A stretch of 64,000 nucleotides of DNA from Wenyingzhuangia fucanilytica (GTDB lineage Bacteria; Bacteroidota; Bacteroidia; Flavobacteriales; Flavobacteriaceae). A program made the translations under genes and the position numbers. Below the pieces are notes generated by a model. The model had not been told where the DNA came from and searched no databases. It saw only the letters and a list, made by a program, of their open reading frames with translations. The first letter of the stretch is position 1, and every line of letters begins with the position of its first letter. Location of the stretch: positions 2,960,501 through 3,024,500 of the forward strand of contig NZ_CP014224.1 in the NCBI RefSeq assembly GCF_001697185.1. The letters are read 5' to 3'. This document shows, piece by piece, positions 1-64,000 of this stretch.

Positions 1-118
1 GAAAGGCAAAGATAAAAAAAGCGTTTCACTTAACAAGTTAAACATTTTACAATATGCAATACACTATAAAAACCACCCGAACCTCAAATTTGCTTATATA
101 AATCATTTTTATGATTGA
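1..118 (+). CDS. C-terminal end of a protein entering from the left edge
   Basis: A reading frame is open from base 2 to a TGA at 116-118, giving about 38 C-terminal residues that are lysine-rich and then aromatic (ending NHFYD). No start is visible, so this would be the end of a gene lying mostly outside the window. I do not recognise the family. The frame could be a chance opening in AT-rich DNA, but there is no other gene in the first 378 bases. Bases 12-29 are identical to the left arm of the terminator at 1345-1383. Confidence 0.4.
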   Translation, partial: KGKDKKSVSLNKLNILQYAIHYKNHPNLKFAYINHFYD

Positions 119-378
119 TTAAAGCATTAAATACATTCTAAACTCTAGAGCATATAAGAATTTGATAATTTAAAACAACACACCCATTATTTATTATTCC
201 TTATCTATCGTTAACAAAATACCATAGCATCTCTATATTAAACAACTAAAATATTTAACTGATGGGGTTAATAAATTAAATACACATGATATAAGAATAC
301 TTTAGCACGATAAGAGCATCATCTATTATAGTTTAATCTTTAGTTTTAATAATCAAACATTAAACTATAATATATATT
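119..378. other. AT-rich intergenic region without a recognisable gene
   Basis: About 260 bases with no reading frame of note on either strand and no strong hairpin. It presumably carries the promoter of the lipoprotein gene that starts at 379; an approximate -7 box (TACTTTAG) near 299-306 is only a partial match to TAnnTTTG, so I do not call it. Confidence 0.5.
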
Positions 379-1308
379 ATGAAAAAAGCAATTTTTACAT
401 TCAAAACCTGTTTATTCGCCATTCTTTTATCTGCATGTTCAGAAGATGATAATTTAGAATCTAACACAGATAAGTTTGTAACCAACATCTCCTTAGAAAA
501 GCAAAATGCTTTTACCGACGAAGAAATAAAACTTACTTTTGATGCTAAAAATTATGATAGTATTTCAGTAAGTTCAGAAGAAACTTCAATTGATTTAACA
601 CCAATATCTGTTACTTCATACAGAATAACTTCAAACCAACAATCATCTGGATATATTGATATTTTTACTCGTAAAATAACGACTAGTAATGACACTATAG
701 ACCAATTAGAGCAAGTATTTGTTAAATTTCATGAACGAGGAACAACTAATTATCAATTAATAGATGGAATAGACATTAATAACAGTAATATTTATAATTT
801 GTTATTAATACATGGAAAGCCTGAGGGAATTACTACAGAAACTATTGAAAACACAACGACTGATCCTGATACCGAAGAAACAACTACTGTGGTTAACGTA
901 TATGAACATTGGCATTACTTATCAAAAGGATTTAGCTTCAGATCGCTTAAACATACAGGGAACATAATAAGTGTAACCGTATATGGAACTGAATGGGAGG
1001 TAACATTAGACAATGGGACAACCGCTACAGGAGCTAAATATCCATATGAAATTGGAGCTATTGGTAATTTTACTAATGGAATAATTGTAGATGATATTCT
1101 TTCACTATATAATGGAACTATAGTTATTTCTCAAAATGGTAATTTAAAAAGATTTAGAATTCTAGATTTTAATGCCAGTTTAGCAGATAACCAAACTCTT
1201 AACTTATATTTTACATCTGATAATAACTTTAATCATGATGGTGAAACTGACTTTGACTTTACAGCCTATAAAGATGAGAGTGTAGATTACATTACATTTG
1301 AACATTAA
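379..1308 (+). CDS. putative lipoprotein of unknown function
   Basis: The 309-residue product begins with a short basic stretch, a hydrophobic core and a lipobox ending LLSAC, with Cys at about residue 20 followed by Ser-Glu-Asp-Asp. This is a lipoprotein signal peptide, so the mature protein should be anchored in the envelope. The remainder is rich in Thr, Asn and Asp and reads as beta-strand; a run of acidic and threonine residues near 145-170 looks like a flexible linker. No known domain is recognisable. It stands alone, facing the leuCD operon, and shares a bidirectional terminator with it. Function unknown; exported location fairly sure. Confidence 0.75.
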   Translation: MKKAIFTFKTCLFAILLSACSEDDNLESNTDKFVTNISLEKQNAFTDEEIKLTFDAKNYDSISVSSEETSIDLTPISVTSYRITSNQQSSGYIDIFTRKITTSNDTIDQLEQVFVKFHERGTTNYQLIDGIDINNSNIYNLLLIHGKPEGITTETIENTTTDPDTEETTTVVNVYEHWHYLSKGFSFRSLKHTGNIISVTVYGTEWEVTLDNGTTATGAKYPYEIGAIGNFTNGIIVDDILSLYNGTIVISQNGNLKRFRILDFNASLADNQTLNLYFTSDNNFNHDGETDFDFTAYKDESVDYITFEH

Positions 1309-1344
1309 ATCTTATTAAATACACCTATCCATATAAATTTAGTC

Positions 1345-1383
1345 ATAAAAAAAGCGTTTCACAATGAAGTGAAACGCTTTTTT
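1345..1383. terminator. bidirectional terminator between the lipoprotein gene and leuD
   Basis: An 11-bp perfect stem (AAGCGTTTCAC / GTGAAACGCTT) with a 6-base loop is flanked by an A-run on the left and a T-run on the right. It can therefore end transcription from both convergent genes. Confidence 0.9.
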
Positions 1384-1424
1384 ATTGATTAAGAATGTTC
1401 TAACTATGCCAGAACATCTTTGTT

Positions 1425-2024
1425 TTAGAAAGGTCTATTAGCTGCAAATTCAGTAATTTCTCCTTCAATGTTTTTTAAGTAATCGATATCATCAAAACCA
1501 TTTAACATATTATCTTTTTTGTAAAGATTAATATCAAAAGATTCAGATTCACCAGTTGCTACTAAAGTAACTGTTTGGCTTGGTAAATCTACTTTGATTT
1601 CGGTTTTAGGATCTGCTTCAATTGCTGCAAATAATTTATCAGCAAATTCTGCAGAAACTTGTACAGGTAAAACCCCTACGTTTAAACAGTTGTTTTTAAA
1701 GATATCTGCAAATTCAGATGAAATTACACAACGTAATCCAAAATCGTATACAGACCAAGCTGCATGCTCTCTAGAAGAACCAGAACCAAAGTTACGTCCT
1801 CCTACTAAAATTTTAGATCCTGCATAAATCTCTTTATTTAAAGGGAAATCTGCTTTTGGAGTTCCATCTGCATTAAATCTCCAGTCACGGAAAAAGTTAA
1901 TATCAAAATCTTTACGCTCAGTTGCTTTTAAGAAACGAGCAGGAATGATTTGATCTGTATCCACATTCTCAATTGGTAATGGATAAGCTGTACTTGTTAA
2001 TACTTCAAATTTATCGTAAGCCAT
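1425..2024 (-). CDS. leuD: 3-isopropylmalate dehydratase small subunit
   Basis: This 199-residue protein is the swivel-domain subunit of isopropylmalate isomerase, which converts 2-isopropylmalate to 3-isopropylmalate in leucine synthesis with LeuC. The N-terminal block NVDTDQIIPARFLK and the substrate-loop motif GGRNFGSGSSREHA (about residues 76-89) are diagnostic. Length matches the family. It lies downstream of leuC in the same operon, separated by about 105 bases that hold a word-like inverted repeat. leuB is not adjacent; the convergent neighbour is a lipoprotein gene. Confidence 0.97.
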   Translation of the reverse strand: MAYDKFEVLTSTAYPLPIENVDTDQIIPARFLKATERKDFDINFFRDWRFNADGTPKADFPLNKEIYAGSKILVGGRNFGSGSSREHAAWSVYDFGLRCVISSEFADIFKNNCLNVGVLPVQVSAEFADKLFAAIEADPKTEIKVDLPSQTVTLVATGESESFDINLYKKDNMLNGFDDIDYLKNIEGEITEFAANRPF

Positions 2025-2040
2025 ATTGTTTTATTGTTTT

Positions 2041-2131
2041 TAAAGTTCTAAAGTTCTAAAGTTTAAAGTTGTAATACTTAAAAAAACTCCATTGACAATT
2101 TTACTTTCTAACTTTTGTACTTTTAACTTTT
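2041..2131. repeat. word-like inverted repeat in the leuC-leuD spacer (AAAGTTCT type)
   Basis: The left arm (2041-2070) is built from repeats of TAAAGTTC; the right arm (about 2099-2131) repeats CTAACTTTT-like words, approximately the reverse complement. The right arm runs into the leuC stop codon at 2130-2132. A transcript would fold into a long imperfect hairpin between the two cistrons. Confidence 0.7.
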
Positions 2132-3527
2132 ATACTAATAATGTTCTTGGGTCTGTAACCACACCTTCTACAGCAGAAGCCGCAGCTACTAATGGAGAAG
2201 CTAATAAAGTTCTAGATCCTGGTCCTTGACGTCCTTCGAAGTTACGGTTAGAAGTTGAAACTGATAATTTTCCTGCTGGAATTTTATCATCATTCATTGC
2301 TAAACATGCAGAACATCCTGGCTCTCTTAATACAAAACCTGCTTCTGTAATAATTTTATCTAATCCTTCTTCTTTAATCTGATCTACTACTTTGTGAGAT
2401 CCAGGAACCAACCATGCTGTTACATGATCTGCTTTTTTACGTCCTTTAACCACAGAACAGAAAGCTCTAAAGTCTTCTATACGTCCGTTTGTACAAGATC
2501 CTAAGAATACAAAGTCAATCTTTTTACCAATCATAGAATCTCCTTCGTGGAAATCCATATAACCTAAAGATTTACGGTAAGTTTCAACTCCACCTTTTAC
2601 AGACTCTGCAGTAGGAATAGAATTAGTTACTCCCATTCCCATTCCTGGATTTGTTCCGTAAGTAATCATTGGCTCGATATCTGCTGCATCGTAGTTAAAC
2701 TCTACATCAAACTGAGCACCTTCATCAGTTTTTAATGTTTTCCAGTATTCCATTGCCTTATCCCAATCAGCTCCTTTTGGAGTTTGAGAACGACCTTTGA
2801 TATACTCAAAAGTTTTTTCATCTGGAGCAATCATACCACCACGAGCACCCATCTCAATAGACAAGTTACACACAGTCATACGACCTTCCATAGTCATATC
2901 TTCAAATACATCTCCTGCATATTCTACAAAGAAACCTGTAGCTCCAGAAGTAGTTTGCTTAGAAATAATGTATAAAGCAACATCTTTAGGAGTTACACCT
3001 AATCCTAATTTACCATTTACGTTGATACGCATAGCTTTAGGCTTAGACTGCATAATACATTGAGTAGATAATACCATTTCTACCTCAGAAGTACCAATAC
3101 CAAAAGCAATAGCTCCAAAAGCACCGTGAGTTGATGTATGTGAATCTCCACAAACAATAGTTGCACCTGGTAAAGTAATCCCATTTTCTGGTCCTACTAC
3201 GTGTACAATTCCGTTGTTAACATCTCCTAATCCCCAGTGAGAAATTCCATGCTTCTTAGCATTTCTTTCCAAAGCATCTAACTGATTAGCAGATAAAGCA
3301 TCTTCTACAGGTAAATGTTGGTTAATAGTTGGAGTGTTGTGATCTGCCGTTGCGAATGTACGCTCTGGATAAAGTACACTGTTTCCTCTACTTTCTAATC
3401 CTAAAAAGGCTACTGGGCTTGTAACTTCATGGATAAAATGACGATCGATAAAGAATACATCTGGTCCGTCTTCTACGTGACGCACTACATGTGAATCCCA
3501 AACTTTGTCAAATAATGTTGTTGCCAT
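2130..3527 (-). CDS. leuC: 3-isopropylmalate dehydratase large subunit
   Basis: A 465-residue aconitase-family subunit that binds the [4Fe-4S] cluster of isopropylmalate isomerase. The cluster ligands are visible as Cys345 in GSCTNGR and Cys405 and Cys408 in CSACLAMN; the substrate motif [12 protein letters not shown] lies at about 127-138. The length is normal. It is the first gene of the leuCD operon, with a good promoter about 65 bases upstream. Leucine-pathway partner leuA is present far away at 56.6 kb; leuB is not in the window. Confidence 0.97.
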
Positions 3528-3588
3528 ATTGATTTCGACTTATTTATTGTTTTCTGTTATGGTTGCAATTCAATGAATTACAGGTCGG

Positions 3589-3618
3589 CAAATTTACAAA
3601 AAAAGCGAGGATAATCAA
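3589..3618 (-). promoter_or_regulatory. predicted leuC promoter (TTG-N19-TAAATTTG)
   Basis: Reading the minus strand, TTG (3618-3616) is followed after exactly 19 bases by TAAATTTG (3596-3589), the Bacteroidota -33/-7 form. Transcription would begin near 3585, giving a leader of about 58 bases with no obvious attenuator. Confidence 0.65.
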
Positions 3619-3819
3619 TTAGACTCCCTCTAAATTATTACGATACCCAAAATTAACTAATCCCAAAATTCAAACTACTAAAACTATAGGCTTATTCTGA
3701 TGTAAAATTTAACAAACCCTTTATAACATTACTGCTAGAAATAAATTTTATCTGATTTATAAAATTCATTTTTATGCTAAAATATCTATACTTACCTTTA
3801 TCATACCCAAAACAAACTC

Positions 3820-4638
3820 ATGAAATTTATTAAGTGCGAAAGTTGTCATCATTTTAACCCTATCAAATCTGAATATCAGATTTTTTGTGATGCTTGCGGA
3901 AAAAAAATATCGAACAATTTTAAAGCTTGGCAACAAAAACATCCTAATAAAACTCTTGAAGATTATAAAACCATTATTGGGGTTGATAAATCCAAATCTA
4001 AAAAGCCAAAAAAGAAATTAAGTCCTAAACAATTTTTACAACGATTAACCTTAGGCTTTCTCTTTTTTGTCTTACTTTTTTTAGGAAACAAATACAGTGT
4101 AAAAGCATTCCAGTTTTTTCACGAACTGGCTTATCCTGTTTCTGAATTATTAGATAAAGATTGGAATAGACAGTATTTTTCTAAAAAACAAGTTTCTTTT
4201 GAATCTCCATATCTATTAACTGAAGATAAAACAGATCTACTCCTTGCTGATGAAGTAAAGGCTATGATTGTTAAAATGAATAATTACAATTATAATGAAA
4301 ACCCACTCTTCAACATCTTAATGACTACTGTTGAGTACAACGAATCTATAGGAAGTGTAAATTTAAAAGGCGCTTCAAACGGATCAATTAGTCAGGCGAT
4401 GGAAAAAGTAAATGGTACCGATTTATATTTCTCAGACACCGATACTTTTGTAAATCAATACCCAGCACTCATCAAAAAAGGAAATTTTACTAGTGATGGC
4501 AACACCATTTATTTTAAAAGTATTACCTGTGTTAAAAACAACCTTCAGATGGTTTATTTAATGGCTGTATGGATTGGAGAAAACGAGGATTACGAACAAT
4601 TAACGGACAGACTTATTGACTCCTTTGATGTTCGATAA
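3820..4638 (+). CDS. zinc-ribbon membrane protein of unknown function
   Basis: The 272-residue protein opens with a treble-clef zinc ribbon: CESCHHF at residues 6-12 and CDACGKKI about 14 residues later, four cysteines in all. A lysine-rich stretch is followed by one hydrophobic segment at about 69-86, then an extracytoplasmic domain of about 170 residues without a recognisable fold. This gives a cytoplasmic zinc finger tethered to the inner membrane. The gene is alone, between divergent leuC and convergent Dabb. No function can be assigned; a sensor or scaffold role would be a guess. Confidence 0.7.
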   Translation: MKFIKCESCHHFNPIKSEYQIFCDACGKKISNNFKAWQQKHPNKTLEDYKTIIGVDKSKSKKPKKKLSPKQFLQRLTLGFLFFVLLFLGNKYSVKAFQFFHELAYPVSELLDKDWNRQYFSKKQVSFESPYLLTEDKTDLLLADEVKAMIVKMNNYNYNENPLFNILMTTVEYNESIGSVNLKGASNGSISQAMEKVNGTDLYFSDTDTFVNQYPALIKKGNFTSDGNTIYFKSITCVKNNLQMVYLMAVWIGENEDYEQLTDRLIDSFDVR

Positions 4639-4643
4639 AATTG

Positions 4644-4961
4644 TTATAATGCAACAGAATCAAAAATTTGTACTTTTTCCCACAAATAAGCAGCCTCTTT
4701 TAAAAACAATTGATGTGCTTCTTCCGCCTGATACAAATCGTGTTGTGCTTTAGTCTCAAAACTCACTAACAAAGCATAAGTATAACTATTATCAACTACC
4801 TCTCTTTGGGTATGAGCTGGTTTTGTTATTGCTGATGTTTTTGTATAAATAGAAGCGTTTAAAAACTTTTGTAAAGCCGTTTCAAACGCTAAACAATCTT
4901 CTACACTGTTAGGTTCTTTTAACCAAAAAAATACGTTGTGATAAAATACTTTATTGTCCAT
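4644..4961 (-). CDS. Dabb family (stress-responsive alpha/beta barrel) protein
   Basis: This 105-residue protein matches the dimeric ferredoxin-like Dabb fold: an N-terminal HNVFFWLKE strand, a helix with FETALQKFL, a central strand YALLVSFET, and a final helix with an H-x-x-F-like element near residue 83. Members bind small hydrophobic or heme-like ligands or act in stress, but many have no known role. It is the last gene of the long minus-strand operon, 8 bases after rsmI, and converges on the zinc-ribbon gene with only 5 bases between the stops. Confidence 0.8.
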   Translation of the reverse strand: MDNKVFYHNVFFWLKEPNSVEDCLAFETALQKFLNASIYTKTSAITKPAHTQREVVDNSYTYALLVSFETKAQHDLYQAEEAHQLFLKEAAYLWEKVQIFDSVAL

Positions 4962-4969
4962 TTTCTTTT

Positions 4970-5635
4970 TTATTTACCTGCCACTACCAAAACAATTTCT
5001 CCTTTAGGAGGTTTATTTGTATAATGCTGGGCTAATTCTGTTAAGGTTCCTCTCTGTGTTTCTTCAAACATTTTTGTCAATTCCCTAGACACAGAAGCTT
5101 GTCTATCTGCTCCTAAATATTCTGATAAATGTGTTAATGTTTTTACCAATTTATGAGGAGATTCGTACAAAATAATTGTTCTTACTTCTTCTGCTAAAAT
5201 TTGTAATCGTGTTTGTCTACCTTTTTTCACAGGCAAGAAACCTTCAAAAACAAACTTTTCATTTGGTAAACCTGAATTTACCAAAGCCGGAACAAAAGCT
5301 GTTGCACCAGGCAAACAATCTACCTCTATCCCGTTTTGAATACAAGCTCTAGTTAACAAAAAACCAGGATCTGAAATGGCTGGAGTTCCAGCATCAGAAA
5401 TAAGCGCTACTTTGGTTCCTCCTTTAATTTTCTGAACAATTTGCTCTACGGTTTTATGTTCGTTGTGCATGTGATGACTTTGCATATGAGTTGTAATCTC
5501 AAAATGTTTCATCAATTTTCCACTAGTACGAGTATCTTCTGCCAATACCAAATCCACTTCTTTTAAAACGTTAATCGCTCTAAAAGTCATATCCTCTAAA
5601 TTTCCAATAGGTGTAGGAACTAAATATAATTTCAT
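4970..5635 (-). CDS. rsmI: 16S rRNA (cytidine(1402)-2'-O)-methyltransferase
   Basis: A 221-residue class III (tetrapyrrole-methylase fold) SAM methyltransferase. The N-terminus LYLVPTPIGNLEDMTFRA, the EDTRTSGKLMKHF motif at about 37-49 and the SDAGTPAISDPGFLL loop at about 81-95 identify RsmI, which 2'-O-methylates C1402 in the ribosomal decoding centre. The family often has a further C-terminal domain of about 50 residues; this form stops after IVLVVAGK, the short version. It lies between the M43 protease gene and Dabb in the operon. Confidence 0.93.
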   Translation of the reverse strand: MKLYLVPTPIGNLEDMTFRAINVLKEVDLVLAEDTRTSGKLMKHFEITTHMQSHHMHNEHKTVEQIVQKIKGGTKVALISDAGTPAISDPGFLLTRACIQNGIEVDCLPGATAFVPALVNSGLPNEKFVFEGFLPVKKGRQTRLQILAEEVRTIILYESPHKLVKTLTHLSEYLGADRQASVSRELTKMFEETQRGTLTELAQHYTNKPPKGEIVLVVAGK

Positions 5636-5668
5636 TTCTTTTGATATTAGGTAAATTGGCTTTTCACA

Positions 5669-5689
5669 ATAAAGTTAAATCAACTTTAT
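5669..5689. other. small hairpin in the M43 protease-rsmI spacer
   Basis: A perfect 8-bp inverted repeat (ATAAAGTT / AACTTTAT) with a 5-base loop. There is no clear U-tract on the minus strand, so it may be an intercistronic stability element rather than a terminator. Confidence 0.35.
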
Positions 5690-5706
5690 AATTAATATAT
5701 ACCAAC

Positions 5707-7197
5707 CTATTTCTTAATAATTCTTTTTACAATTTTTTTATTCTTATTCTCAATCAATAAAATATAGACTCCTGATGTAAAACGACTAAGATCTAATTCG
5801 TAAGAAAAAAAAGTATCAACATCATAAACCTTTTCTGTGTAAGAAACTTTTCCATAAGCATCAAATACAGAAACTTTAACCATTCCCTCTGCAAAACCTA
5901 CTATTAAAGTTTTATCTATAACCGGATTTGGCTTTAATACAAAGTTATTTAAGTCATCATTAGTATATTGTGGAGGATTGCAAACTGGAGAATTTAATAA
6001 CTCCACTCTTCGTGGAGAATTTTCCATTACCGTAATCATTCTATCTTTTTGATCTTGGGTAAACGTATCCATACATCCATCAGTAGTATAATCCATATAG
6101 TTTTCTACCATATCGTTTCCTAAGCCGTCATTTATACAAGTATCATAGGTTTGACTACAATCGTAGTGTTCTTCGGTAGCATCGGGAGTATCTAAACAAT
6201 AATCTCCATTTCCACAATTATTATTATCTCCCCAAATATGTCTCAGTCCTAACCAATGCCCCATTTCGTGAGTTGTTGTTCTACCTTCGTTATACTGATC
6301 ATTCATTAAAAAAGAACCATCATTTTGAGAATATGCACCAAAAGCATGAAAAGCAATTACGACTCCATCTGTAACAGCATTTCCACCAATAACATCTATA
6401 CCTTGTAAACCTGAGTTACTTGGAAATTGAGCAAAACCCAACAAATCATCTAAGCCACCATCTTCAACACTTTCTCCCCCAGTTCTTATGGTCCAAATAT
6501 TTAAGTATCTAGTAGGATCCCATTGCGTAGCAGCCTTCATTGCTTGTACATCTTCGTAGGTTTCCCAATCAGCTCCGTCATCACCATTGTCAACATTATC
6601 GTTGTAGGGAGTAATATTATGCCTAACAATTCCTGTAGTTTCAAAACCACTAGGATCTTGTTTAGCCAAACAAAAATTTATTTGAACATCAACAGCAGCT
6701 CCTGTAGAGTTTGCACCACCCGGAGTACCTGCCATTTTTCTATAATCTTGATTTAAAATTTCTATTTGAGATCTTGCCTGGGCATCAGAAATATTTTCAC
6801 TTGTAGCATTTCCTATTGAGTTTACCTCATCACCATTGTGAACGATGTGAATCACCACAGGAATATTATAAGTTTCTGCTGCTAATTTACCATTGAACCT
6901 ACTTTTTTTTGCTTGTGAAATTTTGGAAGACATCCAAGCTTCAAAAACCTCTTCGGAAGGTTTATTAGAATATTTCTGAGATAATTTTTGCTCAAACTCA
7001 ACTGTAGCACACCTTACAAAACCTGTAAAAGCCGCAGCCCTAACATTGGCGTTGGTCATTTTATAACCTAAGCTTTTTTGCTGAGCAAATGATGAAGCTA
7101 CACTCATTAAAGTAAAAACCAAACCCATCCTAAAAACCATCCTTTGACCGTTTATGGATTTTCTATTTATAGATTTTTTTACTTTTGATAGCTTCAC
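5707..7197 (-). CDS. secreted M43-type zinc metalloprotease with type IX sorting domain
   Basis: The 496-residue protein has a hydrophobic signal segment (about 20-38, ending SSFAQQ), a propeptide-like region, and a catalytic domain with HEMGHWLGLRH at 310-320, the HExxHxxGxxH metzincin site of pappalysin-like M43B peptidases. The Met-turn fits VENYMDYTTDGCMDTF at about 363-378. After about residue 420 a beta-sandwich of roughly 75 residues starts with FVLKPNPV and ends GVYILLIENKNKKIVKRIIKK-like, a T9SS type A sorting domain. It should be exported across the outer membrane by the type IX system. It sits oddly inside a housekeeping operon. A later Met (residue 20 or 24) could be the true start. 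Confidence 0.88.
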   Translation of the reverse strand: MKLSKVKKSINRKSINGQRMVFRMGLVFTLMSVASSFAQQKSLGYKMTNANVRAAAFTGFVRCATVEFEQKLSQKYSNKPSEEVFEAWMSSKISQAKKSRFNGKLAAETYNIPVVIHIVHNGDEVNSIGNATSENISDAQARSQIEILNQDYRKMAGTPGGANSTGAAVDVQINFCLAKQDPSGFETTGIVRHNITPYNDNVDNGDDGADWETYEDVQAMKAATQWDPTRYLNIWTIRTGGESVEDGGLDDLLGFAQFPSNSGLQGIDVIGGNAVTDGVVIAFHAFGAYSQNDGSFLMNDQYNEGRTTTHEMGHWLGLRHIWGDNNNCGNGDYCLDTPDATEEHYDCSQTYDTCINDGLGNDMVENYMDYTTDGCMDTFTQDQKDRMITVMENSPRRVELLNSPVCNPPQYTNDDLNNFVLKPNPVIDKTLIVGFAEGMVKVSVFDAYGKVSYTEKVYDVDTFFSYELDLSRFTSGVYILLIENKNKKIVKRIIKK

Positions 7198-7219
7198 TAT
7201 ATCCGTTGATTATTTTAAT

Positions 7220-8713
7220 TTAAGCTTTAAAATTTTGTAATACATCTGCTATTTTACGGTTATCAGATAATTGAGGGATTTTATTTTGTCCACCAAATTT
7301 ACCAATAGACTTCATATACTCATGAAACCCTCCTTTTTTTACCTTAGTAACCACCAATGGTCTTAACACACTACCTGTAATTAAATCTAAATAGTAAATG
7401 TTTTGTTCTTGCATAGATTTATCAATCTTGGCTGCAAATGCCTCCATATCTTTTGGTTCATTTTCAAACTCTATAAACCATTCGTGATAAGGCAAACCAT
7501 TTTCTGGTGTAACTTGAGGAGCAACTGTAAACTCACTCACCGTTACATCGGTTTCTATAATAGCATCATTTAAAGCCTTCTCTACTTCTTTACCAATTAC
7601 ATGTTCTCCAAAAGCAGAAATAAAATGTTTAATTCTACCCGTTACTTTTATTCTATAAGGAGCTAAAGTGGTAAACTCAACAGTATCACCAATATTGTAT
7701 CCCCATAGCCCTGCTGTAGTATTTAATATAATTACATAATTTACTCCTAACTGAACTTCGCCAATAGACAAACGCGGTGGATTTTCTTCAAAAAATTGAT
7801 CCGCAGGAATAAACTCATAAAAAATACCGCTATTTAACTGCAATAACATTCCCTTTTCTGTTTGAGAATCTTGATAAGCAATAAAACCTTCGGATGCAGG
7901 GTATAATTCTACATAGTCAATTTTCTTTCCAATTAAACTTTCGAACTTGCTTTTATAAGGCTCAAAATTTACCCCTCCGTAAACAAAGAAATTAAATTTA
8001 GGGAACAATTCTGCAATAGTCTTTCCTGTCTTTTCTTGTAACTTTTCAAAATACATCTGTACCCAAGATGGAATTCCACTAATTACAGACATGTCTTCAT
8101 TTACTGTTTCTTCAACAACAGCATTTACCTTAGTTTCCCAATCTTCAATACAGTTCGTCTCCCAACTAGGCAATCTGTTTTTTTGTAAATAAGAAGGCAC
8201 ATAATGGGCTGCAATACCACTTAAACGTCCTAACTTAACTCCTTTTAAATCAGACAACACAGGACTTCCTTGTAAAAACATCATTTTACCATCAACAAAA
8301 GAAGCATCTCCTGTTTCTGCTATATAAAACAACAAAGCATTACGAGCAGCCTTTATATGTGTAGGCATTGACTCTTTAGTGATAGGAATATATTTTGCCC
8401 CCGAAGTTGTTCCAGAGGTTTTTGCGTAATACAAAGGACGACCTTTCCATAATACATCAGATTCTCCTGCCACAATTCTATCTACATAAGCTCTTATTCC
8501 TTCGTAATCATTCACAGGAACTTGCTTTTTAAAGTCTTCATAATTTTTAATATTCTCAAAATTATGATCTTTTCCAAATGCGGTGGTCTTGGCATTTTTA
8601 ATCAAATATTGAAACACTTTTTCTTGAGTTTCTATAGGATTATTGGCCCATCTATAAACTTGTTTACGAATAGCCTTTGCAAACGGTAATGCTATTTTTG
8701 ATTTAATACTCAT
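7220..8713 (-). CDS. GH3 (auxin-responsive promoter) family acyl-adenylating enzyme
   Basis: A 497-residue protein related to plant GH3 acyl-acid amido synthetases, which adenylate a carboxylate and transfer it to an amine. TSGTTSGAKYIPIT at about 97-110 is the ATP-binding P-loop-like motif, YPASEGFIAYQD at about 272-283 is the second motif, and WGYNIGDTVEFT the third. Bacterial substrates are unknown. I place the start at the ATG at 8713 (MSIKSKIAL); a longer frame from 8764 begins at an upstream non-ATG codon and overlaps the M23 gene by about 50 bases. It follows M23 with a 2-base gap. Confidence 0.88.
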   Translation of the reverse strand: MSIKSKIALPFAKAIRKQVYRWANNPIETQEKVFQYLIKNAKTTAFGKDHNFENIKNYEDFKKQVPVNDYEGIRAYVDRIVAGESDVLWKGRPLYYAKTSGTTSGAKYIPITKESMPTHIKAARNALLFYIAETGDASFVDGKMMFLQGSPVLSDLKGVKLGRLSGIAAHYVPSYLQKNRLPSWETNCIEDWETKVNAVVEETVNEDMSVISGIPSWVQMYFEKLQEKTGKTIAELFPKFNFFVYGGVNFEPYKSKFESLIGKKIDYVELYPASEGFIAYQDSQTEKGMLLQLNSGIFYEFIPADQFFEENPPRLSIGEVQLGVNYVIILNTTAGLWGYNIGDTVEFTTLAPYRIKVTGRIKHFISAFGEHVIGKEVEKALNDAIIETDVTVSEFTVAPQVTPENGLPYHEWFIEFENEPKDMEAFAAKIDKSMQEQNIYYLDLITGSVLRPLVVTKVKKGGFHEYMKSIGKFGGQNKIPQLSDNRKIADVLQNFKA

Positions 8714-8715
8714 TC

Positions 8716-9759
8716 TTAAAATTTCATAAAATTTGTTGGATCTACTGGGTAGCCATCTTTCCACAATTCGAAATGAAGATGTGGGCCTGTGCTAAATTCT
8801 CCTGTTGAGCCTATATTAGCAATTGCCTGACCAGCTTTTACTAACGCTCCTTGAGATACATTTATTCTACTATTGTGCTTATATACCGACACGTAATTAT
8901 CTTGATGTACAATAACAACTACAAATCCTGTTTCTATAGACCACTCTGCAAAAACCACCGTTCCATCAGCAATTGTTTTTACAGGCGCTTCTTTTTCTGC
9001 TGCAATATCAATGGCAAAATGATGCTCAACTGCATTGTATTCTGACGTAATATTCCCCTGAATTGGAGCAACAAAAACTTGCTCTGTTTTATTATACTCG
9101 TATCCAAAAATACTAAAACGTTCTTCTCGTTCTACTTTTTCTCTAAAAACAGAATCTAAAATAGAGCTTTCTAAAGAGGCTAACTCCTCATCAGACAAAG
9201 TTTCGGTTGCAGACTCTTCATCCTCTTGGTTTGTTAATCCATTTTCACCAACTACCTCAATACCTTTATACCTTTCTCTTAAAGCCTCAATAGTACTGTT
9301 TTTTTCCTGTAATAATTTATACAGTTTTTCTAATTTATTGTGAATTGAATCAGCATTAGTGATTCCAGATTGATAAACAGATTCTCCTTCTTTGGTTACA
9401 AATGGTAAAACATCCATTTCAATGGCTTTATCACCCAACAAAGCGGGTTTTAAAGATTCTGTATACAACTCTAAAGCATGCATGTTTTGCTCCAAAGAAT
9501 CTAATTGAAAGTTTAGGTTGATGGCATTCTTTTTTAATTCAGGCGATTCAAATCCAGGAATATATTCTTTTAACGGAGTATAAACTATTAAACCTGCTGT
9601 AAAAGAGATTAAAAAAATGCTAAACAATCCTCCAAAAACAAAAACATTTAAACGTGTTAATTTAAAAGAGAATTTCTCTTCAAAAGATTCCTCAGTTAAA
9701 ACTACCAATCGGTATTTTTTAACCCACTTCTTTTTAATACGTCCGCTTTTTTCTGCCAT
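8716..9759 (-). CDS. M23 family metallopeptidase (LytM/gametolysin type), membrane-anchored
   Basis: The 347-residue protein has a basic cytoplasmic N-terminus, one transmembrane helix at about 37-61 and a charged coiled-coil region to about 190. The C-terminal LytM barrel carries the zinc ligands in HHFAIDIA (about 247) and HLHFELWKDG (about 327-336). Such proteins cleave peptidoglycan cross-bridges or activate amidases, as in the MepM/NlpD group. Pairing with nadD upstream and the GH3 gene downstream is a frequent flavobacterial arrangement, as far as I recall. Confidence 0.93.
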   Translation of the reverse strand: MAEKSGRIKKKWVKKYRLVVLTEESFEEKFSFKLTRLNVFVFGGLFSIFLISFTAGLIVYTPLKEYIPGFESPELKKNAINLNFQLDSLEQNMHALELYTESLKPALLGDKAIEMDVLPFVTKEGESVYQSGITNADSIHNKLEKLYKLLQEKNSTIEALRERYKGIEVVGENGLTNQEDEESATETLSDEELASLESSILDSVFREKVEREERFSIFGYEYNKTEQVFVAPIQGNITSEYNAVEHHFAIDIAAEKEAPVKTIADGTVVFAEWSIETGFVVVIVHQDNYVSVYKHNSRINVSQGALVKAGQAIANIGSTGEFSTGPHLHFELWKDGYPVDPTNFMKF

Positions 9760-9826
9760 TTATTTTTTTGATGTTAGGTGATTTTTCAAAAACCAAACCA
9801 CAACTCACAAATGTATTGTTTACTTT

Positions 9827-10405
9827 CTATTTATAAAAATTCATTAAATCTATATACTCCCAAACTTTTGGAGTTAATAAATGCTGTACGCTCTTTTGTT
9901 CTTTGATTGATGATCTTATAAATGTAGATGAAATTTCTACAATTGGAGCTTCTACAAAATGAATTTTTGGATGTTGATCTAATTGATTCTCTTGTGCCTT
10001 CTTACTTATTCTTGGATAAACAAAAACCTCGTATTCTTCTAAAATCACCTCATAATTTTTCCATTTGTGAAAAGACTTTAAATTATCTTCTCCCATAATA
10101 ATGGCAAATGTATGATTTGGAAATTTTTCGGAAATATGCACCAAAGTATCAACCGTATAATTAGGCTGTTTTAACTTAAACTCAATATCTGACGGATGAA
10201 TATGTTCGTAATCTTCCGTGGCTTTGTACACCATTTCTAATCTGTGATGGTTGTCTAATAATGTACTTTTTTTCTTGTGAGGATTGTGAGGCGTTACCAC
10301 CATCCATACCTCATCCATGTCTGTATAATGTAACATGTGGTTCGCTAAAATAATATGCCCCACATGTACTGGATTAAAAGTTCCAAAATACAAACCTACT
10401 TTCAT
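9827..10405 (-). CDS. nadD: nicotinate-nucleotide adenylyltransferase
   Basis: A 192-residue nucleotidyltransferase that joins nicotinate mononucleotide and ATP to form deamido-NAD. The N-terminal GLYFGTFNPVHVGHI holds the (H/T)xGH-type active site, and EISSTFIRSSI near residue 165 is the C-terminal ISSTxIR motif. The length is typical. It begins 1 base after the stop of the DUF3050 gene, so the two are translated from one mRNA. Confidence 0.96.
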   Translation of the reverse strand: MKVGLYFGTFNPVHVGHIILANHMLHYTDMDEVWMVVTPHNPHKKKSTLLDNHHRLEMVYKATEDYEHIHPSDIEFKLKQPNYTVDTLVHISEKFPNHTFAIIMGEDNLKSFHKWKNYEVILEEYEVFVYPRISKKAQENQLDQHPKIHFVEAPIVEISSTFIRSSIKEQKSVQHLLTPKVWEYIDLMNFYK

Positions 10406-10406
10406 A

Positions 10407-11174
10407 CTAAACCAATTCTAATTGAATTCCCGACCAAAGTCCTATTCTTTTCTCAATAGCTTGTTCAGAAACTCTTAATACCTCTTTCCATTTTTGCTCA
10501 TCAGTTCCACATAATTCTTCTATCATTCTTAATGATAAAGGACCATGCTCATCACCATCCAACTCAATATGTCTTTCCAAATAATATAATAATTTGGTAT
10601 AAGCTTTATCTTGATTTTGTTTTTTGGTTTCTTTTACAATTTCCAAAAACATTTCTGGAATTACATCTTCTCTACCAAAAGTAAAAGCCGCTGCAATTTC
10701 GTGTACATTTCCTCTTTCTATAATTTCAAAAGTATAAGACACAAAGTCGTAAACTGCAGGAGAAACCTCAACTTCTTTTAAAGCCTCTAAAACATAAACT
10801 CCCTGTTTAATTAAGTTGATAAACAAATCTATTTTTACTGTACTTGCTCCTACTTCTTTCATAGCCTCTAAATACATTTCAAAATGACTCATAGGCTGAC
10901 CCAACTCATTTACATCTGTTTCTTCTCCATGTACAATTTCATTGATAAATCTTGCCGTTACAGGGTTTTTAACAGGGATCCAAACTTTAGACACACAAGT
11001 TAATTCTATCTGTAAACTTTTTAACAAAGACATAAAATCCCAAACAGCAAACACATGGCTTTCCATAAATTGTTTGATGTCTTCAATACTGTTTAAATCC
11101 TTATACAAATCATGAGAATTCAACTTGTTTATAGCTGAATGAATTTTATTCTGAACATCTTCAATCTTCATCAA
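10407..11174 (-). CDS. DUF3050 domain protein (heme-oxygenase-like fold)
   Basis: The 255-residue protein matches DUF3050, a family of predicted all-helical heme-oxygenase/TenA-like proteins. The conserved elements include [20 protein letters not shown] near residues 37-56, [20 protein letters not shown], and a C-terminal [14 protein letters not shown]. Histidines and acidic residues at these places could bind a di-iron centre, which is inference. It lies between gmk and nadD with gaps of 3 and 1 bases. The start may be the second Met (11171). The reaction is unknown. Confidence 0.82.
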
Positions 11175-11177
11175 ACC

Positions 11178-11750
11178 TTACTTATTTATAAAATTATAAA
11201 CCAACTGATATGCATCTTCTTTTGCCACAGACAAATCGTTATTTATTAAAACGGTATCAAACTTTTTAGCAAAATCCATTTCTTGTTCTGCTTTGGCCAC
11301 ACGCATTTTAATTTTTTCTTCTGTTTCTGTTGCTCTACCTCTCAATCTTCGTTCCATTTCTTCAATAGAAGGTGGTTGCACAAAAATGGCTAAAGTTTCT
11401 TTTGGGAATTGTTTTTTAATATTTAATCCTCCAACTACATCAATATCAAAAACCACATGTTTTCCTTCTTTCCAAATACGAGTGATTTCTGATTTTAAAG
11501 TACCGTAAAAATTATCTTTATACACTTCTTCCCACTCCAAGAACGCATCTTCATCCACTTTATTTCTAAACTCTTTGGCTGATAAAAAATAATAATCTTT
11601 TCCATCAACTTCTCCAACCCTAGGTTCACGTGAAGCCGCTGAAATAGAAAAATCTAAAGGCAAGTCTGTTTCTCCTAATAAATGACGTACAATGGTGGTT
11701 TTTCCAGAACCTGATGGAGCAGAAAAAACGATTAATTTTCCTGATGACAT
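11178..11750 (-). CDS. gmk: guanylate kinase
   Basis: A 190-residue P-loop kinase phosphorylating GMP to GDP. SAPSGSGKTTIVRHLL at about 10-25 is the Walker A loop, SREPRVGEVDGKDYYFLS at about 40-57 the GMP-binding segment, and RLRGRATETEEKIKMRV at about 134-150 the lid. It is 1 base from yicC and 3 from the DUF3050 gene. The yicC-gmk pairing is widespread in bacteria. Confidence 0.97.
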   Translation of the reverse strand: MSSGKLIVFSAPSGSGKTTIVRHLLGETDLPLDFSISAASREPRVGEVDGKDYYFLSAKEFRNKVDEDAFLEWEEVYKDNFYGTLKSEITRIWKEGKHVVFDIDVVGGLNIKKQFPKETLAIFVQPPSIEEMERRLRGRATETEEKIKMRVAKAEQEMDFAKKFDTVLINNDLSVAKEDAYQLVYNFINK

Positions 11751-11751
11751 A

Positions 11752-12609
11752 TTATAAAACGTTTAATATCTGTTCTTTAATTTTTTCTAACTCATTCTTC
11801 ATTTGCACCACAACTTGTTGCATTGGAGCGTAGTTAGATTTTGATCCTGTAGTATTAATTTCTCTACCAATTTCTTGAACAATAAATCCTAGTTTTTTAC
11901 CATCAGAAACTTGGTTATTTAACTCTTTGATAAAATATTCTAAGTGATTTGCCAAACGCACTTTTTCTTCGTTAATATCTAATTTTTCTAGATAGTAAAT
12001 CAACTCTTGCTCAAATCTATTTTCATCAACTGTTACTTGTAAATCATCAATAGCTTTGCGTAATTTTAATTTTACAGCTTCCATTCTAGCATCATCATGT
12101 TGATTAACTTCAATGGCTAAATTCTGAATATTTTGAATACGCTCTCTAAAATCTATTTCCAAAGACTCTGCTTCATCTTTACGGAATTGCACCAAAGCAG
12201 CAATAGCTTCTTCTACCCCTTTTTCAATCAACACCCATTCTTCTGGGTCTAATTCTTCGCGTTCCGTTTTTAAAGTATCTGGCAATCTCATCGCCATATC
12301 TAGCAACTCAACATCTGTACCTGTAGCTATTTGTTTTAACTGATTCATATAATCAGCCACCACATTTACATTTACTTTGGTTTGAGAAACTTCTGCAGTC
12401 ATTTCTACATAAATAGAAAAATCAACTTTACCTCTAACAACTGTATTTGCTATGGTTTTACGAACATCAATTTCTTTTTCTCTGTAATATTGAGGTATAC
12501 GTACATTTAAATCTAAATTTTTACTATTTAAAGATTTAATTTCGATAGTAACCTTTTTGGTAGGCAATTGTACTATTGCTTTCCCATATCCTGTCATTGA
12601 CTGTATCAT
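11752..12609 (-). CDS. YicC family endoribonuclease
   Basis: The 285-residue protein starts with MIQSMTGYGKA and ends with the conserved EIGREINTTGSKSNYAPMQQ segment plus a terminal helix, both diagnostic of YicC. Family members have been reported to act as endoribonucleases affecting small-RNA and sporulation or stationary-phase pathways. It is the first gene of the nine-gene minus-strand operon ending with Dabb. Confidence 0.94.
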   Translation of the reverse strand: MIQSMTGYGKAIVQLPTKKVTIEIKSLNSKNLDLNVRIPQYYREKEIDVRKTIANTVVRGKVDFSIYVEMTAEVSQTKVNVNVVADYMNQLKQIATGTDVELLDMAMRLPDTLKTEREELDPEEWVLIEKGVEEAIAALVQFRKDEAESLEIDFRERIQNIQNLAIEVNQHDDARMEAVKLKLRKAIDDLQVTVDENRFEQELIYYLEKLDINEEKVRLANHLEYFIKELNNQVSDGKKLGFIVQEIGREINTTGSKSNYAPMQQVVVQMKNELEKIKEQILNVL

Positions 12610-12662
12610 GTATCCAAAAAATTTGGCTGTAAAAATACGGATTTTACATGGGATAGACTTCT

Positions 12663-13574
12663 CTACTTATCAGTAACTTTTTTCTTAGACTCATTAGGCT
12701 TAGAAGTAACCATATAAACCCCTGTAAACACAAGCAATGCACATGCTGTTTTTGACCAAGAAAGTTCATCACTCCCTAACAACAACGCAAATATGGTAGC
12801 TAACACAGGTTGTAAATAAATAAAAGCACTTACTGTAGTTGGTTTTAAATGTTTTAAGCCATACAAATTGAATAGAAAATTAAAATATGTAGCAAACACA
12901 ATTACATAACCAACAATTAAATAAATATCAAAAGGAATATGATGCCATTCTATGGCTAACACTTCATTAAAAACTACAGGAGTCATAAACAACAACCCAA
13001 AAGTATATAACCATTTTACAAAAGTGATGGGATGATATTTTGCAATCATTTTTTTAGCCAAAATTAAATACAAAGCATAGCCAGAAGCATTTACAAACAC
13101 CAATGCATTTCCTAAAGGAATATTAACGGCGTTTGTTTCTATTTTTTTACCAGAAGTTGTTAAAAAATAAGCGCCCAACAAACCAATAACAATCCCTAAA
13201 AAACGTTTTAACTTTAATTTTTCTTTTAAAATAAACAAAGAAAAAACAAATACTAAAATAGGCGTAGTTACCATAATAACTGCCGCATTAATAGGCGTGG
13301 TTAAACTTAGGCCTTTAAAAAAAGACAAAATATTAATAACTATAGCTATGATAGACAAAAGTGCTACATATAAAAAATCTTTTTTCTCTAACTCCGGAGG
13401 CTTTACTATAAAAGAAGTAATCCAAAACAAAAGCGTTGCCGCAAAAATACGCACCCAAACCAATGCAAACGGACTCATAAAAGTTGGCATTACCTGTTTT
13501 ACAAGCGTGTAATTAATTCCATAAAAAACCGCTGTACTAAACACAGCTAATAAAGCCAGATTTCTTTTTGACAT
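12663..13574 (-). CDS. EamA family (DMT superfamily) membrane transporter
   Basis: A 303-residue protein with about ten hydrophobic helices arranged as two EamA repeats (about 8-140 and 150-290). The start FSTAVFYGINYTLVKQVMP and the second-repeat FIYLQPVLATIFALLLG are typical of drug/metabolite exporters. The substrate cannot be told. It stands 53 bases upstream of yicC on the same strand and may or may not share its transcript; it is divergent from the NlpC/P60 gene. Confidence 0.9.
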   Translation of the reverse strand: MSKRNLALLAVFSTAVFYGINYTLVKQVMPTFMSPFALVWVRIFAATLLFWITSFIVKPPELEKKDFLYVALLSIIAIVINILSFFKGLSLTTPINAAVIMVTTPILVFVFSLFILKEKLKLKRFLGIVIGLLGAYFLTTSGKKIETNAVNIPLGNALVFVNASGYALYLILAKKMIAKYHPITFVKWLYTFGLLFMTPVVFNEVLAIEWHHIPFDIYLIVGYVIVFATYFNFLFNLYGLKHLKPTTVSAFIYLQPVLATIFALLLGSDELSWSKTACALLVFTGVYMVTSKPNESKKKVTDK

Positions 13575-13623
13575 CCTTTGTAAATTTTAAATCAAATATC
13601 TGTAGAATATCTATTTTAGCAAT

Positions 13624-14250
13624 ATGAATAAAATAAAAAACTTTATTTTTTTTATCACTCTAGTCTCACTGGTTTATTCCTGTAAGACGGTTACTTATAT
13701 TCAACCTAAAAGAACCGATCGAATTATAAAAACTGCTAAAGGTTTTCAAGGAACAAAGTACAAAAGAGGCGGTGTAGACAAAAACGGAATGGATTGTTCT
13801 GGTTTGGTATATGCCAGTTTTTTAGAAAATGGAATTAAAATGCCTAGAACCTCTCTAGCACAATCTAACCTAGGACAAGAAATTCCTATTAAAAAAATTG
13901 CAGCAGGAGATCTTTTATTCTTTAAAACTTTAAATTCTAATCACATCAATCATGTGGGAATTGTAGTTTCTAACAACCAAAAAAACATCAATTTTATACA
14001 TGCTGCTTTTGAGGGAGTTATTACCTCATCCATCCAAGAGCCATATTGGAACAAGGCTTTTATATCAGCAAAAAGAATTATCAATGCTAAAAACCCTAAC
14101 AGCAATCAACCTATTACACACAAAGTAAAAGCTGGAGATACTTTGTATGAAATTTCTAGAACCTACCACACCAGCGTGCAAAACATCAAAGAACTTAATC
14201 ATTTGAAAAGTGATAAAATTACCATCGGAATGATTTTGAAAGTTTTATAA
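13624..14250 (+). CDS. NlpC/P60 (C40) peptidase with C-terminal LysM
   Basis: A 208-residue lipoprotein: hydrophobic leader with a lipobox ending VYSCK at Cys20, then an NlpC/P60 domain with the catalytic Cys in NGMDCSGLVYASF (about residue 58) and His in INHVGIVV (about 118). A LysM repeat of about 44 residues (HKVKAGDTLYEISRTYHTS onward) closes the protein. It should hydrolyse D-Glu-mDAP or related bonds in peptidoglycan stem peptides, held to the wall by LysM. It is divergent from the EamA gene. Confidence 0.94.
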   Translation: MNKIKNFIFFITLVSLVYSCKTVTYIQPKRTDRIIKTAKGFQGTKYKRGGVDKNGMDCSGLVYASFLENGIKMPRTSLAQSNLGQEIPIKKIAAGDLLFFKTLNSNHINHVGIVVSNNQKNINFIHAAFEGVITSSIQEPYWNKAFISAKRIINAKNPNSNQPITHKVKAGDTLYEISRTYHTSVQNIKELNHLKSDKITIGMILKVL

Positions 14251-14296
14251 GCCATATTTCTTTATTATCTTCCACAAAAGTTACCCATTTAACACC

Positions 14297-15325
14297 ATGG
14301 ATCAAAAACATATTTTAGTTATTAGAATGTCTGCTATGGGAGATGTTGCAATGACCGTACCCGTGATTAAAACATTAATTTCTCAACATCCAGATATTAA
14401 AATCACGGTTGTTTCAAAAGGATTTTTAAGTCCTCTTTTTGAAGACATAGAACAAGTTCATTTTTTCACCGCTGATGTAAGAGGAAAACACCGAGGTTTT
14501 AAAGGGATTTATAAACTTTATAAAGAATTAAAATCTTTAAACCTTGATGCTGTTGCCGATTTACACAACGTACTCCGCTCTAAACTTTTAAGAACTTTTT
14601 TTAAGTTAGATGGAACCAAAGTGGCATTTATTAACAAAGGAAGAGCCGAGAAAAAAGCACTAACCTCATTAAAAAACAAAGTTTTTAAACCTTTAACAAG
14701 TACACATCAACGCTATGCTGATGTATTTTCACTATTAGGATTTTCTGTTGATTTAGAAAAACCAAGTTTAAAAAACAAAGAAGTTCTTACTAAGGAGTTA
14801 AAAGATTTATTTAACTATCAACCTGATGAAAAAATTATTGGAATTGCTCCTTTTGCCGCACATCAAGGAAAAAAATATCCTTTAGAATTAATAGAACAGG
14901 TTATAGAAACTTTAAGTAAACAACATAAAGTTTTATTGTTTGGTGGAGGAAAACAAGAAGTTGAAGTCTTAAACAACATCACCCAAAAACACAGCAATAC
15001 TTTTTCTATGGCAGGAAAAATAAAACTAAAACAAGAACTTGCCATTATTAGCAACTTATCAGTTATGATAAGTATGGATAGCGGTAACGGACATTTTTCT
15101 GCTTTATACGGAATTCCAACCATCACCATTTGGGGCGCCACACATCCTTATGCCGGTTTTGCTCCCTTTCATCAAGAAGACAATTGCTTAACCGCTGATA
15201 GAAAGAAATATCCTTTATTACCAACATCGGTTTATGGAAATAAAATAATTTCTGGCTACGAAAACGTTATGGAAACTATTAGCCCTAAAGCCATCATTTA
15301 TAAAGTTTTATCAACAATTATTTAG
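14297..15325 (+). CDS. glycosyltransferase family 9 protein (heptosyltransferase-like)
   Basis: The 342-residue protein has two Rossmann-like domains of the ADP-heptose:LPS heptosyltransferase group. The N-terminus ILVIRMSAMGDVAMTVPVI is the GT9 signature, and the C-terminal half has SMDSGNGHFSALYGIPTITIWGATHP, in which the usual D-S/T-G-x-x-H motif for the nucleotide-sugar diphosphate is DSGNGH. It probably adds a sugar to LPS or lipooligosaccharide core at the inner membrane. Donor and acceptor are unknown. Confidence 0.9.
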   Translation: MDQKHILVIRMSAMGDVAMTVPVIKTLISQHPDIKITVVSKGFLSPLFEDIEQVHFFTADVRGKHRGFKGIYKLYKELKSLNLDAVADLHNVLRSKLLRTFFKLDGTKVAFINKGRAEKKALTSLKNKVFKPLTSTHQRYADVFSLLGFSVDLEKPSLKNKEVLTKELKDLFNYQPDEKIIGIAPFAAHQGKKYPLELIEQVIETLSKQHKVLLFGGGKQEVEVLNNITQKHSNTFSMAGKIKLKQELAIISNLSVMISMDSGNGHFSALYGIPTITIWGATHPYAGFAPFHQEDNCLTADRKKYPLLPTSVYGNKIISGYENVMETISPKAIIYKVLSTII

Positions 15326-15376
15326 ATTTGTTAATAAGTTTAAACAGTTTATATTCTAGTTTCTTAACAAACTATT

Positions 15377-15384
15377 TATTTTTG
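15377..15384 (+). promoter_or_regulatory. predicted -7 element TATTTTTG before the DUF3127 gene
   Basis: An exact TAnnTTTG match 15 bases upstream of the ATG at 15400. No TTG lies at the right distance, so support is moderate. Confidence 0.4.
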
Positions 15385-15399
15385 ATTTTCAATAAATAA

Positions 15400-15771
15400 A
15401 TGAAGAACATGCAAGTATCAGGAAAAATTAAGTTGATTAACGACACGCAAACATTTGGAGCAAGCGGATTTAGAAAAAGAGAATTGGTATTAACTACCGA
15501 TGAGCAGTACCCACAAATGTTAATGATTGAGTTTGTACAAGATAAAGTAGATATTTTAGATGCTTACAAAGTAGGGCAAGACGTAACTATTTCTATTAAC
15601 CTTAGAGGTCGTGAGTGGATTAACCCACAAGGAGAAGCTAAATATTTTAACTCTATTACAGGATGGAGAATTGAAGCTACTGCACCTGCTGCTCAAGGAG
15701 GTGAAGCACCTGCTACTTTTGAAACTACTTCTATTGCTCAAAACGAAGAACCAGACGATTTACCTTTCTAA
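15400..15771 (+). CDS. DUF3127 family protein (OB-fold)
   Basis: A 123-residue protein whose first about 95 residues match DUF3127, a Bacteroidota family resembling single-stranded-DNA-binding OB folds: MQVSGKIKLINDTQTFGASG, the FRKRELVLTTDEQYPQ strand pair, and LRGREWINPQGEAKYFNSI. An acidic, disordered tail ends EEPDDLPF, much like the protein-interaction tip of SSB (DDDIPF). By analogy it may bind nucleic acid and recruit partners, which is inference. The start could be Met4. Confidence 0.85.
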   Translation: MKNMQVSGKIKLINDTQTFGASGFRKRELVLTTDEQYPQMLMIEFVQDKVDILDAYKVGQDVTISINLRGREWINPQGEAKYFNSITGWRIEATAPAAQGGEAPATFETTSIAQNEEPDDLPF

Positions 15772-15795
15772 GAAAATCCTCTTAAAAAATATTTA

Positions 15796-15826
15796 AAACG
15801 CTTTCAATTTTATTGGAAGCGTTTTT
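15796..15826 (+). terminator. terminator after the DUF3127 gene
   Basis: AAAACGCTTTCAA pairs with TTGGAAGCGTTTT (one G-T pair) across a 6-base loop and is followed by a T-run. Confidence 0.8.
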
Positions 15827-15854
15827 ACATTAAGCTCCATAGAAATATTGCCTT

Positions 15855-16502
15855 ATGTATTTATTAGATCAAAACTCTGTAAAATTTCCTCATCCCACTT
15901 TAGCTAATAAAGATGATATTCTTGCTATTGGAGGTGACTTATCTACAGAACGTTTACTAACAGCATATAAACAAGGTATTTTTCCTTGGTATTGCGATGG
16001 TGAACCTATTATTTGGTACAGTCCGGCATGGAGAATGGTGTTAGACCCAAGACACTACAAACCGTCTAAAAGCCTAAAGCAAATCCTTAAAAAAAATACT
16101 TTTACAGTTACTTTTAATCAAAACTTTAAGGAGGTTATTTACAACTGTAAAACCATTAACAGATATGATGGTTTAGGTACTTGGATTACCGATGATATGC
16201 AACAAGCCTATATCAACCTACATCAGCTAGGTTACGCAAAATCTGTAGAAGTTTGGCTGGATGATGAACTGGTTGGTGGTTTATATGGTATTGATCAAGG
16301 ACATGTTTTTTGTGGCGAAAGTATGTTTAGTAAAGTTAGTAATGCCTCCAAAATTGCTTTTGCTTGGCTCAATGATTATTTAGTTAAAAACAATTATAAT
16401 TTATTAGATTGCCAAGTACACAACGATCACTTAGAGAGTTTAGGGGCTTATGAAATTCCGAGACAAGAATTTTTAGACATTCTATCAAAAAAGAAGCTTT
16501 AA
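15855..16502 (+). CDS. aat: leucyl/phenylalanyl-tRNA--protein transferase
   Basis: A 215-residue Aat enzyme, which adds Leu or Phe from aminoacyl-tRNA to N-terminal Arg/Lys of proteins for N-end-rule degradation. The blocks LLTAYKQGIFPWY and PIIWYSPAWRMVLDP near the N-terminus, YGIDQGHVFCGESMFS in the middle and DCQVHNDHLESLGAYEIPR at the end are characteristic. The length is typical of short forms. The spacer that follows holds one arm of the word-like repeat family. Confidence 0.95.
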   Translation: MYLLDQNSVKFPHPTLANKDDILAIGGDLSTERLLTAYKQGIFPWYCDGEPIIWYSPAWRMVLDPRHYKPSKSLKQILKKNTFTVTFNQNFKEVIYNCKTINRYDGLGTWITDDMQQAYINLHQLGYAKSVEVWLDDELVGGLYGIDQGHVFCGESMFSKVSNASKIAFAWLNDYLVKNNYNLLDCQVHNDHLESLGAYEIPRQEFLDILSKKKL

Positions 16503-16505
16503 TAC

Positions 16506-16532
16506 TTTCTAACTTTTATCTTTTTAACTTGA
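16506..16532. repeat. single arm of a word-like repeat (CTAACTTTT type)
   Basis: The sequence CTTTCTAACTTTTATC and the following TTTTTAACTT resemble the right arm of the leuC-leuD element at 2101-2130. No complementary arm is visible, so this is a half or decayed element. Confidence 0.45.
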
Positions 16533-16544
16533 TGAACAAACCCT

Positions 16545-16552
16545 TATCTTTG
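16545..16552 (+). promoter_or_regulatory. predicted -7 element TATCTTTG before the mazG-like gene
   Basis: An exact TAnnTTTG match about 50 bases upstream of the ATG at 16602; the -33 box is not clear. Confidence 0.45.
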
Positions 16553-16601
16553 AGCCGTTTTAACCCTAAAGGGATTTATAAAAAAAATTAACCCATCAAA
16601 A

Positions 16602-16928
16602 ATGGATATTAAAAACGCACAACTTGACGTTGACAAATGGATAAAAGAACATGGAGTTCGTTATTTTAACGAACTGACAAACATGGCTCAATTAACCGAA
16701 GAAGTTGGAGAAGTAGCTAGAATTATTGCTCGCAGATACGGAGAACAATCAGAAAAAGAAAGCGATAAAAACAAAGATTTAGGAGAAGAATTATCCGATG
16801 TTTTATTCGTTCTTTTATGCTTAGCAAATCAAACAGGAGTAGATTTACAAACTGCTTTTGATGCTAAATTAGATTTAAAAACAAAACGTGATCACGATCG
16901 TCATCACAACAACAAAAAACTACAATAA
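16602..16928 (+). CDS. MazG-like nucleotide pyrophosphohydrolase
   Basis: A 108-residue all-alpha NTP pyrophosphohydrolase. The metal-binding pattern is present: EEVGEVARIIARRYGE (ExxE half) and DLGEELSDVLFVLLCLA (ExxD half), at about 30-45 and 60-76. Small proteins of this type hydrolyse NTPs or dNTPs to monophosphate and PPi as house-cleaning enzymes. The TAA stop overlaps the ATG of the next gene, so it heads a tightly coupled three-gene unit with the small membrane protein and aroA. Confidence 0.9.
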   Translation: MDIKNAQLDVDKWIKEHGVRYFNELTNMAQLTEEVGEVARIIARRYGEQSEKESDKNKDLGEELSDVLFVLLCLANQTGVDLQTAFDAKLDLKTKRDHDRHHNNKKLQ

Positions 16929-17188
16929 TGGCCAATCAAAAAATTAAAAAAATAGCAAATACACCTTTGTGGAAATTAGCCATTAGGTTTATGATTTCTT
17001 TTGGATTTATTCTGGCCATAGTTTTTATAGCAGCAGAATTATTTAAAAGCGGAAATTTAAATGCTATTTCTGAAAGTTTTAAAGATGGCAGCTGGGTTCC
17101 TTTTGTAACTACAAGAGCAGCAATTATTGTAGGATATGGATTTGTAATGGCTTTTTTAACAAAAAGCAAAGCTAAAAACACATTATAA
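16928..17188 (+). CDS. small membrane protein of unknown function
   Basis: An 86-residue protein with a basic N-terminus, a first hydrophobic helix at about 17-37, a polar loop with two aromatic residues and a second helix at about 58-79, so two membrane spans with both ends probably cytoplasmic. No family is recognised. Its start overlaps the stop of the mazG-like gene and its stop overlaps the start of aroA (TAATG in both cases), which argues that it is a real, translated gene. Confidence 0.75.
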   Translation: MANQKIKKIANTPLWKLAIRFMISFGFILAIVFIAAELFKSGNLNAISESFKDGSWVPFVTTRAAIIVGYGFVMAFLTKSKAKNTL

Positions 17189-18417
17189 TGGCACATGCAG
17201 ATATAGGAACAAAATTCCTTAAAAAATATAACGGAACCGTAAATGATTCTTTTCAAATAACAGGTTCTAAAAGCGAAAGTAACCGTTTGTTAATTTTACA
17301 AGCGTTATACCCTAGCATCAACATTAGCAACCTTTCTAATTCTGATGATACCAACTTAATGCAAAACGCATTAAAATCAACAGAAAAAGAAATTAACATA
17401 GGACACGCAGGAACTACTATGCGTTTTTTAACTAGCTATTTTGCTGTAAAACCAAACTCAGAAATTATTTTAACAGGATCTGCAAGAATGCAAGAACGTC
17501 CTATTAAAATTTTAGTTGATGCTTTGCGTTCTTTAGGAGCCAAAATAGAATATGTTAAAAATGATGGGTTTCCTCCTTTAAAAATTACAGGGTCTAATTT
17601 AACAGCCAACAAAGTAAAAATTGATGGAAGCGTAAGTAGCCAATATATTTCTTCTTTATTATTAATTGCTCCTACCTTACCAGATGGATTAACTATTGAA
17701 TTCGAAGGAAAAATTACTTCAATCCCTTACATTCAAATGACTTTAAGTTTGTTGAATGATTTAGGAGTTTCTACCAATTTTGAAGGACAGTTCATTACCG
17801 TTAATCCAACTCAGGAAATTAAAAACACTGAATTTACTGTGGAATCTGATTGGAGTTCTGCTTCTTATTCTTACGGATTGGTAGCATTAACAGAAAATGG
17901 AAAATTAGACATTTCATCATACAAACAAAATAGTTTACAAGGAGATTCTGTTTTACAAGAAATTTATAAAGAGTTTGGAGTTACGACCACTTTTAACGAT
18001 CACACCATCACATTAGAAAAAGTTAAAAACTTTACGCTACCAAAACGTGTTGAGTTTGATTTGGTAAAAGCCCCAGACATTGCACAAACCATTGCTGTTA
18101 CTGCTTTTGGATTAGGGGTAGAATGTCACATGACAGGTTTGCACACCTTAAAAATTAAAGAAACCGATAGAATTATTGCTTTATACAATGAGTTAACAAA
18201 GCTTGGTGCAACTATAGAATATACAGATGAAACTTTAACGGTAAAAGCTTTTAACGGAACTATCAATAGCGATGTTCATATAGCAACTTATAACGATCAC
18301 CGAATGGCGATGGCTTTTGCCCCACTATTGTTAAAAACGAATATTAATATTGATGATGCTGGAGTGGTATCAAAATCTTACCCTAGTTTTTGGGATGATT
18401 TTGAAAGATTTCAGTAA
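17188..18417 (+). CDS. aroA: 3-phosphoshikimate 1-carboxyvinyltransferase (EPSP synthase)
   Basis: The 409-residue enzyme transfers enolpyruvate from PEP to shikimate-3-phosphate in chorismate synthesis. SKSESNRLLILQAL at about 28-41, GHAGTTMRFLTSYFA at about 73-87, the arginine in GSARMQERP and the late KETDRI and DHRMAMAFAP motifs are present. The protein is slightly shorter than the 427-residue E. coli enzyme. The usual N-terminal GSKSxSNR appears as GSKSESNR. It is translationally coupled to the small membrane protein before it. Confidence 0.95.
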   Translation: MAHADIGTKFLKKYNGTVNDSFQITGSKSESNRLLILQALYPSINISNLSNSDDTNLMQNALKSTEKEINIGHAGTTMRFLTSYFAVKPNSEIILTGSARMQERPIKILVDALRSLGAKIEYVKNDGFPPLKITGSNLTANKVKIDGSVSSQYISSLLLIAPTLPDGLTIEFEGKITSIPYIQMTLSLLNDLGVSTNFEGQFITVNPTQEIKNTEFTVESDWSSASYSYGLVALTENGKLDISSYKQNSLQGDSVLQEIYKEFGVTTTFNDHTITLEKVKNFTLPKRVEFDLVKAPDIAQTIAVTAFGLGVECHMTGLHTLKIKETDRIIALYNELTKLGATIEYTDETLTVKAFNGTINSDVHIATYNDHRMAMAFAPLLLKTNINIDDAGVVSKSYPSFWDDFERFQ

Positions 18418-18422
18418 CTTAT

Positions 18423-18572
18423 AAAGTAGTAAGTATTGAGTAATCAATACAAAGTTTAGAAAAATGCTCAAAATTGAATTAAATTTTGAGCATTTTTTTT
18501 AGGTTACAAAACACCGCTACTACACATAAACACTCACTCTCAGTACTCAGTGCTAAACGCTCATTACTAGTC
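18423..18572. repeat. word-like inverted repeat between aroA and queA (AGTACT type) around a terminator
   Basis: One arm (18423-18455) has AGTAGTAAGTATTGAGTAA words; the other (about 18533-18572) has CTCAGTACTCAGTGCT words in the opposite sense. The aroA terminator hairpin lies between them. Confidence 0.6.
18460..18500 (+). terminator. terminator after aroA
   Basis: A 14-bp stem (AAATGCTCAAAATT / AATTTTGAGCATTT) with a 6-base loop followed by a T-run of eight. Confidence 0.9.
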
Positions 18573-18597
18573 AAAACAAAAATAAACGTCAATATGC

Positions 18598-18629
18598 TTG
18601 ACAACGCCTATCTCAGGATTGTATCTTTG
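18598..18629 (+). promoter_or_regulatory. predicted queA promoter (TTG-N21-TATCTTTG)
   Basis: TTG at 18598-18600 and TATCTTTG at 18622-18629, with 21 bases between, match the Bacteroidota -33/-7 pattern. The leader would be about 22 bases. Confidence 0.65.
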
Positions 18630-18655
18630 CATTCTTATATAAAAACAACATATAC

Positions 18656-19705
18656 ATGAAGTTATCTGCATTTCACTTTGATTTACCTGATGAACTAATC
18701 GCAAAACACCCTGCGGAGTACAGAGATGAATCTCGTTTAATGGTTTTGAACAGAAAAGAACAAACCATAGAACACAAACAATTTAAAGATGTTATTGACT
18801 ACTTTGATGATGGTGATTTGATGATTTTAAACAACACCAAAGTTTTTCCTGCTCGTATGTACGGGAATAAAGAAAAAACAGGTGCTAGAATTGAAGTTTT
18901 CTTATTACGTGAATTAAATGCTGAAAACCGTTTATGGGATGTATTAGTAGACCCTGCTCGTAAAATTAGAATCGGAAACAAATTGTTTTTTGGTGAAGAT
19001 GATTCTTTAGTAGCTGAAGTAATCGATAATACAACTTCTAGAGGACGAACTTTGCGTTTCTTATACGATGGATCTTACGAAGAATTTAGAGAAAAACTAG
19101 AAGAATTAGGAGAAACACCAATTCCTAAACACTTAGAAAGAGATGTTGAAGAAGAAGATGCAGAGCGTTTTCAAACCATTTATGCAAAAGAAGAAGGTGC
19201 TGTTGCAGCTCCAACTGCTGGATTACACTTTTCTAAGCATTTAATGAAGCGTTTAGAAATTAAAGGAGTTGATTTTTCTGAATTAACTTTACATATTGGT
19301 TTAGGAACTTTTAACCCTGTTGAAGTTGAAGATTTATCTAAGCACAAAATGGATTCTGAACAAATGATGGTTTCAGAAGAAACTTGCGACGCAGTAAACA
19401 AAGCTATTGACTCTAAACGTAGAGTATGTGCGGTAGGTACAACTGTTATGCGTGCTATTGAATCTACAGTTTCATCAAACGGAAGATTAAATCCTTATGA
19501 CGGATGGACAAATAAATTTATTTTTCCTCCTTATGATTTTAGTATTGCCAATGCAATGATTACTAACTTCCACCCTTCTAAATCTACCTTAATGATGCAG
19601 GTAGCTGCCTTTGCTGGTTATGATTTCTTAATGAAAGCTTACAAAGAAGCTATTAAAGAAGGATATAAATTTAGTACTTACGGAGATGCAATGTTGATTA
19701 TCTAA
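18656..19705 (+). CDS. queA: S-adenosylmethionine:tRNA ribosyltransferase-isomerase
   Basis: A 349-residue QueA, which moves the ribosyl part of SAM onto preQ1 at tRNA position 34 to make epoxyqueuosine. The start [20 protein letters not shown], the [16 protein letters not shown] block, [17 protein letters not shown] near residue 183 and the final [19 protein letters not shown] are family signatures. Full length. It is monocistronic between two terminators. Confidence 0.97.
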
Positions 19706-19730
19706 TCAACCTTATCGATAATAAAGTTAA

Positions 19731-19763
19731 AGTCCCGAAGTTTTCCACTTCGGGATTTTTCTT
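19731..19763 (+). terminator. terminator after queA
   Basis: GTCCCGAAG pairs with CTTCGGGAT across a 7-base loop and is followed by T-rich sequence. Confidence 0.85.
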
Positions 19764-19777
19764 TTCACAGAGTTACG

Positions 19778-19785
19778 TACCTTTG
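19778..19785 (+). promoter_or_regulatory. predicted -7 element TACCTTTG of rlmN
   Basis: An exact TAnnTTTG match 24 bases before the ATG at 19810. It overlaps an in-frame upstream TTG (19783), which makes that codon an unlikely translation start. Confidence 0.55.
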
Positions 19786-19809
19786 CAAAACAGTTTTACA
19801 CCAAACATC

Positions 19810-20844
19810 ATGTCTAAAAAAGATATCAGAGCCCTTAGCAAAGATCAATTAAGGGAATTTTTTGTAACAAACGGAGACAAGGCCTTTAGAGGAAACCAAG
19901 TCTACGAGTGGTTGTGGTCTAAATCTGCCCATACTTTTGATGACATGACTAACCTATCTAAACAAACTAGAGATATGTTAGATAGCAACTTTACCATTAA
20001 CCATATTGAAGTAGACAATATGCAACGTAGTAAAGATGGTACTGTTAAAAATGCTGTAAAACTACACGATGGTTTAATTGTAGAATCTGTATTAATCCCT
20101 ACCGATTCTAGAACCACCGCTTGTGTATCTAGCCAAGTAGGTTGTAGTTTAGATTGTGAATTCTGTGCTACTGCTCGTTTAAAAAGAATGAGAAATTTAA
20201 ATGCTGATGAAATTTTTGATCAAGTAGCGGCCATCAACAAAGAAAGTCTTAAAACCCACAAACACAAACTATCTAATATTGTGTATATGGGAATGGGAGA
20301 ACCTTTGATGAACTACAACAACGTACTAAAATCTATAGAAATGATTACTAGTGATGAAGGTTTGGGAATGTCTCCAAAACGTATCACTGTTTCTACTTCT
20401 GGATTACCAAAAATGATTAAAAAACTAGCTGACGATGAAGTAAAATTCAATTTAGCAGTTTCATTACACTCTGCAATTGAAGAAACAAGAAATAAAATCA
20501 TGCCTTTTTCTAAAAACTTTCCGTTAACAGACTTACGTGAATCATTAGAATATTGGTACGCAAAAACACAAAGCAGAATTACTTATGAATATGTTGTTTG
20601 GAGAGATATTAACGATAAGCAAGAAGACATTAATGCTTTGGTAAAATTCTGTTCTTACGTTCCGTGTAAAGTGAATTTAATAGAATACAATCCTATTGAT
20701 GACGGAAAATATCAACAAGCAAGTAATAAAGCTATTGATGATTATGTTTACATTTTAGAAAAAAATGGAATTGTAGTCAATGTTCGTAGATCTAGAGGAA
20801 AAGACATTGATGCTGCATGTGGACAGTTGGCGAATAAAAGCTAA
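19810..20844 (+). CDS. rlmN: 23S rRNA (adenine(2503)-C(2))-methyltransferase
   Basis: A radical SAM methyltransferase of 344 residues from the ATG at 19810 (MSKKDIRAL). The CxxxCxxC cluster motif is in CSLDCEFCATARL at about 110-122, the GMGEPLMNYNN motif at about 160-170, and the mechanistic cysteine in the RRSRGKDIDAACGQL tail. It methylates A2503 of 23S rRNA and A37 of some tRNAs. A longer frame starts at a TTG within the predicted promoter, so I reject it. Confidence 0.96.
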   Translation: MSKKDIRALSKDQLREFFVTNGDKAFRGNQVYEWLWSKSAHTFDDMTNLSKQTRDMLDSNFTINHIEVDNMQRSKDGTVKNAVKLHDGLIVESVLIPTDSRTTACVSSQVGCSLDCEFCATARLKRMRNLNADEIFDQVAAINKESLKTHKHKLSNIVYMGMGEPLMNYNNVLKSIEMITSDEGLGMSPKRITVSTSGLPKMIKKLADDEVKFNLAVSLHSAIEETRNKIMPFSKNFPLTDLRESLEYWYAKTQSRITYEYVVWRDINDKQEDINALVKFCSYVPCKVNLIEYNPIDDGKYQQASNKAIDDYVYILEKNGIVVNVRRSRGKDIDAACGQLANKS

Positions 20845-20890
20845 TTTTAAATCCTGTTAAAACTCACAAATCACTAACATTCGTTTATTT

Positions 20891-20912
20891 ACAACACTAT
20901 AAATTGTGTTGT
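20891..20912. other. inverted repeat overlapping the thi promoter
   Basis: A perfect 7-bp inverted repeat (ACAACAC / GTGTTGT) with an 8-base centre. The -33 box lies inside it. It could be an rlmN terminator or an operator. Confidence 0.35.
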
Positions 20913-20933
20913 GAAAATATTTTTATACATTCG
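20904..20933 (+). promoter_or_regulatory. predicted thiamin-operon promoter (TTG-N19-TACATTCG)
   Basis: TTG at 20904-20906 and TACATTCG at 20926-20933 with 19 bases between. Transcription would start near 20937, just before the riboswitch aptamer, which supports the call. Confidence 0.6.
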
Positions 20934-20944
20934 CATTAGATAAG

Positions 20945-21050
20945 CTTTAGGGGTGTCTTTTATAAAAAAGGCTGAGATTTACCCTTTGAACCTGAATAAG
21001 TTAAGACTTACGTAGGGAAAAGTAAGGTCGCAGACCTCTTTTGTTTTTTA
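20945..21050 (+). ncRNA. TPP riboswitch (THI box)
   Basis: The aptamer spans about 20945-21022 and shows the conserved THI-box segments in order: GGGGTGTC, GGCTGAGA, CCCTTTGAACCTGA, and ACGTAGGGA. CTTT at its 5' edge pairs with AAAG at its 3' edge to close P1. A short hairpin (AGGTC gca GACCT) with T-rich sequence follows at about 21025-21050 and may be the expression platform. The ThiS start is about 87 bases further on, so control by premature termination is more likely than by occluding the start. Thiamin pyrophosphate should repress the whole operon. Confidence 0.93.
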
Positions 21051-21136
21051 TTGTAAGAGTGCAAACATTGTACTCCACTTTATTCAGCTTCAAGCAGAGT
21101 CCTTCTGCAAAGGTTATCGCCAAAATATTTTTAATA

Positions 21137-21340
21137 ATGATAACCGTAAAAGTAAATAACCTTTCTAAAGAAATTTCAGAGAATAGTTCTGTAGAGCAAT
21201 TGTTATTACAATTATCTCAACCAGGAAACGGAATTGCTGTAGCCATCAATCAACAAATTATTTCAAAATCTAATTGGAACCAACATCAACTAAACCAAGG
21301 AGATGATGTTTTAATTATACAAGCTACACAGGGAGGATAA
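21137..21340 (+). CDS. thiS: sulfur carrier protein ThiS
   Basis: A 67-residue ubiquitin-like carrier ending in the required Gly-Gly (QATQGG), which is adenylated by ThiF and thiocarboxylated to donate sulfur for thiazole synthesis. I start it at the ATG at 21137 (MITVKVNNLSKEI); a longer frame from 21041 would add 32 residues with no ThiS similarity and would begin next to the riboswitch platform. It is the first gene of the thiamin operon. Confidence 0.95.
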   Translation: MITVKVNNLSKEISENSSVEQLLLQLSQPGNGIAVAINQQIISKSNWNQHQLNQGDDVLIIQATQGG

Positions 21341-21342
21341 AC

Positions 21343-23298
<1,956 letters not shown>

Positions 23299-23303
23299 TC
23301 TAT

Positions 23304-23384
23304 TTACAATTAGCAATGTGCAATTGACAATTTATTGTTGAGCGCACATTGTTAATTCTTAATTGTTCATTGCACATTGTAAAA
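23304..23384. repeat. word-like inverted repeat between thiC and the thiE-like gene (CAATTAGCAAT type)
   Basis: Left arm 23304-23338 begins TTTACAATTAGCAATGTG; right arm 23343-23382 has ACATTGTTAATTCTTAATTG and TGCACATTGTAAA. The arms are imperfect reverse complements. An in-frame upstream start at 23349 lies inside the element and is not a credible gene start. Confidence 0.7.
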
Positions 23385-24038
23385 ATGATAGTTTTAATCG
23401 CACCAGAAACGGACATTCCAAACGAACTTGAAATACTGCATCAGTTATTTCAAAACGGATTGGAATATTATCATTTCAGGAAACCACACAAGAATTATCA
23501 AGAGCATTGTGAGTATTTAAATCAAATTGATAAACAATATCACAACCGAATTGTAGTCCATTATTTTCATGAGTTGATAAACGAATACAATCTAAAAGGA
23601 ATTCATTTTCAGGAGCAAAAACGAAGAGACGTTTTGAGTACAGAGTACAAAGTACAAAGTACAAAGACTTTTTTGCAGAACTACGCTAAAAGCCTTAATA
23701 CTCAATACTCAGTACTCAGTACTAAGAGCATAAGCTCTTCTTTTCATGAACCAGAAGAATTACAAAACTGTACGTTTGAGTTTGACTATCATTTACTAAG
23801 TCCTGTTTTCTCTTCTATTTCAAAACAAGGTTACAATGGCCGTGGTTTTGATGTCAATCACATCCATAAAATCATTGTAGGTATGGGAGGAGTAACAACA
23901 GAAAACTTAGCCGAATTTAACAAACTAGGTTTTAAAGGAGTGGGTGTTTTAGGTGGAATTTGGAATAGTGAAAAACCAGTAGAAGATTTTGTTACAATGC
24001 AAACATTTTTCAATGTACAATTAGCAAAGAACAATTAA
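23385..24038 (+). CDS. ThiE/TenI-like thiamine phosphate synthase paralogue with in-frame repeat insertion
   Basis: About 217 residues from the ATG at 23385 (MIVLIAPETDI), a TIM-barrel of the ThiE/TenI superfamily. FRKPHKNYQEH, KGIHFQE, DYHLLSPVFSSISKQGY and GMGGVTTENL mark the barrel; the ThiE phosphate-binding end (GVGVLGGIW) is altered. The usual ThiE Q-x-R and N-D-R motifs are replaced by HFRKP and VHYFHEL, so activity may be TenI-like (aminopyrimidine isomerase) or lost. About 35 residues near 83-117 are the translation of a word-like inverted repeat (see 23631-23729), absent from the family. A full ThiE lies downstream at 25591. Confidence 0.8.
   Translation: MIVLIAPETDIPNELEILHQLFQNGLEYYHFRKPHKNYQEHCEYLNQIDKQYHNRIVVHYFHELINEYNLKGIHFQEQKRRDVLSTEYKVQSTKTFLQNYAKSLNTQYSVLSTKSISSSFHEPEELQNCTFEFDYHLLSPVFSSISKQGYNGRGFDVNHIHKIIVGMGGVTTENLAEFNKLGFKGVGVLGGIWNSEKPVEDFVTMQTFFNVQLAKNN
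23631..23729. repeat. word-like inverted repeat inside the thiE-like coding region (AGTACAAAGT type)
   Basis: Left arm 23631-23671 repeats GAGTACAGAGTACAAAGTAC words; right arm 23694-23729 repeats ATACTCAATACTCAGTACTC words in the opposite sense. The whole element stays open in the thiE-like frame and encodes Ser-Thr-rich words such as LSTEYKVQSTK and VLSTKS. Confidence 0.75.
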
Positions 24039-24050
24039 CAATGAGTAACA
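24012..24050. repeat. left arm of the repeat flanking the first four-helix-bundle gene
   Basis: TACAATTAGCA followed by ACAATTAACAATGAG words. The arm supplies the last codons and stop of the thiE-like gene (24036-24038) and the first codons of the next gene. Its 11-base start matches the reverse complement of 24426-24436. Confidence 0.65.
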
Positions 24051-24400
24051 ATATTATTCTTGACAAAACGTACAATTTTGCAATTAAAATTGTGAAACTT
24101 TCTCAATATTTAGTAAGTGAGAAAAAAGAATACGTTTTATCTAAACAAATACTACGCTCAGGAACTTCTGTAGGAGCAAATACAGAAGAAGCTATTGGAG
24201 GTTTCTCTAAAAAAGACTTTATATATAAACTAAACATAGCTTACAAAGAAGCTAGAGAAACTAAATATTGGTTGAGAATTTTAAAAGACACAGGTTATAT
24301 TGAGTCTGAAGAATTTGAGGTATTGTTTGATGAACTTGAGCAAATATTAAAAATACTATTTACAATTATCAAAAAATCAAAAGAAAATGGAGATGGATAG
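24041..24400 (+). CDS. four-helix-bundle protein of the S23 / 23S rRNA-intervening-sequence family
   Basis: A 119-residue, highly helical basic protein. ILRSGTSVGANTEEAIGG at about 47-64 is the family signature (SxxSIxANIxEG in relatives), and YKEARETKYWLRILKDTGY follows it. Relatives are encoded in intervening sequences of 23S rRNA in Leptospira and others, and the fold matches Avd of diversity-generating retroelements; the function is otherwise unknown. It has no obvious thiamin role, interrupts the thi operon, and lies between two arms of a word-like inverted repeat. A distant paralogue follows at 25211. Confidence 0.88.
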   Translation: MSNNIILDKTYNFAIKIVKLSQYLVSEKKEYVLSKQILRSGTSVGANTEEAIGGFSKKDFIYKLNIAYKEARETKYWLRILKDTGYIESEEFEVLFDELEQILKILFTIIKKSKENGDG

Positions 24401-25199
24401 AATTGATAATTACACATTGCCAACTGCTAATTGTAAATACATATTAACTATTGCCGGTCACGATCCTTCAGGAGGTGCTGGATTGACTTCAGATATTAAA
24501 ACATTTGAAGCACATGGTTTTTATGGCTTATCTGTTTGTACTGCTATTACTGTTCAGAATGATATTGATTTTAAAGAATGTATATGGACAGAACCTAAAG
24601 TGATTCTTTCGCAAATTGAAACTTTATTTGAACGTTTTAAAATTGATATCGTTAAAATAGGAATCATCCAATCTTGGCAAACATTGCTCGATATTTTATT
24701 ACAACTGAAACACTTAAATCCTGAAATAAAAATTGTTTTAGATCCAATCATCAAAGCCACTACTGGTTTTGATTTTCATACAGACGAAAATCAAGATTTG
24801 TTGAATAAAATTTGGGAACAATGTTATATCATCACCCCAAATTATAATGAAATTCAGTTACTGTACCCAGAAAAAGACATAGAAGAAACTACAGAACATA
24901 TTGCCAGCAAAACCAACATTTATTTAAAAGGTGGACACAGAAAAGACAAAAAAGGTTGGGATGAATTGTATCATAGCGGAATTGTAATGGTAAACATTCC
25001 TCCAAACGCCACTAAAGTTTCAGAAAAACACGGAAGCGGTTGTGTATTATCATCTGCCTTAGCTTGTAGTATTGGCTTAGAACAAGAGTTGGAAGATGCC
25101 TGTAAAGCTGCAAAACATTACACAGAGAGGTTTTTAAATTCTAATGATTCTTTGTTGGGAACGCATAAAAGAATGGAGAATACAGAAGTTAGTAACTAG
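24387..25199 (+). CDS. thiD: hydroxymethylpyrimidine/phosphomethylpyrimidine kinase
   Basis: A 270-residue ribokinase-family enzyme phosphorylating HMP and HMP-P. ILTIAGHDPSGGAGLTSDIK at about 19-38 is the N-terminal signature, AITVQNDIDFKE follows, and KHGSGCVLSSALACSIGL near 212-229 holds the anion hole and catalytic region. The first 18 or so residues have no counterpart in ThiD and are the translation of a repeat arm (24401-24440). The start overlaps the preceding gene by 14 bases; Met3 (24393) is an alternative. The C-terminal RMENTEVSN also comes from a repeat arm. Confidence 0.94.
   Translation: MEMDRIDNYTLPTANCKYILTIAGHDPSGGAGLTSDIKTFEAHGFYGLSVCTAITVQNDIDFKECIWTEPKVILSQIETLFERFKIDIVKIGIIQSWQTLLDILLQLKHLNPEIKIVLDPIIKATTGFDFHTDENQDLLNKIWEQCYIITPNYNEIQLLYPEKDIEETTEHIASKTNIYLKGGHRKDKKGWDELYHSGIVMVNIPPNATKVSEKHGSGCVLSSALACSIGLEQELEDACKAAKHYTERFLNSNDSLLGTHKRMENTEVSN
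24401..24440. repeat. right arm of the repeat flanking the first four-helix-bundle gene
   Basis: AATTGATAATTACACATTGC then CAACTGCTAATTGTAAATA, roughly the reverse complement of the arm at 24012-24050. It is translated as the N-terminal extension of ThiD. Confidence 0.65.
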
Positions 25200-25204
25200 A
25201 ATAA
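25169..25204. repeat. left arm of the repeat flanking the second four-helix-bundle gene (TAGAAT type)
   Basis: Words AGAATGGAGAATACAGAAGT and TAGTAACTAGAATAAA; the arm contains the thiD stop codon. It is the approximate reverse complement of the arm at 25553-25583. Confidence 0.6.
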
Positions 25205-25210
25205 ATCACT

Positions 25211-25573
25211 ATGAAAAAAAACACTTTTGAAGATTTAATCATGTGGCAAAAAGCTCATCAATTTGTGCTTTTGGTATATTCTATAACAATGTCTTTTCCA
25301 AAAGAAGAAACTTATGGATTGACTTCTCAATTTAGAAGAGCTGCTACATCAATTGCTGCAAATATAGCCGAAGGATATAAAAAGAAAGGATTAAAAGATA
25401 AAGTGAGATTCTTTAATATTTCACATGGCTCATTAGAAGAGTGTAGGTATTACATAATACTTTCAAAAGATTTGGGTTACATAAATGACACTGAAAAATT
25501 AAACAATCTGATCAATGAAACTGGGAAACTAATTAATGCCTACTCAAAGTCTGTTCTAAATTCTAACTCCTAA
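25211..25573 (+). CDS. four-helix-bundle protein of the S23 / 23S rRNA-intervening-sequence family (second copy)
   Basis: A 120-residue helical protein. FEDLIMWQKAHQFVLLVY at the start, FRRAATSIAANIAEGYKK at about 41-58 and SLEECRYYIILSKDLGY at about 77-93 match the family more closely than the copy at 24041. The two copies are clearly diverged, so this is not a recent tandem duplication. It too lies between repeat arms, and its last residues (VLNSNS) are read from the right arm. No role in thiamin synthesis is expected. Confidence 0.9.
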   Translation: MKKNTFEDLIMWQKAHQFVLLVYSITMSFPKEETYGLTSQFRRAATSIAANIAEGYKKKGLKDKVRFFNISHGSLEECRYYIILSKDLGYINDTEKLNNLINETGKLINAYSKSVLNSNS

Positions 25574-25583
25574 ATTCTAAAAC
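25553..25583. repeat. right arm of the repeat flanking the second four-helix-bundle gene
   Basis: Words TGTTCTAAATTCTAACTCC and TAAATTCTAAAAC, giving the stop codon of the four-helix-bundle gene and ending just before thiE. Confidence 0.6.
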
Positions 25584-25590
25584 AAAAACC

Positions 25591-26241
25591 ATGACCATCA
25601 ACAAATTACATTATATATCACAAGGAGCTACACCAAAAGAGCATTTAGAAAACATCCAAAAAGCTTGTGCTTCAGGTGTTGAATTGGTACAACTTCGTTT
25701 GAAAAATTTATCCGATAAAAAGATATTAAAAACAGCTTTAGAAGCTAGAGAAATCACCAATCATTTTCAGACAAGATTAATCATCAACGATCATTATAAA
25801 ATTGCCAAAGAGGTAAAAGCAGATGGAGTTCATTTGGGAAAAACAGATACTTGTCCAACCATTGCTAGAAAAGAACTGGCTACTTGGCAAATTATTGGAG
25901 GTACGGCAAACACACTTGAAGACTGTAAAAATTTGTTAAATAAAAATGTGGATTATATTGGTTTAGGACCGTTTAGATTTACCACAACCAAGGACAATTT
26001 AAGTCCTGTTTTAGGTTTAAATGGCTACTCTTTAATTTTAGAAGAATTAAAAACAGAAACCCCAATTATTGCTATTGGTGGAATTACAACCAACGATGTT
26101 GCTGACATTCTAAAAACTGGCGTTTCAGGAATTGCCATCTCAGGAGAAATTACCAAAGATTTTAACAAAATAAGAACCTTTCATCAGCTTTTACAAGTAG
26201 GAAGTTCTCATGAACAGAAATATGACATTAGTGATCTATAG
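25591..26241 (+). CDS. thiE: thiamine phosphate synthase
   Basis: A 216-residue TIM-barrel that joins HMP-PP and thiazole phosphate. The canonical motifs are here: VELVQLRLKNLSDKK (Q-x-R-x-K) at about 32-46, LIINDHYKIAKEVKADGVHLGKTD, GLGPFRFTTTKDN with the pyrophosphate-binding Thr residues, and AIGGITTNDV with ISGEI. This should be the working ThiE of the operon, in contrast to the degenerate copy at 23385. Confidence 0.95.
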   Translation: MTINKLHYISQGATPKEHLENIQKACASGVELVQLRLKNLSDKKILKTALEAREITNHFQTRLIINDHYKIAKEVKADGVHLGKTDTCPTIARKELATWQIIGGTANTLEDCKNLLNKNVDYIGLGPFRFTTTKDNLSPVLGLNGYSLILEELKTETPIIAIGGITTNDVADILKTGVSGIAISGEITKDFNKIRTFHQLLQVGSSHEQKYDISDL

Positions 26242-26248
26242 AAATACA

Positions 26249-26296
26249 AAAGCCAGAATTTTCAATTCTATATTCTAGCTCCTAAATTCTAAAAAC
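26249..26296. repeat. word-like inverted repeat between thiE and the DUF1801 gene (ATTCTA type)
   Basis: A short left arm (AGCCAGAATTTTC) and a longer right arm with TTCTATATTCTAGCTCCTAA and ATTCTAAAAACT words. Confidence 0.55.
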
Positions 26297-26304
26297 TAAA
26301 AATT

Positions 26305-26709
26305 ATGGCCAACAAAACCCAACCAACCAACGCAAGTGTTACAGACTTTATCAACCTGGTTGACAAAGAACAAAAACGAAAAGATTGTTTTGAAATCCTA
26401 AATATGATGGAAGCGCTAACAGGAGAAAAACCTGTGATGTGGGGAGATAGTATTGTGGGGTTTGGCCAATACAGATACAAAACAAAATCGGGTTGTGAAG
26501 ACAATTGGTTTACCTGTGGATTCTCGCCTAGAAAAGCAAATATATCCTTATATCTAATGGGTTGCGACATCCAAAAAAGTCAAGATTTATTAGACCAATT
26601 AGGAAAACACAAAACCGGTGTAGGCTGCTTATACATTAACAAGTTAGCAGATGTAAACACCCAAGTTTTAAAAGAAATAATTAAGAGAACAATAGAAATT
26701 AGTAGATAA
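26305..26709 (+). CDS. DUF1801 domain protein
   Basis: The 134-residue protein matches DUF1801 (YdhG-like): a helical N-terminus, LMNMMEALTGEKPVMWGDS-like block at about 35-50, SIVGFGQYRYKTKSG, and the ending HKTGVGCLYINKLADV with helix VLKEIIKRTIE. The family is small, soluble and of unknown function. It has no known thiamin role and is bracketed on both sides by word-like repeats, so it looks like another passenger in the operon. Confidence 0.85.
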   Translation: MANKTQPTNASVTDFINLVDKEQKRKDCFEILNMMEALTGEKPVMWGDSIVGFGQYRYKTKSGCEDNWFTCGFSPRKANISLYLMGCDIQKSQDLLDQLGKHKTGVGCLYINKLADVNTQVLKEIIKRTIEISR

Positions 26710-26712
26710 CGT

Positions 26713-26784
26713 ATAAGAATCTAGAAGCAAGAATTCAGGAGTTAGTACAGCTGGATTCTATATTCTAGATTCTACATTCTAAAA
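26713..26784. repeat. word-like inverted repeat between the DUF1801 gene and thiG (TAGAATCTAGAA type)
   Basis: Left arm 26713-26747 has AGAATCTAGAAGCAAGAATT and CAGGAGTTAG; right arm 26752-26784 has GGATTCTATATTCTAGATTC and TACATTCTAAAA. Arms are imperfect reverse complements around a short loop. Confidence 0.7.
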
Positions 26785-26788
26785 AAAT

Positions 26789-27556
26789 ATGGACACATTA
26801 AAAATAGCCGATAAAGAATTTACATCAAGATTGTTTACAGGAACAGGAAAATTTAGTTCTAATGATTTAATGGCAAAAGCTATTTTAGCATCAGAGAGTG
26901 AATTGGTAACCGTGGCCTTAAAACGAGTTGATATTGACAATGAGCAAGACAAAATGCTACAAAGCATTAACCAACCTCATGTAAATTTATTACCCAATAC
27001 ATCTGGAGTAAGAGATGCAAAAGAAGCTGTTTTTGCAGCGCAATTAGCAAGAGAAGCTTTGGAAACCAATTGGATTAAATTAGAAATTCACCCAGATCCT
27101 AAGTATTTATTACCTGATCCTATTGAAACGCTAAAAGCTGCCGAGGAATTGGTAAAACTAGGTTTTGTTGTGATGCCATATATTCACGCGGATCCAGTTT
27201 TATGCAAACGATTAGAAGAAGTAGGAGCACAATGCGTAATGCCTTTAGGAGCTCCTATAGGAACTAATAAAGGATTAAAAACAAGTGACTTTTTAGAAAT
27301 TATTATAGAACAAAGCAATGTTCCTGTAATTGTAGATGCTGGAATTGGAAGTCCGTCACATGCTGCTTATGCAATGGAATTAGGTGCCGATGCTGTTTTG
27401 GTAAACACTGCCATTGCGGTTTCTCAAAACCCGGTAGAAATGGCCAAAGCATTTAAAATGGCGGTAGAAGCAGGTAGAATGGCTTACAATGCAAAATTAG
27501 CGAGTATTAAAAAACATGCGGAAGCTAGTAGTCCGTTAACTAGTTTTTTGAACTAG
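26789..27556 (+). CDS. thiG: thiazole synthase
   Basis: A 255-residue TIM-barrel enzyme that builds thiazole phosphate from DXP, dehydroglycine and ThiS thiocarboxylate. [12 protein letters not shown] at the start, the Schiff-base Lys in [17 protein letters not shown] (about 99-115), [15 protein letters not shown] and [20 protein letters not shown] are family motifs. It pairs with thiH downstream, 72 bases away. Confidence 0.97.
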
Positions 27557-27626
27557 AATTTAGAACCAAGAATATAGAGACTAGGTTTTAACCAAATCCT
27601 AACTTCTATATTCTACATTCTTAAAA
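27551..27626. repeat. word-like inverted repeat between thiG and thiH (TAGAATTTAGAA type)
   Basis: Left arm 27551-27585 has AACTAGAATTTAGAACCAAG and AATATAGAGACTAGG; right arm 27597-27626 has TCCTAACTTCTATATTCTAC and ATTCTTAAAA. The left arm supplies the thiG stop codon. Confidence 0.7.
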
Positions 27627-27628
27627 AC

Positions 27629-28741
27629 ATGAACAAAACATTTCAAACCTTATTCGACACCTACAATTGGGATGAAACTTTAGCGAGTATCAACTCAAAA
27701 ACAGCACATGATGTTGAGTATGCTCTTTCTAAAACCAAACGAGATTTAGAGGATTTTAAAGCTTTGGTATCTCCTGCTGCAGCTCCCTATTTAGAACAAA
27801 TGGCTCATATGAGTAAGATGACTACAAAAAAACGTTTTGGAAACACCATTCAAATGTACGTTCCCATGTATTTATCTAACGAGTGTCAAAATATTTGTAC
27901 TTATTGCGGATTTAGCATGACTAATAAAATTCCTCGAAGGACTTTAACTGATGAAGAAATTTTAAAGGAAGTTGCTTTTTTAAAAGCCAAAGGATACGAT
28001 CATATTTTGTTGGTAACAGGTGAAGCCAATAAAACCGTTGGAGTTCCATACATTAAACATGCCATGGAATTAATTAAAGATCAGTTTTCTAACATTACCA
28101 TAGAAGTACAACCTTTAGACCAACATGAATATGAGGAATTGATTGAAGCCAATTTATATGCAGTATTAGTCTATCAAGAAACATATCATAGAGATGAGTA
28201 TAAAAAACACCATCCTAAAGGGAAAAAATCTAATTTTGATTACCGTTTAGATACCGCTGATAGATTGGGTAAAGCTGGTGTTCATAAAATTGGAATTGGT
28301 GCTTTATTTGGCTTAGAAGATTGGAGAGCAGATAGTTTTTTTACAGCTTTACATCTTAAATATTTACAAAAGACCTATTGGAAAACAAAATACTCTATTT
28401 CTTTCCCAAGATTACGTCCACACAGCGGAGGTTTAGAACCAAAAGTAGAAATGACCGATAGAGATTTGGTACAAACCATTTGTGCTTTTAGATTGTTAGA
28501 TGAAGATGTGGAACTGTCTATGAGTACCAGAGAAAGTGAGGTATTTAGAAATAACATTGTACATTTGGGTATTACCTCTTTAAGTGCAGAATCTAAAACA
28601 AACCCGGGTGGTTACACAGTAGACCCACAAACCTTAGAGCAATTTGAAATTTCTGATGAACGCTCAACAGAACTCATTGCAGAAATGTTAAAAGAAAGCG
28701 GATTAGAACCTGTATGGAAAGATTGGGAAACTTTTAATTAG
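27629..28741 (+). CDS. thiH: 2-iminoacetate synthase (tyrosine lyase)
   Basis: The 370-residue radical SAM enzyme cleaves tyrosine to dehydroglycine and p-cresol for ThiG. The cluster motif CQNICTYCGFS (CxxxCxxC) is at about 87-97, VTGEANKTVGV and the C-terminal ASAR-like STRESEVFRNNIV block follow. ThiH instead of the oxygen-dependent ThiO suggests the pathway can run without oxygen. Confidence 0.97.
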   Translation: MNKTFQTLFDTYNWDETLASINSKTAHDVEYALSKTKRDLEDFKALVSPAAAPYLEQMAHMSKMTTKKRFGNTIQMYVPMYLSNECQNICTYCGFSMTNKIPRRTLTDEEILKEVAFLKAKGYDHILLVTGEANKTVGVPYIKHAMELIKDQFSNITIEVQPLDQHEYEELIEANLYAVLVYQETYHRDEYKKHHPKGKKSNFDYRLDTADRLGKAGVHKIGIGALFGLEDWRADSFFTALHLKYLQKTYWKTKYSISFPRLRPHSGGLEPKVEMTDRDLVQTICAFRLLDEDVELSMSTRESEVFRNNIVHLGITSLSAESKTNPGGYTVDPQTLEQFEISDERSTELIAEMLKESGLEPVWKDWETFN

Positions 28742-28817
28742 TATTAAGTATTAAGTAACGAGTACTAAGAACAGTAGCTACTCAATACTTTGTACTTTGT
28801 ACTCAATACTTTGTACT
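28741..28817. repeat. word-like inverted repeat between thiH and thiF (AGTATT/AGTACT type)
   Basis: Left arm 28741-28773 has GTATTAAGTATTAAGTAACG and AGTACTAAGAAC; right arm 28777-28817 has CTACTCAATACTTTGTACTT and TGTACTCAATACTTTGTAC. The left arm includes the last base of the thiH stop, and the right arm ends just before the thiF start. Confidence 0.75.
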
Positions 28818-28818
28818 T

Positions 28819-29862
28819 GTGAAACTAAACAACAACGAAAAAACACTATACAGCCGTCATTTATTATTAAATGAAATTGGACTAGAAGGACAAGAAAAAA
28901 TAAAAGCAGCCAAAGTTTTAGTGATTGGAGCTGGAGGATTAGGCTGTCCTATTATTCAGTATTTAACCGCTGCTGGAGTAGGAACTATTGGTATTGTTGA
29001 TGGTGATACTGTTGATGTAACCAATTTACAACGTCAAATTTTGTTTACGGTTGATGATATTGGAAAATCTAAAGCTAGAGCTGTAGCAAACCGAATGAAA
29101 CAATTAAATCCGTATGTAAAATTTAATATTATTCATGAGTTTTTAAACAAAGACAATGCACTGGCTCTTTTTAATCAATACGATATAGTTGTTGATGGTT
29201 CTGACAACTTCCAAACCAGATATTTATGTAATGATGCTGCTATACTAACAAACAAACCTTTAGTCTTTGGATCTATTTTTAAGTTTGAAGGACAAGTTTC
29301 TGTTTTTAACTACAACAATGGACCAACTTACCGATGTTTATACCCTACTCCACCAAAAGCTGGCTCTGTACCATCTTGTTCAGAAATTGGAGTTTTGGGA
29401 GTTTTACCAGGAATTATAGGAAGTTACCAAGCCAATGAAGTCATTAAAATTATTTGTGGAATTGGAGAAATTTTATCTGGAAAACTATTGACGATTAACA
29501 CTCTTAATAATCAACATTTTGTTTTAGGGTTTGAGAAAAACAACAACCTAAACATTACTGAATTGATAGACTATGATTTCTTTTGTGGTGTTGAAGAATT
29601 TGAACATGAAATTGAATTTTCAGAACTTACCTCAACACATGAATTAATAGATATTAGAACAAGTTTAGAAAGAGATATTCAGAACATTGGTGGAACTCAT
29701 ATACCTGAAGAAAAGATTAGAAACAATCCTAACTTATTAAACTTAGACAAAAAAATAGTGTTGTATTGTGAAACTGGAACTAGGAGTAATCAACTCATAA
29801 AAGATTTAAATCTAAAAGTATACTCTTTAAAAGGAGGCATAAAAAAAGCATCACTTAAGTGA
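28819..29862 (+). CDS. thiF: ThiF/MoeB-type adenylyltransferase with C-terminal rhodanese domain
   Basis: The 347-residue protein has an E1-like adenylation domain (about 1-240) with ATP motif VLVIGAGGLGCPIIQYLTAAG, the R in NLQRQILF and catalytic Asp in DIVVDGSDNFQTRYL, and a rhodanese domain (about 260-347) with active loop CETGTRS. It adenylates the ThiS C-terminus and may pass on sulfur itself. The CxxC zinc pairs of classic ThiF are not evident. The start is a GTG directly after the repeat. Its last codons and stop form the left arm of the terminator. Confidence 0.9.
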   Translation: MKLNNNEKTLYSRHLLLNEIGLEGQEKIKAAKVLVIGAGGLGCPIIQYLTAAGVGTIGIVDGDTVDVTNLQRQILFTVDDIGKSKARAVANRMKQLNPYVKFNIIHEFLNKDNALALFNQYDIVVDGSDNFQTRYLCNDAAILTNKPLVFGSIFKFEGQVSVFNYNNGPTYRCLYPTPPKAGSVPSCSEIGVLGVLPGIIGSYQANEVIKIICGIGEILSGKLLTINTLNNQHFVLGFEKNNNLNITELIDYDFFCGVEEFEHEIEFSELTSTHELIDIRTSLERDIQNIGGTHIPEEKIRNNPNLLNLDKKIVLYCETGTRSNQLIKDLNLKVYSLKGGIKKASLK

Positions 29863-29872
29863 TGCTTTTTTT
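29841..29872. terminator. bidirectional terminator overlapping the end of thiF
   Basis: AAGCATCACTT pairs with AAGTGATGCTT as a perfect 22-base palindrome flanked by seven A and seven T. It includes the thiF stop (29860-29862) and reaches the stop of the convergent gene at 29871. Confidence 0.9.
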
Positions 29873-30359
29873 ATAATTCTGACAAAGGTGTAAAACCTTC
29901 TACTTTCTTTTTTTGATGTACTTTATCTTTTGGTAAAAATGTTTTTAATTGCTTTACTACCTCTTCTTTATCTTTGTTACTATAGTGATTAGCATATAAA
30001 TTTTTATTTCCTAAATCATCTACATACTCAACAAAAACAGGATAATAAATACTTGTTGTACCAAAGTTTTTAGAAAATGGTTCCGATATATTCTTCTTAA
30101 CCGAAGGGCTTCCTCCTGTTCTAACCTTAACAATATTTTGTTTACAAGCTATAGAAATATCATGATACAAAACTTTAGATTTATAATCGTCAGTTAAAAA
30201 ATACCCACTGTATTCCTCAAAAGCATCAAGTAACACTATTTTGTTAACACTCCCCCACTTTACAAGCACCTCTTGACCATCTGATGTAGTCGCAATAATA
30301 CCTGACTCATCAAATGATATATTTTTATTTTTTCTTATTCTAGCAAACAACCTTTTCAT
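29871..30359 (-). CDS. uncharacterised basic protein
   Basis: A 162-residue soluble protein from the ATG at 30359 (MKRLFARIRKNKN). It alternates beta-strands in the middle and has a lysine-rich C-terminus (DKVHQKKKVEGFTPLSEL). I recognise no domain; the first half (DGQEVLVKWGSVNKIVLLD) faintly recalls PH-like bacterial domains. An upstream ATG at 30374 overlaps a -7 promoter box and is less likely. It is a single gene convergent with thiF. Confidence 0.65.
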   Translation of the reverse strand: MKRLFARIRKNKNISFDESGIIATTSDGQEVLVKWGSVNKIVLLDAFEEYSGYFLTDDYKSKVLYHDISIACKQNIVKVRTGGSPSVKKNISEPFSKNFGTTSIYYPVFVEYVDDLGNKNLYANHYSNKDKEEVVKQLKTFLPKDKVHQKKKVEGFTPLSEL

Positions 30360-30363
30360 TATG

Positions 30364-30371
30364 CAAAGATA
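30364..30371 (-). promoter_or_regulatory. predicted -7 element TATCTTTG of the gene at 29871-30359
   Basis: An exact TAnnTTTG match on the minus strand, ending only 4 bases before the ATG at 30359. No clear -33 TTG is seen. If real, the mRNA would be leaderless or nearly so. Confidence 0.45.
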
Positions 30372-30434
30372 CACATTAAACTTCTTTTCTATACACAGTT
30401 AATACAAAGCTGTGGAAAAACACACCTATGCTAT

Positions 30435-33400
30435 TTATTTACTTTTAGCAATCACTCTAACATTCATTTCTTCTACTTTTTTAGTAGATAATGGAGAAGG
30501 AGATCCAAACAATAAATCTTCAGAACTTCCTGTTTTAGGGAAAGCCATCACCTCTCTAATAGATGCTTTTTTCTCTAATATCATCATCAATCTATCTACA
30601 CCCCACGCAATTCCTCCATGTGGTGGCGCACCATAGTGGAAAGCTTCATACATCGTTCCTACACTCTTTAACATTTCCTCTTTATTGTAACCCATATTCT
30701 TATAGGTTGCCTCTAAAATTTCTGGTTTATGAGCACGAACAGATCCTCCACCTATTTCATAACCATTTAAGATTAAATCATATTGCTGTGCAATAATAGT
30801 ACCAATTTCATCTTCTTTACCATTCATATGTTTATCTAAATCATAGATGGCTGGCATAGAGAATGGGTTATGGGTAAATGTCCAACGTCCTTCATCTGTT
30901 TTCTCAAACATAGGGAAATCAACTACCCACGCTGGTCTTAATTCTTTAGGATTGATTAATTTTAACATTGCACCTAATTCTTGACGAACTGCATCTAAAG
31001 CTTTGTTAGCTGTAGCATAATCCGCAGCTGAGAAATAAACTATATCTCCAACTTTAGCTTCTGTAACATCAATAATATTTTGAGCAATTTCTTCTCCTAA
31101 GAACTTGATAATTGGAGATTGCAAATCGTTTTCATTTACAATAATATAAGCCAATCCTCCTAAACCATGTTGCTGAGCAGTAGCAGTTAATTTTTCTATT
31201 TGCCCTTTAGACATACGTTTTCCTCCTTGCTCTTCTGCAGAAACCTTGATACATTTTACAATTCCACCTTCATCAATTGGTTTAGAGAATACCTGGAAAG
31301 TAGTTCCTTTTACAATTTCTGTAATATCTTGCATTTGCAATCCAAAACGTAAATCTGGTCTATCACAACCATACTTGTCCATAGCATCTTTGTAAGTAAT
31401 CACTTCAAAAGGATGTAAAATCCATTTGTTTCCATAGATTTTCTTTACAATAGTATTGAACATATTGGTATTTAAATCAATGATTTGCTGCATAGATGCA
31501 TAAGCCATTTCAATATCCAATTGTGTAAATTCTGGTTGACGATCTCCACGAGAATCCTCATCACGGAAACAACGAGCTATTTGGAAATATTTTTCAAAAC
31601 CACCTACCATCAACATTTGCTTAAATTGTTGAGGAGCCTGTGGCAAAGTATAAAACGCTCCTGGTTCTTTACGAGAAGGCACAATAAATTCTCTTGCTCC
31701 TTCATCTGTACCAGCAGTTAAAATAGGTGTTTCTACCTCTAAAAACTCTTGCTCATCTAACATATCACGAAGTAATTTAATTACTTTATGACGGTTGATG
31801 ACCGCTTTACGAACTTCTTGATTTCTGTGATCTAAGAATTTATATTTAAAACGAGTTGCCTCGTTAGTTCTCATCGCCTTTTTAATTTCAAAAGGTAAAG
31901 TTCTAGATAAGTTTAAAGTTTCTAATTCAGAAGCTTCTAACTCAATTTTACCTGTTTTTAAACCAGCATTATAATCATCTTCATTACGTTGTACTATTTT
32001 TCCTGTAACAGTAATAACCGATTCTGGCTTTAACTTAACCAATTCACTTAAATTAGGGAAAGACTCTCTACTTAAACGAACTTGAATGATTTCGTATGAA
32101 GAATCACGTAAATCAATAAAAATCAACTCTCCATGATCACGAACTGAATTTACCCATCCTGCTAATGAAACCGATTGATTAATTGTGTCTTCGGAAATTT
32201 GAGTAATAACATGCGTTCTGTACTCTTCTTTTATTACTAAAGGAATTTCAGGTAACGCTTCGCTAGTACTTAGTACTGAGTCCTTAGTCTTAAGTTCTTC
32301 TGTAGTTTCACTAATCTTTGCACTTTGCACTTGAGACTTTGTACTACCCGACAGGGTTTCCAAAATCATTTCACGGACTACATTTCCTGGAGCTCCTTTA
32401 CCTATTTTAGCAATAACTTTACCAACTAAAACTCCAGCTTTACCTTTGTTTCCTGCTTTAATGTCATTTGCTACAGCTTCATTTTCTTCAATAGCAGCAT
32501 TTACTGCTTCTTGAATTTGTTCTGTAGAAATAGTATTGTCTGCAAAGTATTTTTTGTAATCAAAACTAGCGTCTGCTAATAAAGATTCTATAGCTTTTTG
32601 CACCAATACATTGGTTACATCTCCATTTTTAAAAGATTTAAATATTGAAGCTAAATCATCAACATTTTTAATCTTATCATAATCTTCTGCCTTAAGATTG
32701 TTTGTTAATGTTTTTGCTACAAAAGCAACATCACCAATCGCATCAATTAAAGACATTACTGTTTTAGAACGTAAAGCATCTGCGGTAAAAAACTTAGCAT
32801 CTTGAGGTTTTACTTTTCCTTCAATCAACTTAGATTCTACATAATAAGGCAATACTTTTGGGTCTACAGTAATTCCTTCTACTACACTCTTAATAGCTAC
32901 AAAAGGCAAATCTGGTTCAGAAATATAACGATAATCAGCATCGTATTCTTTCTTACGCATTACCTTAGTTTGCTTTAAAGCTTCATCCCATAAAACCGTA
33001 GTTTGATCTGGTCTAAATTCTTTATTTTCTAAAAAGTAATTTAATTGTTTTTCTATTTCTTCTTTTAAAGCCTCTACCATAAACTTAAATGAGTTTAAGT
33101 TTTTGATTTCGGTACGAGGGTTTAACACATCTGTTCCTTTTAATCTTAACGATACAGAAACATCTGATTTAAATTGTCCTTTTTCTAAGTTCGCTTCTGA
33201 AACTCCTAAATTTTGAACAATACGTTGAACATATTGTGCATAAGTAGAAGCATCTTCTATATTTCTGATACATGGCTTGGTTACAATTTCAATTAACGGA
33301 ACTCCCGCTTTGTTAAAATCTACCAAAGAAATAGTTTTCTCGTGTACCAATTTAGCAGCATCTTCTTCTACATGCACTTGCTCAATTTGTACCGTAAACT

Positions 33401-33779
33401 GAGAACCATCATTACGATAACAAGCTACTTCTCCATCTGGAATGATTGGATTGTGAAACTGTGTAATCTGAATGTTTTTTGGGTTATCAGGATATTCGTA
33501 ATGTTTACGATCCCAAGAAGTTATTTCGTTAGAAAATGTAGAATTAATCGCTTTACCAAAATATATAGCCTTAGTAACAGCTTCTTTGTTGATGGCTGGT
33601 AACACTCCCATTTGACCTGTACATACAGGACAAATATTTACGTTTGCTTGCTCACTTTCTTCGTTTGCACAACCACAAAACAATTTTGATTGTGTGTTTA
33701 AACGTACGTGTGTTTCTAAACCAATTACTAATTCTATTCCGTTTTCTTCTATTAGAGAATTTAATCTTTCTAATTCCAT
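30435..33779 (-). CDS. gatB/aspS: fused Asp/Glu-tRNA amidotransferase subunit B and aspartyl-tRNA synthetase
   Basis: An uninterrupted 1114-residue frame. Residues 1-477 are a full GatB: IELVIGLETHVRLNTQSKLF, zinc cysteines CGC and CPVC, and the YqeY-like tail ending GNVVREMILETL. Residues about 520-1114 are a full bacterial AspRS: OB anticodon-binding domain, class II motif 2 with FRDED at 738-742, a GAD insertion domain, and motif 3 GIAWGVDRLMMIL near the end. Residues about 478-512 are a Ser/Thr/Lys linker translated from a word-like repeat. AspRS would charge tRNA-Asn with Asp and GatCAB would amidate it; the fusion tethers these steps. I recall similar bifunctional annotations in some Flavobacteriaceae but cannot verify this. 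Confidence 0.95.
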   Translation of the reverse strand: MELERLNSLIEENGIELVIGLETHVRLNTQSKLFCGCANEESEQANVNICPVCTGQMGVLPAINKEAVTKAIYFGKAINSTFSNEITSWDRKHYEYPDNPKNIQITQFHNPIIPDGEVACYRNDGSQFTVQIEQVHVEEDAAKLVHEKTISLVDFNKAGVPLIEIVTKPCIRNIEDASTYAQYVQRIVQNLGVSEANLEKGQFKSDVSVSLRLKGTDVLNPRTEIKNLNSFKFMVEALKEEIEKQLNYFLENKEFRPDQTTVLWDEALKQTKVMRKKEYDADYRYISEPDLPFVAIKSVVEGITVDPKVLPYYVESKLIEGKVKPQDAKFFTADALRSKTVMSLIDAIGDVAFVAKTLTNNLKAEDYDKIKNVDDLASIFKSFKNGDVTNVLVQKAIESLLADASFDYKKYFADNTISTEQIQEAVNAAIEENEAVANDIKAGNKGKAGVLVGKVIAKIGKGAPGNVVREMILETLSGSTKSQVQSAKISETTEELKTKDSVLSTSEALPEIPLVIKEEYRTHVITQISEDTINQSVSLAGWVNSVRDHGELIFIDLRDSSYEIIQVRLSRESFPNLSELVKLKPESVITVTGKIVQRNEDDYNAGLKTGKIELEASELETLNLSRTLPFEIKKAMRTNEATRFKYKFLDHRNQEVRKAVINRHKVIKLLRDMLDEQEFLEVETPILTAGTDEGAREFIVPSRKEPGAFYTLPQAPQQFKQMLMVGGFEKYFQIARCFRDEDSRGDRQPEFTQLDIEMAYASMQQIIDLNTNMFNTIVKKIYGNKWILHPFEVITYKDAMDKYGCDRPDLRFGLQMQDITEIVKGTTFQVFSKPIDEGGIVKCIKVSAEEQGGKRMSKGQIEKLTATAQQHGLGGLAYIIVNENDLQSPIIKFLGEEIAQNIIDVTEAKVGDIVYFSAADYATANKALDAVRQELGAMLKLINPKELRPAWVVDFPMFEKTDEGRWTFTHNPFSMPAIYDLDKHMNGKEDEIGTIIAQQYDLILNGYEIGGGSVRAHKPEILEATYKNMGYNKEEMLKSVGTMYEAFHYGAPPHGGIAWGVDRLMMILEKKASIREVMAFPKTGSSEDLLFGSPSPLSTKKVEEMNVRVIAKSK
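32258..32350. repeat. word-like inverted repeat forming the GatB-AspRS linker (AGTACT type)
   Basis: On the plus strand, one arm (32261-32295) has GCTAGTACTTAGTACTGAG and TCCTTAGTCTTAAG words and the other (32311-32347) has CTTTGCACTTTGCACTTGAG and ACTTTGTACTAC words. Both belong to the same word family as the thiH-thiF element. It is open in the gatB/aspS frame. Confidence 0.75.
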
Positions 33780-35176
33780 TATTGCACTTGGTTTAAAAAG
33801 TTAGCAAACTGTAAAATTGTTTGTTCTTTATTTTTTGCTCCTGTAACCTGAATTCCTGTTTCTGTTCCAAATGGGCAAGTCAATGTTGGTAACTGCCCTA
33901 AACTGAACCCAACCGTATAAGCATCTGACAAATACATCGCATGCGGGTTGCTTAACACCTCTCCAATTTTAGGTACAGGACCAGGAGTTACGGGTGATAA
34001 AATAATATCTACCTTGTTAAAATCAGCTTCAAAAGCTGCTTCTATTTCTTTTCTTAATTCCTGACCTTTTAAATAAATAGCATCAGAAAATCCTTGAGAC
34101 AATACTTGATTTCCTCCTACAATTCTACGTTTTGTTTCCTCAGTAAAGTTTTCAGAACGAGTAACCATGTAAGTTTCTTTCAAGTTTTTATCCTCAATTC
34201 TATTTCCATAGTTAGTACCGTCTAACCTAGATAAATTCGATGCCGTTTCTGCCATCGCCAAGGTATAGTATGTAGAAACCAAAGTATCTGCATTAAAAAA
34301 GTCTAATTCTTGAACCTCGTATCCTGCTGATTTTATCTTTTCAATCGTTGCTAAAAAGTCTGCTTTTACTTTTGAGTCGATAGCATCGTTTTCAATAAAG
34401 TTTTTAAAATATCCTATTTTAATTCCTTCTGGTTTTGATGCAATTACCTCAGCTTTAATTTCTTCTGATGCAATGGTTGTTTGATCTTTTGCATCCTTAC
34501 CACTCATTACGTTCATCACAATAGCAACATCTTCTATAGATTTTGCCAAAGGCCCAACAGTATCAGTAGACGATGCATAAGCCATTAACCCATAACGAGA
34601 CACACGTCCGTAAGTAGGTTTTAAACCATAAATTTTATTGTATCCTGCAGGCTGACGAATAGAACCTCCTGTATCTCCACCAATAGAAAACACTGTATAA
34701 TCTGCAGCAACGTTTACGGCAGAACCTCCAGAAGAACCTCCTGCTACTAATTCTTGATTGATAGCATTTTTTACACTTCCAAATACTGTGTTTTCAGAAG
34801 AAGAACCATGACCAAAACTGTCACAATTTTCTTTAGCCATAGGGATGGCTCCCGCATCTAACAATTTTTGAATAGCAGTTGCAGTATAGGCTGATTTATA
34901 TTTTTTTAACAAATCTGAACTTGCAGAAGTATAGGTTCCTTGAACCATGTATACATCTTTAATTCCAAAGGGAATTCCTTCTAACAATCCTATTTCTTCT
35001 CCATTGGCAATTTTGGCATCTACTTTTGCAGCAGCCTCTAAAGCCAAATCTTCTAAAACAGTGTTTACAGAATTGTATTTATTTTCTTTTAGTAACGCTA
35101 ATTTTTCTTTTACTAATTCAGTACAAGTGAATTCTTTTGCTACTAATTGATTGTGTATTTTTTTTATCAAACTCAT
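33779..35176 (-). CDS. gatA: Asp-tRNA(Asn)/Glu-tRNA(Gln) amidotransferase subunit A
   Basis: The 465-residue amidase-signature subunit releases ammonia from glutamine or asparagine. GIPFGIKDVYMVQG carries the catalytic Lys at about residue 73, and the Gly/Ser-rich block AGGSSGGSAVNVAAD plus SIGGDTGGSIRQPAGY (about 145-180) holds the Ser-cisSer-Lys triad. The stop overlaps the start of gatB/aspS by one base (33779), so the pair is tightly coupled. Confidence 0.96.
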   Translation of the reverse strand: MSLIKKIHNQLVAKEFTCTELVKEKLALLKENKYNSVNTVLEDLALEAAAKVDAKIANGEEIGLLEGIPFGIKDVYMVQGTYTSASSDLLKKYKSAYTATAIQKLLDAGAIPMAKENCDSFGHGSSSENTVFGSVKNAINQELVAGGSSGGSAVNVAADYTVFSIGGDTGGSIRQPAGYNKIYGLKPTYGRVSRYGLMAYASSTDTVGPLAKSIEDVAIVMNVMSGKDAKDQTTIASEEIKAEVIASKPEGIKIGYFKNFIENDAIDSKVKADFLATIEKIKSAGYEVQELDFFNADTLVSTYYTLAMAETASNLSRLDGTNYGNRIEDKNLKETYMVTRSENFTEETKRRIVGGNQVLSQGFSDAIYLKGQELRKEIEAAFEADFNKVDIILSPVTPGPVPKIGEVLSNPHAMYLSDAYTVGFSLGQLPTLTCPFGTETGIQVTGAKNKEQTILQFANFLNQVQ

Positions 35177-35188
35177 TGTATTCGTTTT

Positions 35189-35260
35189 GGGTAAAAAGAC
35201 TTCGAGTAAAAAGATGTAAAAACAAATTCTTTTTACTTTAATTCCTTTTACATTTTACCC
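35189..35260. repeat. word-like inverted repeat between gatC and gatA (GTAAAAAG type)
   Basis: One arm (35189-35221) has GGGTAAAAAGACTTCGAG and TAAAAAGATGTAAAA; the other (35227-35260) has TTCTTTTTACTTTAATTCC and TTTTACATTTTACCC. The arms end in matching GGGTAAAA / TTTTACCC, so the element is a clean inverted repeat. It includes the gatC stop. Confidence 0.75.
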
Positions 35261-35521
35261 TTCTATAACTTTAGACACCACTAAATACCCATCTTTCTCC
35301 TTTGGAAAGTTTTCTCTAATGATTTGTTTGGTGATTTCTGAACTATTTTCCACAACATCAGCACGTAAATCATCTATAGACACGGCATTCTTTGCATTTT
35401 GATTTGATGAATTGGAATTGATTTCAGCGTTTTTAATTACATCAAACAACTTATCCACCGCCTCAGAAGACTTTGCTCCTTTGATGCTAGACAAGATGTC
35501 TACAGGCATTATTTTACTCAT
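35255..35521 (-). CDS. gatC: Asp-tRNA(Asn)/Glu-tRNA(Gln) amidotransferase subunit C, atypical
   Basis: An 88-residue protein. The C-terminal half is clear GatC: LRADVVENSS (the LRxD block) and the closing NFPKEKDGYLVVSKVIEG. The N-terminal half lacks the usual two helices with LARLxFxxEE and LxxILxxVExLxxVDT; instead it has a short helix and a Ser/Asn-rich stretch (NSNSSNQNAKN). It is first in the gatC-gatA-gatB/aspS operon, which supports the call. It may be a divergent GatC or one whose N-terminus has been replaced. Confidence 0.85.
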   Translation of the reverse strand: MSKIMPVDILSSIKGAKSSEAVDKLFDVIKNAEINSNSSNQNAKNAVSIDDLRADVVENSSEITKQIIRENFPKEKDGYLVVSKVIEG

Positions 35522-35644
35522 TTCTACTATGTTTTATGTTCAGACTTCAAGTTTGCGAAATTACAAAAGTTTTTGCGGAGTAAGAAGGTATACAGCATAA
35601 AAGTAAGGACAATAAAACTGAATCTTATTCCCTTGATTTAAAAC

Positions 35645-35690
35645 AAAAAAATTAGGCCGCATTTTTAATAAAAACACAGCCTAATTTTAA
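35645..35690 (-). terminator. terminator after the porin gene
   Basis: AAAATTAGGC pairs with GCCTAATTTT around a 21-base loop, and on the minus strand the stem is followed by a run of T. Confidence 0.7.
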
Positions 35691-35712
35691 CACATTTAAA
35701 AACTTTATTTCC

Positions 35713-36966
35713 TTAATTCATAGATATCTGATATTGCAGTACCGCCATCCCTTTTCTATCTTTTTCTTTTAAAGTAAGACTATCAAAAATAGGTCGGTAT
35801 TGATATCCTAAACTCAATTTATTTCCATGCCCATCCATCATAAAATTTACCGTAAAATCATATACAGTCATCGGCTCATTTAAGGCTTCCCAGTTAGAAT
35901 GCTGTACTGAAATATTAGGCTGAATAATCATATTTTGACTTAATATTTTTGTTTCTTGAAAAGCATATCCAAACTGAAAATAAACACTATCACCTGTACC
36001 TATCATTGGAAACCCGACACCTGCTCCGTTAAAATTATCACCTCCGCCAAACATACTACCATTAGCACTTACATTTCTAATATAATCTTTTCCAAAATCA
36101 AAATCATAATAACCCAAATACGCAGTAATAGCATCATTATTTTCTAAAGGAATATTTAAAAAAGAATCTACTGCCCAGTGTTTGCTATCATATATATTTG
36201 TTAATGGACCTGTAACATCACCATCGCTCATTGCTTTTTCTTGATACTGAAAACCAGCACCTATATTCCAAACTTTTTTTGCCTGCATATATGTACCTGC
36301 TTGATACGACCCTTTATTAGATTCATGCTCAAAAAACTGATATTTTACATAAGCTGATGTTTTTACTCTTGGTCTATTGTTTGCAAAATCTACCCTACCA
36401 TTTCCAGAATATGCAGTAATCACAATAGGATTGTTAAAAATCAATCTATAATCAAACTGATTTATTTGTCCTTTAAACCAAATTCCTAGATTTCGAGCCA
36501 AATCATCATTTTTATCAACTGTATTTAAAGTAAACAAAGGAGCATCTAAGCCCATCAATGTTTTACTTGAACGTAAAGCCCATCTATTTAAACCTACCCA
36601 ACCAGATTTTCCTAAACCAACTTCTATAGCCTTGTTAAACTTATATTCCAAATATAAATCCAACACATATAATGGAAAATCTTTTGATTTATCATTAAAG
36701 TTATTCCCTCCAAACATAGCAGCAACATATACTTTAGGACTAATTTGGGAAGACACAGGAATTCTTAATCTACGAATAGAAACATCCGTATAATTAGAAG
36801 TAGCCTCACCATTTATGGTAGAACCTACATTTAAATCTGAATATCTAGCCCAAATTTGAGTGGTTAATCCCCATTTTATTTTCGGTAATTTATTTTCTGA
36901 ATTTTGCGCTAATGTTTTCCCTGCACACAAACACATTACCCCAATTATTGTTAATATTAACCTCAT
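35713..36966 (-). CDS. outer-membrane porin-like beta-barrel protein
   Basis: The 417-residue protein has a signal peptide (MRLILTIIGVMCLCAGKTLAQ), then alternating amphipathic strands with aromatic girdles and ends in a strand closing QYQISMN. The early RRLRIPVSSQISPKVYVAAMFGG resembles phosphate-selective porin O/P-like proteins of Bacteroidota. It lies 102 bases downstream of the DASS transporter gene on the same strand, suggesting outer- and inner-membrane entry for the same anion. The substrate is unknown. Confidence 0.8.
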   Translation of the reverse strand: MRLILTIIGVMCLCAGKTLAQNSENKLPKIKWGLTTQIWARYSDLNVGSTINGEATSNYTDVSIRRLRIPVSSQISPKVYVAAMFGGNNFNDKSKDFPLYVLDLYLEYKFNKAIEVGLGKSGWVGLNRWALRSSKTLMGLDAPLFTLNTVDKNDDLARNLGIWFKGQINQFDYRLIFNNPIVITAYSGNGRVDFANNRPRVKTSAYVKYQFFEHESNKGSYQAGTYMQAKKVWNIGAGFQYQEKAMSDGDVTGPLTNIYDSKHWAVDSFLNIPLENNDAITAYLGYYDFDFGKDYIRNVSANGSMFGGGDNFNGAGVGFPMIGTGDSVYFQFGYAFQETKILSQNMIIQPNISVQHSNWEALNEPMTVYDFTVNFMMDGHGNKLSLGYQYRPIFDSLTLKEKDRKGMAVLQYQISMN

Positions 36967-37068
36967 TTTTATGTTTTAAAAGTTTTAAGACGGCTACTAA
37001 CATAGGTAAAAAGAAGTTTAAGTATATACCCCTAGTTTTATAAAACCACCTCTACATTATTTATTTTG

Positions 37069-38520
37069 CTAAATCAATCCAAAAAACTGGAATCCTAGAA
37101 TAACCAATACAACTATTAATGGCCCTAGTAACCCTGCTATTACACCTCCAAATCTAAAATCTTTTTGATCTATAAGACCTGTACTAAAGGCAATAGCATT
37201 TGGCGGAGTAGAAATAGGAAAAAACAACGCTGCCGAAGCACTAAACCCAATAACCAATGGTAAAATAATTGGATTATCTGTAGCTAAAATAATGGCTATT
37301 GGTATTAAAATTGTTGTTGTTGCTGTGTTGCTCATAAAATTTGAAAGAACTACTGTAATTAGAGCAAAAACTCCCATCGTTACATATTTGTTTAAACTGT
37401 ACTCATTTAATAAACCTACATAATATTCCGCTAAACCAGTTTCTTTAATTGCCAATCCTAAAGACAAACCTCCTGCAACCAACATTAAAGTATCCCAAGG
37501 TAATTTTCTTACATCTTCGGAGTCTACAATTCTAAACATGGTTAACAACATAATTGGTAACATTGAAACAGTAGAGGCCGAAATCCCATGAATATTCCCT
37601 GTTAACCACAACAACATTGTTACTAGTAAAACTCCTAACACAAATTTCTTTTTCATTACAAAAATCTCTTCATTAGAGCCTTCTTCTGGTTCTCCTTCGC
37701 TTAAAAAACCTAAGTCGATTGATGAAATTTTAGGAATGTATTTAGTTATTAAAATTTTCCAAAAAATCATTACCAAAATAATCGCCACAGGAAAACCAAT
37801 CATCATCCATTCTAAAAAACCAAAACTAATTCCATTTTGCAACAATCCATCTACCGCTACTGCATTGGGAGGTGAACCAATAATAGTCCCCATTCCTCCT
37901 AGTGATGCTGCTGCGGGAATTCCTATCAACAATGCTTTGGTAATTTTTGCTTCTTTTGGTAGCGTTTTTAAAAAAGGCAATACAGAGGCAATCATCATTG
38001 CTGTAGTTGCAGTATTACTCATAATCATAGAAAAAATAGCTGTTACCAACATAATTCCCAACAACACATGCCTTGGCTTTGTTCCAAACCTCTTAATTGT
38101 TAATTTAAATATTGTTTTATCTAGTCCTACTTTTTGCATTGCTTCGGCCATAAAGAAACCACCTAACATCAACCAAATTACCGAGTTAGACCATGTTTGC
38201 ACATATTTTTGAACTATTTTATTAGATGTTGTAGGGTCAATATCATGATAATGCTTTCCGAGTGCAAAAACCAAAAAACCAAAAATTAATAACCCTACCG
38301 TAAATGGAGGAATAGCCTCTGTTACCCACAAACAAACGGACAGGATTAATAAAAACAATACGTAAACTTGAGGTGTATCTAAAGCAGGAGATTGCAAAAA
38401 ATAAGTTCCTCCAAAAGCAATAATGATACTTAATAATAAATTAATAATTCTCCCTTGAAAATTCACCATATGTTGAATTCTAGAAAATTTTCTGATGGAA
38501 GCCGATCTTGAATCTGACAT
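37069..38520 (-). CDS. SLC13/DASS family sodium:anion symporter
   Basis: A 483-residue inner-membrane protein from the ATG at 38520 (MSDSRSASI) with about 12 membrane segments. The two Ser-Asn-Thr signature sites are visible as MSNTATTAMMIASVLPF and FMSNTATTTILIPIAIIL, which bind sodium and the carboxylate in VcINDY. A hydrophilic acidic loop near residue 270 (EGEPEEGSNEE) separates the halves. Di- or tricarboxylates are likely substrates, sulfate less so. The upstream extension to 38544 starts at another ATG but lacks support. Confidence 0.9.
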   Translation of the reverse strand: MSDSRSASIRKFSRIQHMVNFQGRIINLLLSIIIAFGGTYFLQSPALDTPQVYVLFLLILSVCLWVTEAIPPFTVGLLIFGFLVFALGKHYHDIDPTTSNKIVQKYVQTWSNSVIWLMLGGFFMAEAMQKVGLDKTIFKLTIKRFGTKPRHVLLGIMLVTAIFSMIMSNTATTAMMIASVLPFLKTLPKEAKITKALLIGIPAAASLGGMGTIIGSPPNAVAVDGLLQNGISFGFLEWMMIGFPVAIILVMIFWKILITKYIPKISSIDLGFLSEGEPEEGSNEEIFVMKKKFVLGVLLVTMLLWLTGNIHGISASTVSMLPIMLLTMFRIVDSEDVRKLPWDTLMLVAGGLSLGLAIKETGLAEYYVGLLNEYSLNKYVTMGVFALITVVLSNFMSNTATTTILIPIAIILATDNPIILPLVIGFSASAALFFPISTPPNAIAFSTGLIDQKDFRFGGVIAGLLGPLIVVLVILGFQFFGLI

Positions 38521-40944
<2,424 letters not shown>

Positions 40945-40969
40945 CAAAAGCACTAATATTATAAACACT

Positions 40970-41003
40970 AAAGGAGATGTATTGAAATACATCTCCTTTT
41001 TTT
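40970..41003 (+). terminator. terminator after gyrB
   Basis: A 14-bp stem (AAAGGAGATGTATT / AATACATCTCCTTT) with a tiny loop and trailing T-run. Confidence 0.9.
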
Positions 41004-41078
41004 ATGTCTTTTATATTTTTAGAAAAACATTTACTAGTATTTTTGTACATTCGTATATAACATATATAAACTATACTT

Positions 41079-42110
41079 ATGAAAAAAATTGTCTTATTAA
41101 TTGCTTTATCAGCAGGAATGTTTACTGCCAAAGCACAAGAAATTGAACAGTTATTAGTTCTTGGAAAAGATGCAGGAACACTAATGCAATCATACCTACA
41201 ACCTGCCTTTGAAGGTACTATTTACAACTTAAATAGTGGTTGGTACAGAACAGCTAAACCACATAAATTATTAGGGTTTGACATTACTTTAAACGCTACA
41301 CTATCTACCGTACCAGGAAACAGAAAAAACTTTATTTTCAAAACTAGCGATTATCAAAATGTTACTTTAGAAAGTGGTGTAAACCAAGCAGAACTTCCAA
41401 CGGCGTTTGGTGGAAGTACCGACCAAGTACTTATTGTTTCTAAAGATGTGGAAGTTGCTCCAGGTGTTACTCAACCTGCTGAATTTAAAATGGATGCTTT
41501 GGAAGGATTTGGTGAAGAAATTGGATTTGATCAAGTACCTGCCGCTATGGTTCAAGCTGGTATTGGATTACCATTCAAAACTGATGTAACAGTAAGATTT
41601 GTACCTAAAGTAGGTAGCGATTCTTTTAAAACTGATTTATTCGGTATTGGTGTTAAGCACAATATTTTACAATATTTTCCTATTGCAAAAAGAATTCCTT
41701 TAGTAGATGTTTCTGTATTTGGTGGTTACACCAAATTATCTTCACAATACATCCCTGGAGAAGATCAAAGTATTGATATGGAAGTAACAAGTTTAACTGG
41801 TCAATTATTAGGATCTATCGACTTAAAAATTGTAAACTTTTTTGTAGGTCTTGGTTATTCTACAGGAAAATCTAGTCTTGTTGTTAATGGAGATTATGAG
41901 TTCCAATATGAAGACCCTAATACGGGTGCACCAATTGGAAGTCCTCAAAAAATTGACAAAGATGATTTACCAAATATAAAAAATGATGTAAATAGTTTTA
42001 TGACTACTGCAGGTATGAGTTTAAACCTTGCCTTCTTTAAAATTTACGGAAGCTATACTTTACAAGAATACAACTCAATTAATGCGGGTGTAGCATTTAG
42101 TTTTAGATAA
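41079..42110 (+). CDS. exported beta-barrel-like protein (resembles DUF6588)
   Basis: The 343-residue protein has a clear signal peptide (MKKIVLLIALSAGMFTAKAQ). The remainder alternates short beta-strands, with GWYRTAKPHKLLGFDITL near 46-63, GIGLPFKTDVTVRFVPKVG near 165-183 and a final strand INAGVAFSFR ending in Phe-Arg, as in outer-membrane barrels. It resembles a Bacteroidota family I know as DUF6588. Its role is unknown. Monocistronic. Confidence 0.75.
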   Translation: MKKIVLLIALSAGMFTAKAQEIEQLLVLGKDAGTLMQSYLQPAFEGTIYNLNSGWYRTAKPHKLLGFDITLNATLSTVPGNRKNFIFKTSDYQNVTLESGVNQAELPTAFGGSTDQVLIVSKDVEVAPGVTQPAEFKMDALEGFGEEIGFDQVPAAMVQAGIGLPFKTDVTVRFVPKVGSDSFKTDLFGIGVKHNILQYFPIAKRIPLVDVSVFGGYTKLSSQYIPGEDQSIDMEVTSLTGQLLGSIDLKIVNFFVGLGYSTGKSSLVVNGDYEFQYEDPNTGAPIGSPQKIDKDDLPNIKNDVNSFMTTAGMSLNLAFFKIYGSYTLQEYNSINAGVAFSFR

Positions 42111-42130
42111 TCTAAAAAAACAATATTTTT

Positions 42131-42166
42131 AAAGCGCGCTGTGTTATTACACAGTGCGCTTTTTTG
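42131..42166 (+). terminator. terminator after the gene at 41079-42110
   Basis: AAGCGCGCTGTGT pairs with ACACAGTGCGCTT (one G-T pair) across a TATT loop and is followed by T residues. Confidence 0.9.
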
Positions 42167-42209
42167 TTTTATTTAACTACTTTTAGCAGGAACTATTAAA
42201 ATATTTGAA

Positions 42210-42674
42210 ATGAAAAAGATTTTTAGCCTGTTGATGTTTTTAACATTAACCACTTATGCACAAGCTCCTAAAGAAAAAGTTTTAGAATTAATTAATGTTA
42301 TGCAAGCTGACAAAATGATTGATCAAATGATGGATCAAATGATTCCTATGCTACAGCAGCAAATGAAATCTAATCTTAAATCAGAGGAACAAAAACAAAA
42401 ATTAGAAAAAGTAAACACCATTATATTAGAAGAATCTAAAACATTCACTCAAAACATCATTAATGGATCTATGGTAGATATTTACGCTAAATATTTTAAC
42501 AATAAAGATATTGATGACATGATTGGCTTTTACAAAAGCGAAACAGGTAAAAAACTATTAGAACTAACGCCAACCATTACAACTGAACTCATGCAAAAAA
42601 TGATGCAAAATGAAATGCCAAAATTTCAAGAAAAAATAAAAAGCAGAATTAGCGAACTAGAAAAAAGTATTTAA
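42210..42674 (+). CDS. DUF2059 domain exported protein
   Basis: A 154-residue protein with signal peptide (MKKIFSLLMFLTLTTYAQ) and then a helical DUF2059 domain: MIDQMMDQMIPMLQQQM, the central YAKYFNNKDIDDMIGFYKSETGKKLLELTP block and a methionine-rich helix. The domain is common in periplasmic proteins of unknown role. It is followed by a weak hairpin (AAATACACAAA / TTTGTGTGTTT, about 42685-42730). Confidence 0.88.
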   Translation: MKKIFSLLMFLTLTTYAQAPKEKVLELINVMQADKMIDQMMDQMIPMLQQQMKSNLKSEEQKQKLEKVNTIILEESKTFTQNIINGSMVDIYAKYFNNKDIDDMIGFYKSETGKKLLELTPTITTELMQKMMQNEMPKFQEKIKSRISELEKSI

Positions 42675-42746
42675 ATCAGCCAACTAAATACACAAACCAA
42701 AGTACTATTGTCAACTTTTGTGTGTTTATTACTTTATTTTTAACGT

Positions 42747-42773
42747 ATTCATGACTTAAATCATACCATGAAT
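42747..42773. other. inverted repeat upstream of mdh
   Basis: ATTCATG (42747-42753) and CATGAAT (42767-42773) form a 7-bp inverted repeat 61 bases before the mdh start. It could be an operator; nothing else supports this. Confidence 0.3.
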
Positions 42774-42834
42774 CAATACAAATCCTTATTTTTAGGTATT
42801 AATAAGAATTTATCTCACTTAAAATAATACAAGA

Positions 42835-43761
42835 ATGAAAGTAACAGTAGTTGGAGCTGGTGCCGTTGGTGCATCATGCGCAGAATACATCGCCATTAAA
42901 AATTTTGCATCAGAAGTTGTTATCGTAGATATTAAAGAAAACTTTGCCGAGGGGAAAGCCATGGATTTAATGCAAACTGCATCTTTAAATGATTTTGATA
43001 CTAAAATTATAGGATCTACTAATGATTATTCTAAATCTGCTGGTTCTGATGTTGCAGTCATTACTTCAGGAATCCCTAGAAAGCCAGGAATGACCAGAGA
43101 AGAATTAATTGGTATTAATGCAGGAATTGTAAAACAAGTTTCAGAAAACTTAATTAAGCACTCTCCAAACGTTATAATCATTGTAGTATCTAACCCTATG
43201 GATACTATGACATACTTAGCTTATAAAGCCACAGGCTTGTCTAAAAATAAAATTATTGGAATGGGTGGAGCACTAGACTCTGGACGATTTAAATATCGTT
43301 TGGCCGAAGCTTTAGAAGCCCCTTTATCTGATATTGATGGAATGGTAATCGGTGGTCACTCAGATACTGGAATGATTCCTTTAACTCGTTATGCAACTAG
43401 AAACTCTGTTCCTGTATCACAATTTTTATCTGAAGAAAGACTAGATGAGGTTGCTCAAGCCACTATGGTAGGAGGAGCTACTTTAACTAAAATGTTAGGA
43501 ACTTCTGCATGGTATGCTCCTGGAGCCGCAGTATCTGCCATGGTACAAGCTATTGCTACAGATTCTAAAAAAATATTCCCTTGCTCTGCCTATTTAGAAG
43601 GAGAATACGGACAATCTGATATTTGTATTGGTGTTCCTTGTGTATTAGGAGCAAATGGTATAGAAAAAATTGTTGATATTGATTTAAACGAAGCTGAGGC
43701 AACTAAATTTGCTGCTTCTGCAGATGCGGTTAGAAAAACAAATGGATTGTTAGAAATATAA
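42835..43761 (+). CDS. mdh: malate dehydrogenase
   Basis: A 308-residue NAD-dependent enzyme of the LDH-like MDH group. VTVVGAGAVGASCAEYIA is the dinucleotide fold, SGIPRKPGMTREELI carries the substrate Arg residues, VSNPMDTMTYLAYKATG the Asn, and IGGHSDTGMIPLTRYAT the catalytic His. It oxidises malate to oxaloacetate in the citric-acid cycle. Single gene ended by a strong terminator. Confidence 0.97.
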   Translation: MKVTVVGAGAVGASCAEYIAIKNFASEVVIVDIKENFAEGKAMDLMQTASLNDFDTKIIGSTNDYSKSAGSDVAVITSGIPRKPGMTREELIGINAGIVKQVSENLIKHSPNVIIIVVSNPMDTMTYLAYKATGLSKNKIIGMGGALDSGRFKYRLAEALEAPLSDIDGMVIGGHSDTGMIPLTRYATRNSVPVSQFLSEERLDEVAQATMVGGATLTKMLGTSAWYAPGAAVSAMVQAIATDSKKIFPCSAYLEGEYGQSDICIGVPCVLGANGIEKIVDIDLNEAEATKFAASADAVRKTNGLLEI

Positions 43762-43783
43762 CTTTCTTATTTATATAAAAACA

Positions 43784-43815
43784 AAACGTCCAACTATTAT
43801 GTAGTTGGACGTTTT
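43784..43815 (+). terminator. terminator after mdh
   Basis: AAACGTCCAACTA pairs with TAGTTGGACGTTT with a 5-base loop and a following T-run. Confidence 0.9.
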
Positions 43816-43825
43816 TATTTTTAAT

Positions 43826-44005
43826 TTATTGACCAATTGGATTAGCCTCAAAGAACAAAAGGTTTTCTCCTTCCCATTGGGTTTTTATTTCTATAGGATT
43901 GCAACAAACTTCACAATCCTGAATATAAGTTTCACTCACCGATAACTCTAACACCATACTGATATTCTCCCAACAATATGGACAAGTAAAACTTTGCTCT
44001 AACAT
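43826..44005 (-). CDS. CPxCG-type cysteine-rich zinc-ribbon protein
   Basis: A 59-residue frame read directly from the sequence: it starts MLEQSFTCPYCWENISMVLE and ends FFEANPIGQ. Two cysteine pairs, CPYC at 8-11 and CEVC at 31-34 (with a fifth Cys at 35), are spaced as in the CPXCG cysteine-rich family (PF14255-like), which is expected to bind zinc. It follows trkH by 42 bases on the same strand and may be the last cistron of the trkA-trkH unit. The role is unknown. Confidence 0.85.
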   Translation of the reverse strand: MLEQSFTCPYCWENISMVLELSVSETYIQDCEVCCNPIEIKTQWEGENLLFFEANPIGQ

Positions 44006-44047
44006 CTGTATAATTTAAATTTAGCAAAATAACATATCTACATTACC

Positions 44048-45547
44048 TTAATTACTCTTCCAAAAATAAGGAGTTAAAACAATTAGTACGGTAAACAGCT
44101 CTAAACGACCTATAAGCATTAGAAAAGAACAAAACAATTTAGCTATATCAGACAAATGAGCATAATTATTTACAGGCCCTAACTGCCCTAATCCTGGTCC
44201 AATATTTCCTAAACACGATGCCGCTGCACCAATTGCTGAATGAAAATCTAATCCTAAAAGAGTTAATACTATAGTACTTAAAATAAAGATTAACATATAG
44301 ATAACAAAGAACGATAGTATGTTAAAAATAATCACTCTAGAAACCCTACTCCCATTATACCTTACAGAAATAATAGCTTTAGGATGCAATTGTTTTTTTA
44401 ACTCTAACAATGAATTTTTTATCATTATTACATGGCGCACTACTTTTACCCCTCCACTGGTAGAACCTGCTGAACCACCAATAAAAAACAAAGAAAAAAT
44501 TAAGGCTGTAGCTATAGAGCACCACATAGTATAGTCTGCAGTAATAAATCCAGTAGTAGTTAAAACACTTACCACTTGAAAAGCTGCATGTCTAAATGCA
44601 CTCTCTACTTTACCCCAAACCATAGGGTGATGTACGCTTGTTAATAAAGTTGGATCTTGAAAACACACTATTAAAACAGTAATAGCTATAGTAACTAATA
44701 CAGTTAAAACAAAATAATATCTGAACTCCTCATTTTTAAAAATCTTTAAAGTTTTACCTTTTAAAGCGTAATAACTTAATACAAAATTTGCCCCTGCCAC
44801 AAACATAAAACCTATAATAATATATTGTATAAAAGGGTTGTGATTCCAATAAGCAACACTATCATTTTTTGTAGAAAAACCTCCTGTGCTTAAAGTTGCC
44901 ATTGCATGGTTTATGGCATCAAACCAGCTCATTCCCGCAATTTTTAACAATAGAAACTCAGCCATGGTTAAACTAAAATAAATTAACCATAAACGCTTAG
45001 CAGTTTGTGTAATTCTTGGATGTAATTTATCTGTAGAAGGCCCTGGTGCTTCTGCCACAAAAAGCTGCATCCCTCCAATTCCTAATAGAGGTAAAATAGC
45101 AACAGTTAATACAATAATTCCCATTCCACCAATCCAATGGGTAGCACTTCTCCAAAACAAAACTCCTTTTGAAACACTTTCTATATCGGTTAAAATAGAA
45201 GCTCCTGTTGTAGAATACCCTGAAATAGTTTCGAAAATAGCATTGGGAAAAGAAGTGATAGTCCCTGTCATTAAATAAGGCAATGTACCTGTTAAAGTTA
45301 ACATCAACCAACCTAGGGTAACAATTAAATATCCTTCTCTTTTTTGTATATCCTTATTGGCCTTTCTGTTAAAAAACCACAATATAAGGCCAAACAAAAT
45401 GGTTATGACTCCTGCTGATAAAATTCCATAACTGGCTTGTTCATGATAATACCAACTAAAAGGCTCTGAAAGCAGCATAAAAAAACCATTCATCATTGAG
45501 GTTAAACCCAAAAAACTTAAAATGATTTTATAATTTAATCCTCTCAT
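44048..45547 (-). CDS. trkH: TrkH family potassium uptake protein
   Basis: The 499-residue membrane protein has about ten or more helices and four pore loops. ETISGYSTTGASILTD and TLSTGGFSTKNDS, then VVSVLTTTGFITADY and GSAGSTSGGVKVVR, supply the selectivity-filter glycines typical of TrkH/KtrB. It forms the potassium channel gated by TrkA. The gene begins 3 bases after the trkA stop. The slightly long N-terminus is normal for the family. Confidence 0.95.
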   Translation of the reverse strand: MRGLNYKIILSFLGLTSMMNGFFMLLSEPFSWYYHEQASYGILSAGVITILFGLILWFFNRKANKDIQKREGYLIVTLGWLMLTLTGTLPYLMTGTITSFPNAIFETISGYSTTGASILTDIESVSKGVLFWRSATHWIGGMGIIVLTVAILPLLGIGGMQLFVAEAPGPSTDKLHPRITQTAKRLWLIYFSLTMAEFLLLKIAGMSWFDAINHAMATLSTGGFSTKNDSVAYWNHNPFIQYIIIGFMFVAGANFVLSYYALKGKTLKIFKNEEFRYYFVLTVLVTIAITVLIVCFQDPTLLTSVHHPMVWGKVESAFRHAAFQVVSVLTTTGFITADYTMWCSIATALIFSLFFIGGSAGSTSGGVKVVRHVIMIKNSLLELKKQLHPKAIISVRYNGSRVSRVIIFNILSFFVIYMLIFILSTIVLTLLGLDFHSAIGAAASCLGNIGPGLGQLGPVNNYAHLSDIAKLFCSFLMLIGRLELFTVLIVLTPYFWKSN

Positions 45548-45550
45548 AGC

Positions 45551-46897
45551 TTAATTGTTAAAGAACTTTTCTACTTGCGGAATAGCATCAGGTAAACAGA
45601 ATACTAAAGCTCTATCTCCTGGTTGAATTATAAAATCACCAAAAGTCATTAAAGCTTTTCCTTTTCTTACTACACCTCCAAGCACCGTATTTTCTGGCAG
45701 ATTTAAATCCTTTATTTTGTGCTCTGTAATTTTTGTATTTCTCCTCACAAAAAACTCTAATACCTCGGCCTCTACATTATGTAAGTTAGCCAATGCCAAC
45801 ACTCTACCTTTACGAACATGCCTAAAAATAACACTCGCAGCTAGTATTTTTTTATTGATTAAAGTATCTACACCAATGCTCTGAGAAATATCCATATAAT
45901 TCATGTTTTCTACCAAAGCAATCGTTTTTTTAACCCCTCTTGATTTGGCAACCAAACTGGTCATGATATTGGTTTCGGAATTTCCTGTAACGGCAATAAA
46001 GGCATCCATATTACTTAAAGATTCTTCTTCGAGCAATTCAATATCTCTACCATCACCATTAATAACCAAGGTATTTTTTAAATCATCGGATAATTCGAAA
46101 CATTTTTCTCTGTCTTGCTCAATTACCTTAACTCTAAGATTTTTATGACAAAGTCTACGCGCCATTTTTTGACCTATTCTACCTCCTCCAAGAATCATTA
46201 CATCTTTAATCCCTACTTTTTGAGCATCAACTAAAAGATGAATTTTATCTAAACTTTCTCTTGGAACCGAAAAATAAACCTGATCATTAGCTTCAAAAAG
46301 AGTATCTCCTTTTGGAATAATAATACTTGATGAATTTTCTCTTTTTACTGCTATTACGATAAAATCAAAAGCGTATTTTAAATTTATTTCTTGTACCGAA
46401 GCACCAACAATTGCAGATTCTGAAGTTAATTTAGCTCCTAAAACACTAAGTTCTCCTTTTTCAAACTCAAATTTATCATTAAAAGAAGTTTCTTTAATTA
46501 AGACCTCTATTTCTTGAGCAGCTAATTCTTCGGGAGAAATCATATAATCAATTCCTACATCAGAAAAATTAATTTCTTTTGTTCTTAAATACTCGGTATT
46601 AGAAATTCTTGCAATGGTTTTTTTAACTCCTAAAGTTTTACCAATTCCTGCAATGGTTAAATTGGTGTTTTGTGATTCTGTAACCGCTACCAACAAATCA
46701 GCATCGCTAATTCCTACTTCTTTTAAAACAGCAATAGAAGCGGCATCACCTTTTTTAGTAAAAACATCAATATGCGTGTTTAAATGATTTAATCTTTGTG
46801 AGTTTTGATCAATCACATAAATATCGTGATACTCCATGGACAGCAACTTTGCCAAATGGTAGCCAATTTCACCCGCACCAGCAATAATGATCTTCAT
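45551..46897 (-). CDS. trkA: Trk system potassium transporter regulatory subunit TrkA
   Basis: A 448-residue peripheral protein with two RCK units: NAD-binding motifs MKIIIAGAGEIGYHLAKLL at residues 1-19 and VMILGGGRIGQKMARRL near 231-247, each followed by a TrkA-C domain. It binds NAD(H) and ATP and gates TrkH. First gene of the trkA-trkH unit. Confidence 0.96.
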   Translation of the reverse strand: MKIIIAGAGEIGYHLAKLLSMEYHDIYVIDQNSQRLNHLNTHIDVFTKKGDAASIAVLKEVGISDADLLVAVTESQNTNLTIAGIGKTLGVKKTIARISNTEYLRTKEINFSDVGIDYMISPEELAAQEIEVLIKETSFNDKFEFEKGELSVLGAKLTSESAIVGASVQEINLKYAFDFIVIAVKRENSSSIIIPKGDTLFEANDQVYFSVPRESLDKIHLLVDAQKVGIKDVMILGGGRIGQKMARRLCHKNLRVKVIEQDREKCFELSDDLKNTLVINGDGRDIELLEEESLSNMDAFIAVTGNSETNIMTSLVAKSRGVKKTIALVENMNYMDISQSIGVDTLINKKILAASVIFRHVRKGRVLALANLHNVEAEVLEFFVRRNTKITEHKIKDLNLPENTVLGGVVRKGKALMTFGDFIIQPGDRALVFCLPDAIPQVEKFFNN

Positions 46898-46917
46898 AGT
46901 TTAGAATTAGTTTACTG

Positions 46918-46925
46918 CAAATATA
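46918..46925 (-). promoter_or_regulatory. predicted -7 element TATATTTG of trkA
   Basis: An exact TAnnTTTG match on the minus strand 20 bases upstream of the trkA ATG; no clear -33 TTG. Confidence 0.4.
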
Positions 46926-46962
46926 TTATATTTAGTTAGCATCTGTTAATAAATATAAAGCT

Positions 46963-47661
46963 ATGAAAAACAGGACAAAATCTTTAACCATTAAACAATG
47001 GAATGAAGCAGACAGACCTAGAGAAAAATTAATTCTAAAAGGAGTTAACTCACTATCGGACGCTGAATTGATTGCTATTTTAATTGGTTCGGGAAATAGA
47101 AACGAATCTGCTGTAGAACTTTCTAAAAAAATATTAAATCACTTTAGCAATAATTTAAATCAACTCGCAAAAGCAAATATTGGGGAATTGCAAAAATTTA
47201 ATGGTATTGGAGAGGCCAAAGCCATTAGCATTGTTACCGCACTTGAAATAGGAAAACGCAGACGTTTGGCTGAAGCCTTATCTGTTCCTAAAATTACTTG
47301 TAGCAAAGATGCTTATGAAATATTCCAACCCATTATAGGAGATATTCACCATGAAGAATTTTGGGTTTTACACCTTAACAACAATAACAAAGTGATAGAA
47401 AAACAAATGATTAGTAAAGGTGGGCTCACCGGGACCTTGGTAGATCTAAGGATTATTTTTAAAAAGAGTTTAGAACTATTATCAACCGCTATCATTTTAG
47501 GTCACAATCATCCATCTGGCAAACTACAGCCTAGTTCAGCCGACAAACAAATCACTACTAAAATTAAAAACGCAAGTACTACTTTAGATATAAAAGTTTT
47601 GGATCATTTAATAATCACACAAAAAGCTTATTTTAGCTTTGCAGACGAGGGAATCTTATAA
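46963..47661 (+). CDS. radC: RadC family (JAB/MPN) protein
   Basis: The 232-residue protein has N-terminal helix-hairpin-helix segments (NANIGELQKFNGIGEAKA-like, about 66-85) and a C-terminal JAMM metal site: LGHNHPSGKLQPSSAD (HxHPSGx7-8SxxD, about 185-200) with the upstream Glu in FWVLHLNNNNKV. RadC was once linked to repair; its actual function remains unclear. It heads a plus-strand set with the polysaccharide genes. Confidence 0.94.
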   Translation: MKNRTKSLTIKQWNEADRPREKLILKGVNSLSDAELIAILIGSGNRNESAVELSKKILNHFSNNLNQLAKANIGELQKFNGIGEAKAISIVTALEIGKRRRLAEALSVPKITCSKDAYEIFQPIIGDIHHEEFWVLHLNNNNKVIEKQMISKGGLTGTLVDLRIIFKKSLELLSTAIILGHNHPSGKLQPSSADKQITTKIKNASTTLDIKVLDHLIITQKAYFSFADEGIL

Positions 47662-47665
47662 TCTT

Positions 47666-48982
47666 ATGACAGAAGAATTATTAATTTATACACAAAAAAC
47701 CACTCCAAGAGTAAGCTATATTTTTAAGCATATTTTTGTGCGTATTCTTAATATCCCAATAAAATTCACCTCTAAGATAGAAGAATTTGTTGCTCATGAT
47801 AGTTTAAAAATGAGCTATGGAAAATCTCCTTTAGGAAGTGAATTTTTTATTCAAAGTCATGGTTTATTGTTTGAACAAGGAATTAATGATATTGAAATAA
47901 ATGTATCGCAATGGGATAGTACTCCTTGCTTTTTTAGTACTGGAAAAAAATCGACCATTCCTTTTGATATTTTTGCGGCGAGTTTTTATTTATTAAGTAG
48001 ATACGAAGAATATTTACCTTGTGTGTTAGATGAAAATGATTGTTTCCCTGCCGAAGAAAGTATTGCTTTTAAACATAATTTTTTAGACAAACCTATTATT
48101 GATGTTTGGGCCTATAAACTATTAAAAGCCTTAAAAGAAGAATATCCAGAATACGAGCATAACGCTAACAAATACCAATACATTTCTACCTTTAGTGTTA
48201 ATCAAACTTTTTTATATAAAGGAAAAGGAGTTATTAGAACCATTGTTAGTGGTATTTACGATTTATTTACCTTTAAACTTTATTCTGTTTGGGCAAGAAT
48301 TGCTACTTTATTAAGTATTAAAGAAGACCCTTATAACACTTTTGATAAAATTATTTATTTACAAAAAAAATATAATGTAAAAACCATTTTCTTTTTTCTT
48401 TTAAGTAATTACACCACTTACGACAACAATGTTGCTTATACCAAAAGAAAATATCATTTACTTATAAAATCTATTGCCGATCATGCTCGTGTAGGCTTGC
48501 TTAGCTCTTATTTTACCATGGAAGATGAAGATAGTTTAATTAAGGAAACAAGTAGATTAGAAAAAATAATAAACACTCCTACAAAATTATCTAGACAGCA
48601 TTATGGAAGAAATAAACTACCCGACACTTATCATAAATTAATTGATTTAGATATTCAGGAAGACTACACCATGGGCTATCCAAAACACATGGGATTTAAA
48701 GCTAGTACTTGTACTCCTTTTTATTTTTATGATTTAGATTTTGAGATTCAGACCCCTCTAAAAGTATTTCCTTATGCTTTTAACGACACTGTTTTACGTT
48801 TTGAAATGCAATTAAGTCCAAAACAAGCTTTGATGAGGATTAATCATATTGCTAATTTGGTAAAGCAAGTTAATGGAACTTTGATTTCTATTTTTCACAA
48901 CGACTGTTTGTCTAATTTTGATGAGTGGAAGTACTGGGAAGATTTTTATGAAGATGTTTTAAAATGCGTGAAAGATTCATGA
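47666..48982 (+). CDS. polysaccharide deacetylase-like protein
   Basis: A 438-residue protein from the ATG at 47666 (MTEELLIYTQKT), just 4 bases after radC. An N-terminal DUF7033-like region (about 1-190) includes FDIFAASFYLLSRYEEYLP; the C-terminal part resembles the NodB barrel seen in deacetylase-like proteins next to surface-sugar genes, with TIFFFLLSNYTTYDNN, YPKHMGFKASTCTPFYFYD and LISIFHNDCLSNF. The classic HxxxH metal site is not obvious, so activity is uncertain. The stop overlaps the next start (ATGA). Confidence 0.78.
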   Translation: MTEELLIYTQKTTPRVSYIFKHIFVRILNIPIKFTSKIEEFVAHDSLKMSYGKSPLGSEFFIQSHGLLFEQGINDIEINVSQWDSTPCFFSTGKKSTIPFDIFAASFYLLSRYEEYLPCVLDENDCFPAEESIAFKHNFLDKPIIDVWAYKLLKALKEEYPEYEHNANKYQYISTFSVNQTFLYKGKGVIRTIVSGIYDLFTFKLYSVWARIATLLSIKEDPYNTFDKIIYLQKKYNVKTIFFFLLSNYTTYDNNVAYTKRKYHLLIKSIADHARVGLLSSYFTMEDEDSLIKETSRLEKIINTPTKLSRQHYGRNKLPDTYHKLIDLDIQEDYTMGYPKHMGFKASTCTPFYFYDLDFEIQTPLKVFPYAFNDTVLRFEMQLSPKQALMRINHIANLVKQVNGTLISIFHNDCLSNFDEWKYWEDFYEDVLKCVKDS

Positions 48983-49842
48983 TTAAGTACATCCAAAGAA
49001 AAGATTTAGATATTCAAAAATATGATACTTGTATTCAAAACGCCTTGAATTCAAGAATTTATGCGCTAAGTTATTATTTAGATATTGTAGCAGACCATTG
49101 GGATGCATTGGTGCTTGATGACTACAAAGCTGTAATGCCATTGCCTTGGAGAAGTAAATATTTCATCAAATATATTTACCCACCCTGTTGGACACAGCAA
49201 TTAGGTGTTTTTTCAACCTCTCCTTTTAGCAACACCTTAGTTGAAGAATTTATAAAAGCCATTCCTAAAAAGTTTTTAAAAACTACCATTCAGTTAAACA
49301 GTAACTGCAACTCTAAACTTTTTTACACAAAAAATAATTTTACACTAGCTTTAAATCAACCTTATCAAGATCTTCACAGAAACTACAGAAAGGACAGAAA
49401 AGACAGGTTAAAAAAATTCAAAAAATCAGGATTCTCTATTAAAGAAAACATTAAAACAAAAGACCTTATTAAACTGTTTAAAGAAAATTATTATCAAGAA
49501 TTAAAAATTAATATCTCGGATTACAACAAACTTGAGAAACTAACTTGTGAAAAAAAATTAAACACAACTATTTTAGGTGTATTTAACGAAAACAATCAGC
49601 TTATTTCTGGCTCCTTATTTTTTAAAGATGAAAAAAGAATTTACTATGTTTTTTCTGCCAATAATAAAGCAGGAAACAAGGTACAAGGAAATACTGCTAT
49701 TTTAGATTTTATGATTCAGAAATACTCCAATTCCGACTTTACATTAGATTTTGAAGGTTCAATGCACCCTGGAATTGCTTCCTTTTTTAAAAGTTTTGGA
49801 AGTGAATTAGAGACTTATTACTACTACACTAAAAAAATATAA
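48979..49842 (+). CDS. GNAT/FemAB-like acyltransferase
   Basis: The 287-residue protein from the ATG at 48979 (MIKYIQRKDLDI) has the double-GNAT look of FemAB-like transferases: YALSYYLDIVADHW in the first half, HRNYRKDRKDRLKKFKKSGF in the middle, and NTAILDFMIQKYSNSDFTLDFEGS in the second half. It may acylate a surface sugar. The start overlaps the upstream stop as ATGA and its TAA overlaps the next ATG, so three genes are translationally coupled. Confidence 0.75.
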   Translation: MIKYIQRKDLDIQKYDTCIQNALNSRIYALSYYLDIVADHWDALVLDDYKAVMPLPWRSKYFIKYIYPPCWTQQLGVFSTSPFSNTLVEEFIKAIPKKFLKTTIQLNSNCNSKLFYTKNNFTLALNQPYQDLHRNYRKDRKDRLKKFKKSGFSIKENIKTKDLIKLFKENYYQELKINISDYNKLEKLTCEKKLNTTILGVFNENNQLISGSLFFKDEKRIYYVFSANNKAGNKVQGNTAILDFMIQKYSNSDFTLDFEGSMHPGIASFFKSFGSELETYYYYTKKI

Positions 49843-50690
49843 TGAAAGACACCGGAGAAAGACACATTCTTAAAGAAAAATTTAATTCTATAGAAGAATA
49901 CTACAATCATTTAATGCATTTAAAAACATACATTTATGCTGCAGAAAAAACTATAGGAAAAACCGTTTTAGACATGGGTAGCGGAAGCGGGTACGGAAGC
50001 AAAATTCTATCCGAAAAAGCTAAAACAACTATAGGAGTAGATATTGATGAAGAATCCATTAAATATGCAAATGAACACTACTCATCTTATAATACAAATT
50101 TCACGACAATTTCTAATTTAGAAAACAAAAAATTTGATATTATAACTTCTTTTCAAGTTATTGAGCATGTTTTTGACCTAAACGAATACGTTAAAACGAT
50201 ATCAAAATATTTAAAAGACGATGGATTAGTATATATATCAACTCCCAACATCGAACATAGATTATTTACTTTTCAGCATCCTTGGAATCAATTTCACATA
50301 AAAGAGTTTTCAAGAAAAAGTCTAATAAAACTACTTTCTAAAGAGTTTGAATCTGTTGAAATATATAACATTGGAAGCAAAACTGATATATGCGAATATG
50401 AAATAAAAAGAACAAAAAAATTACGTTTTATAACGTTTCCTTTGAGTTTAAAAATATTTCCTCGGAAAATAAAAAACAAACTACTTCAGTATCAATCTAA
50501 AATCTTCATCAAAACAAAGAAACTGTTTTTCCAACCAACGATAAACTCTAACAAAACAGATGACTTCACTTTAAAATATTCAATCAACGATATAATAATT
50601 ACTAAAGAAAATATTAATACGACAGACTTATTAGCAGTCTGTAAATTCAAAAAGAAACCTCTTTCTTATACAGAAAAAATAAAAAAATAA
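49842..50690 (+). CDS. class I SAM-dependent methyltransferase
   Basis: The 282-residue protein has a Rossmann methyltransferase core: TVLDMGSGSGYGSKILSE (motif I, about 42-59), TTIGVDIDEESIKYAN (motif II) and FDIITSFQVIEHVFDL (motif IV, about 101-116). The pattern, and Q-V-I-E-H, fit the Methyltransf_11/UbiG-like group. The substrate is probably a glycan or glycolipid, judged only from the neighbours. Its 3' end overlaps the convergent flippase gene by 44 bases. Confidence 0.88.
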   Translation: MKDTGERHILKEKFNSIEEYYNHLMHLKTYIYAAEKTIGKTVLDMGSGSGYGSKILSEKAKTTIGVDIDEESIKYANEHYSSYNTNFTTISNLENKKFDIITSFQVIEHVFDLNEYVKTISKYLKDDGLVYISTPNIEHRLFTFQHPWNQFHIKEFSRKSLIKLLSKEFESVEIYNIGSKTDICEYEIKRTKKLRFITFPLSLKIFPRKIKNKLLQYQSKIFIKTKKLFFQPTINSNKTDDFTLKYSINDIIITKENINTTDLLAVCKFKKKPLSYTEKIKK

Positions 50691-51828
50691 ACGAACTAAA
50701 ATAGCCTATCATCATTGACAAACAAGCTCCTATTAAACCGTAAGAACTTAATAAAAACCAACCAACTATTAAAAGAACAAAACCTATTAAAGATTTTTGA
50801 ATATTTTCTTTATATCTCCCTAAACCAGAAAAATAATTTCCATATATATTTCCTATCGAATGAAAAAAAACACCAATAGACAAATAACACATACATTCTT
50901 TAATTACTCTTATATCTTCTTTTATAACTATCCCCAAAATATTTTCAGGAATTAATAACAAAACAACAATAGCTATAATCGTATAAACCCCTGTGTTTTT
51001 AATAGATTTATTGGTTATCCTAATTTTATCTTTAATTTCCTTCATATTTAATATTTCAGAATATTGATTTACTGAAATACTTCTTGATATTATAAGGACA
51101 GACTCTGTAATAGACACTGCAACTGAAAACAATCCCAAAGTATAAGCCCCCAACACTTCATATATTATATAATACAAAAATCTATTATTTAACAAATGAA
51201 CACCAACACTTACCTCATTACCTAGACCATATCTATATATTGATTTCAAAACTTTATCACTTAAGCCTTCTTTTTTATCATCCCTAAACACAAAAAAAAC
51301 AGATATCAAAAAAACTATTCCAAAAGAAACATACAGGCTAATAACATATGAATTGATTGATCTTAAGCCAACAACAAAAATCATAAAAATCAAACTAGAC
51401 ACAACTAAAGTTGGTTGCAAAAGAAACAAAAAATTGTACCTTTCTATATCTTTTCTTCCTATAAAAATCATTTGATTTGCAGAAAAAAAACCATTTAATA
51501 CCGCTATAAAATATAAGTGCTTATGAATTGACTCTTTATGAACATACATTAGAACTAGACTTGGCATAACAGCTATTAAAACAGTCCACAAATAAGATGT
51601 TCTTATAAGAACATTTAATTTCATTTTTTTAACATGATACGCAATAGTACTACCCGATAAAATATTAACCAAAATTAAAACCAATGACAAGTCTGTTAAA
51701 AAAAGACTTATTTTACCTCTTCCATCAGCCCCTAAAACATTTAAGGTTAAAAAAACAATCGCCATATTCACTACAGCAACTCCTCCCCTAACAACTAAAG
51801 TTTGAAATATGTTTTTACTTATTTTCAA
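50647..51828 (-). CDS. oligosaccharide flippase-like membrane protein (MOP superfamily)
   Basis: A 393-residue protein with about 12 membrane helices, resembling Wzx/PST flippases that turn lipid-linked oligosaccharides across the inner membrane. GVAVVNMAIVFLTLNVLGADGRGKISLF near the N-terminus is typical. The start codon is TTG at 51828, overlapping the stop of the glycosyltransferase gene as TTGA. It is very AT-rich, like its neighbour. It converges on the methyltransferase with a 44-base overlap. Confidence 0.85.
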   Translation of the reverse strand: MKISKNIFQTLVVRGGVAVVNMAIVFLTLNVLGADGRGKISLFLTDLSLVLILVNILSGSTIAYHVKKMKLNVLIRTSYLWTVLIAVMPSLVLMYVHKESIHKHLYFIAVLNGFFSANQMIFIGRKDIERYNFLFLLQPTLVVSSLIFMIFVVGLRSINSYVISLYVSFGIVFLISVFFVFRDDKKEGLSDKVLKSIYRYGLGNEVSVGVHLLNNRFLYYIIYEVLGAYTLGLFSVAVSITESVLIISRSISVNQYSEILNMKEIKDKIRITNKSIKNTGVYTIIAIVVLLLIPENILGIVIKEDIRVIKECMCYLSIGVFFHSIGNIYGNYFSGLGRYKENIQKSLIGFVLLIVGWFLLSSYGLIGACLSMMIGYFSSFIFLFFLYKKEVSF

Positions 51829-52961
51829 TTATTAACTTTTTGAATAAAACCCAACAATTTTCCTTCGATATGTTCCCATAAGTAGCCTTTTTCTATTTTG
51901 GTAACAGCCTTATTAGAAACATCGGCATAAAATATAGGGTCATCTATAAATCGCTGTAACTTTGTTGCTACTTTTTCAGTATCATTTGGCTCTACCAATT
52001 CACAAAAATCAGCTTGCACATATCCTTTTTTTAGAGCTTTTAAATTACTGTAAACAACGGGAATACCACAAGCATTATAATGAAAAACCTTAATAGGCAA
52101 ACACCTTGTGTTTTCTATATCGTTATCTCTTAAATCTAAAGCTACATCAAAACTCAAAATAGCCTTACTAAAATCTTCAAAAGGAACCATTTCATTTATC
52201 TCAACATTTAAACTTGGGTATTTTTCTATTAGGTTTCTAAAACCTATACGTTCCTGTTTTAAAAACGTTTTTCCAACAAGTACCAACACAACTTTAAGAT
52301 CAGGGTTGTTTACTCTTAAACTTTCAGCTACCTTAAAAACCCTATTTATCCCTTTTTCTTCACTAAACTTTCCAGAATACCCAACCCTAAAAATTTTAGA
52401 CAACAATTTCTTTCCTTTTAAAGAAACATATTTTCTCTTTGGATAATAAGAAATAATTTCTTTTGGTTTTAATGGAAATAAAAAATCATATATCTTTTTT
52501 TTATAATATTCTCCTACAATAAATCCATCTACTAAAGAGGCTGCATATAGATTAAAAACAAACATCGTAAAGAACTTAGTCGTTTTTGATATAAAATTTA
52601 AATCGTATAAATTCTTTTTTGACGGATACCACTCTGTTACATCATAAATAATTTTACAAGATGGATACTGTTCTTGAAATTTTTTAGCAGCTAGAATAGG
52701 GAGTGGTTCTCCACAAATAATCATTTCAGGACTTAACAAAATCAACTGTTCGCAAAACCAACTAACCCTTTCTCTTCTAGACAACTCATCTCCCTTTATC
52801 CAATACGTATCTTTTAAGTTAAAATTTTTATCGCCATAAGTAGAACAAACATCAACCTTAAAGTTTTTTCTCTCTAACGTATCTTTGATATGAAAAAAAA
52901 TCCTATCATCATTTACATAATGACTAGACGTTAAATAAATGACTTTTATTTTATTAATCAT
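51825..52961 (-). CDS. glycosyltransferase family 4-like protein
   Basis: About 378 residues, GT-B fold. The N-terminal domain runs KVIYLTSSHYVNDDRIFFH and carries YDVTEWYPS; the C-terminal donor domain has RVGYSGKFSEEKGINRVF, then PIKVFHYNACGIPVVYSNL in place of the usual GT4 E-x7-E region. It should add a sugar from a nucleotide donor to a surface glycan. I choose the ATG at 52961; a GTG at 52964 directly abuts rarA. It sits between rarA and the flippase gene. Confidence 0.85.
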   Translation of the reverse strand: MINKIKVIYLTSSHYVNDDRIFFHIKDTLERKNFKVDVCSTYGDKNFNLKDTYWIKGDELSRRERVSWFCEQLILLSPEMIICGEPLPILAAKKFQEQYPSCKIIYDVTEWYPSKKNLYDLNFISKTTKFFTMFVFNLYAASLVDGFIVGEYYKKKIYDFLFPLKPKEIISYYPKRKYVSLKGKKLLSKIFRVGYSGKFSEEKGINRVFKVAESLRVNNPDLKVVLVLVGKTFLKQERIGFRNLIEKYPSLNVEINEMVPFEDFSKAILSFDVALDLRDNDIENTRCLPIKVFHYNACGIPVVYSNLKALKKGYVQADFCELVEPNDTEKVATKLQRFIDDPIFYADVSNKAVTKIEKGYLWEHIEGKLLGFIQKVNN

Positions 52962-52964
52962 CAC

Positions 52965-54242
52965 CTACTTCTTTTCATATTTATCACCCCACCTATCTTT
53001 CATTATTTTTCTAAACTCATTTTCACGAGCATTCACCCCAGGATTGTATAATGATAGTCCTTTTAATTCATCTGGTAAAAACTCTTGTTCTATAAAATTA
53101 CCTGGATAAGCATGAGCATATTTATATTCTTTACCATAATTCATATCCTTCATCAATTTAGTAGGTGCATTTCTTAAATGCAAAGGAACGGGTAAATCTC
53201 CTGTTTGTTTAACAACTTGTATCGCTTTATTAATAGCCTCGTAACTTGCGTTGCTTTTTGCCGAATTAGCTAAATAAATAGCACATTGACTTAATAAAAT
53301 TCTAGCTTCTGGATAGCCAATAGTCGTTACTGCCTGAAATGTATTGGTTGCCATAATTAAAGCTGTTGGATTGGCATTACCAATATCTTCTGATGCCGAT
53401 ATTAACATTCTACGAGCAATAAACTTTACATCTTCTCCACCCTCTACCATTCTTGCCAACCAATATACCGCTCCGTTAGGATCAGACCCTCTGATGGATT
53501 TTATAAAGGCCGAAACTATGTCGTAATGCTGTTCTCCTGTTTTATCATATCGTACTACATTTCGTTGTACTTTTTCTAAAACCAAATCATTGGTAATTTC
53601 AACTCCTTCTTCCTCAGAAGCGACTATCAACTCAAAAACATTTAGCAGTTTTCTAGCATCACCGCTAGACACCTGTAACAAGGCATCAATTTCTTTTAAA
53701 ACCACCTTCTTTTTAGCAATTACCTCATCTTTTTCCATGGCTCTTTGCAGCAAAGCCTCCATATCACTCTTATCAAACGGGTTTAGAATATAAACTTGGC
53801 AACGAGACAGCAAAGCCGGAATCACTTCAAAACTCGGATTTTCGGTAGTAGCTCCAATCAACGTTACCCAACCTTTTTCTACAGCTGCTAACAAAGAATC
53901 TTGTTGAGACTTACTAAATCTATGAATCTCATCAATAAACAAAATAGGATTTTTTGTTGTAAACAAACCTCCACTTTGCTTGGCTTTATCTATTACCTCT
54001 CTAACATCTTTTACTCCCGAATTAATCGCACTTAAAGTAAAAAAAGGTCGCTTAGAGGTTTCTGCAATAATATTTGCCAACGTTGTTTTACCAATACCTG
54101 GAGGCCCCCATAAAATTAACGAGGGAATAATTCCTTTATTGATATGGTTAGTCAACACCCCTGTTTTACCTACAAGATGTTGCTGACTAATATAGTCTTC
54201 TAATGTTTTAGGACGAATACGTTCTGCTAAAGGTTGATTCAT
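52965..54242 (-). CDS. rarA: replication-associated recombination protein A (AAA ATPase)
   Basis: A 425-residue clamp-loader-like ATPase (RarA/MgsA) that acts at stalled forks. [19 protein letters not shown] is Walker A (about 38-56), [24 protein letters not shown] has Walker B and sensor residues, and the C-terminal tetramerisation region has [22 protein letters not shown] use the ATG at 54242 ([14 protein letters not shown]); the 12-residue upstream extension is translated from a repeat-like spacer. Confidence 0.95.
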
Positions 54243-54254
54243 AAAGTAAATATA

Positions 54255-54310
54255 CGAGTTACAACTAGCAATTAACAATTGATGATTGGCAATTATTTTT
54301 AACTTTTAAA
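54255..54310. repeat. word-like repeat upstream of rarA (CAATTAACAATT type)
   Basis: ACAACTAGCAATTAACAATT and GATGATTGGCAATTATTTTT words resemble the arms at 23304 and 24012, followed by TTTAACTTTTAAAC. It lies between the divergent rarA and OsmC-like genes. Confidence 0.5.
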
Positions 54311-54350
54311 CTGCTTTCATTCTACTTTTCAATACGTCAATTACTTTACT

Positions 54351-54358
54351 TATTTTTG
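54351..54358 (+). promoter_or_regulatory. predicted -7 element TATTTTTG of the OsmC-like gene
   Basis: An exact TAnnTTTG match 21 bases upstream of the ATG at 54380. Confidence 0.45.
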
Positions 54359-54379
54359 ACCTCATAAAAATACAGAAAC

Positions 54380-54805
54380 ATGGCAACACAAAAAATAAGT
54401 TTAAATTGGAAAGAAGGGGTATATTTTGAATCTGAAGGACCAGGAGGAATAGTTCCTATTGATGGTTCCGAAGAAGTAGGTGGACAAGGAAAAGGGTTAA
54501 GACCAAAAGCATTAATGTTATCTGCGCTAGCGGGTTGTTCTGGAATTGACGTAGCTTCTTTAATAAAAAAAATGCGTATTGATGTAGATACTTTTGATAT
54601 TGATGTTGAGGCAGAACTAACAGAAGAACATCCAAAATTCTACCACAAAGTATGGGTAAACTTTAATTTTTACGGAGATAATTTAAACGAAAAGAAAATA
54701 GAAAAAGCAGTTACCTTATCTGTAGACACCTATTGTGGTGTAATGGAAATGTTTAGACAGTTTGCTACTGTAGAAACTAAAATTAATTATTTTCCTAAGA
54801 AATAA
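54380..54805 (+). CDS. OsmC/Ohr family protein
   Basis: The 141-residue protein matches the OsmC-like fold: LRPKALMLSALAGCSGIDVASLIKKM carries the first reactive Cys (about residue 53) and SVDTYCGVMEMFRQFA the second (about 118). Such proteins reduce organic hydroperoxides with a Cys pair. Here it is 15 bases upstream of map and probably in one transcript. Which OsmC subgroup it belongs to is not certain. Confidence 0.9.
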   Translation: MATQKISLNWKEGVYFESEGPGGIVPIDGSEEVGGQGKGLRPKALMLSALAGCSGIDVASLIKKMRIDVDTFDIDVEAELTEEHPKFYHKVWVNFNFYGDNLNEKKIEKAVTLSVDTYCGVMEMFRQFATVETKINYFPKK

Positions 54806-54820
54806 TTTTAAACCTTTAAG

Positions 54821-55585
54821 ATGTCAATAACAAAAGAATCTGAGTTAGTTGGAATGAAAAAAATTAGTGAGGTTGTTGGCACCACACTAAAACTAATGAT
54901 AGCATATGCTAAAGTGGGCATGTCTACCAAAGAGTTAGATGAATATGGAGGAGAAATTTTAAAAAAATATGGAGCAAAATCTGCCCCTTATGAAACCTAC
55001 AATTTCCCTGGCTACACCTGTATTAGTGTAAATGAAGAAGTAGCGCACGGAATTCCTGCTAAAGATAAAATTCTTAAAGAAGGAGATTTAATAAATATTG
55101 ATGTTTCTGCTGAATTAAATGGTTTTTGGTCTGACAATGGATGTTCTTTTGTACTAGGAAAAGACATTTACAACCATCAACCTCTTGTAAACGCTTCTAA
55201 AAACATCCTAAAAAAAGCCATTAGCAATATTAAAGGCGGGGTAAAAATAGCAGACATCGGACAGCTTATCGAAACAGAAGCTAAGAAAAATGGCTTTAAA
55301 GTAATTAAGAATTTAGCAGGACATGGTGTAGGAAGAAGTTTACACGAAGAACCTGAAAACATCTTAAATTACAGAGTAAAAACAAATCGTGAGAGGTTTA
55401 AGAAAAATACAACTGTTGCTATAGAAACTTTTATTACTACAAAATCTACCATTGCATTGGAGTTAAATGATGGTTGGACTTTGGTTGGTGACAAAGGTGG
55501 CTATGTAACCCAACACGAACAAACTATTTTAATTACAGATCATAACCCTGTAATTCTTACAGAATCTAACGGAATTTGGAATTAA
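54821..55585 (+). CDS. map: type I methionyl aminopeptidase
   Basis: A 254-residue metallo-aminopeptidase removing the initiator Met. The five metal ligands fit INIDVSAELNGFWSDNG (two Asp), GHGVGRSLHEEPE (His), and the later AIETFITTKS and TQHEQTILIT (two Glu). The length matches type I enzymes without extensions. In many bacteria map lies with ribosomal genes; here it follows the OsmC-like gene. Confidence 0.95.
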   Translation: MSITKESELVGMKKISEVVGTTLKLMIAYAKVGMSTKELDEYGGEILKKYGAKSAPYETYNFPGYTCISVNEEVAHGIPAKDKILKEGDLINIDVSAELNGFWSDNGCSFVLGKDIYNHQPLVNASKNILKKAISNIKGGVKIADIGQLIETEAKKNGFKVIKNLAGHGVGRSLHEEPENILNYRVKTNRERFKKNTTVAIETFITTKSTIALELNDGWTLVGDKGGYVTQHEQTILITDHNPVILTESNGIWN

Positions 55586-55594
55586 CCAACATAT

Positions 55595-55628
55595 AAAAAA
55601 AGGAAAGCAATTTAGCTTTCCTTTTTTT
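55595..55628. terminator. bidirectional terminator between map and the PAP2 gene
   Basis: AAAAAAAGGAAAGC pairs with GCTTTCCTTTTTTT across AATTTA; A-run and T-run serve both convergent genes. Confidence 0.88.
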
Positions 55629-56202
55629 ATATGTTTTTAGTAAACCACTTACCAACTAAATACTTCGCTAATTTTAAATATAAAACAGCTTCTAAAATTC
55701 CTAAAGCATAACCGCATATAATATCTACAGGATAATGTTTTCCCATATATATTCTACTATAAGCAAAAAGTAATGGATAGATATAAAATAAAACTGTCCA
55801 TTTAAATTTATCCTTAAACAACAAATACATAAAAGTAGTTACTGCCATAGAAGTGGTTGCATGTCCTGATACAAAACTAAAACTACGAGAACATTGTAAA
55901 ATTCTAATTTGCTCCATAACCCCTACTTGCCAACACGGTCTTGGTCTTTCAAAAGTATGTTTAAAAACATTTACCAAAACATCAGACAAACCAGCCATAA
56001 TGCAAATAAACAAGAACAGAAATAATCCTTGTTTCCAAGTAAAGTTTTTTATTAGTAAAAAAAGCCAAAAAAGAAAAAGGGGAATCCAGTTTAAAGGTTT
56101 GGTAATTGCCAACCAAAAAGCATCATAGGCTTCACTCCCAAAATGATTTAGATATATCAATAATTGCTCATCTGCTTGAATAATAGCATCAATAAAACTC
56201 AT
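55627..56202 (-). CDS. PAP2 family phosphatase
   Basis: A 191-residue membrane protein with about five helices. The acid-phosphatase motifs are FERPRPCWQ (K/RxxxxxxRP, about 92-100), SFVSGHATTSM (PSGH-like, about 111-121) and SRIYMGKHYPVDIICGY (SRxxxxxHxxxD, about 147-163). It probably dephosphorylates undecaprenyl pyrophosphate or another lipid phosphate. The start overlaps the last base of tatA's stop. Confidence 0.92.
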   Translation of the reverse strand: MSFIDAIIQADEQLLIYLNHFGSEAYDAFWLAITKPLNWIPLFLFWLFLLIKNFTWKQGLFLFLFICIMAGLSDVLVNVFKHTFERPRPCWQVGVMEQIRILQCSRSFSFVSGHATTSMAVTTFMYLLFKDKFKWTVLFYIYPLLFAYSRIYMGKHYPVDIICGYALGILEAVLYLKLAKYLVGKWFTKNI

Positions 56203-56483
56203 TACTTCATTCGTTTTATAGGCCCTGTAAAATCATCAATACTAGATTTAACATCATCAACAGCATCTTTTACATCTTTGGTTACATCTAAGTCTATTCC
56301 GTTTTTTGTTGCAGAGCTATTAATTTCTCTTTTGATATCATTCGTAGCGTTTTTAACTTGATTGATTCCTTTTGCCAATCCTCTTGCTATTTCAGGAATT
56401 TTATCTGCACCAAAAAGCATTACTACAAGTAGTAAAATAATAAAGACTTCTGGACCTCCAATAAATAAAAACATATCGTTCAA
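56202..56483 (-). CDS. tatA: twin-arginine translocase subunit TatA/TatE
   Basis: The 93-residue protein has an N-terminal membrane helix GGPEVFIILLLVVMLFGADK with the conserved Phe-Gly hinge, an amphipathic helix IPEIARGLAKGINQVKNA, and a charged tail (about 45-93). This is the pore subunit for export of folded proteins. tatC is not in the window. The start could be Met4. Its stop overlaps the start of the PAP2 gene by one base. Confidence 0.93.
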   Translation of the reverse strand: MNDMFLFIGGPEVFIILLLVVMLFGADKIPEIARGLAKGINQVKNATNDIKREINSSATKNGIDLDVTKDVKDAVDDVKSSIDDFTGPIKRMK

Positions 56484-56494
56484 ATTTTATGTAA

Positions 56495-56502
56495 CAAAGA
56501 TA
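56495..56502 (-). promoter_or_regulatory. predicted -7 element TATCTTTG of tatA
   Basis: An exact TAnnTTTG match on the minus strand 11 bases upstream of the tatA ATG; the leader would be about 8 bases. Confidence 0.45.
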
Positions 56503-56540
56503 GTAGGAATAATTGACTTTTTATGGTTTTATAATTCCAC

Positions 56541-56572
56541 AAAAAAGACCTCATAAATGAGGCCTTTTTTTA
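56541..56572 (-). terminator. terminator after leuA
   Basis: AAGACCTCA pairs with TGAGGCCTT (one G-T pair) across TAAA, with A- and T-runs on both sides. Confidence 0.85.
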
Positions 56573-56589
56573 TAACTAACATTGTATGA

Positions 56590-57753
56590 TTAGCTTAATT
56601 TTATTTGATTTTGTTTCATTAAGATATGAATATCTTCATCAACTACTTCTTTTTTAGTATCTGCATAATCTAAGAATTTAGGATACACAGTATCTAGCTC
56701 TAACTTAGTCAACTCATATCCAACGTTTTTAGCTCTATAAGCCAAAGCTGCTCTACCACTACGTGCTGTTAACACAATAGCAGATTCTGTAACTCCAACA
56801 TCAGCAGGATCCATAATTTCATAAGTTTCTCTATTTTTAATCACTCCATCTTGATGAATTCCTGATGAGTGAGCAAAGGCATTAGAACCAACTACAGCTT
56901 TGTTTGCTTGTACAAACATCCCCATATGCTCTTGTACCATTTGAGAAGTACTATATAAAAGTTTAGTATTTACTCCTGTATCTAAATTTAAGTCCGGGTG
57001 TTGCTTCATAATCATCACCACTTCTTCTAGTGATGTATTTCCTGCTCTTTCTCCAATACCATTAATAGTACACTCAATTTGACGAGCTCCATTAATAGCT
57101 CCTTCAATAGAGTTTGCAGTAGCCAAACCTAAATCGTTATGACAGTGACAAGACAATACTGCCTTTTCAATCCCTTTAACGTTTTCTTTTAAATATTTAA
57201 TTTTTGCTCCATATTCGTGAGGCAAACAATAACCTGTAGTATCAGGAATGTTTAATACTGTTGCACCAGCTTTAATAACTGCCTCGCAAACTCTTGCTAA
57301 ATATTCATTATCAGTACGTCCTGCATCCTCAGCGTAAAACTCAACATCTTGCACAAAAGTTTTAGCAAACTTAACCGCTGCTACTGCTCTTTCTATAATT
57401 GCATCTCTGTTAGAGTTAAACTTAAATTTAATATGAGAATCAGAAGTACCAATTCCTGTATGAATTCTTGGTCTAATAGCATGCTTTAAAGCTTCTGCAG
57501 CAACTTTGATATCGTTTTCTACAGAACGAGTCAATCCACAGACCGTTGCATTCTTTACCAATCTAGCAATCGCATCAACAGATTTAAAGTCACCTGGACT
57601 AGAAACTGGAAATCCTGCCTCAATGATATCTACCCCTAATAAATCTAAACGCTCTGCAATAATTAACTTTTGCTCTGTATTTAGTTTACATCCTGGAACT
57701 TGCTCTCCATCTCTAAGAGTAGTATCAAAAATCTGTACGTGATCCTTAGCCAT
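56590..57753 (-). CDS. leuA: 2-isopropylmalate synthase, short form without regulatory domain
   Basis: The 387-residue TIM-barrel enzyme condenses 2-oxoisovalerate and acetyl-CoA. [17 protein letters not shown] at about 8-24, the [13 protein letters not shown] metal site near 200-213 and [17 protein letters not shown] are family signatures; the [17 protein letters not shown] linker segment follows. The protein ends about 60 residues later, where full LeuA enzymes carry a further 120-residue allosteric leucine-binding domain. It may therefore be leucine-insensitive, or be a homocitrate/citramalate synthase relative. leuCD is more than 50 kb away. Confidence 0.88.
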
Positions 57754-57781
57754 TTTACTTATCTTTTTTACTTTAAGCTAA

Positions 57782-57789
57782 CAAAAATA
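57782..57789 (-). promoter_or_regulatory. predicted -7 element TATTTTTG of leuA
   Basis: An exact TAnnTTTG match on the minus strand about 28 bases upstream of the leuA ATG; no good -33 TTG at the usual spacing. Confidence 0.4.
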
Positions 57790-57931
57790 AGGTTCTAGTA
57801 AAGCGAGTGAAAGCTTAATAAATTACCTTTCCCTTAGCCAAAACAAACATTAAACCACAAACACTAACAATTACAAGGGAATACACATAATAAGTTTACG
57901 ACACCCAACGTTAAAAATCTGAATATTTTTG

Positions 57932-57939
57932 TATTTTTG
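57932..57939 (+). promoter_or_regulatory. predicted -7 element TATTTTTG before the gene at 57966
   Basis: An exact TAnnTTTG match 26 bases upstream of the ATG; a TTA 18 bases further up may be a weak -33 box. Confidence 0.45.
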
Positions 57940-57965
57940 AACTATCCAACACGGGAAACATCACC

Positions 57966-59510
57966 ATGAAAAAAGAAAAAAAAGATCCATTATTCTCACT
58001 AATCAAATCGTTAAGCAAATCCGAAAAGAGACAATTTAAGTTATATGCAGGTAGATTAGAAGGGAATACCCAATCTAACTTTATGGCTTTATTTGTTTTA
58101 ATGGACAAATTAAATGTGTACGATGAGAAGTTAATTCTATCTAAAACAGGAATTAAAAAGCAACAAATATCTAATACTAAAGCTCATTTATACCGTCAAA
58201 TTTTAATAAGCCTTAGATTAAGTCCTATACATCAAAACAGCATTACTCAAATTAGAGAACAAATAGATTTTGCTACAATTTTATATACTAAAGGACTATA
58301 TAAACAAAGTTTGCGTTTGTTAGACAAAACCAAAAGTGTTGCTGTAACTAAAGAACAATACAACTTGGCTTATGAAATTATTGAGCTAGAAAAAGTTATT
58401 GAATCTCAATACATTACACGTAGTATGAGTGACCGTGCCGATACTTTAGCAATTGAAGCTAAAAACATCAACCAAAAAAACATGGTTACTTCCAAGCTAT
58501 CTAACCTTGCTTTACAACTATATAGTTGGTTTTTAAAACACGGATATGCTAGGAATGATAACGACACTCATACTGTTGAAAAATATTATAAAGACAGAAT
58601 TCCTAAATATGCTTTTTCTGAATTAGGATTTACTAGTAAGATGTACTTATATCAAGCCAATTTATGGCAAGGATTTATTACACAAGATTTTTTATCATGT
58701 TACCGAAATTCCCAAAAACTAGTACAGCTCTTTCATGATTTACCTGATATGAAAAAATTGCATCCGGTATTTTATTTAAAAGCAGTAAACTATTTATTAG
58801 AGTCATTATTCTATCTCCAAAAAAAAGATAAGTTTCAAGAAATATTAAACGAGCTAACCTTAGAAATTACCGAGGAAAAAATATTTTCATCAGAAAACAC
58901 ACAAAACCTTTGTTTTTTATACTTATATCAGCACAAAATCAACTCTTTTTATCTAACAGGTGAGTTTAGTAAAGGAACTGAATTTGTAGAAGATGTTTTA
59001 ACAGAACTAAACAAAACTGATAAAAAAATTGATGCCCATCACGTCATGTTATTTTACTACAAAATAGCCTGTATGTATTTTGGAGCTGGTGATTATGAAC
59101 ATTGTATTTTTTATTTAAACAAAATTATCAAAAACAAAGATTTAAAAATGCGTGAGGATTTACTTTGCTATACGCGAGTATTAAACTTAGTTGCTCATTA
59201 CGAATCTGGTGATGATGAATACATTGAAGAATTAATCAAGTCTACTTATAAGTTTTTATTAAAAATGAACAACTTATACGAAGTACAAAGAAAGATGATT
59301 AAATTCTTAAGAAACCTAAGTAATTTGTACCCTCATGAACTAAGAAAAGCTTTTAAAAATTTATATGAAGAACTAAAAGTTTACGAAGACCACCCATACG
59401 AAAAACGTTCTTTTCTATACTTAGACATTTTGTCTTGGCTAGAATCTAACATTAAAGGTGTACCGGTTGAAGAAATTGTAAAACAAAAAATATTAAAAGC
59501 TAGACATTGA
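57966..59510 (+). CDS. uncharacterised helical-repeat protein
   Basis: The 514-residue protein is rich in Leu, Lys and Tyr and looks all-helical, with helix pairs of about 35-40 residues that recall TPR arrays (for example YTKGLYKQSLRLLDKTKSVA, YKIACMYFGAGDYEHCIFYL). The start is strongly basic (MKKEKKDPLFSLIKSLSKSEKRQF), consistent with binding nucleic acid or ribosomes, which is a guess. No signal peptide. The stop overlaps the TTG start of truA (TTGA). No known family comes to mind. Confidence 0.72.
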   Translation: MKKEKKDPLFSLIKSLSKSEKRQFKLYAGRLEGNTQSNFMALFVLMDKLNVYDEKLILSKTGIKKQQISNTKAHLYRQILISLRLSPIHQNSITQIREQIDFATILYTKGLYKQSLRLLDKTKSVAVTKEQYNLAYEIIELEKVIESQYITRSMSDRADTLAIEAKNINQKNMVTSKLSNLALQLYSWFLKHGYARNDNDTHTVEKYYKDRIPKYAFSELGFTSKMYLYQANLWQGFITQDFLSCYRNSQKLVQLFHDLPDMKKLHPVFYLKAVNYLLESLFYLQKKDKFQEILNELTLEITEEKIFSSENTQNLCFLYLYQHKINSFYLTGEFSKGTEFVEDVLTELNKTDKKIDAHHVMLFYYKIACMYFGAGDYEHCIFYLNKIIKNKDLKMREDLLCYTRVLNLVAHYESGDDEYIEELIKSTYKFLLKMNNLYEVQRKMIKFLRNLSNLYPHELRKAFKNLYEELKVYEDHPYEKRSFLYLDILSWLESNIKGVPVEEIVKQKILKARH

Positions 59511-60304
59511 AATACCTAAACGATCATTATTATTTAATTCAACTACAATATTTAGGGTTTAGATTCCACGGATGGCAAAAGCAACCTAATGTAAAAACTG
59601 TTCAAGAGTATATAGAAAAAACCCTGCGTTTTATATTTAAGCATCAAGATTTTAAAACTTTAGGAGGAAGCAGAACCGATGCAATGGTTTCTGCAAATGA
59701 TGCCTATTGTCATTTAATCACAAAAGAATTTTATGACACCAATTGGCTTACAAAAGAATTAAACAAAAATCTACCTAGAGATATCAATATCATTAACATT
59801 AAACAAGTAGATGCTTCTTTTGACATGATTGGAGCTGTAAAAATTAAAGAATATCATTACTTATTTTCTCATGGCGAAAGAAATCATCCTTTTGCTGCTC
59901 CCATGATGGTTGGAAAAACCAATACTTTAGATATTGACCTAATGCAGCAAGGCGCAAAACTATTTAAGGGCAAACACAACTTTAAAAAATACACCAAAAA
60001 ACCTAACCCAAATACTGTTTGTGAGCGTGAAGTATTTAGCTCTGAAATTATTAAAAATGATATCTATACTGCTAATTTCTTTCCAAAAGAAAGTTATATA
60101 TATAAAGTTACAGGCCCTGGTTTTATGCATTATCAAGTTAGAATGATGATGGGAAGTCTGTTTTTACTCGGAAGCGGAGAAATGAATTTAGAAACATTTA
60201 AAAAAACACTTAGTCACTGGGATGATGAATTAGTTCTTAACGAAATTGCTCCTGCTAGCGGATTAATTCTTCATAAGAATACGCTACACACTCAAAATCA
60301 ATAA
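59507..60304 (+). CDS. truA: TruA-family tRNA pseudouridine synthase
   Basis: A 265-residue enzyme with the TruA architecture. YLIQLQYLGFRFHGWQKQPN is the N-terminal signature and GGSRTDAMVSANDAYCHL holds the catalytic Asp in RTD (about residue 54). In TruA this stretch is usually GRTDAGVHA; here AMVSA follows the Asp, so the protein may be a divergent subgroup. GPGFMHYQVRMMMGSLFLLGSG is the C-terminal motif. It would modify tRNA positions 38-40. The start is TTG, overlapping the previous stop. Confidence 0.88.
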   Translation: MKYLNDHYYLIQLQYLGFRFHGWQKQPNVKTVQEYIEKTLRFIFKHQDFKTLGGSRTDAMVSANDAYCHLITKEFYDTNWLTKELNKNLPRDINIINIKQVDASFDMIGAVKIKEYHYLFSHGERNHPFAAPMMVGKTNTLDIDLMQQGAKLFKGKHNFKKYTKKPNPNTVCEREVFSSEIIKNDIYTANFFPKESYIYKVTGPGFMHYQVRMMMGSLFLLGSGEMNLETFKKTLSHWDDELVLNEIAPASGLILHKNTLHTQNQ

Positions 60305-60324
60305 AGTAAAATAGTTTTACACTA

Positions 60325-60356
60325 TTGTTTTATTTTAAATAAAATGTATATATTTG
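60325..60356 (+). promoter_or_regulatory. predicted rpsO promoter (TTG-N21-TATATTTG)
   Basis: TTG at 60325-60327 and TATATTTG at 60349-60356 with 21 bases between. Transcription would start near 60360, which rules out the in-frame upstream start at 60354. Confidence 0.7.
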
Positions 60357-60361
60357 CAGCC

Positions 60362-60380
60362 GATTACCAAAGAGGTAATC
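60362..60380 (+). promoter_or_regulatory. hairpin in the rpsO leader
   Basis: GATTACC and GGTAATC form a perfect 7-bp stem with an AAAGA loop right at the predicted 5' end of the rpsO mRNA, 30 bases before the ATG. S15 regulates its own mRNA through leader structures in several bacteria; whether this hairpin does so is inference. Confidence 0.5.
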
Positions 60381-60410
60381 CGCATAATAATCATTTACAA
60401 AAATATTAGC

Positions 60411-60680
60411 ATGTATTTATCACAAGAGAAAAAAGCGGAAATTTTCGCTAAACACGGAAAGTCAGCAAATGACACTGGTTCTACAGAAGGACAAATTGCA
60501 TTATTCACTTACAGAATTGCACATTTAACTAACCACTTAAAGGCTAACAGAAAAGACTACAACACTCAACGTTCATTAGTAAAGTTAGTTGGTAAACGTA
60601 GATCTTTATTAGATTACTTAGTAAAAACAGACATTTTACGTTACCGTGCAATTATCGCAGAATTAGGATTAAGAAAATAA
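60411..60680 (+). CDS. rpsO: 30S ribosomal protein S15
   Basis: An 89-residue ribosomal protein from the ATG at 60411 (MYLSQEKKAEIFAKHG). The conserved NDTGSTEGQIALFTYRI, LTNHLKANRKDYNTQRSL and GKRRSLLDYLVK blocks cover the 16S rRNA-binding helices. A longer frame from 60354 starts within the promoter and is rejected. The rpsO-pnp order is ancient and widespread. Confidence 0.98.
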   Translation: MYLSQEKKAEIFAKHGKSANDTGSTEGQIALFTYRIAHLTNHLKANRKDYNTQRSLVKLVGKRRSLLDYLVKTDILRYRAIIAELGLRK

Positions 60681-60697
60681 TTCAAGATATAACATAT

Positions 60698-60727
60698 AAA
60701 GAGAGGCTTAATCGCCTCTTTTTTTTA
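60698..60727 (+). terminator. terminator after rpsO
   Basis: A GC-rich short stem (AGAGGC / GCCTCT, extended by A-T and G-T pairs) with TTAATC loop and a run of eight T. Confidence 0.8.
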
Positions 60728-60798
60728 TTTTAGACACTTCGCTGATATTTTATATCAGTTTACACAAAATAAGAGGTCAGGACAAAGCTTCTGATTCC

Positions 60799-60875
60799 AT
60801 TGTTAACAAAAAACCCTACAACAACACAACATTTTTGTTAAACAATAACCGTTGAATTTTCTTATTTAATTCAAC
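60799..60875 (+). promoter_or_regulatory. two consecutive inverted repeats in the pnp leader
   Basis: The first pairs ATTGTTAACAAAAA (60799) with TTTTTGTTAAACAAT (60832-60846), one base bulged. The second is perfect: GTTGAATT (60851-60858) with AATTCAAC (60868-60875), ending 18 bases before the pnp ATG. Structured leaders of this kind control pnp autoregulation in E. coli; the same here is inference. Confidence 0.5.
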
Positions 60876-60893
60876 ATTTAAAACATTTTATTT

Positions 60894-63125
60894 ATGATAC
60901 CTAAGGTATATAAAGAAGTTATCGAATTAGGAGACGGGAGAACCGTATCTATCGAAACTGGAAAATTAGCAAAACAAGCTCATGGTAGCGTTGTGGTGCA
61001 AATGGGAAATGCAATGTTACTTTGTACTGTAGTTTCTAACTACAAACAATCAGACGTAGATTTTTTACCATTAACAGTAGATTATAGAGAAAAATTTGCA
61101 GCTGCAGGTAAATACCCTGGAGGTTTCTTTAAAAGAGAAGCTAGACCAAGTGATGACGAGGTATTAACTATGCGTTTAATAGACCGTGTATTACGTCCTT
61201 TATTCCCAAAAGATTACCACGCAGAAACTCAAGTAATGATTCAATTAATGTCTCATGACCCTGAAGTTATGCCAGATGCATTAGCAGGATTAGGTGCTTC
61301 TGCAGCAATTCAATTATCAGATATTCCTTTTGAAACTCCAATTTCAGAAGCTCGTGTAGGTAGAATTAACGGAGAATTCGTAATCAACCCAACAAGAGCT
61401 CAATTAGCGGAATCTGACATCGATATGATGATTGGTGCTTCTGCTGATTCTGTAATGATGGTTGAAGGAGAAATGGATGAGATTTCTGAAGAAGAAATGG
61501 CTGATGCCATTAAATTTGCTCACGAAGCGATTAAAGTACAATGTGCTGCCCAAGTTAAATTAGCAGAAGCATTTGGAAAGAAAGAAACTCGTGAATACAC
61601 TCAAGCTGAAGAAAACGAAGAATTAGCTGCTCGTATCAAAGAATTAACTTACGATAAATGTTACGCTATTGCTGCGAAAGGAACTTCTAAAGTTGAAAGA
61701 ACTGATGCTTTTGAAGCTGTTAAAGAAGAAGTTTTAGCTACTTTTTCAGAAGAAGAAAAAGAGGAGTACGGAGACTTAATTGGAAAATACTTTAACAAAT
61801 CTCAAAAAGAAGCTGTTCGTGAATTAACATTAGCAGAAGGTTTACGTTTAGATGGTCGTAAGACAACTGAAATTAGACCAATTTGGGGAGAGGTAGATTA
61901 TTTACCTTCTACTCACGGATCTTCTATTTTTACTCGTGGAGAAACTCAAGCTTTAGCAACTGTAACTTTAGGAACTTCTAGAGATGCAAATATTATTGAC
62001 TCGCCTACTCACGAAGGAGAAGAAAAATTCTATTTACACTATAACTTCCCTCCATTCTGTACTGGTGAAGCTAGACCTTTAAGAGGTACTTCTCGTAGAG
62101 AGGTTGGACATGGAAACTTAGCACAAAGAGCATTAAAAGGAATGATTCCTGCTGAATGTCCTTACACTGTAAGAGTTGTTTCAGAAGTATTAGAATCTAA
62201 CGGTTCTTCTTCTATGGCTACTGTTTGTGCAGGTACTATGGCTTTAATGGATGCTGGAGTTCAAATTACAAAACCAGTTTCTGGTATTGCAATGGGATTA
62301 ATTTCTGATGGTAGTCGTTACGCTGTATTGTCTGATATTTTAGGTGATGAAGATCACTTAGGAGATATGGACTTTAAAGTAACTGGTACTGCTGATGGTA
62401 TTACTGCTTGTCAGATGGATATTAAAGTAAAAGGATTGTCTTACGAAATTTTAGTAAATGCTTTAAAGCAAGCTAGAGAAGGACGTTTACATATATTAGG
62501 GAAAATTACAGAAGTAATTGAAACTCCTAACACTGATGTAAAAGCGCACTCTCCTAAAATGATTACTAGAGTAATTCCTAACGATTATATTGGTGCATTA
62601 ATTGGACCTGGAGGTAAAAACATTCAAGAATTACAAAAAGAAACAGGATGTACTATTGTAATTAATGAAGACCCTAAAACAACTGAAGGAATTGTTGAAA
62701 TTTTAGGAACTAACCAAGAAGGAATAGACAAAGTATTAGCTAATATTGAGTCTATGTTATTCAAACCTGAAGTTGGTGAAAAATACGAGGTAAAAGTAAT
62801 TAAAATGTTAGATTTTGGAGCCGTAGTAGAATATACTCAAGCACCAGGAAACGAAGTTTTATTACACGTAAGTGAATTGGCTTGGGAACGTACAGAAAAT
62901 GTTACGGATGTAGTAAACATGGGTGATGTATTCGAAGTAAAATACTTTGGTAAAGATCCTAAAACTCGTAAAGAAAAAGTTTCTAGAAAAGCTTTATTAC
63001 CAAAACCTGAAGGTTTTAAACCAAGACCTCCAAGAGAAAACAACGACCGTGGTGGGCGTGACAACAGAGGAAAAGACAATCGTAGAGACGATAGAAAACC
63101 TAGAGAAGAGAAAAAAGCTGAATAG
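60894..63125 (+). CDS. pnp: polyribonucleotide nucleotidyltransferase
   Basis: The 743-residue exoribonuclease has two RNase PH domains (about 10-230 and 315-545), a KH domain with [22 protein letters not shown] near 560, and an S1 domain ([20 protein letters not shown] onward). [17 protein letters not shown] is the phosphate/active-site block. A basic, Arg/Asp/Gly-rich tail (residues 705-743) is extra and probably disordered. It degrades mRNA 3'-5' using phosphate. Confidence 0.98.
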
Positions 63126-63143
63126 TTTTTATTCTTAGAAATA

Positions 63144-63174
63144 CAAAAAGCACCTCAAATGAGGTGCTTTTTTA
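63144..63174. terminator. bidirectional terminator between pnp and the OmpA-family gene
   Basis: AAAAAGCACCTC pairs with GAGGTGCTTTTT across a 4-base loop, with A- and T-runs on each side. Confidence 0.9.
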
Positions 63175-63190
63175 GTTTTACAATTATATA

Positions 63191-64000
63191 TTATTTTACA
63201 ATCACAAAATCTGTTCTTCTATTAGATTCGTGTTCTTCCTCGGTACATTCAGCATTATCAGAACATTCATTAATTAATTTTGTTTCACCAAACCCTTTAA
63301 CAGAAACAATCCTTTCTGGAGCAATTCCCTTAGACAAAAGATACTCTCCTACTGATTTTGCTCTCCTTTCAGACAATCTTAAATTATAACTCTTACCTCC
63401 TCTTGAATCGGTATGTGCTTCTAACTTAAATATATCTTCTGGGTATTTATTTAAATAATCAATAGCAACTTGTAATTGTTTTTCTGCACGTGGAGTAATG
63501 CTTGCATCATCATATTCAAAATACACAGGTTCTAAATTGATTTTAACATTTCCGTACTTATCCTCTATCAATTCTTTTTCTAAATAAAAATCCTTATCAA
63601 CTGGATTAAGATTTTGAACTCCAGTCAAACTAACAATACCATTATCAGAAACATGTCCTTCTTTTACTACATGGAATTTATAATCCTGATCAATAGGTAA
63701 TAACACCTTATAAGCTCCCAAACTATCTGTTGTAAACGTATTAATTAACTTTCCAGACATATCCGAAACATGAACTTTAGCATTTGAAAGTTTTATAAAT
63801 GTCTTTTTCTCTATGGCAAAACCACTAATCTCAACCTTTTTTAAAGATTTGGTTTCTATAAAAGAATAAATATCATCATCTCCTTTACCGCCTTTTCTAT
63901 TAGAAGATAAATACCCTTTAACGGTATAGTCATCAACACTACTAATTTGATATGAAAAATCATCATCTATAGAGTTAATAGGCTCTCCCATATTTACAGG
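63191..64000 (-). CDS. OmpA-family protein with PD40-like and regulatory-like domains, PorE-like, N-terminus cut by window edge
   Basis: The frame stays open through base 64000 (codons for PVNMGEPINS at the edge), so the gene continues to the right. The visible 270 residues hold the end of a PD40 propeller (SSNRKGGKGDDDIYSF), a carboxypeptidase-regulatory-like sandwich (about 55-140) and a C-terminal OmpA domain with HTDSRG, NLRLSERRAKSVGEYL and NRRTDF for peptidoglycan binding. The order matches PorE of the type IX secretion system, but Flavobacteriaceae have many such paralogues. An in-frame ATG at 63991 is internal. Confidence 0.88.
   Translation of the reverse strand, partial: PVNMGEPINSIDDDFSYQISSVDDYTVKGYLSSNRKGGKGDDDIYSFIETKSLKKVEISGFAIEKKTFIKLSNAKVHVSDMSGKLINTFTTDSLGAYKVLLPIDQDYKFHVVKEGHVSDNGIVSLTGVQNLNPVDKDFYLEKELIEDKYGNVKINLEPVYFEYDDASITPRAEKQLQVAIDYLNKYPEDIFKLEAHTDSRGGKSYNLRLSERRAKSVGEYLLSKGIAPERIVSVKGFGETKLINECSDNAECTEEEHESNRRTDFVIVK

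Follow-up and report, generated by a model that had tools for sequence, protein, structure and literature searches.

Why do two genes of the S23 four-helix-bundle family lie between thi genes of Wenyingzhuangia fucanilytica, each beside short arrays of a seven-base word that recurs in neighbouring spacers with no gene inside? We addressed this question in the window, a 64,000-nt stretch of contig NZ_CP014224.1 (positions 2,960,501 to 3,024,500, forward strand), and at S23 loci of other genomes.

Two S23 genes and their arms in the thi operon

The two elements comprise the following features.

24011..24045, + strand: left arm of the first element, an array of the heptads CAATGTA CAATTAG CAAAGAA CAATTAA CAATGAG, overlapping the 3' end of a thiE-like ORF and the S23 start
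24041..24400, + strand: S23/IVP four-helix-bundle gene, 119 aa (PF05635, E = 3.2e-29; TIGR02436, E = 3.7e-33)
24401..24440, + strand: right heptad arm of the first element
25170..25206, + strand: left arm of the second element, an array of the heptads AGAATGG AGAATAC AGAAGTT AGTAACT AGAATAA
25211..25573, + strand: S23/IVP four-helix-bundle gene, 120 aa (PF05635, E = 9.9e-38; phmmer match to PDB 2gsc, E = 1e-16)
25555..25582, + strand: right arm of the second element, an array of the heptads TCTAAAT TCTAACT CCTAAAT TCTAAAA

Both genes, which a preliminary description had assigned to the S23 type, are members of PF05635 (101.7 bits for 24041-24400 and 129.1 for 25211-25573; cut-off 33.8) and TIGR02436 (114 and 123; cut-off 24). 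The repeat unit of the arms is a heptad, and the arms are short and imperfect. The thiD start (ATG 24387) lies upstream of the right arm of the first element, and translation passes through that arm. The same description had both genes enclosed by inverted repeats; the arms are present, but their best local pairing at the two window loci, taken alone, is within chance in a shuffle test (24041-24400, score 17 vs shuffled mean 13.3, max 21; 25211-25573, score 13 vs 13.1, max 22; 200 shuffles each). The genome carries six S23 loci, and at one of them (L002) and its three congeneric counterparts the arrays are direct, not inverted.

Avd of diversity-generating retroelements (bAvd) is a related four-helix-bundle family. 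The gene at 25211-25573 matches the bAvd and Avd models weakly, below the cut-offs of NF033474 (36.8 vs 80 bits) and PF22296 (34.7 vs 40 bits), and identity with Avd was rejected; no match to either model was listed for 24041-24400.

S23 genes and heptad arms across genomes

For a wider comparison, 184 S23 loci were assembled: 95 from Flavobacteriaceae (the best-scoring among the matches listed, with several matches containing inner stops skipped), 74 from a global set (80 loci minus 6 at contig ends) and 15 from cyanobacterial plasmids (drawn from 15 of 30 plasmid records). Heptad arrays, complementary arms or both occurred at 154 of the 184, compared with 1 of 30 ParE loci and 2 of 28 RibD loci (30 minus 2 clipped); the remaining 30 S23 loci had neither at the thresholds used. 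Relative to these two control families the arms are specific to S23 genes, and the suggestion that S23 flanks would pair as inverted repeats more often than those of other genes holds in the population. Flank autocorrelation peaks at lags 7, 14 and 21 in all three S23 sets, and ParE and RibD flanks lack peaks at these lags; some lag-8 stretches are also present (12/148 global flanks). Arms pair better with their own partner than when mispaired (19.8 vs 11.4, P = 2e-44; 20.95 vs 10.3, P = 4e-32), and direct repeats between arms are a minor pattern (13 of 95 loci above the 99th percentile). In general, S23 genes stand between inverted arrays whose unit is a degenerate 7-nt word.

The host operons of these genes are unrelated, including thi, his, hemE, accBC, cas and ribonucleotide reductase. 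No rRNA lies in window positions 20800-30400, nor, by Rfam, at 20 hand-picked loci among the 80 global ones. Since hairpins occupy the spacers of the thi operon, they might be no more than the stabilisers or terminators usual between the cistrons of flavobacterial operons, flanking S23 by chance. We regard this as very improbable: lag-7 periodicity is nearly nil around control genes of the same genomes, and the S23-plus-arms arrangement recurs in Proteobacteria, Planctomycetota, Clostridia and Cyanobacteria, with an array upstream of S23 in an archaeal MAG (locus L230). As a full account it is ruled out by the control-gene flanks together with the array counts.

The word differs from locus to locus, yet fits GKNARNN on the gene-inward strand (grammar information 2.12 bits vs 1.86 ± 0.05), and that strand is G-rich on either side of the gene (78/82 and 74/87). 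S23 genes are co-oriented with both neighbours at 144 of 179 loci and opposed to both at 8 (5 global loci with shifted coordinates were left out). RibD genes are co-oriented on both sides at 8 of 28 loci, but RibD is a weak orientation control because its genomic contexts are few and repeated, and the symmetry of 144 vs 8 is a better guide. Architecture, heptad period, polarity, orientation and common grammar are all direct observations.

Gene and word are linked among close S23 proteins. In pairs with no detected shared neighbour, word similarity was 0.70 vs 0.495 permuted at ≥70% protein identity (n = 11, P = 0.0005) and 0.60 vs 0.48 at 65-70% identity (n = 17, P = 0.0005). The overall correlation is weak (Mantel r = 0.079, P = 0.018), and outside Flavobacteriaceae it falls short of significance (r = 0.054, P = 0.16).

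Comparison within the genus and gene-less hairpins

S23 elements are present or absent among congeners at thi and his junctions, and the empty junctions are tight. The empty sites sought in the thi operons of relatives were found: the junction of the first window element is bare in G063 and that of the second in G061. No target-site duplication is evident by eye between filled and empty junctions. At hisH-hisA, an S23 element with AGTAC arms is present in G061, G063 and G064, while G062 has a gene-less AGTAC hairpin that keeps the right edge of that element, as expected of a deletion derivative.

The word can also switch between species at one and the same locus. At the hemE junction, compared across six species, both arms switch word together (pairing 19.4 vs 12.4 when mispaired across species). 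In six other orthologous sets the difference between own and mispaired arms is unclear (pooled duplex test, P = 0.21), mostly because their words are shared; the L002 set is direct. The gene-word linkage among close proteins, the presence or absence at junctions and the concerted arm change at this one locus are observed directly.

These comparisons bear on the possibility that S23 is a host regulator, its ring binding heptads in leader or intercistronic RNA to tune the operon, with the gene-less hairpins as further targets. TRAP is the comparison for such a ring-shaped RNA-binding regulator. The pentameric ring, the arrays built of regular units, the shared orientation of S23 and operon, and the many same-word sites per genome would suit such a role. 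We nevertheless consider it unlikely, given that S23 is present or absent at the same junction among congeners, that 15 of 60 Flavobacteriaceae genomes have no S23 match at E 1e-6 (among the matches listed), that the word switches rapidly at one locus, and that the host operons are unrelated.

Spacers with the words of the S23 arms and no gene, as described earlier, number five in the window, plus two of the AGTACNN type.

21340..21380: spacer with the same words as the S23 arms, no gene
23299..23385, + strand: gene-less hairpin with CAATNNN words in the thiC/thiE' spacer (fold -25.4 kcal/mol)
23636..23735, + strand: gene-less AGTACNN hairpin, in frame within the thiE-like ORF, with arms around resident sequence
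26241..26304, + strand: AGAATNN-type spacer, thiE/DUF1801 (weak fold, -7.2 kcal/mol)
26709..26788, + strand: gene-less hairpin with AGAATNN words in the DUF1801/thiG spacer
27556..27628, + strand: gene-less hairpin with AGAATNN words in the thiG/thiH spacer, present also in G061 and G063
28741..28820, + strand: gene-less hairpin with AGTACNN words in the thiH/thiF spacer, present also in G061

AGTAC arrays are numerous in the W. fucanilytica genome, and AGTAC arms surround none of its six S23 genes. Arms are paired at 9 of 17 AGTAC sites, and by inspection the loops of the 17 are unlike in sequence. The AGAAT type is far rarer, since a search for three AGAATNN units gave only 4 matches in 7 genomes. 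The arms at 23636..23735 add 17 and 25 nt relative to five congeners. Because these arms enclose resident host coding sequence, the gene-less hairpins do not represent copies of a MITE, and a MITE-like non-autonomous element was rejected: copies share no conserved full-length sequence, the AGTAC loops differ and the thiE' loop is resident. With loops either unrelated or resident, the hairpins fit simple transposition poorly. Of the proposed pair of autonomous and non-autonomous elements, the G062 hairpin agrees with a deletion derivative, but the view of gene-less hairpins as copies of one fixed non-autonomous element is not supported.

Away from S23 genes, lag-7 arrays numbered 14 in 980 kb of genomes that carry S23, against 1 in 843 kb of genomes without it (P = 0.0013), with one genome (G023) alone supplying 6 of the 14. 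In the enlarged sample the corresponding counts were 3 vs 5 at lag 6 and 6 vs 1 at each of lags 8 and 9 (P = 0.09). The smaller first sample gave 7 lag-7 arrays in 580 kb vs 1 in 443 kb, 4 vs 0 at lag 8 and 6 vs 1 at lag 9.

The arms could also be purely mutational, made by 7-nt polymerase slippage and fold-back copying at permissive spacers, with S23 a bystander. The concerted change at hemE, the unrelated hairpin loops and the thiE' arms around resident sequence speak for such an origin, and the idea of a 7-nt polymerase contact is cited in PMC4679880 and PMC4692102 (these and the PMC papers below are quoted from parts of their texts). It seems improbable to us, however, as arms frame S23 genes and not ParE or RibD genes, strand polarity is fixed and the grammar is common across phyla, the word tracks S23 protein identity at unrelated sites, and heptads are scarcer in S23-free genomes.

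Known heptad systems and a proposed mechanism

The reading that we favour, and think probably correct, is that the two window genes are copies of a widespread element of selfish type, an S23 ORF between inverted heptad arrays, resembling in mRNA the intervening sequences (IVS) of 23S rRNA. The parallel with the IVS, drawn in the preliminary description, proved apt. In the relevant parts of PMC4990558, the 23S rRNA IVS of Coxiella and Leptospira likewise have a sense S23 ORF in a stem loop with inverted terminal sequences, and in Coxiella heptamers (GACAGAT) lie just upstream of the S23p ORF in strain-dependent number, with RNase III cutting at the first repeat. Heptamers beside S23p are reported there for this one rRNA IVS only, and the published view is that its S23p is probably unexpressed. 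Unlike the IVS, the operon elements lie between protein genes (both window genes are between thi genes, not in a 23S rRNA gene), have heptad-array arms with a locus-specific word and many gene-less relatives, and occur with several S23 genes per genome; inverted ends around a sense S23 ORF are found in the population of loci.

Such an element would sit in sense orientation at junctions of operon genes, where a read-through transcript of the host operon could provide the S23 mRNA. The G-rich upstream arm and the C-rich downstream arm may pair in vivo into a stem whose loop contains the S23 ORF. This stem would render the insert tolerable, probably by serving RNase III as a substrate, as happens in rRNA. 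S23 forms a pentameric ring (Lin 2006, as cited in PMC4990558), and five chains are present in each of the PDB entries 2gsc and 2rld; the counts of array units have a method floor of five units and are uninformative on a match to the five-subunit ring. The probable ligand of the ring is the heptad word of its own element, in RNA or in single-stranded DNA, and on this proposal gene and word would evolve and travel jointly. We infer that the arms are renewed jointly, through slippage in 7-nt steps and the templating of one arm on its partner, and that loss of the gene, or growth of arms around resident sequence, would yield the gene-less hairpins; mobility and the route of spread are likewise presumed.

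More tentatively, S23 rings may be the agents behind prokaryotic heptameric repeats, a broader view to which we give somewhat less than even credence. Each ring would read one GKNARNN word, as RNA or single-stranded DNA, and maintain or write arrays of it, both flanking its gene and, in trans, enclosing resident sequences, and one element class would extend from the rRNA IVS through the operon S23 elements to the gene-less hairpins. This would tie together the function of the S23 ring, the origin and spread of the rRNA IVS and the excess of 7-nt repeats in bacterial genomes. The 2007 study of that over-abundance was reportedly by Mrazek; the report is referred to in PMC4692102. The recurrence of the arrangement across many phyla connects the S23 family, which lacks an assigned function, with the seven-base repeats found in bacterial genomes, which lack an explanation; a literature search whose scope left out most subscription journals and bioRxiv found no statement of a general link between S23 and heptads. 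The view is testable, in that every S23 protein should foretell its bound word and every word an S23 partner, current or congeneric.

Other 7-nt systems are similar in part. The heptameric SSRs of Xanthomonas (GGGAATC, often in convergent pairs) and Nostoc (GGGGATT) in PMC4692102 and the TAACTGA repeats of PMC4679880 are likewise intergenic arrays, interpreted there as quadruplex or regulator sites; the terms 'S23' and 'four helix' are absent from both main texts. Stem-loops in P6b of the Nostoc trnL intron (PMC4476775, in part) also have complementary 7-nt classes and repeated word-class replacement, but lie within a group I intron without an S23 gene. In one Rhodanobacter, where the S23 arms are GGGATTC, tandems of GGGAATC number zero. 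Xanthomonas vasicola has an S23 gene in accB-accC with GGGAATC words upstream, and its genome contains 91 matches to GGGAATCGGGAATC (control, 0).

S23 genes and heptad arms

The thi operon of the window comprises thiS, thiC, a thiE-like ORF (thiE'), thiD, thiE, a DUF1801 gene, thiG, thiH and thiF (not every gene was named by a family search). Short repeated words with a period of 7 bases occupy nearly all of its spacers, and two genes of the S23 four-helix-bundle family (PF05635) lie among them.

20939-21035, TPP riboswitch of the operon
24041-24400, first S23-family gene (family profile match), thiE'/thiD junction, flanked by CAATNNN words
25211-25573, second S23-family gene (family profile match), thiD/thiE junction, flanked by AGAATNN words
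Within thiE' and in the thiH/thiF spacer, AGTACNN words

The preliminary description held that inverted repeat arms enclose both S23 genes. Taken alone, the two loci show left/right arm pairing within the range of shuffled flanks, so the claim had to be tested on the population; in predicted folds of both elements the arms are only partly paired. The family is present in 45 of 60 Flavobacteriaceae genomes (E 1e-6). W. fucanilytica has six PF05635 genes, each with its own words (by eye, TAGTTGG, CGAACAA-like, AGAATNN, AAAGTTA, CAATTAG and CTATTGA). We compared the 95 best-scoring Flavobacteriaceae loci among the matches listed (W. fucanilytica included), 74 loci from all phyla (from an initial 80, excluding six at contig ends) and, out of 30 plasmid records found, 15 cyanobacterial ones.

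S23 flanks are periodic, with autocorrelation maxima at lags 7, 14 and 21. Strong lag-7 stretches occur in 51/190 Flavobacteriaceae, 48/148 global and 19/30 cyanobacterial flanks, versus 1/60 for ParE and 0/56 for RibD controls; at lag 8, the next after 7, the S23 counts are 4/190, 12/148 and 2/30. Upstream and downstream flanks pair better within a locus than between loci (19.8 vs 11.4 in Flavobacteriaceae; 20.95 vs 10.3 in a second test). With a single threshold for S23 and control loci, arrays and/or inverted arms were scored at 76/95, 64/74 and 14/15 S23 loci, respectively, against 1/30 for ParE and 2/28 for RibD. Relative to these two control families, the predicted excess of inverted repeats around S23 genes is borne out; the observation of enclosing arms was right, and the arrangement in the window is a local instance of a general S23 rule.

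Viewed along the gene-inward strand, both arms favour G: 78/82 upstream arrays have more G than C, and 74/87 downstream arrays have more C than G on the coding strand. The 119 loci hold 104 different words, which when phased share G-(T/G)-N-A-(G/A)-N-N (C frequency 9%; 2.12 bits vs 1.86 ± 0.05, maximum 1.99, in 100 column-permuted controls). Counting long stop-to-stop frames rather than curated genes as neighbours, S23 genes are co-directional with both at 144/179 loci and opposed to both at 8/179. A direction-blind insert would give equal numbers; transcription through the element therefore matters, for either spread or survival.

Three S23 genes lie within CRISPR operons of cyanobacterial plasmids (L236, L247 and L249; cas6/cas4 twice, cas10/cmr3 once). 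At one orthologous locus in four species (L002, L318, L319, L320) the CGAACAA-type arrays are direct, not inverted, and the W. fucanilytica copy (L002) has an inner stop.

Presence, absence and gene-word linkage

The thi operon was read in six of the genus's seven genomes (W. fucanilytica and congeners G060-G064). The first S23 gene is present in W. fucanilytica and G060 and absent in G061-G064; the second is present in W. fucanilytica, G060, G063 and G064 and absent in G061 and G062. Empty sites, sought in the thi operons of relatives, were found for both: G063 has a bare stop/ATG at the first junction and G061 is bare at the second, where G062 retains a solitary right-hand array. Another interspersed repeat (TTCGAGTGATTTTGAGGAACG...) lies at the thiE'/thiD junction, the site of the W. 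fucanilytica element, in G061 (L258), G064 (L259) and G062 (L262). In the window, at 24387-24442, the thiD start lies within the element, whose sequence supplies the first ~17 codons of thiD; in G063, by contrast, thiD is directly 3' of thiE'. A divergent thiE/tenI-like ORF (23349-24038, weak TMP-TENI match) accompanies the full thiE (25591-26241). The DUF1801 gene (26305-26709) is flanked by two AGAATNN spacers (26241-26788) and has no match among the thi operon regions of five congeners; it may be cargo enclosed by arms of this kind.

Other junctions, whose genes we take from their protein ends to be hemE, hisH and hisA (likewise accB and accC below), vary as well. Four congeners carry an AGTAC-armed S23 gene between hisH and hisA; G062 has a gene-less AGTAC hairpin there, with the same right edge as three of them, and W. 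fucanilytica and G060 lack an S23 gene and show different words there. At hemE, six species carry S23 with four different words, both arms always having the same word (own pairing 19.4 vs 12.4 mispaired across species). Six other orthologous sets gave no clear contrast, because words are common to the species or, at the L002 locus, arrays are direct.

Across all pairs, S23 and word similarity are weakly correlated in Flavobacteriaceae (Mantel r 0.167, P 0.0002) and not detectably outside them (r 0.054, P 0.16). Among pairs with no detected common neighbour, the link is strong for close proteins: word similarity is 0.70 vs 0.495 expected at ≥70% protein identity (11 independent pairs), 0.60 vs 0.48 at 65-70% (n = 17), and slightly in excess below 65% (0.515 vs 0.482, P 0.04; 0.510 vs 0.479, P 0.02). 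Since close proteins share words at such sites, the sequences indicate that gene and arms move, or get rebuilt, as a single unit. An S23 protein encoded on a plasmid of Trichormus variabilis, among TCAGAAG words, is 80% identical to that of the second window gene, and a genome of another genus (G002) has an S23 92% identical to a window copy, with at least one neighbouring gene in common.

Gene-less hairpins

The pattern of three AGTAY heptads has 48 matches in W. fucanilytica and 15-47 in six congeners, counting overlaps; the reversed pattern has none in these genomes. Seventeen further AGTAC sites in W. fucanilytica comprise 9 plus-then-minus arrays, 7 single arrays and 1 complex site, with differing loops. 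The thiE' hairpin, missing from five congeners compared, adds 17 + 25 nt (42 in total, six heptads, frame kept) to the two flanks of a segment shared with those congeners, so these arms were added around resident sequence. A copied non-autonomous element is thereby less likely, and growth of gene-less hairpins in situ more so, possibly with one arm serving as template for the other. The likening to an autonomous/non-autonomous mobile pair is half right: gene and arms come and go within the genus, and the gene-less hairpins do not look like copied elements.

In 20-kb samples, lag-7 arrays number 14 in 980 kb of S23-carrying and 1 in 843 kb of S23-free genomes (P 0.0013), 6 of the 14 coming from one genome; lags 8 and 9 each give 6 vs 1. 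The sampled regions holding these 15 arrays contain no S23 gene. An AGTACNN array at 32264-32298 lies within the single 1114-aa frame of ORF 30435-33779 (-), which from its translation is presumably GatB followed by aspartyl-tRNA synthetase; it seems that this array links two genes into one frame.

Known relatives and mechanism

The elements resemble the Coxiella 23S rRNA intervening sequence (IVS), described as a stem-loop that carries an S23p ORF in sense orientation (PMC4990558). They belong with the IVS kind as a variant, not as rRNA IVSs, because location differs: the window genes are at thi junctions. X. campestris is reported to have 186 GGGAATC heptamer arrays, with 70 convergent pairs (PMC4692102). 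The same words lie upstream of the X. vasicola accB-accC S23 gene (upstream arm read only), and that genome has 91 tandem GGGAATC matches; a Rhodanobacter genome with a GGGATTC-armed S23 has no tandem GGGAATC. The main texts of two heptamer papers (PMC4692102, PMC4679880) do not mention S23 or four helix. Nostoc trnL introns are described as having heptad stem-loops that switched word class on several occasions (PMC4476775).

Architecture, period, polarity, direction, grammar and presence/absence are established for S23 elements, as are gene-word linkage among close proteins and concerted arms at one locus. Mechanistically, the arms would pair in RNA, RNase III might process the stem by analogy with rRNA, a pentameric S23 ring may recognise its word, and slippage with fold-back copying could keep up the arms. 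S23p is described as a toroidal pentamer (PMC4990558), and PDB entries 2gsc and 2rld each contain five chains.
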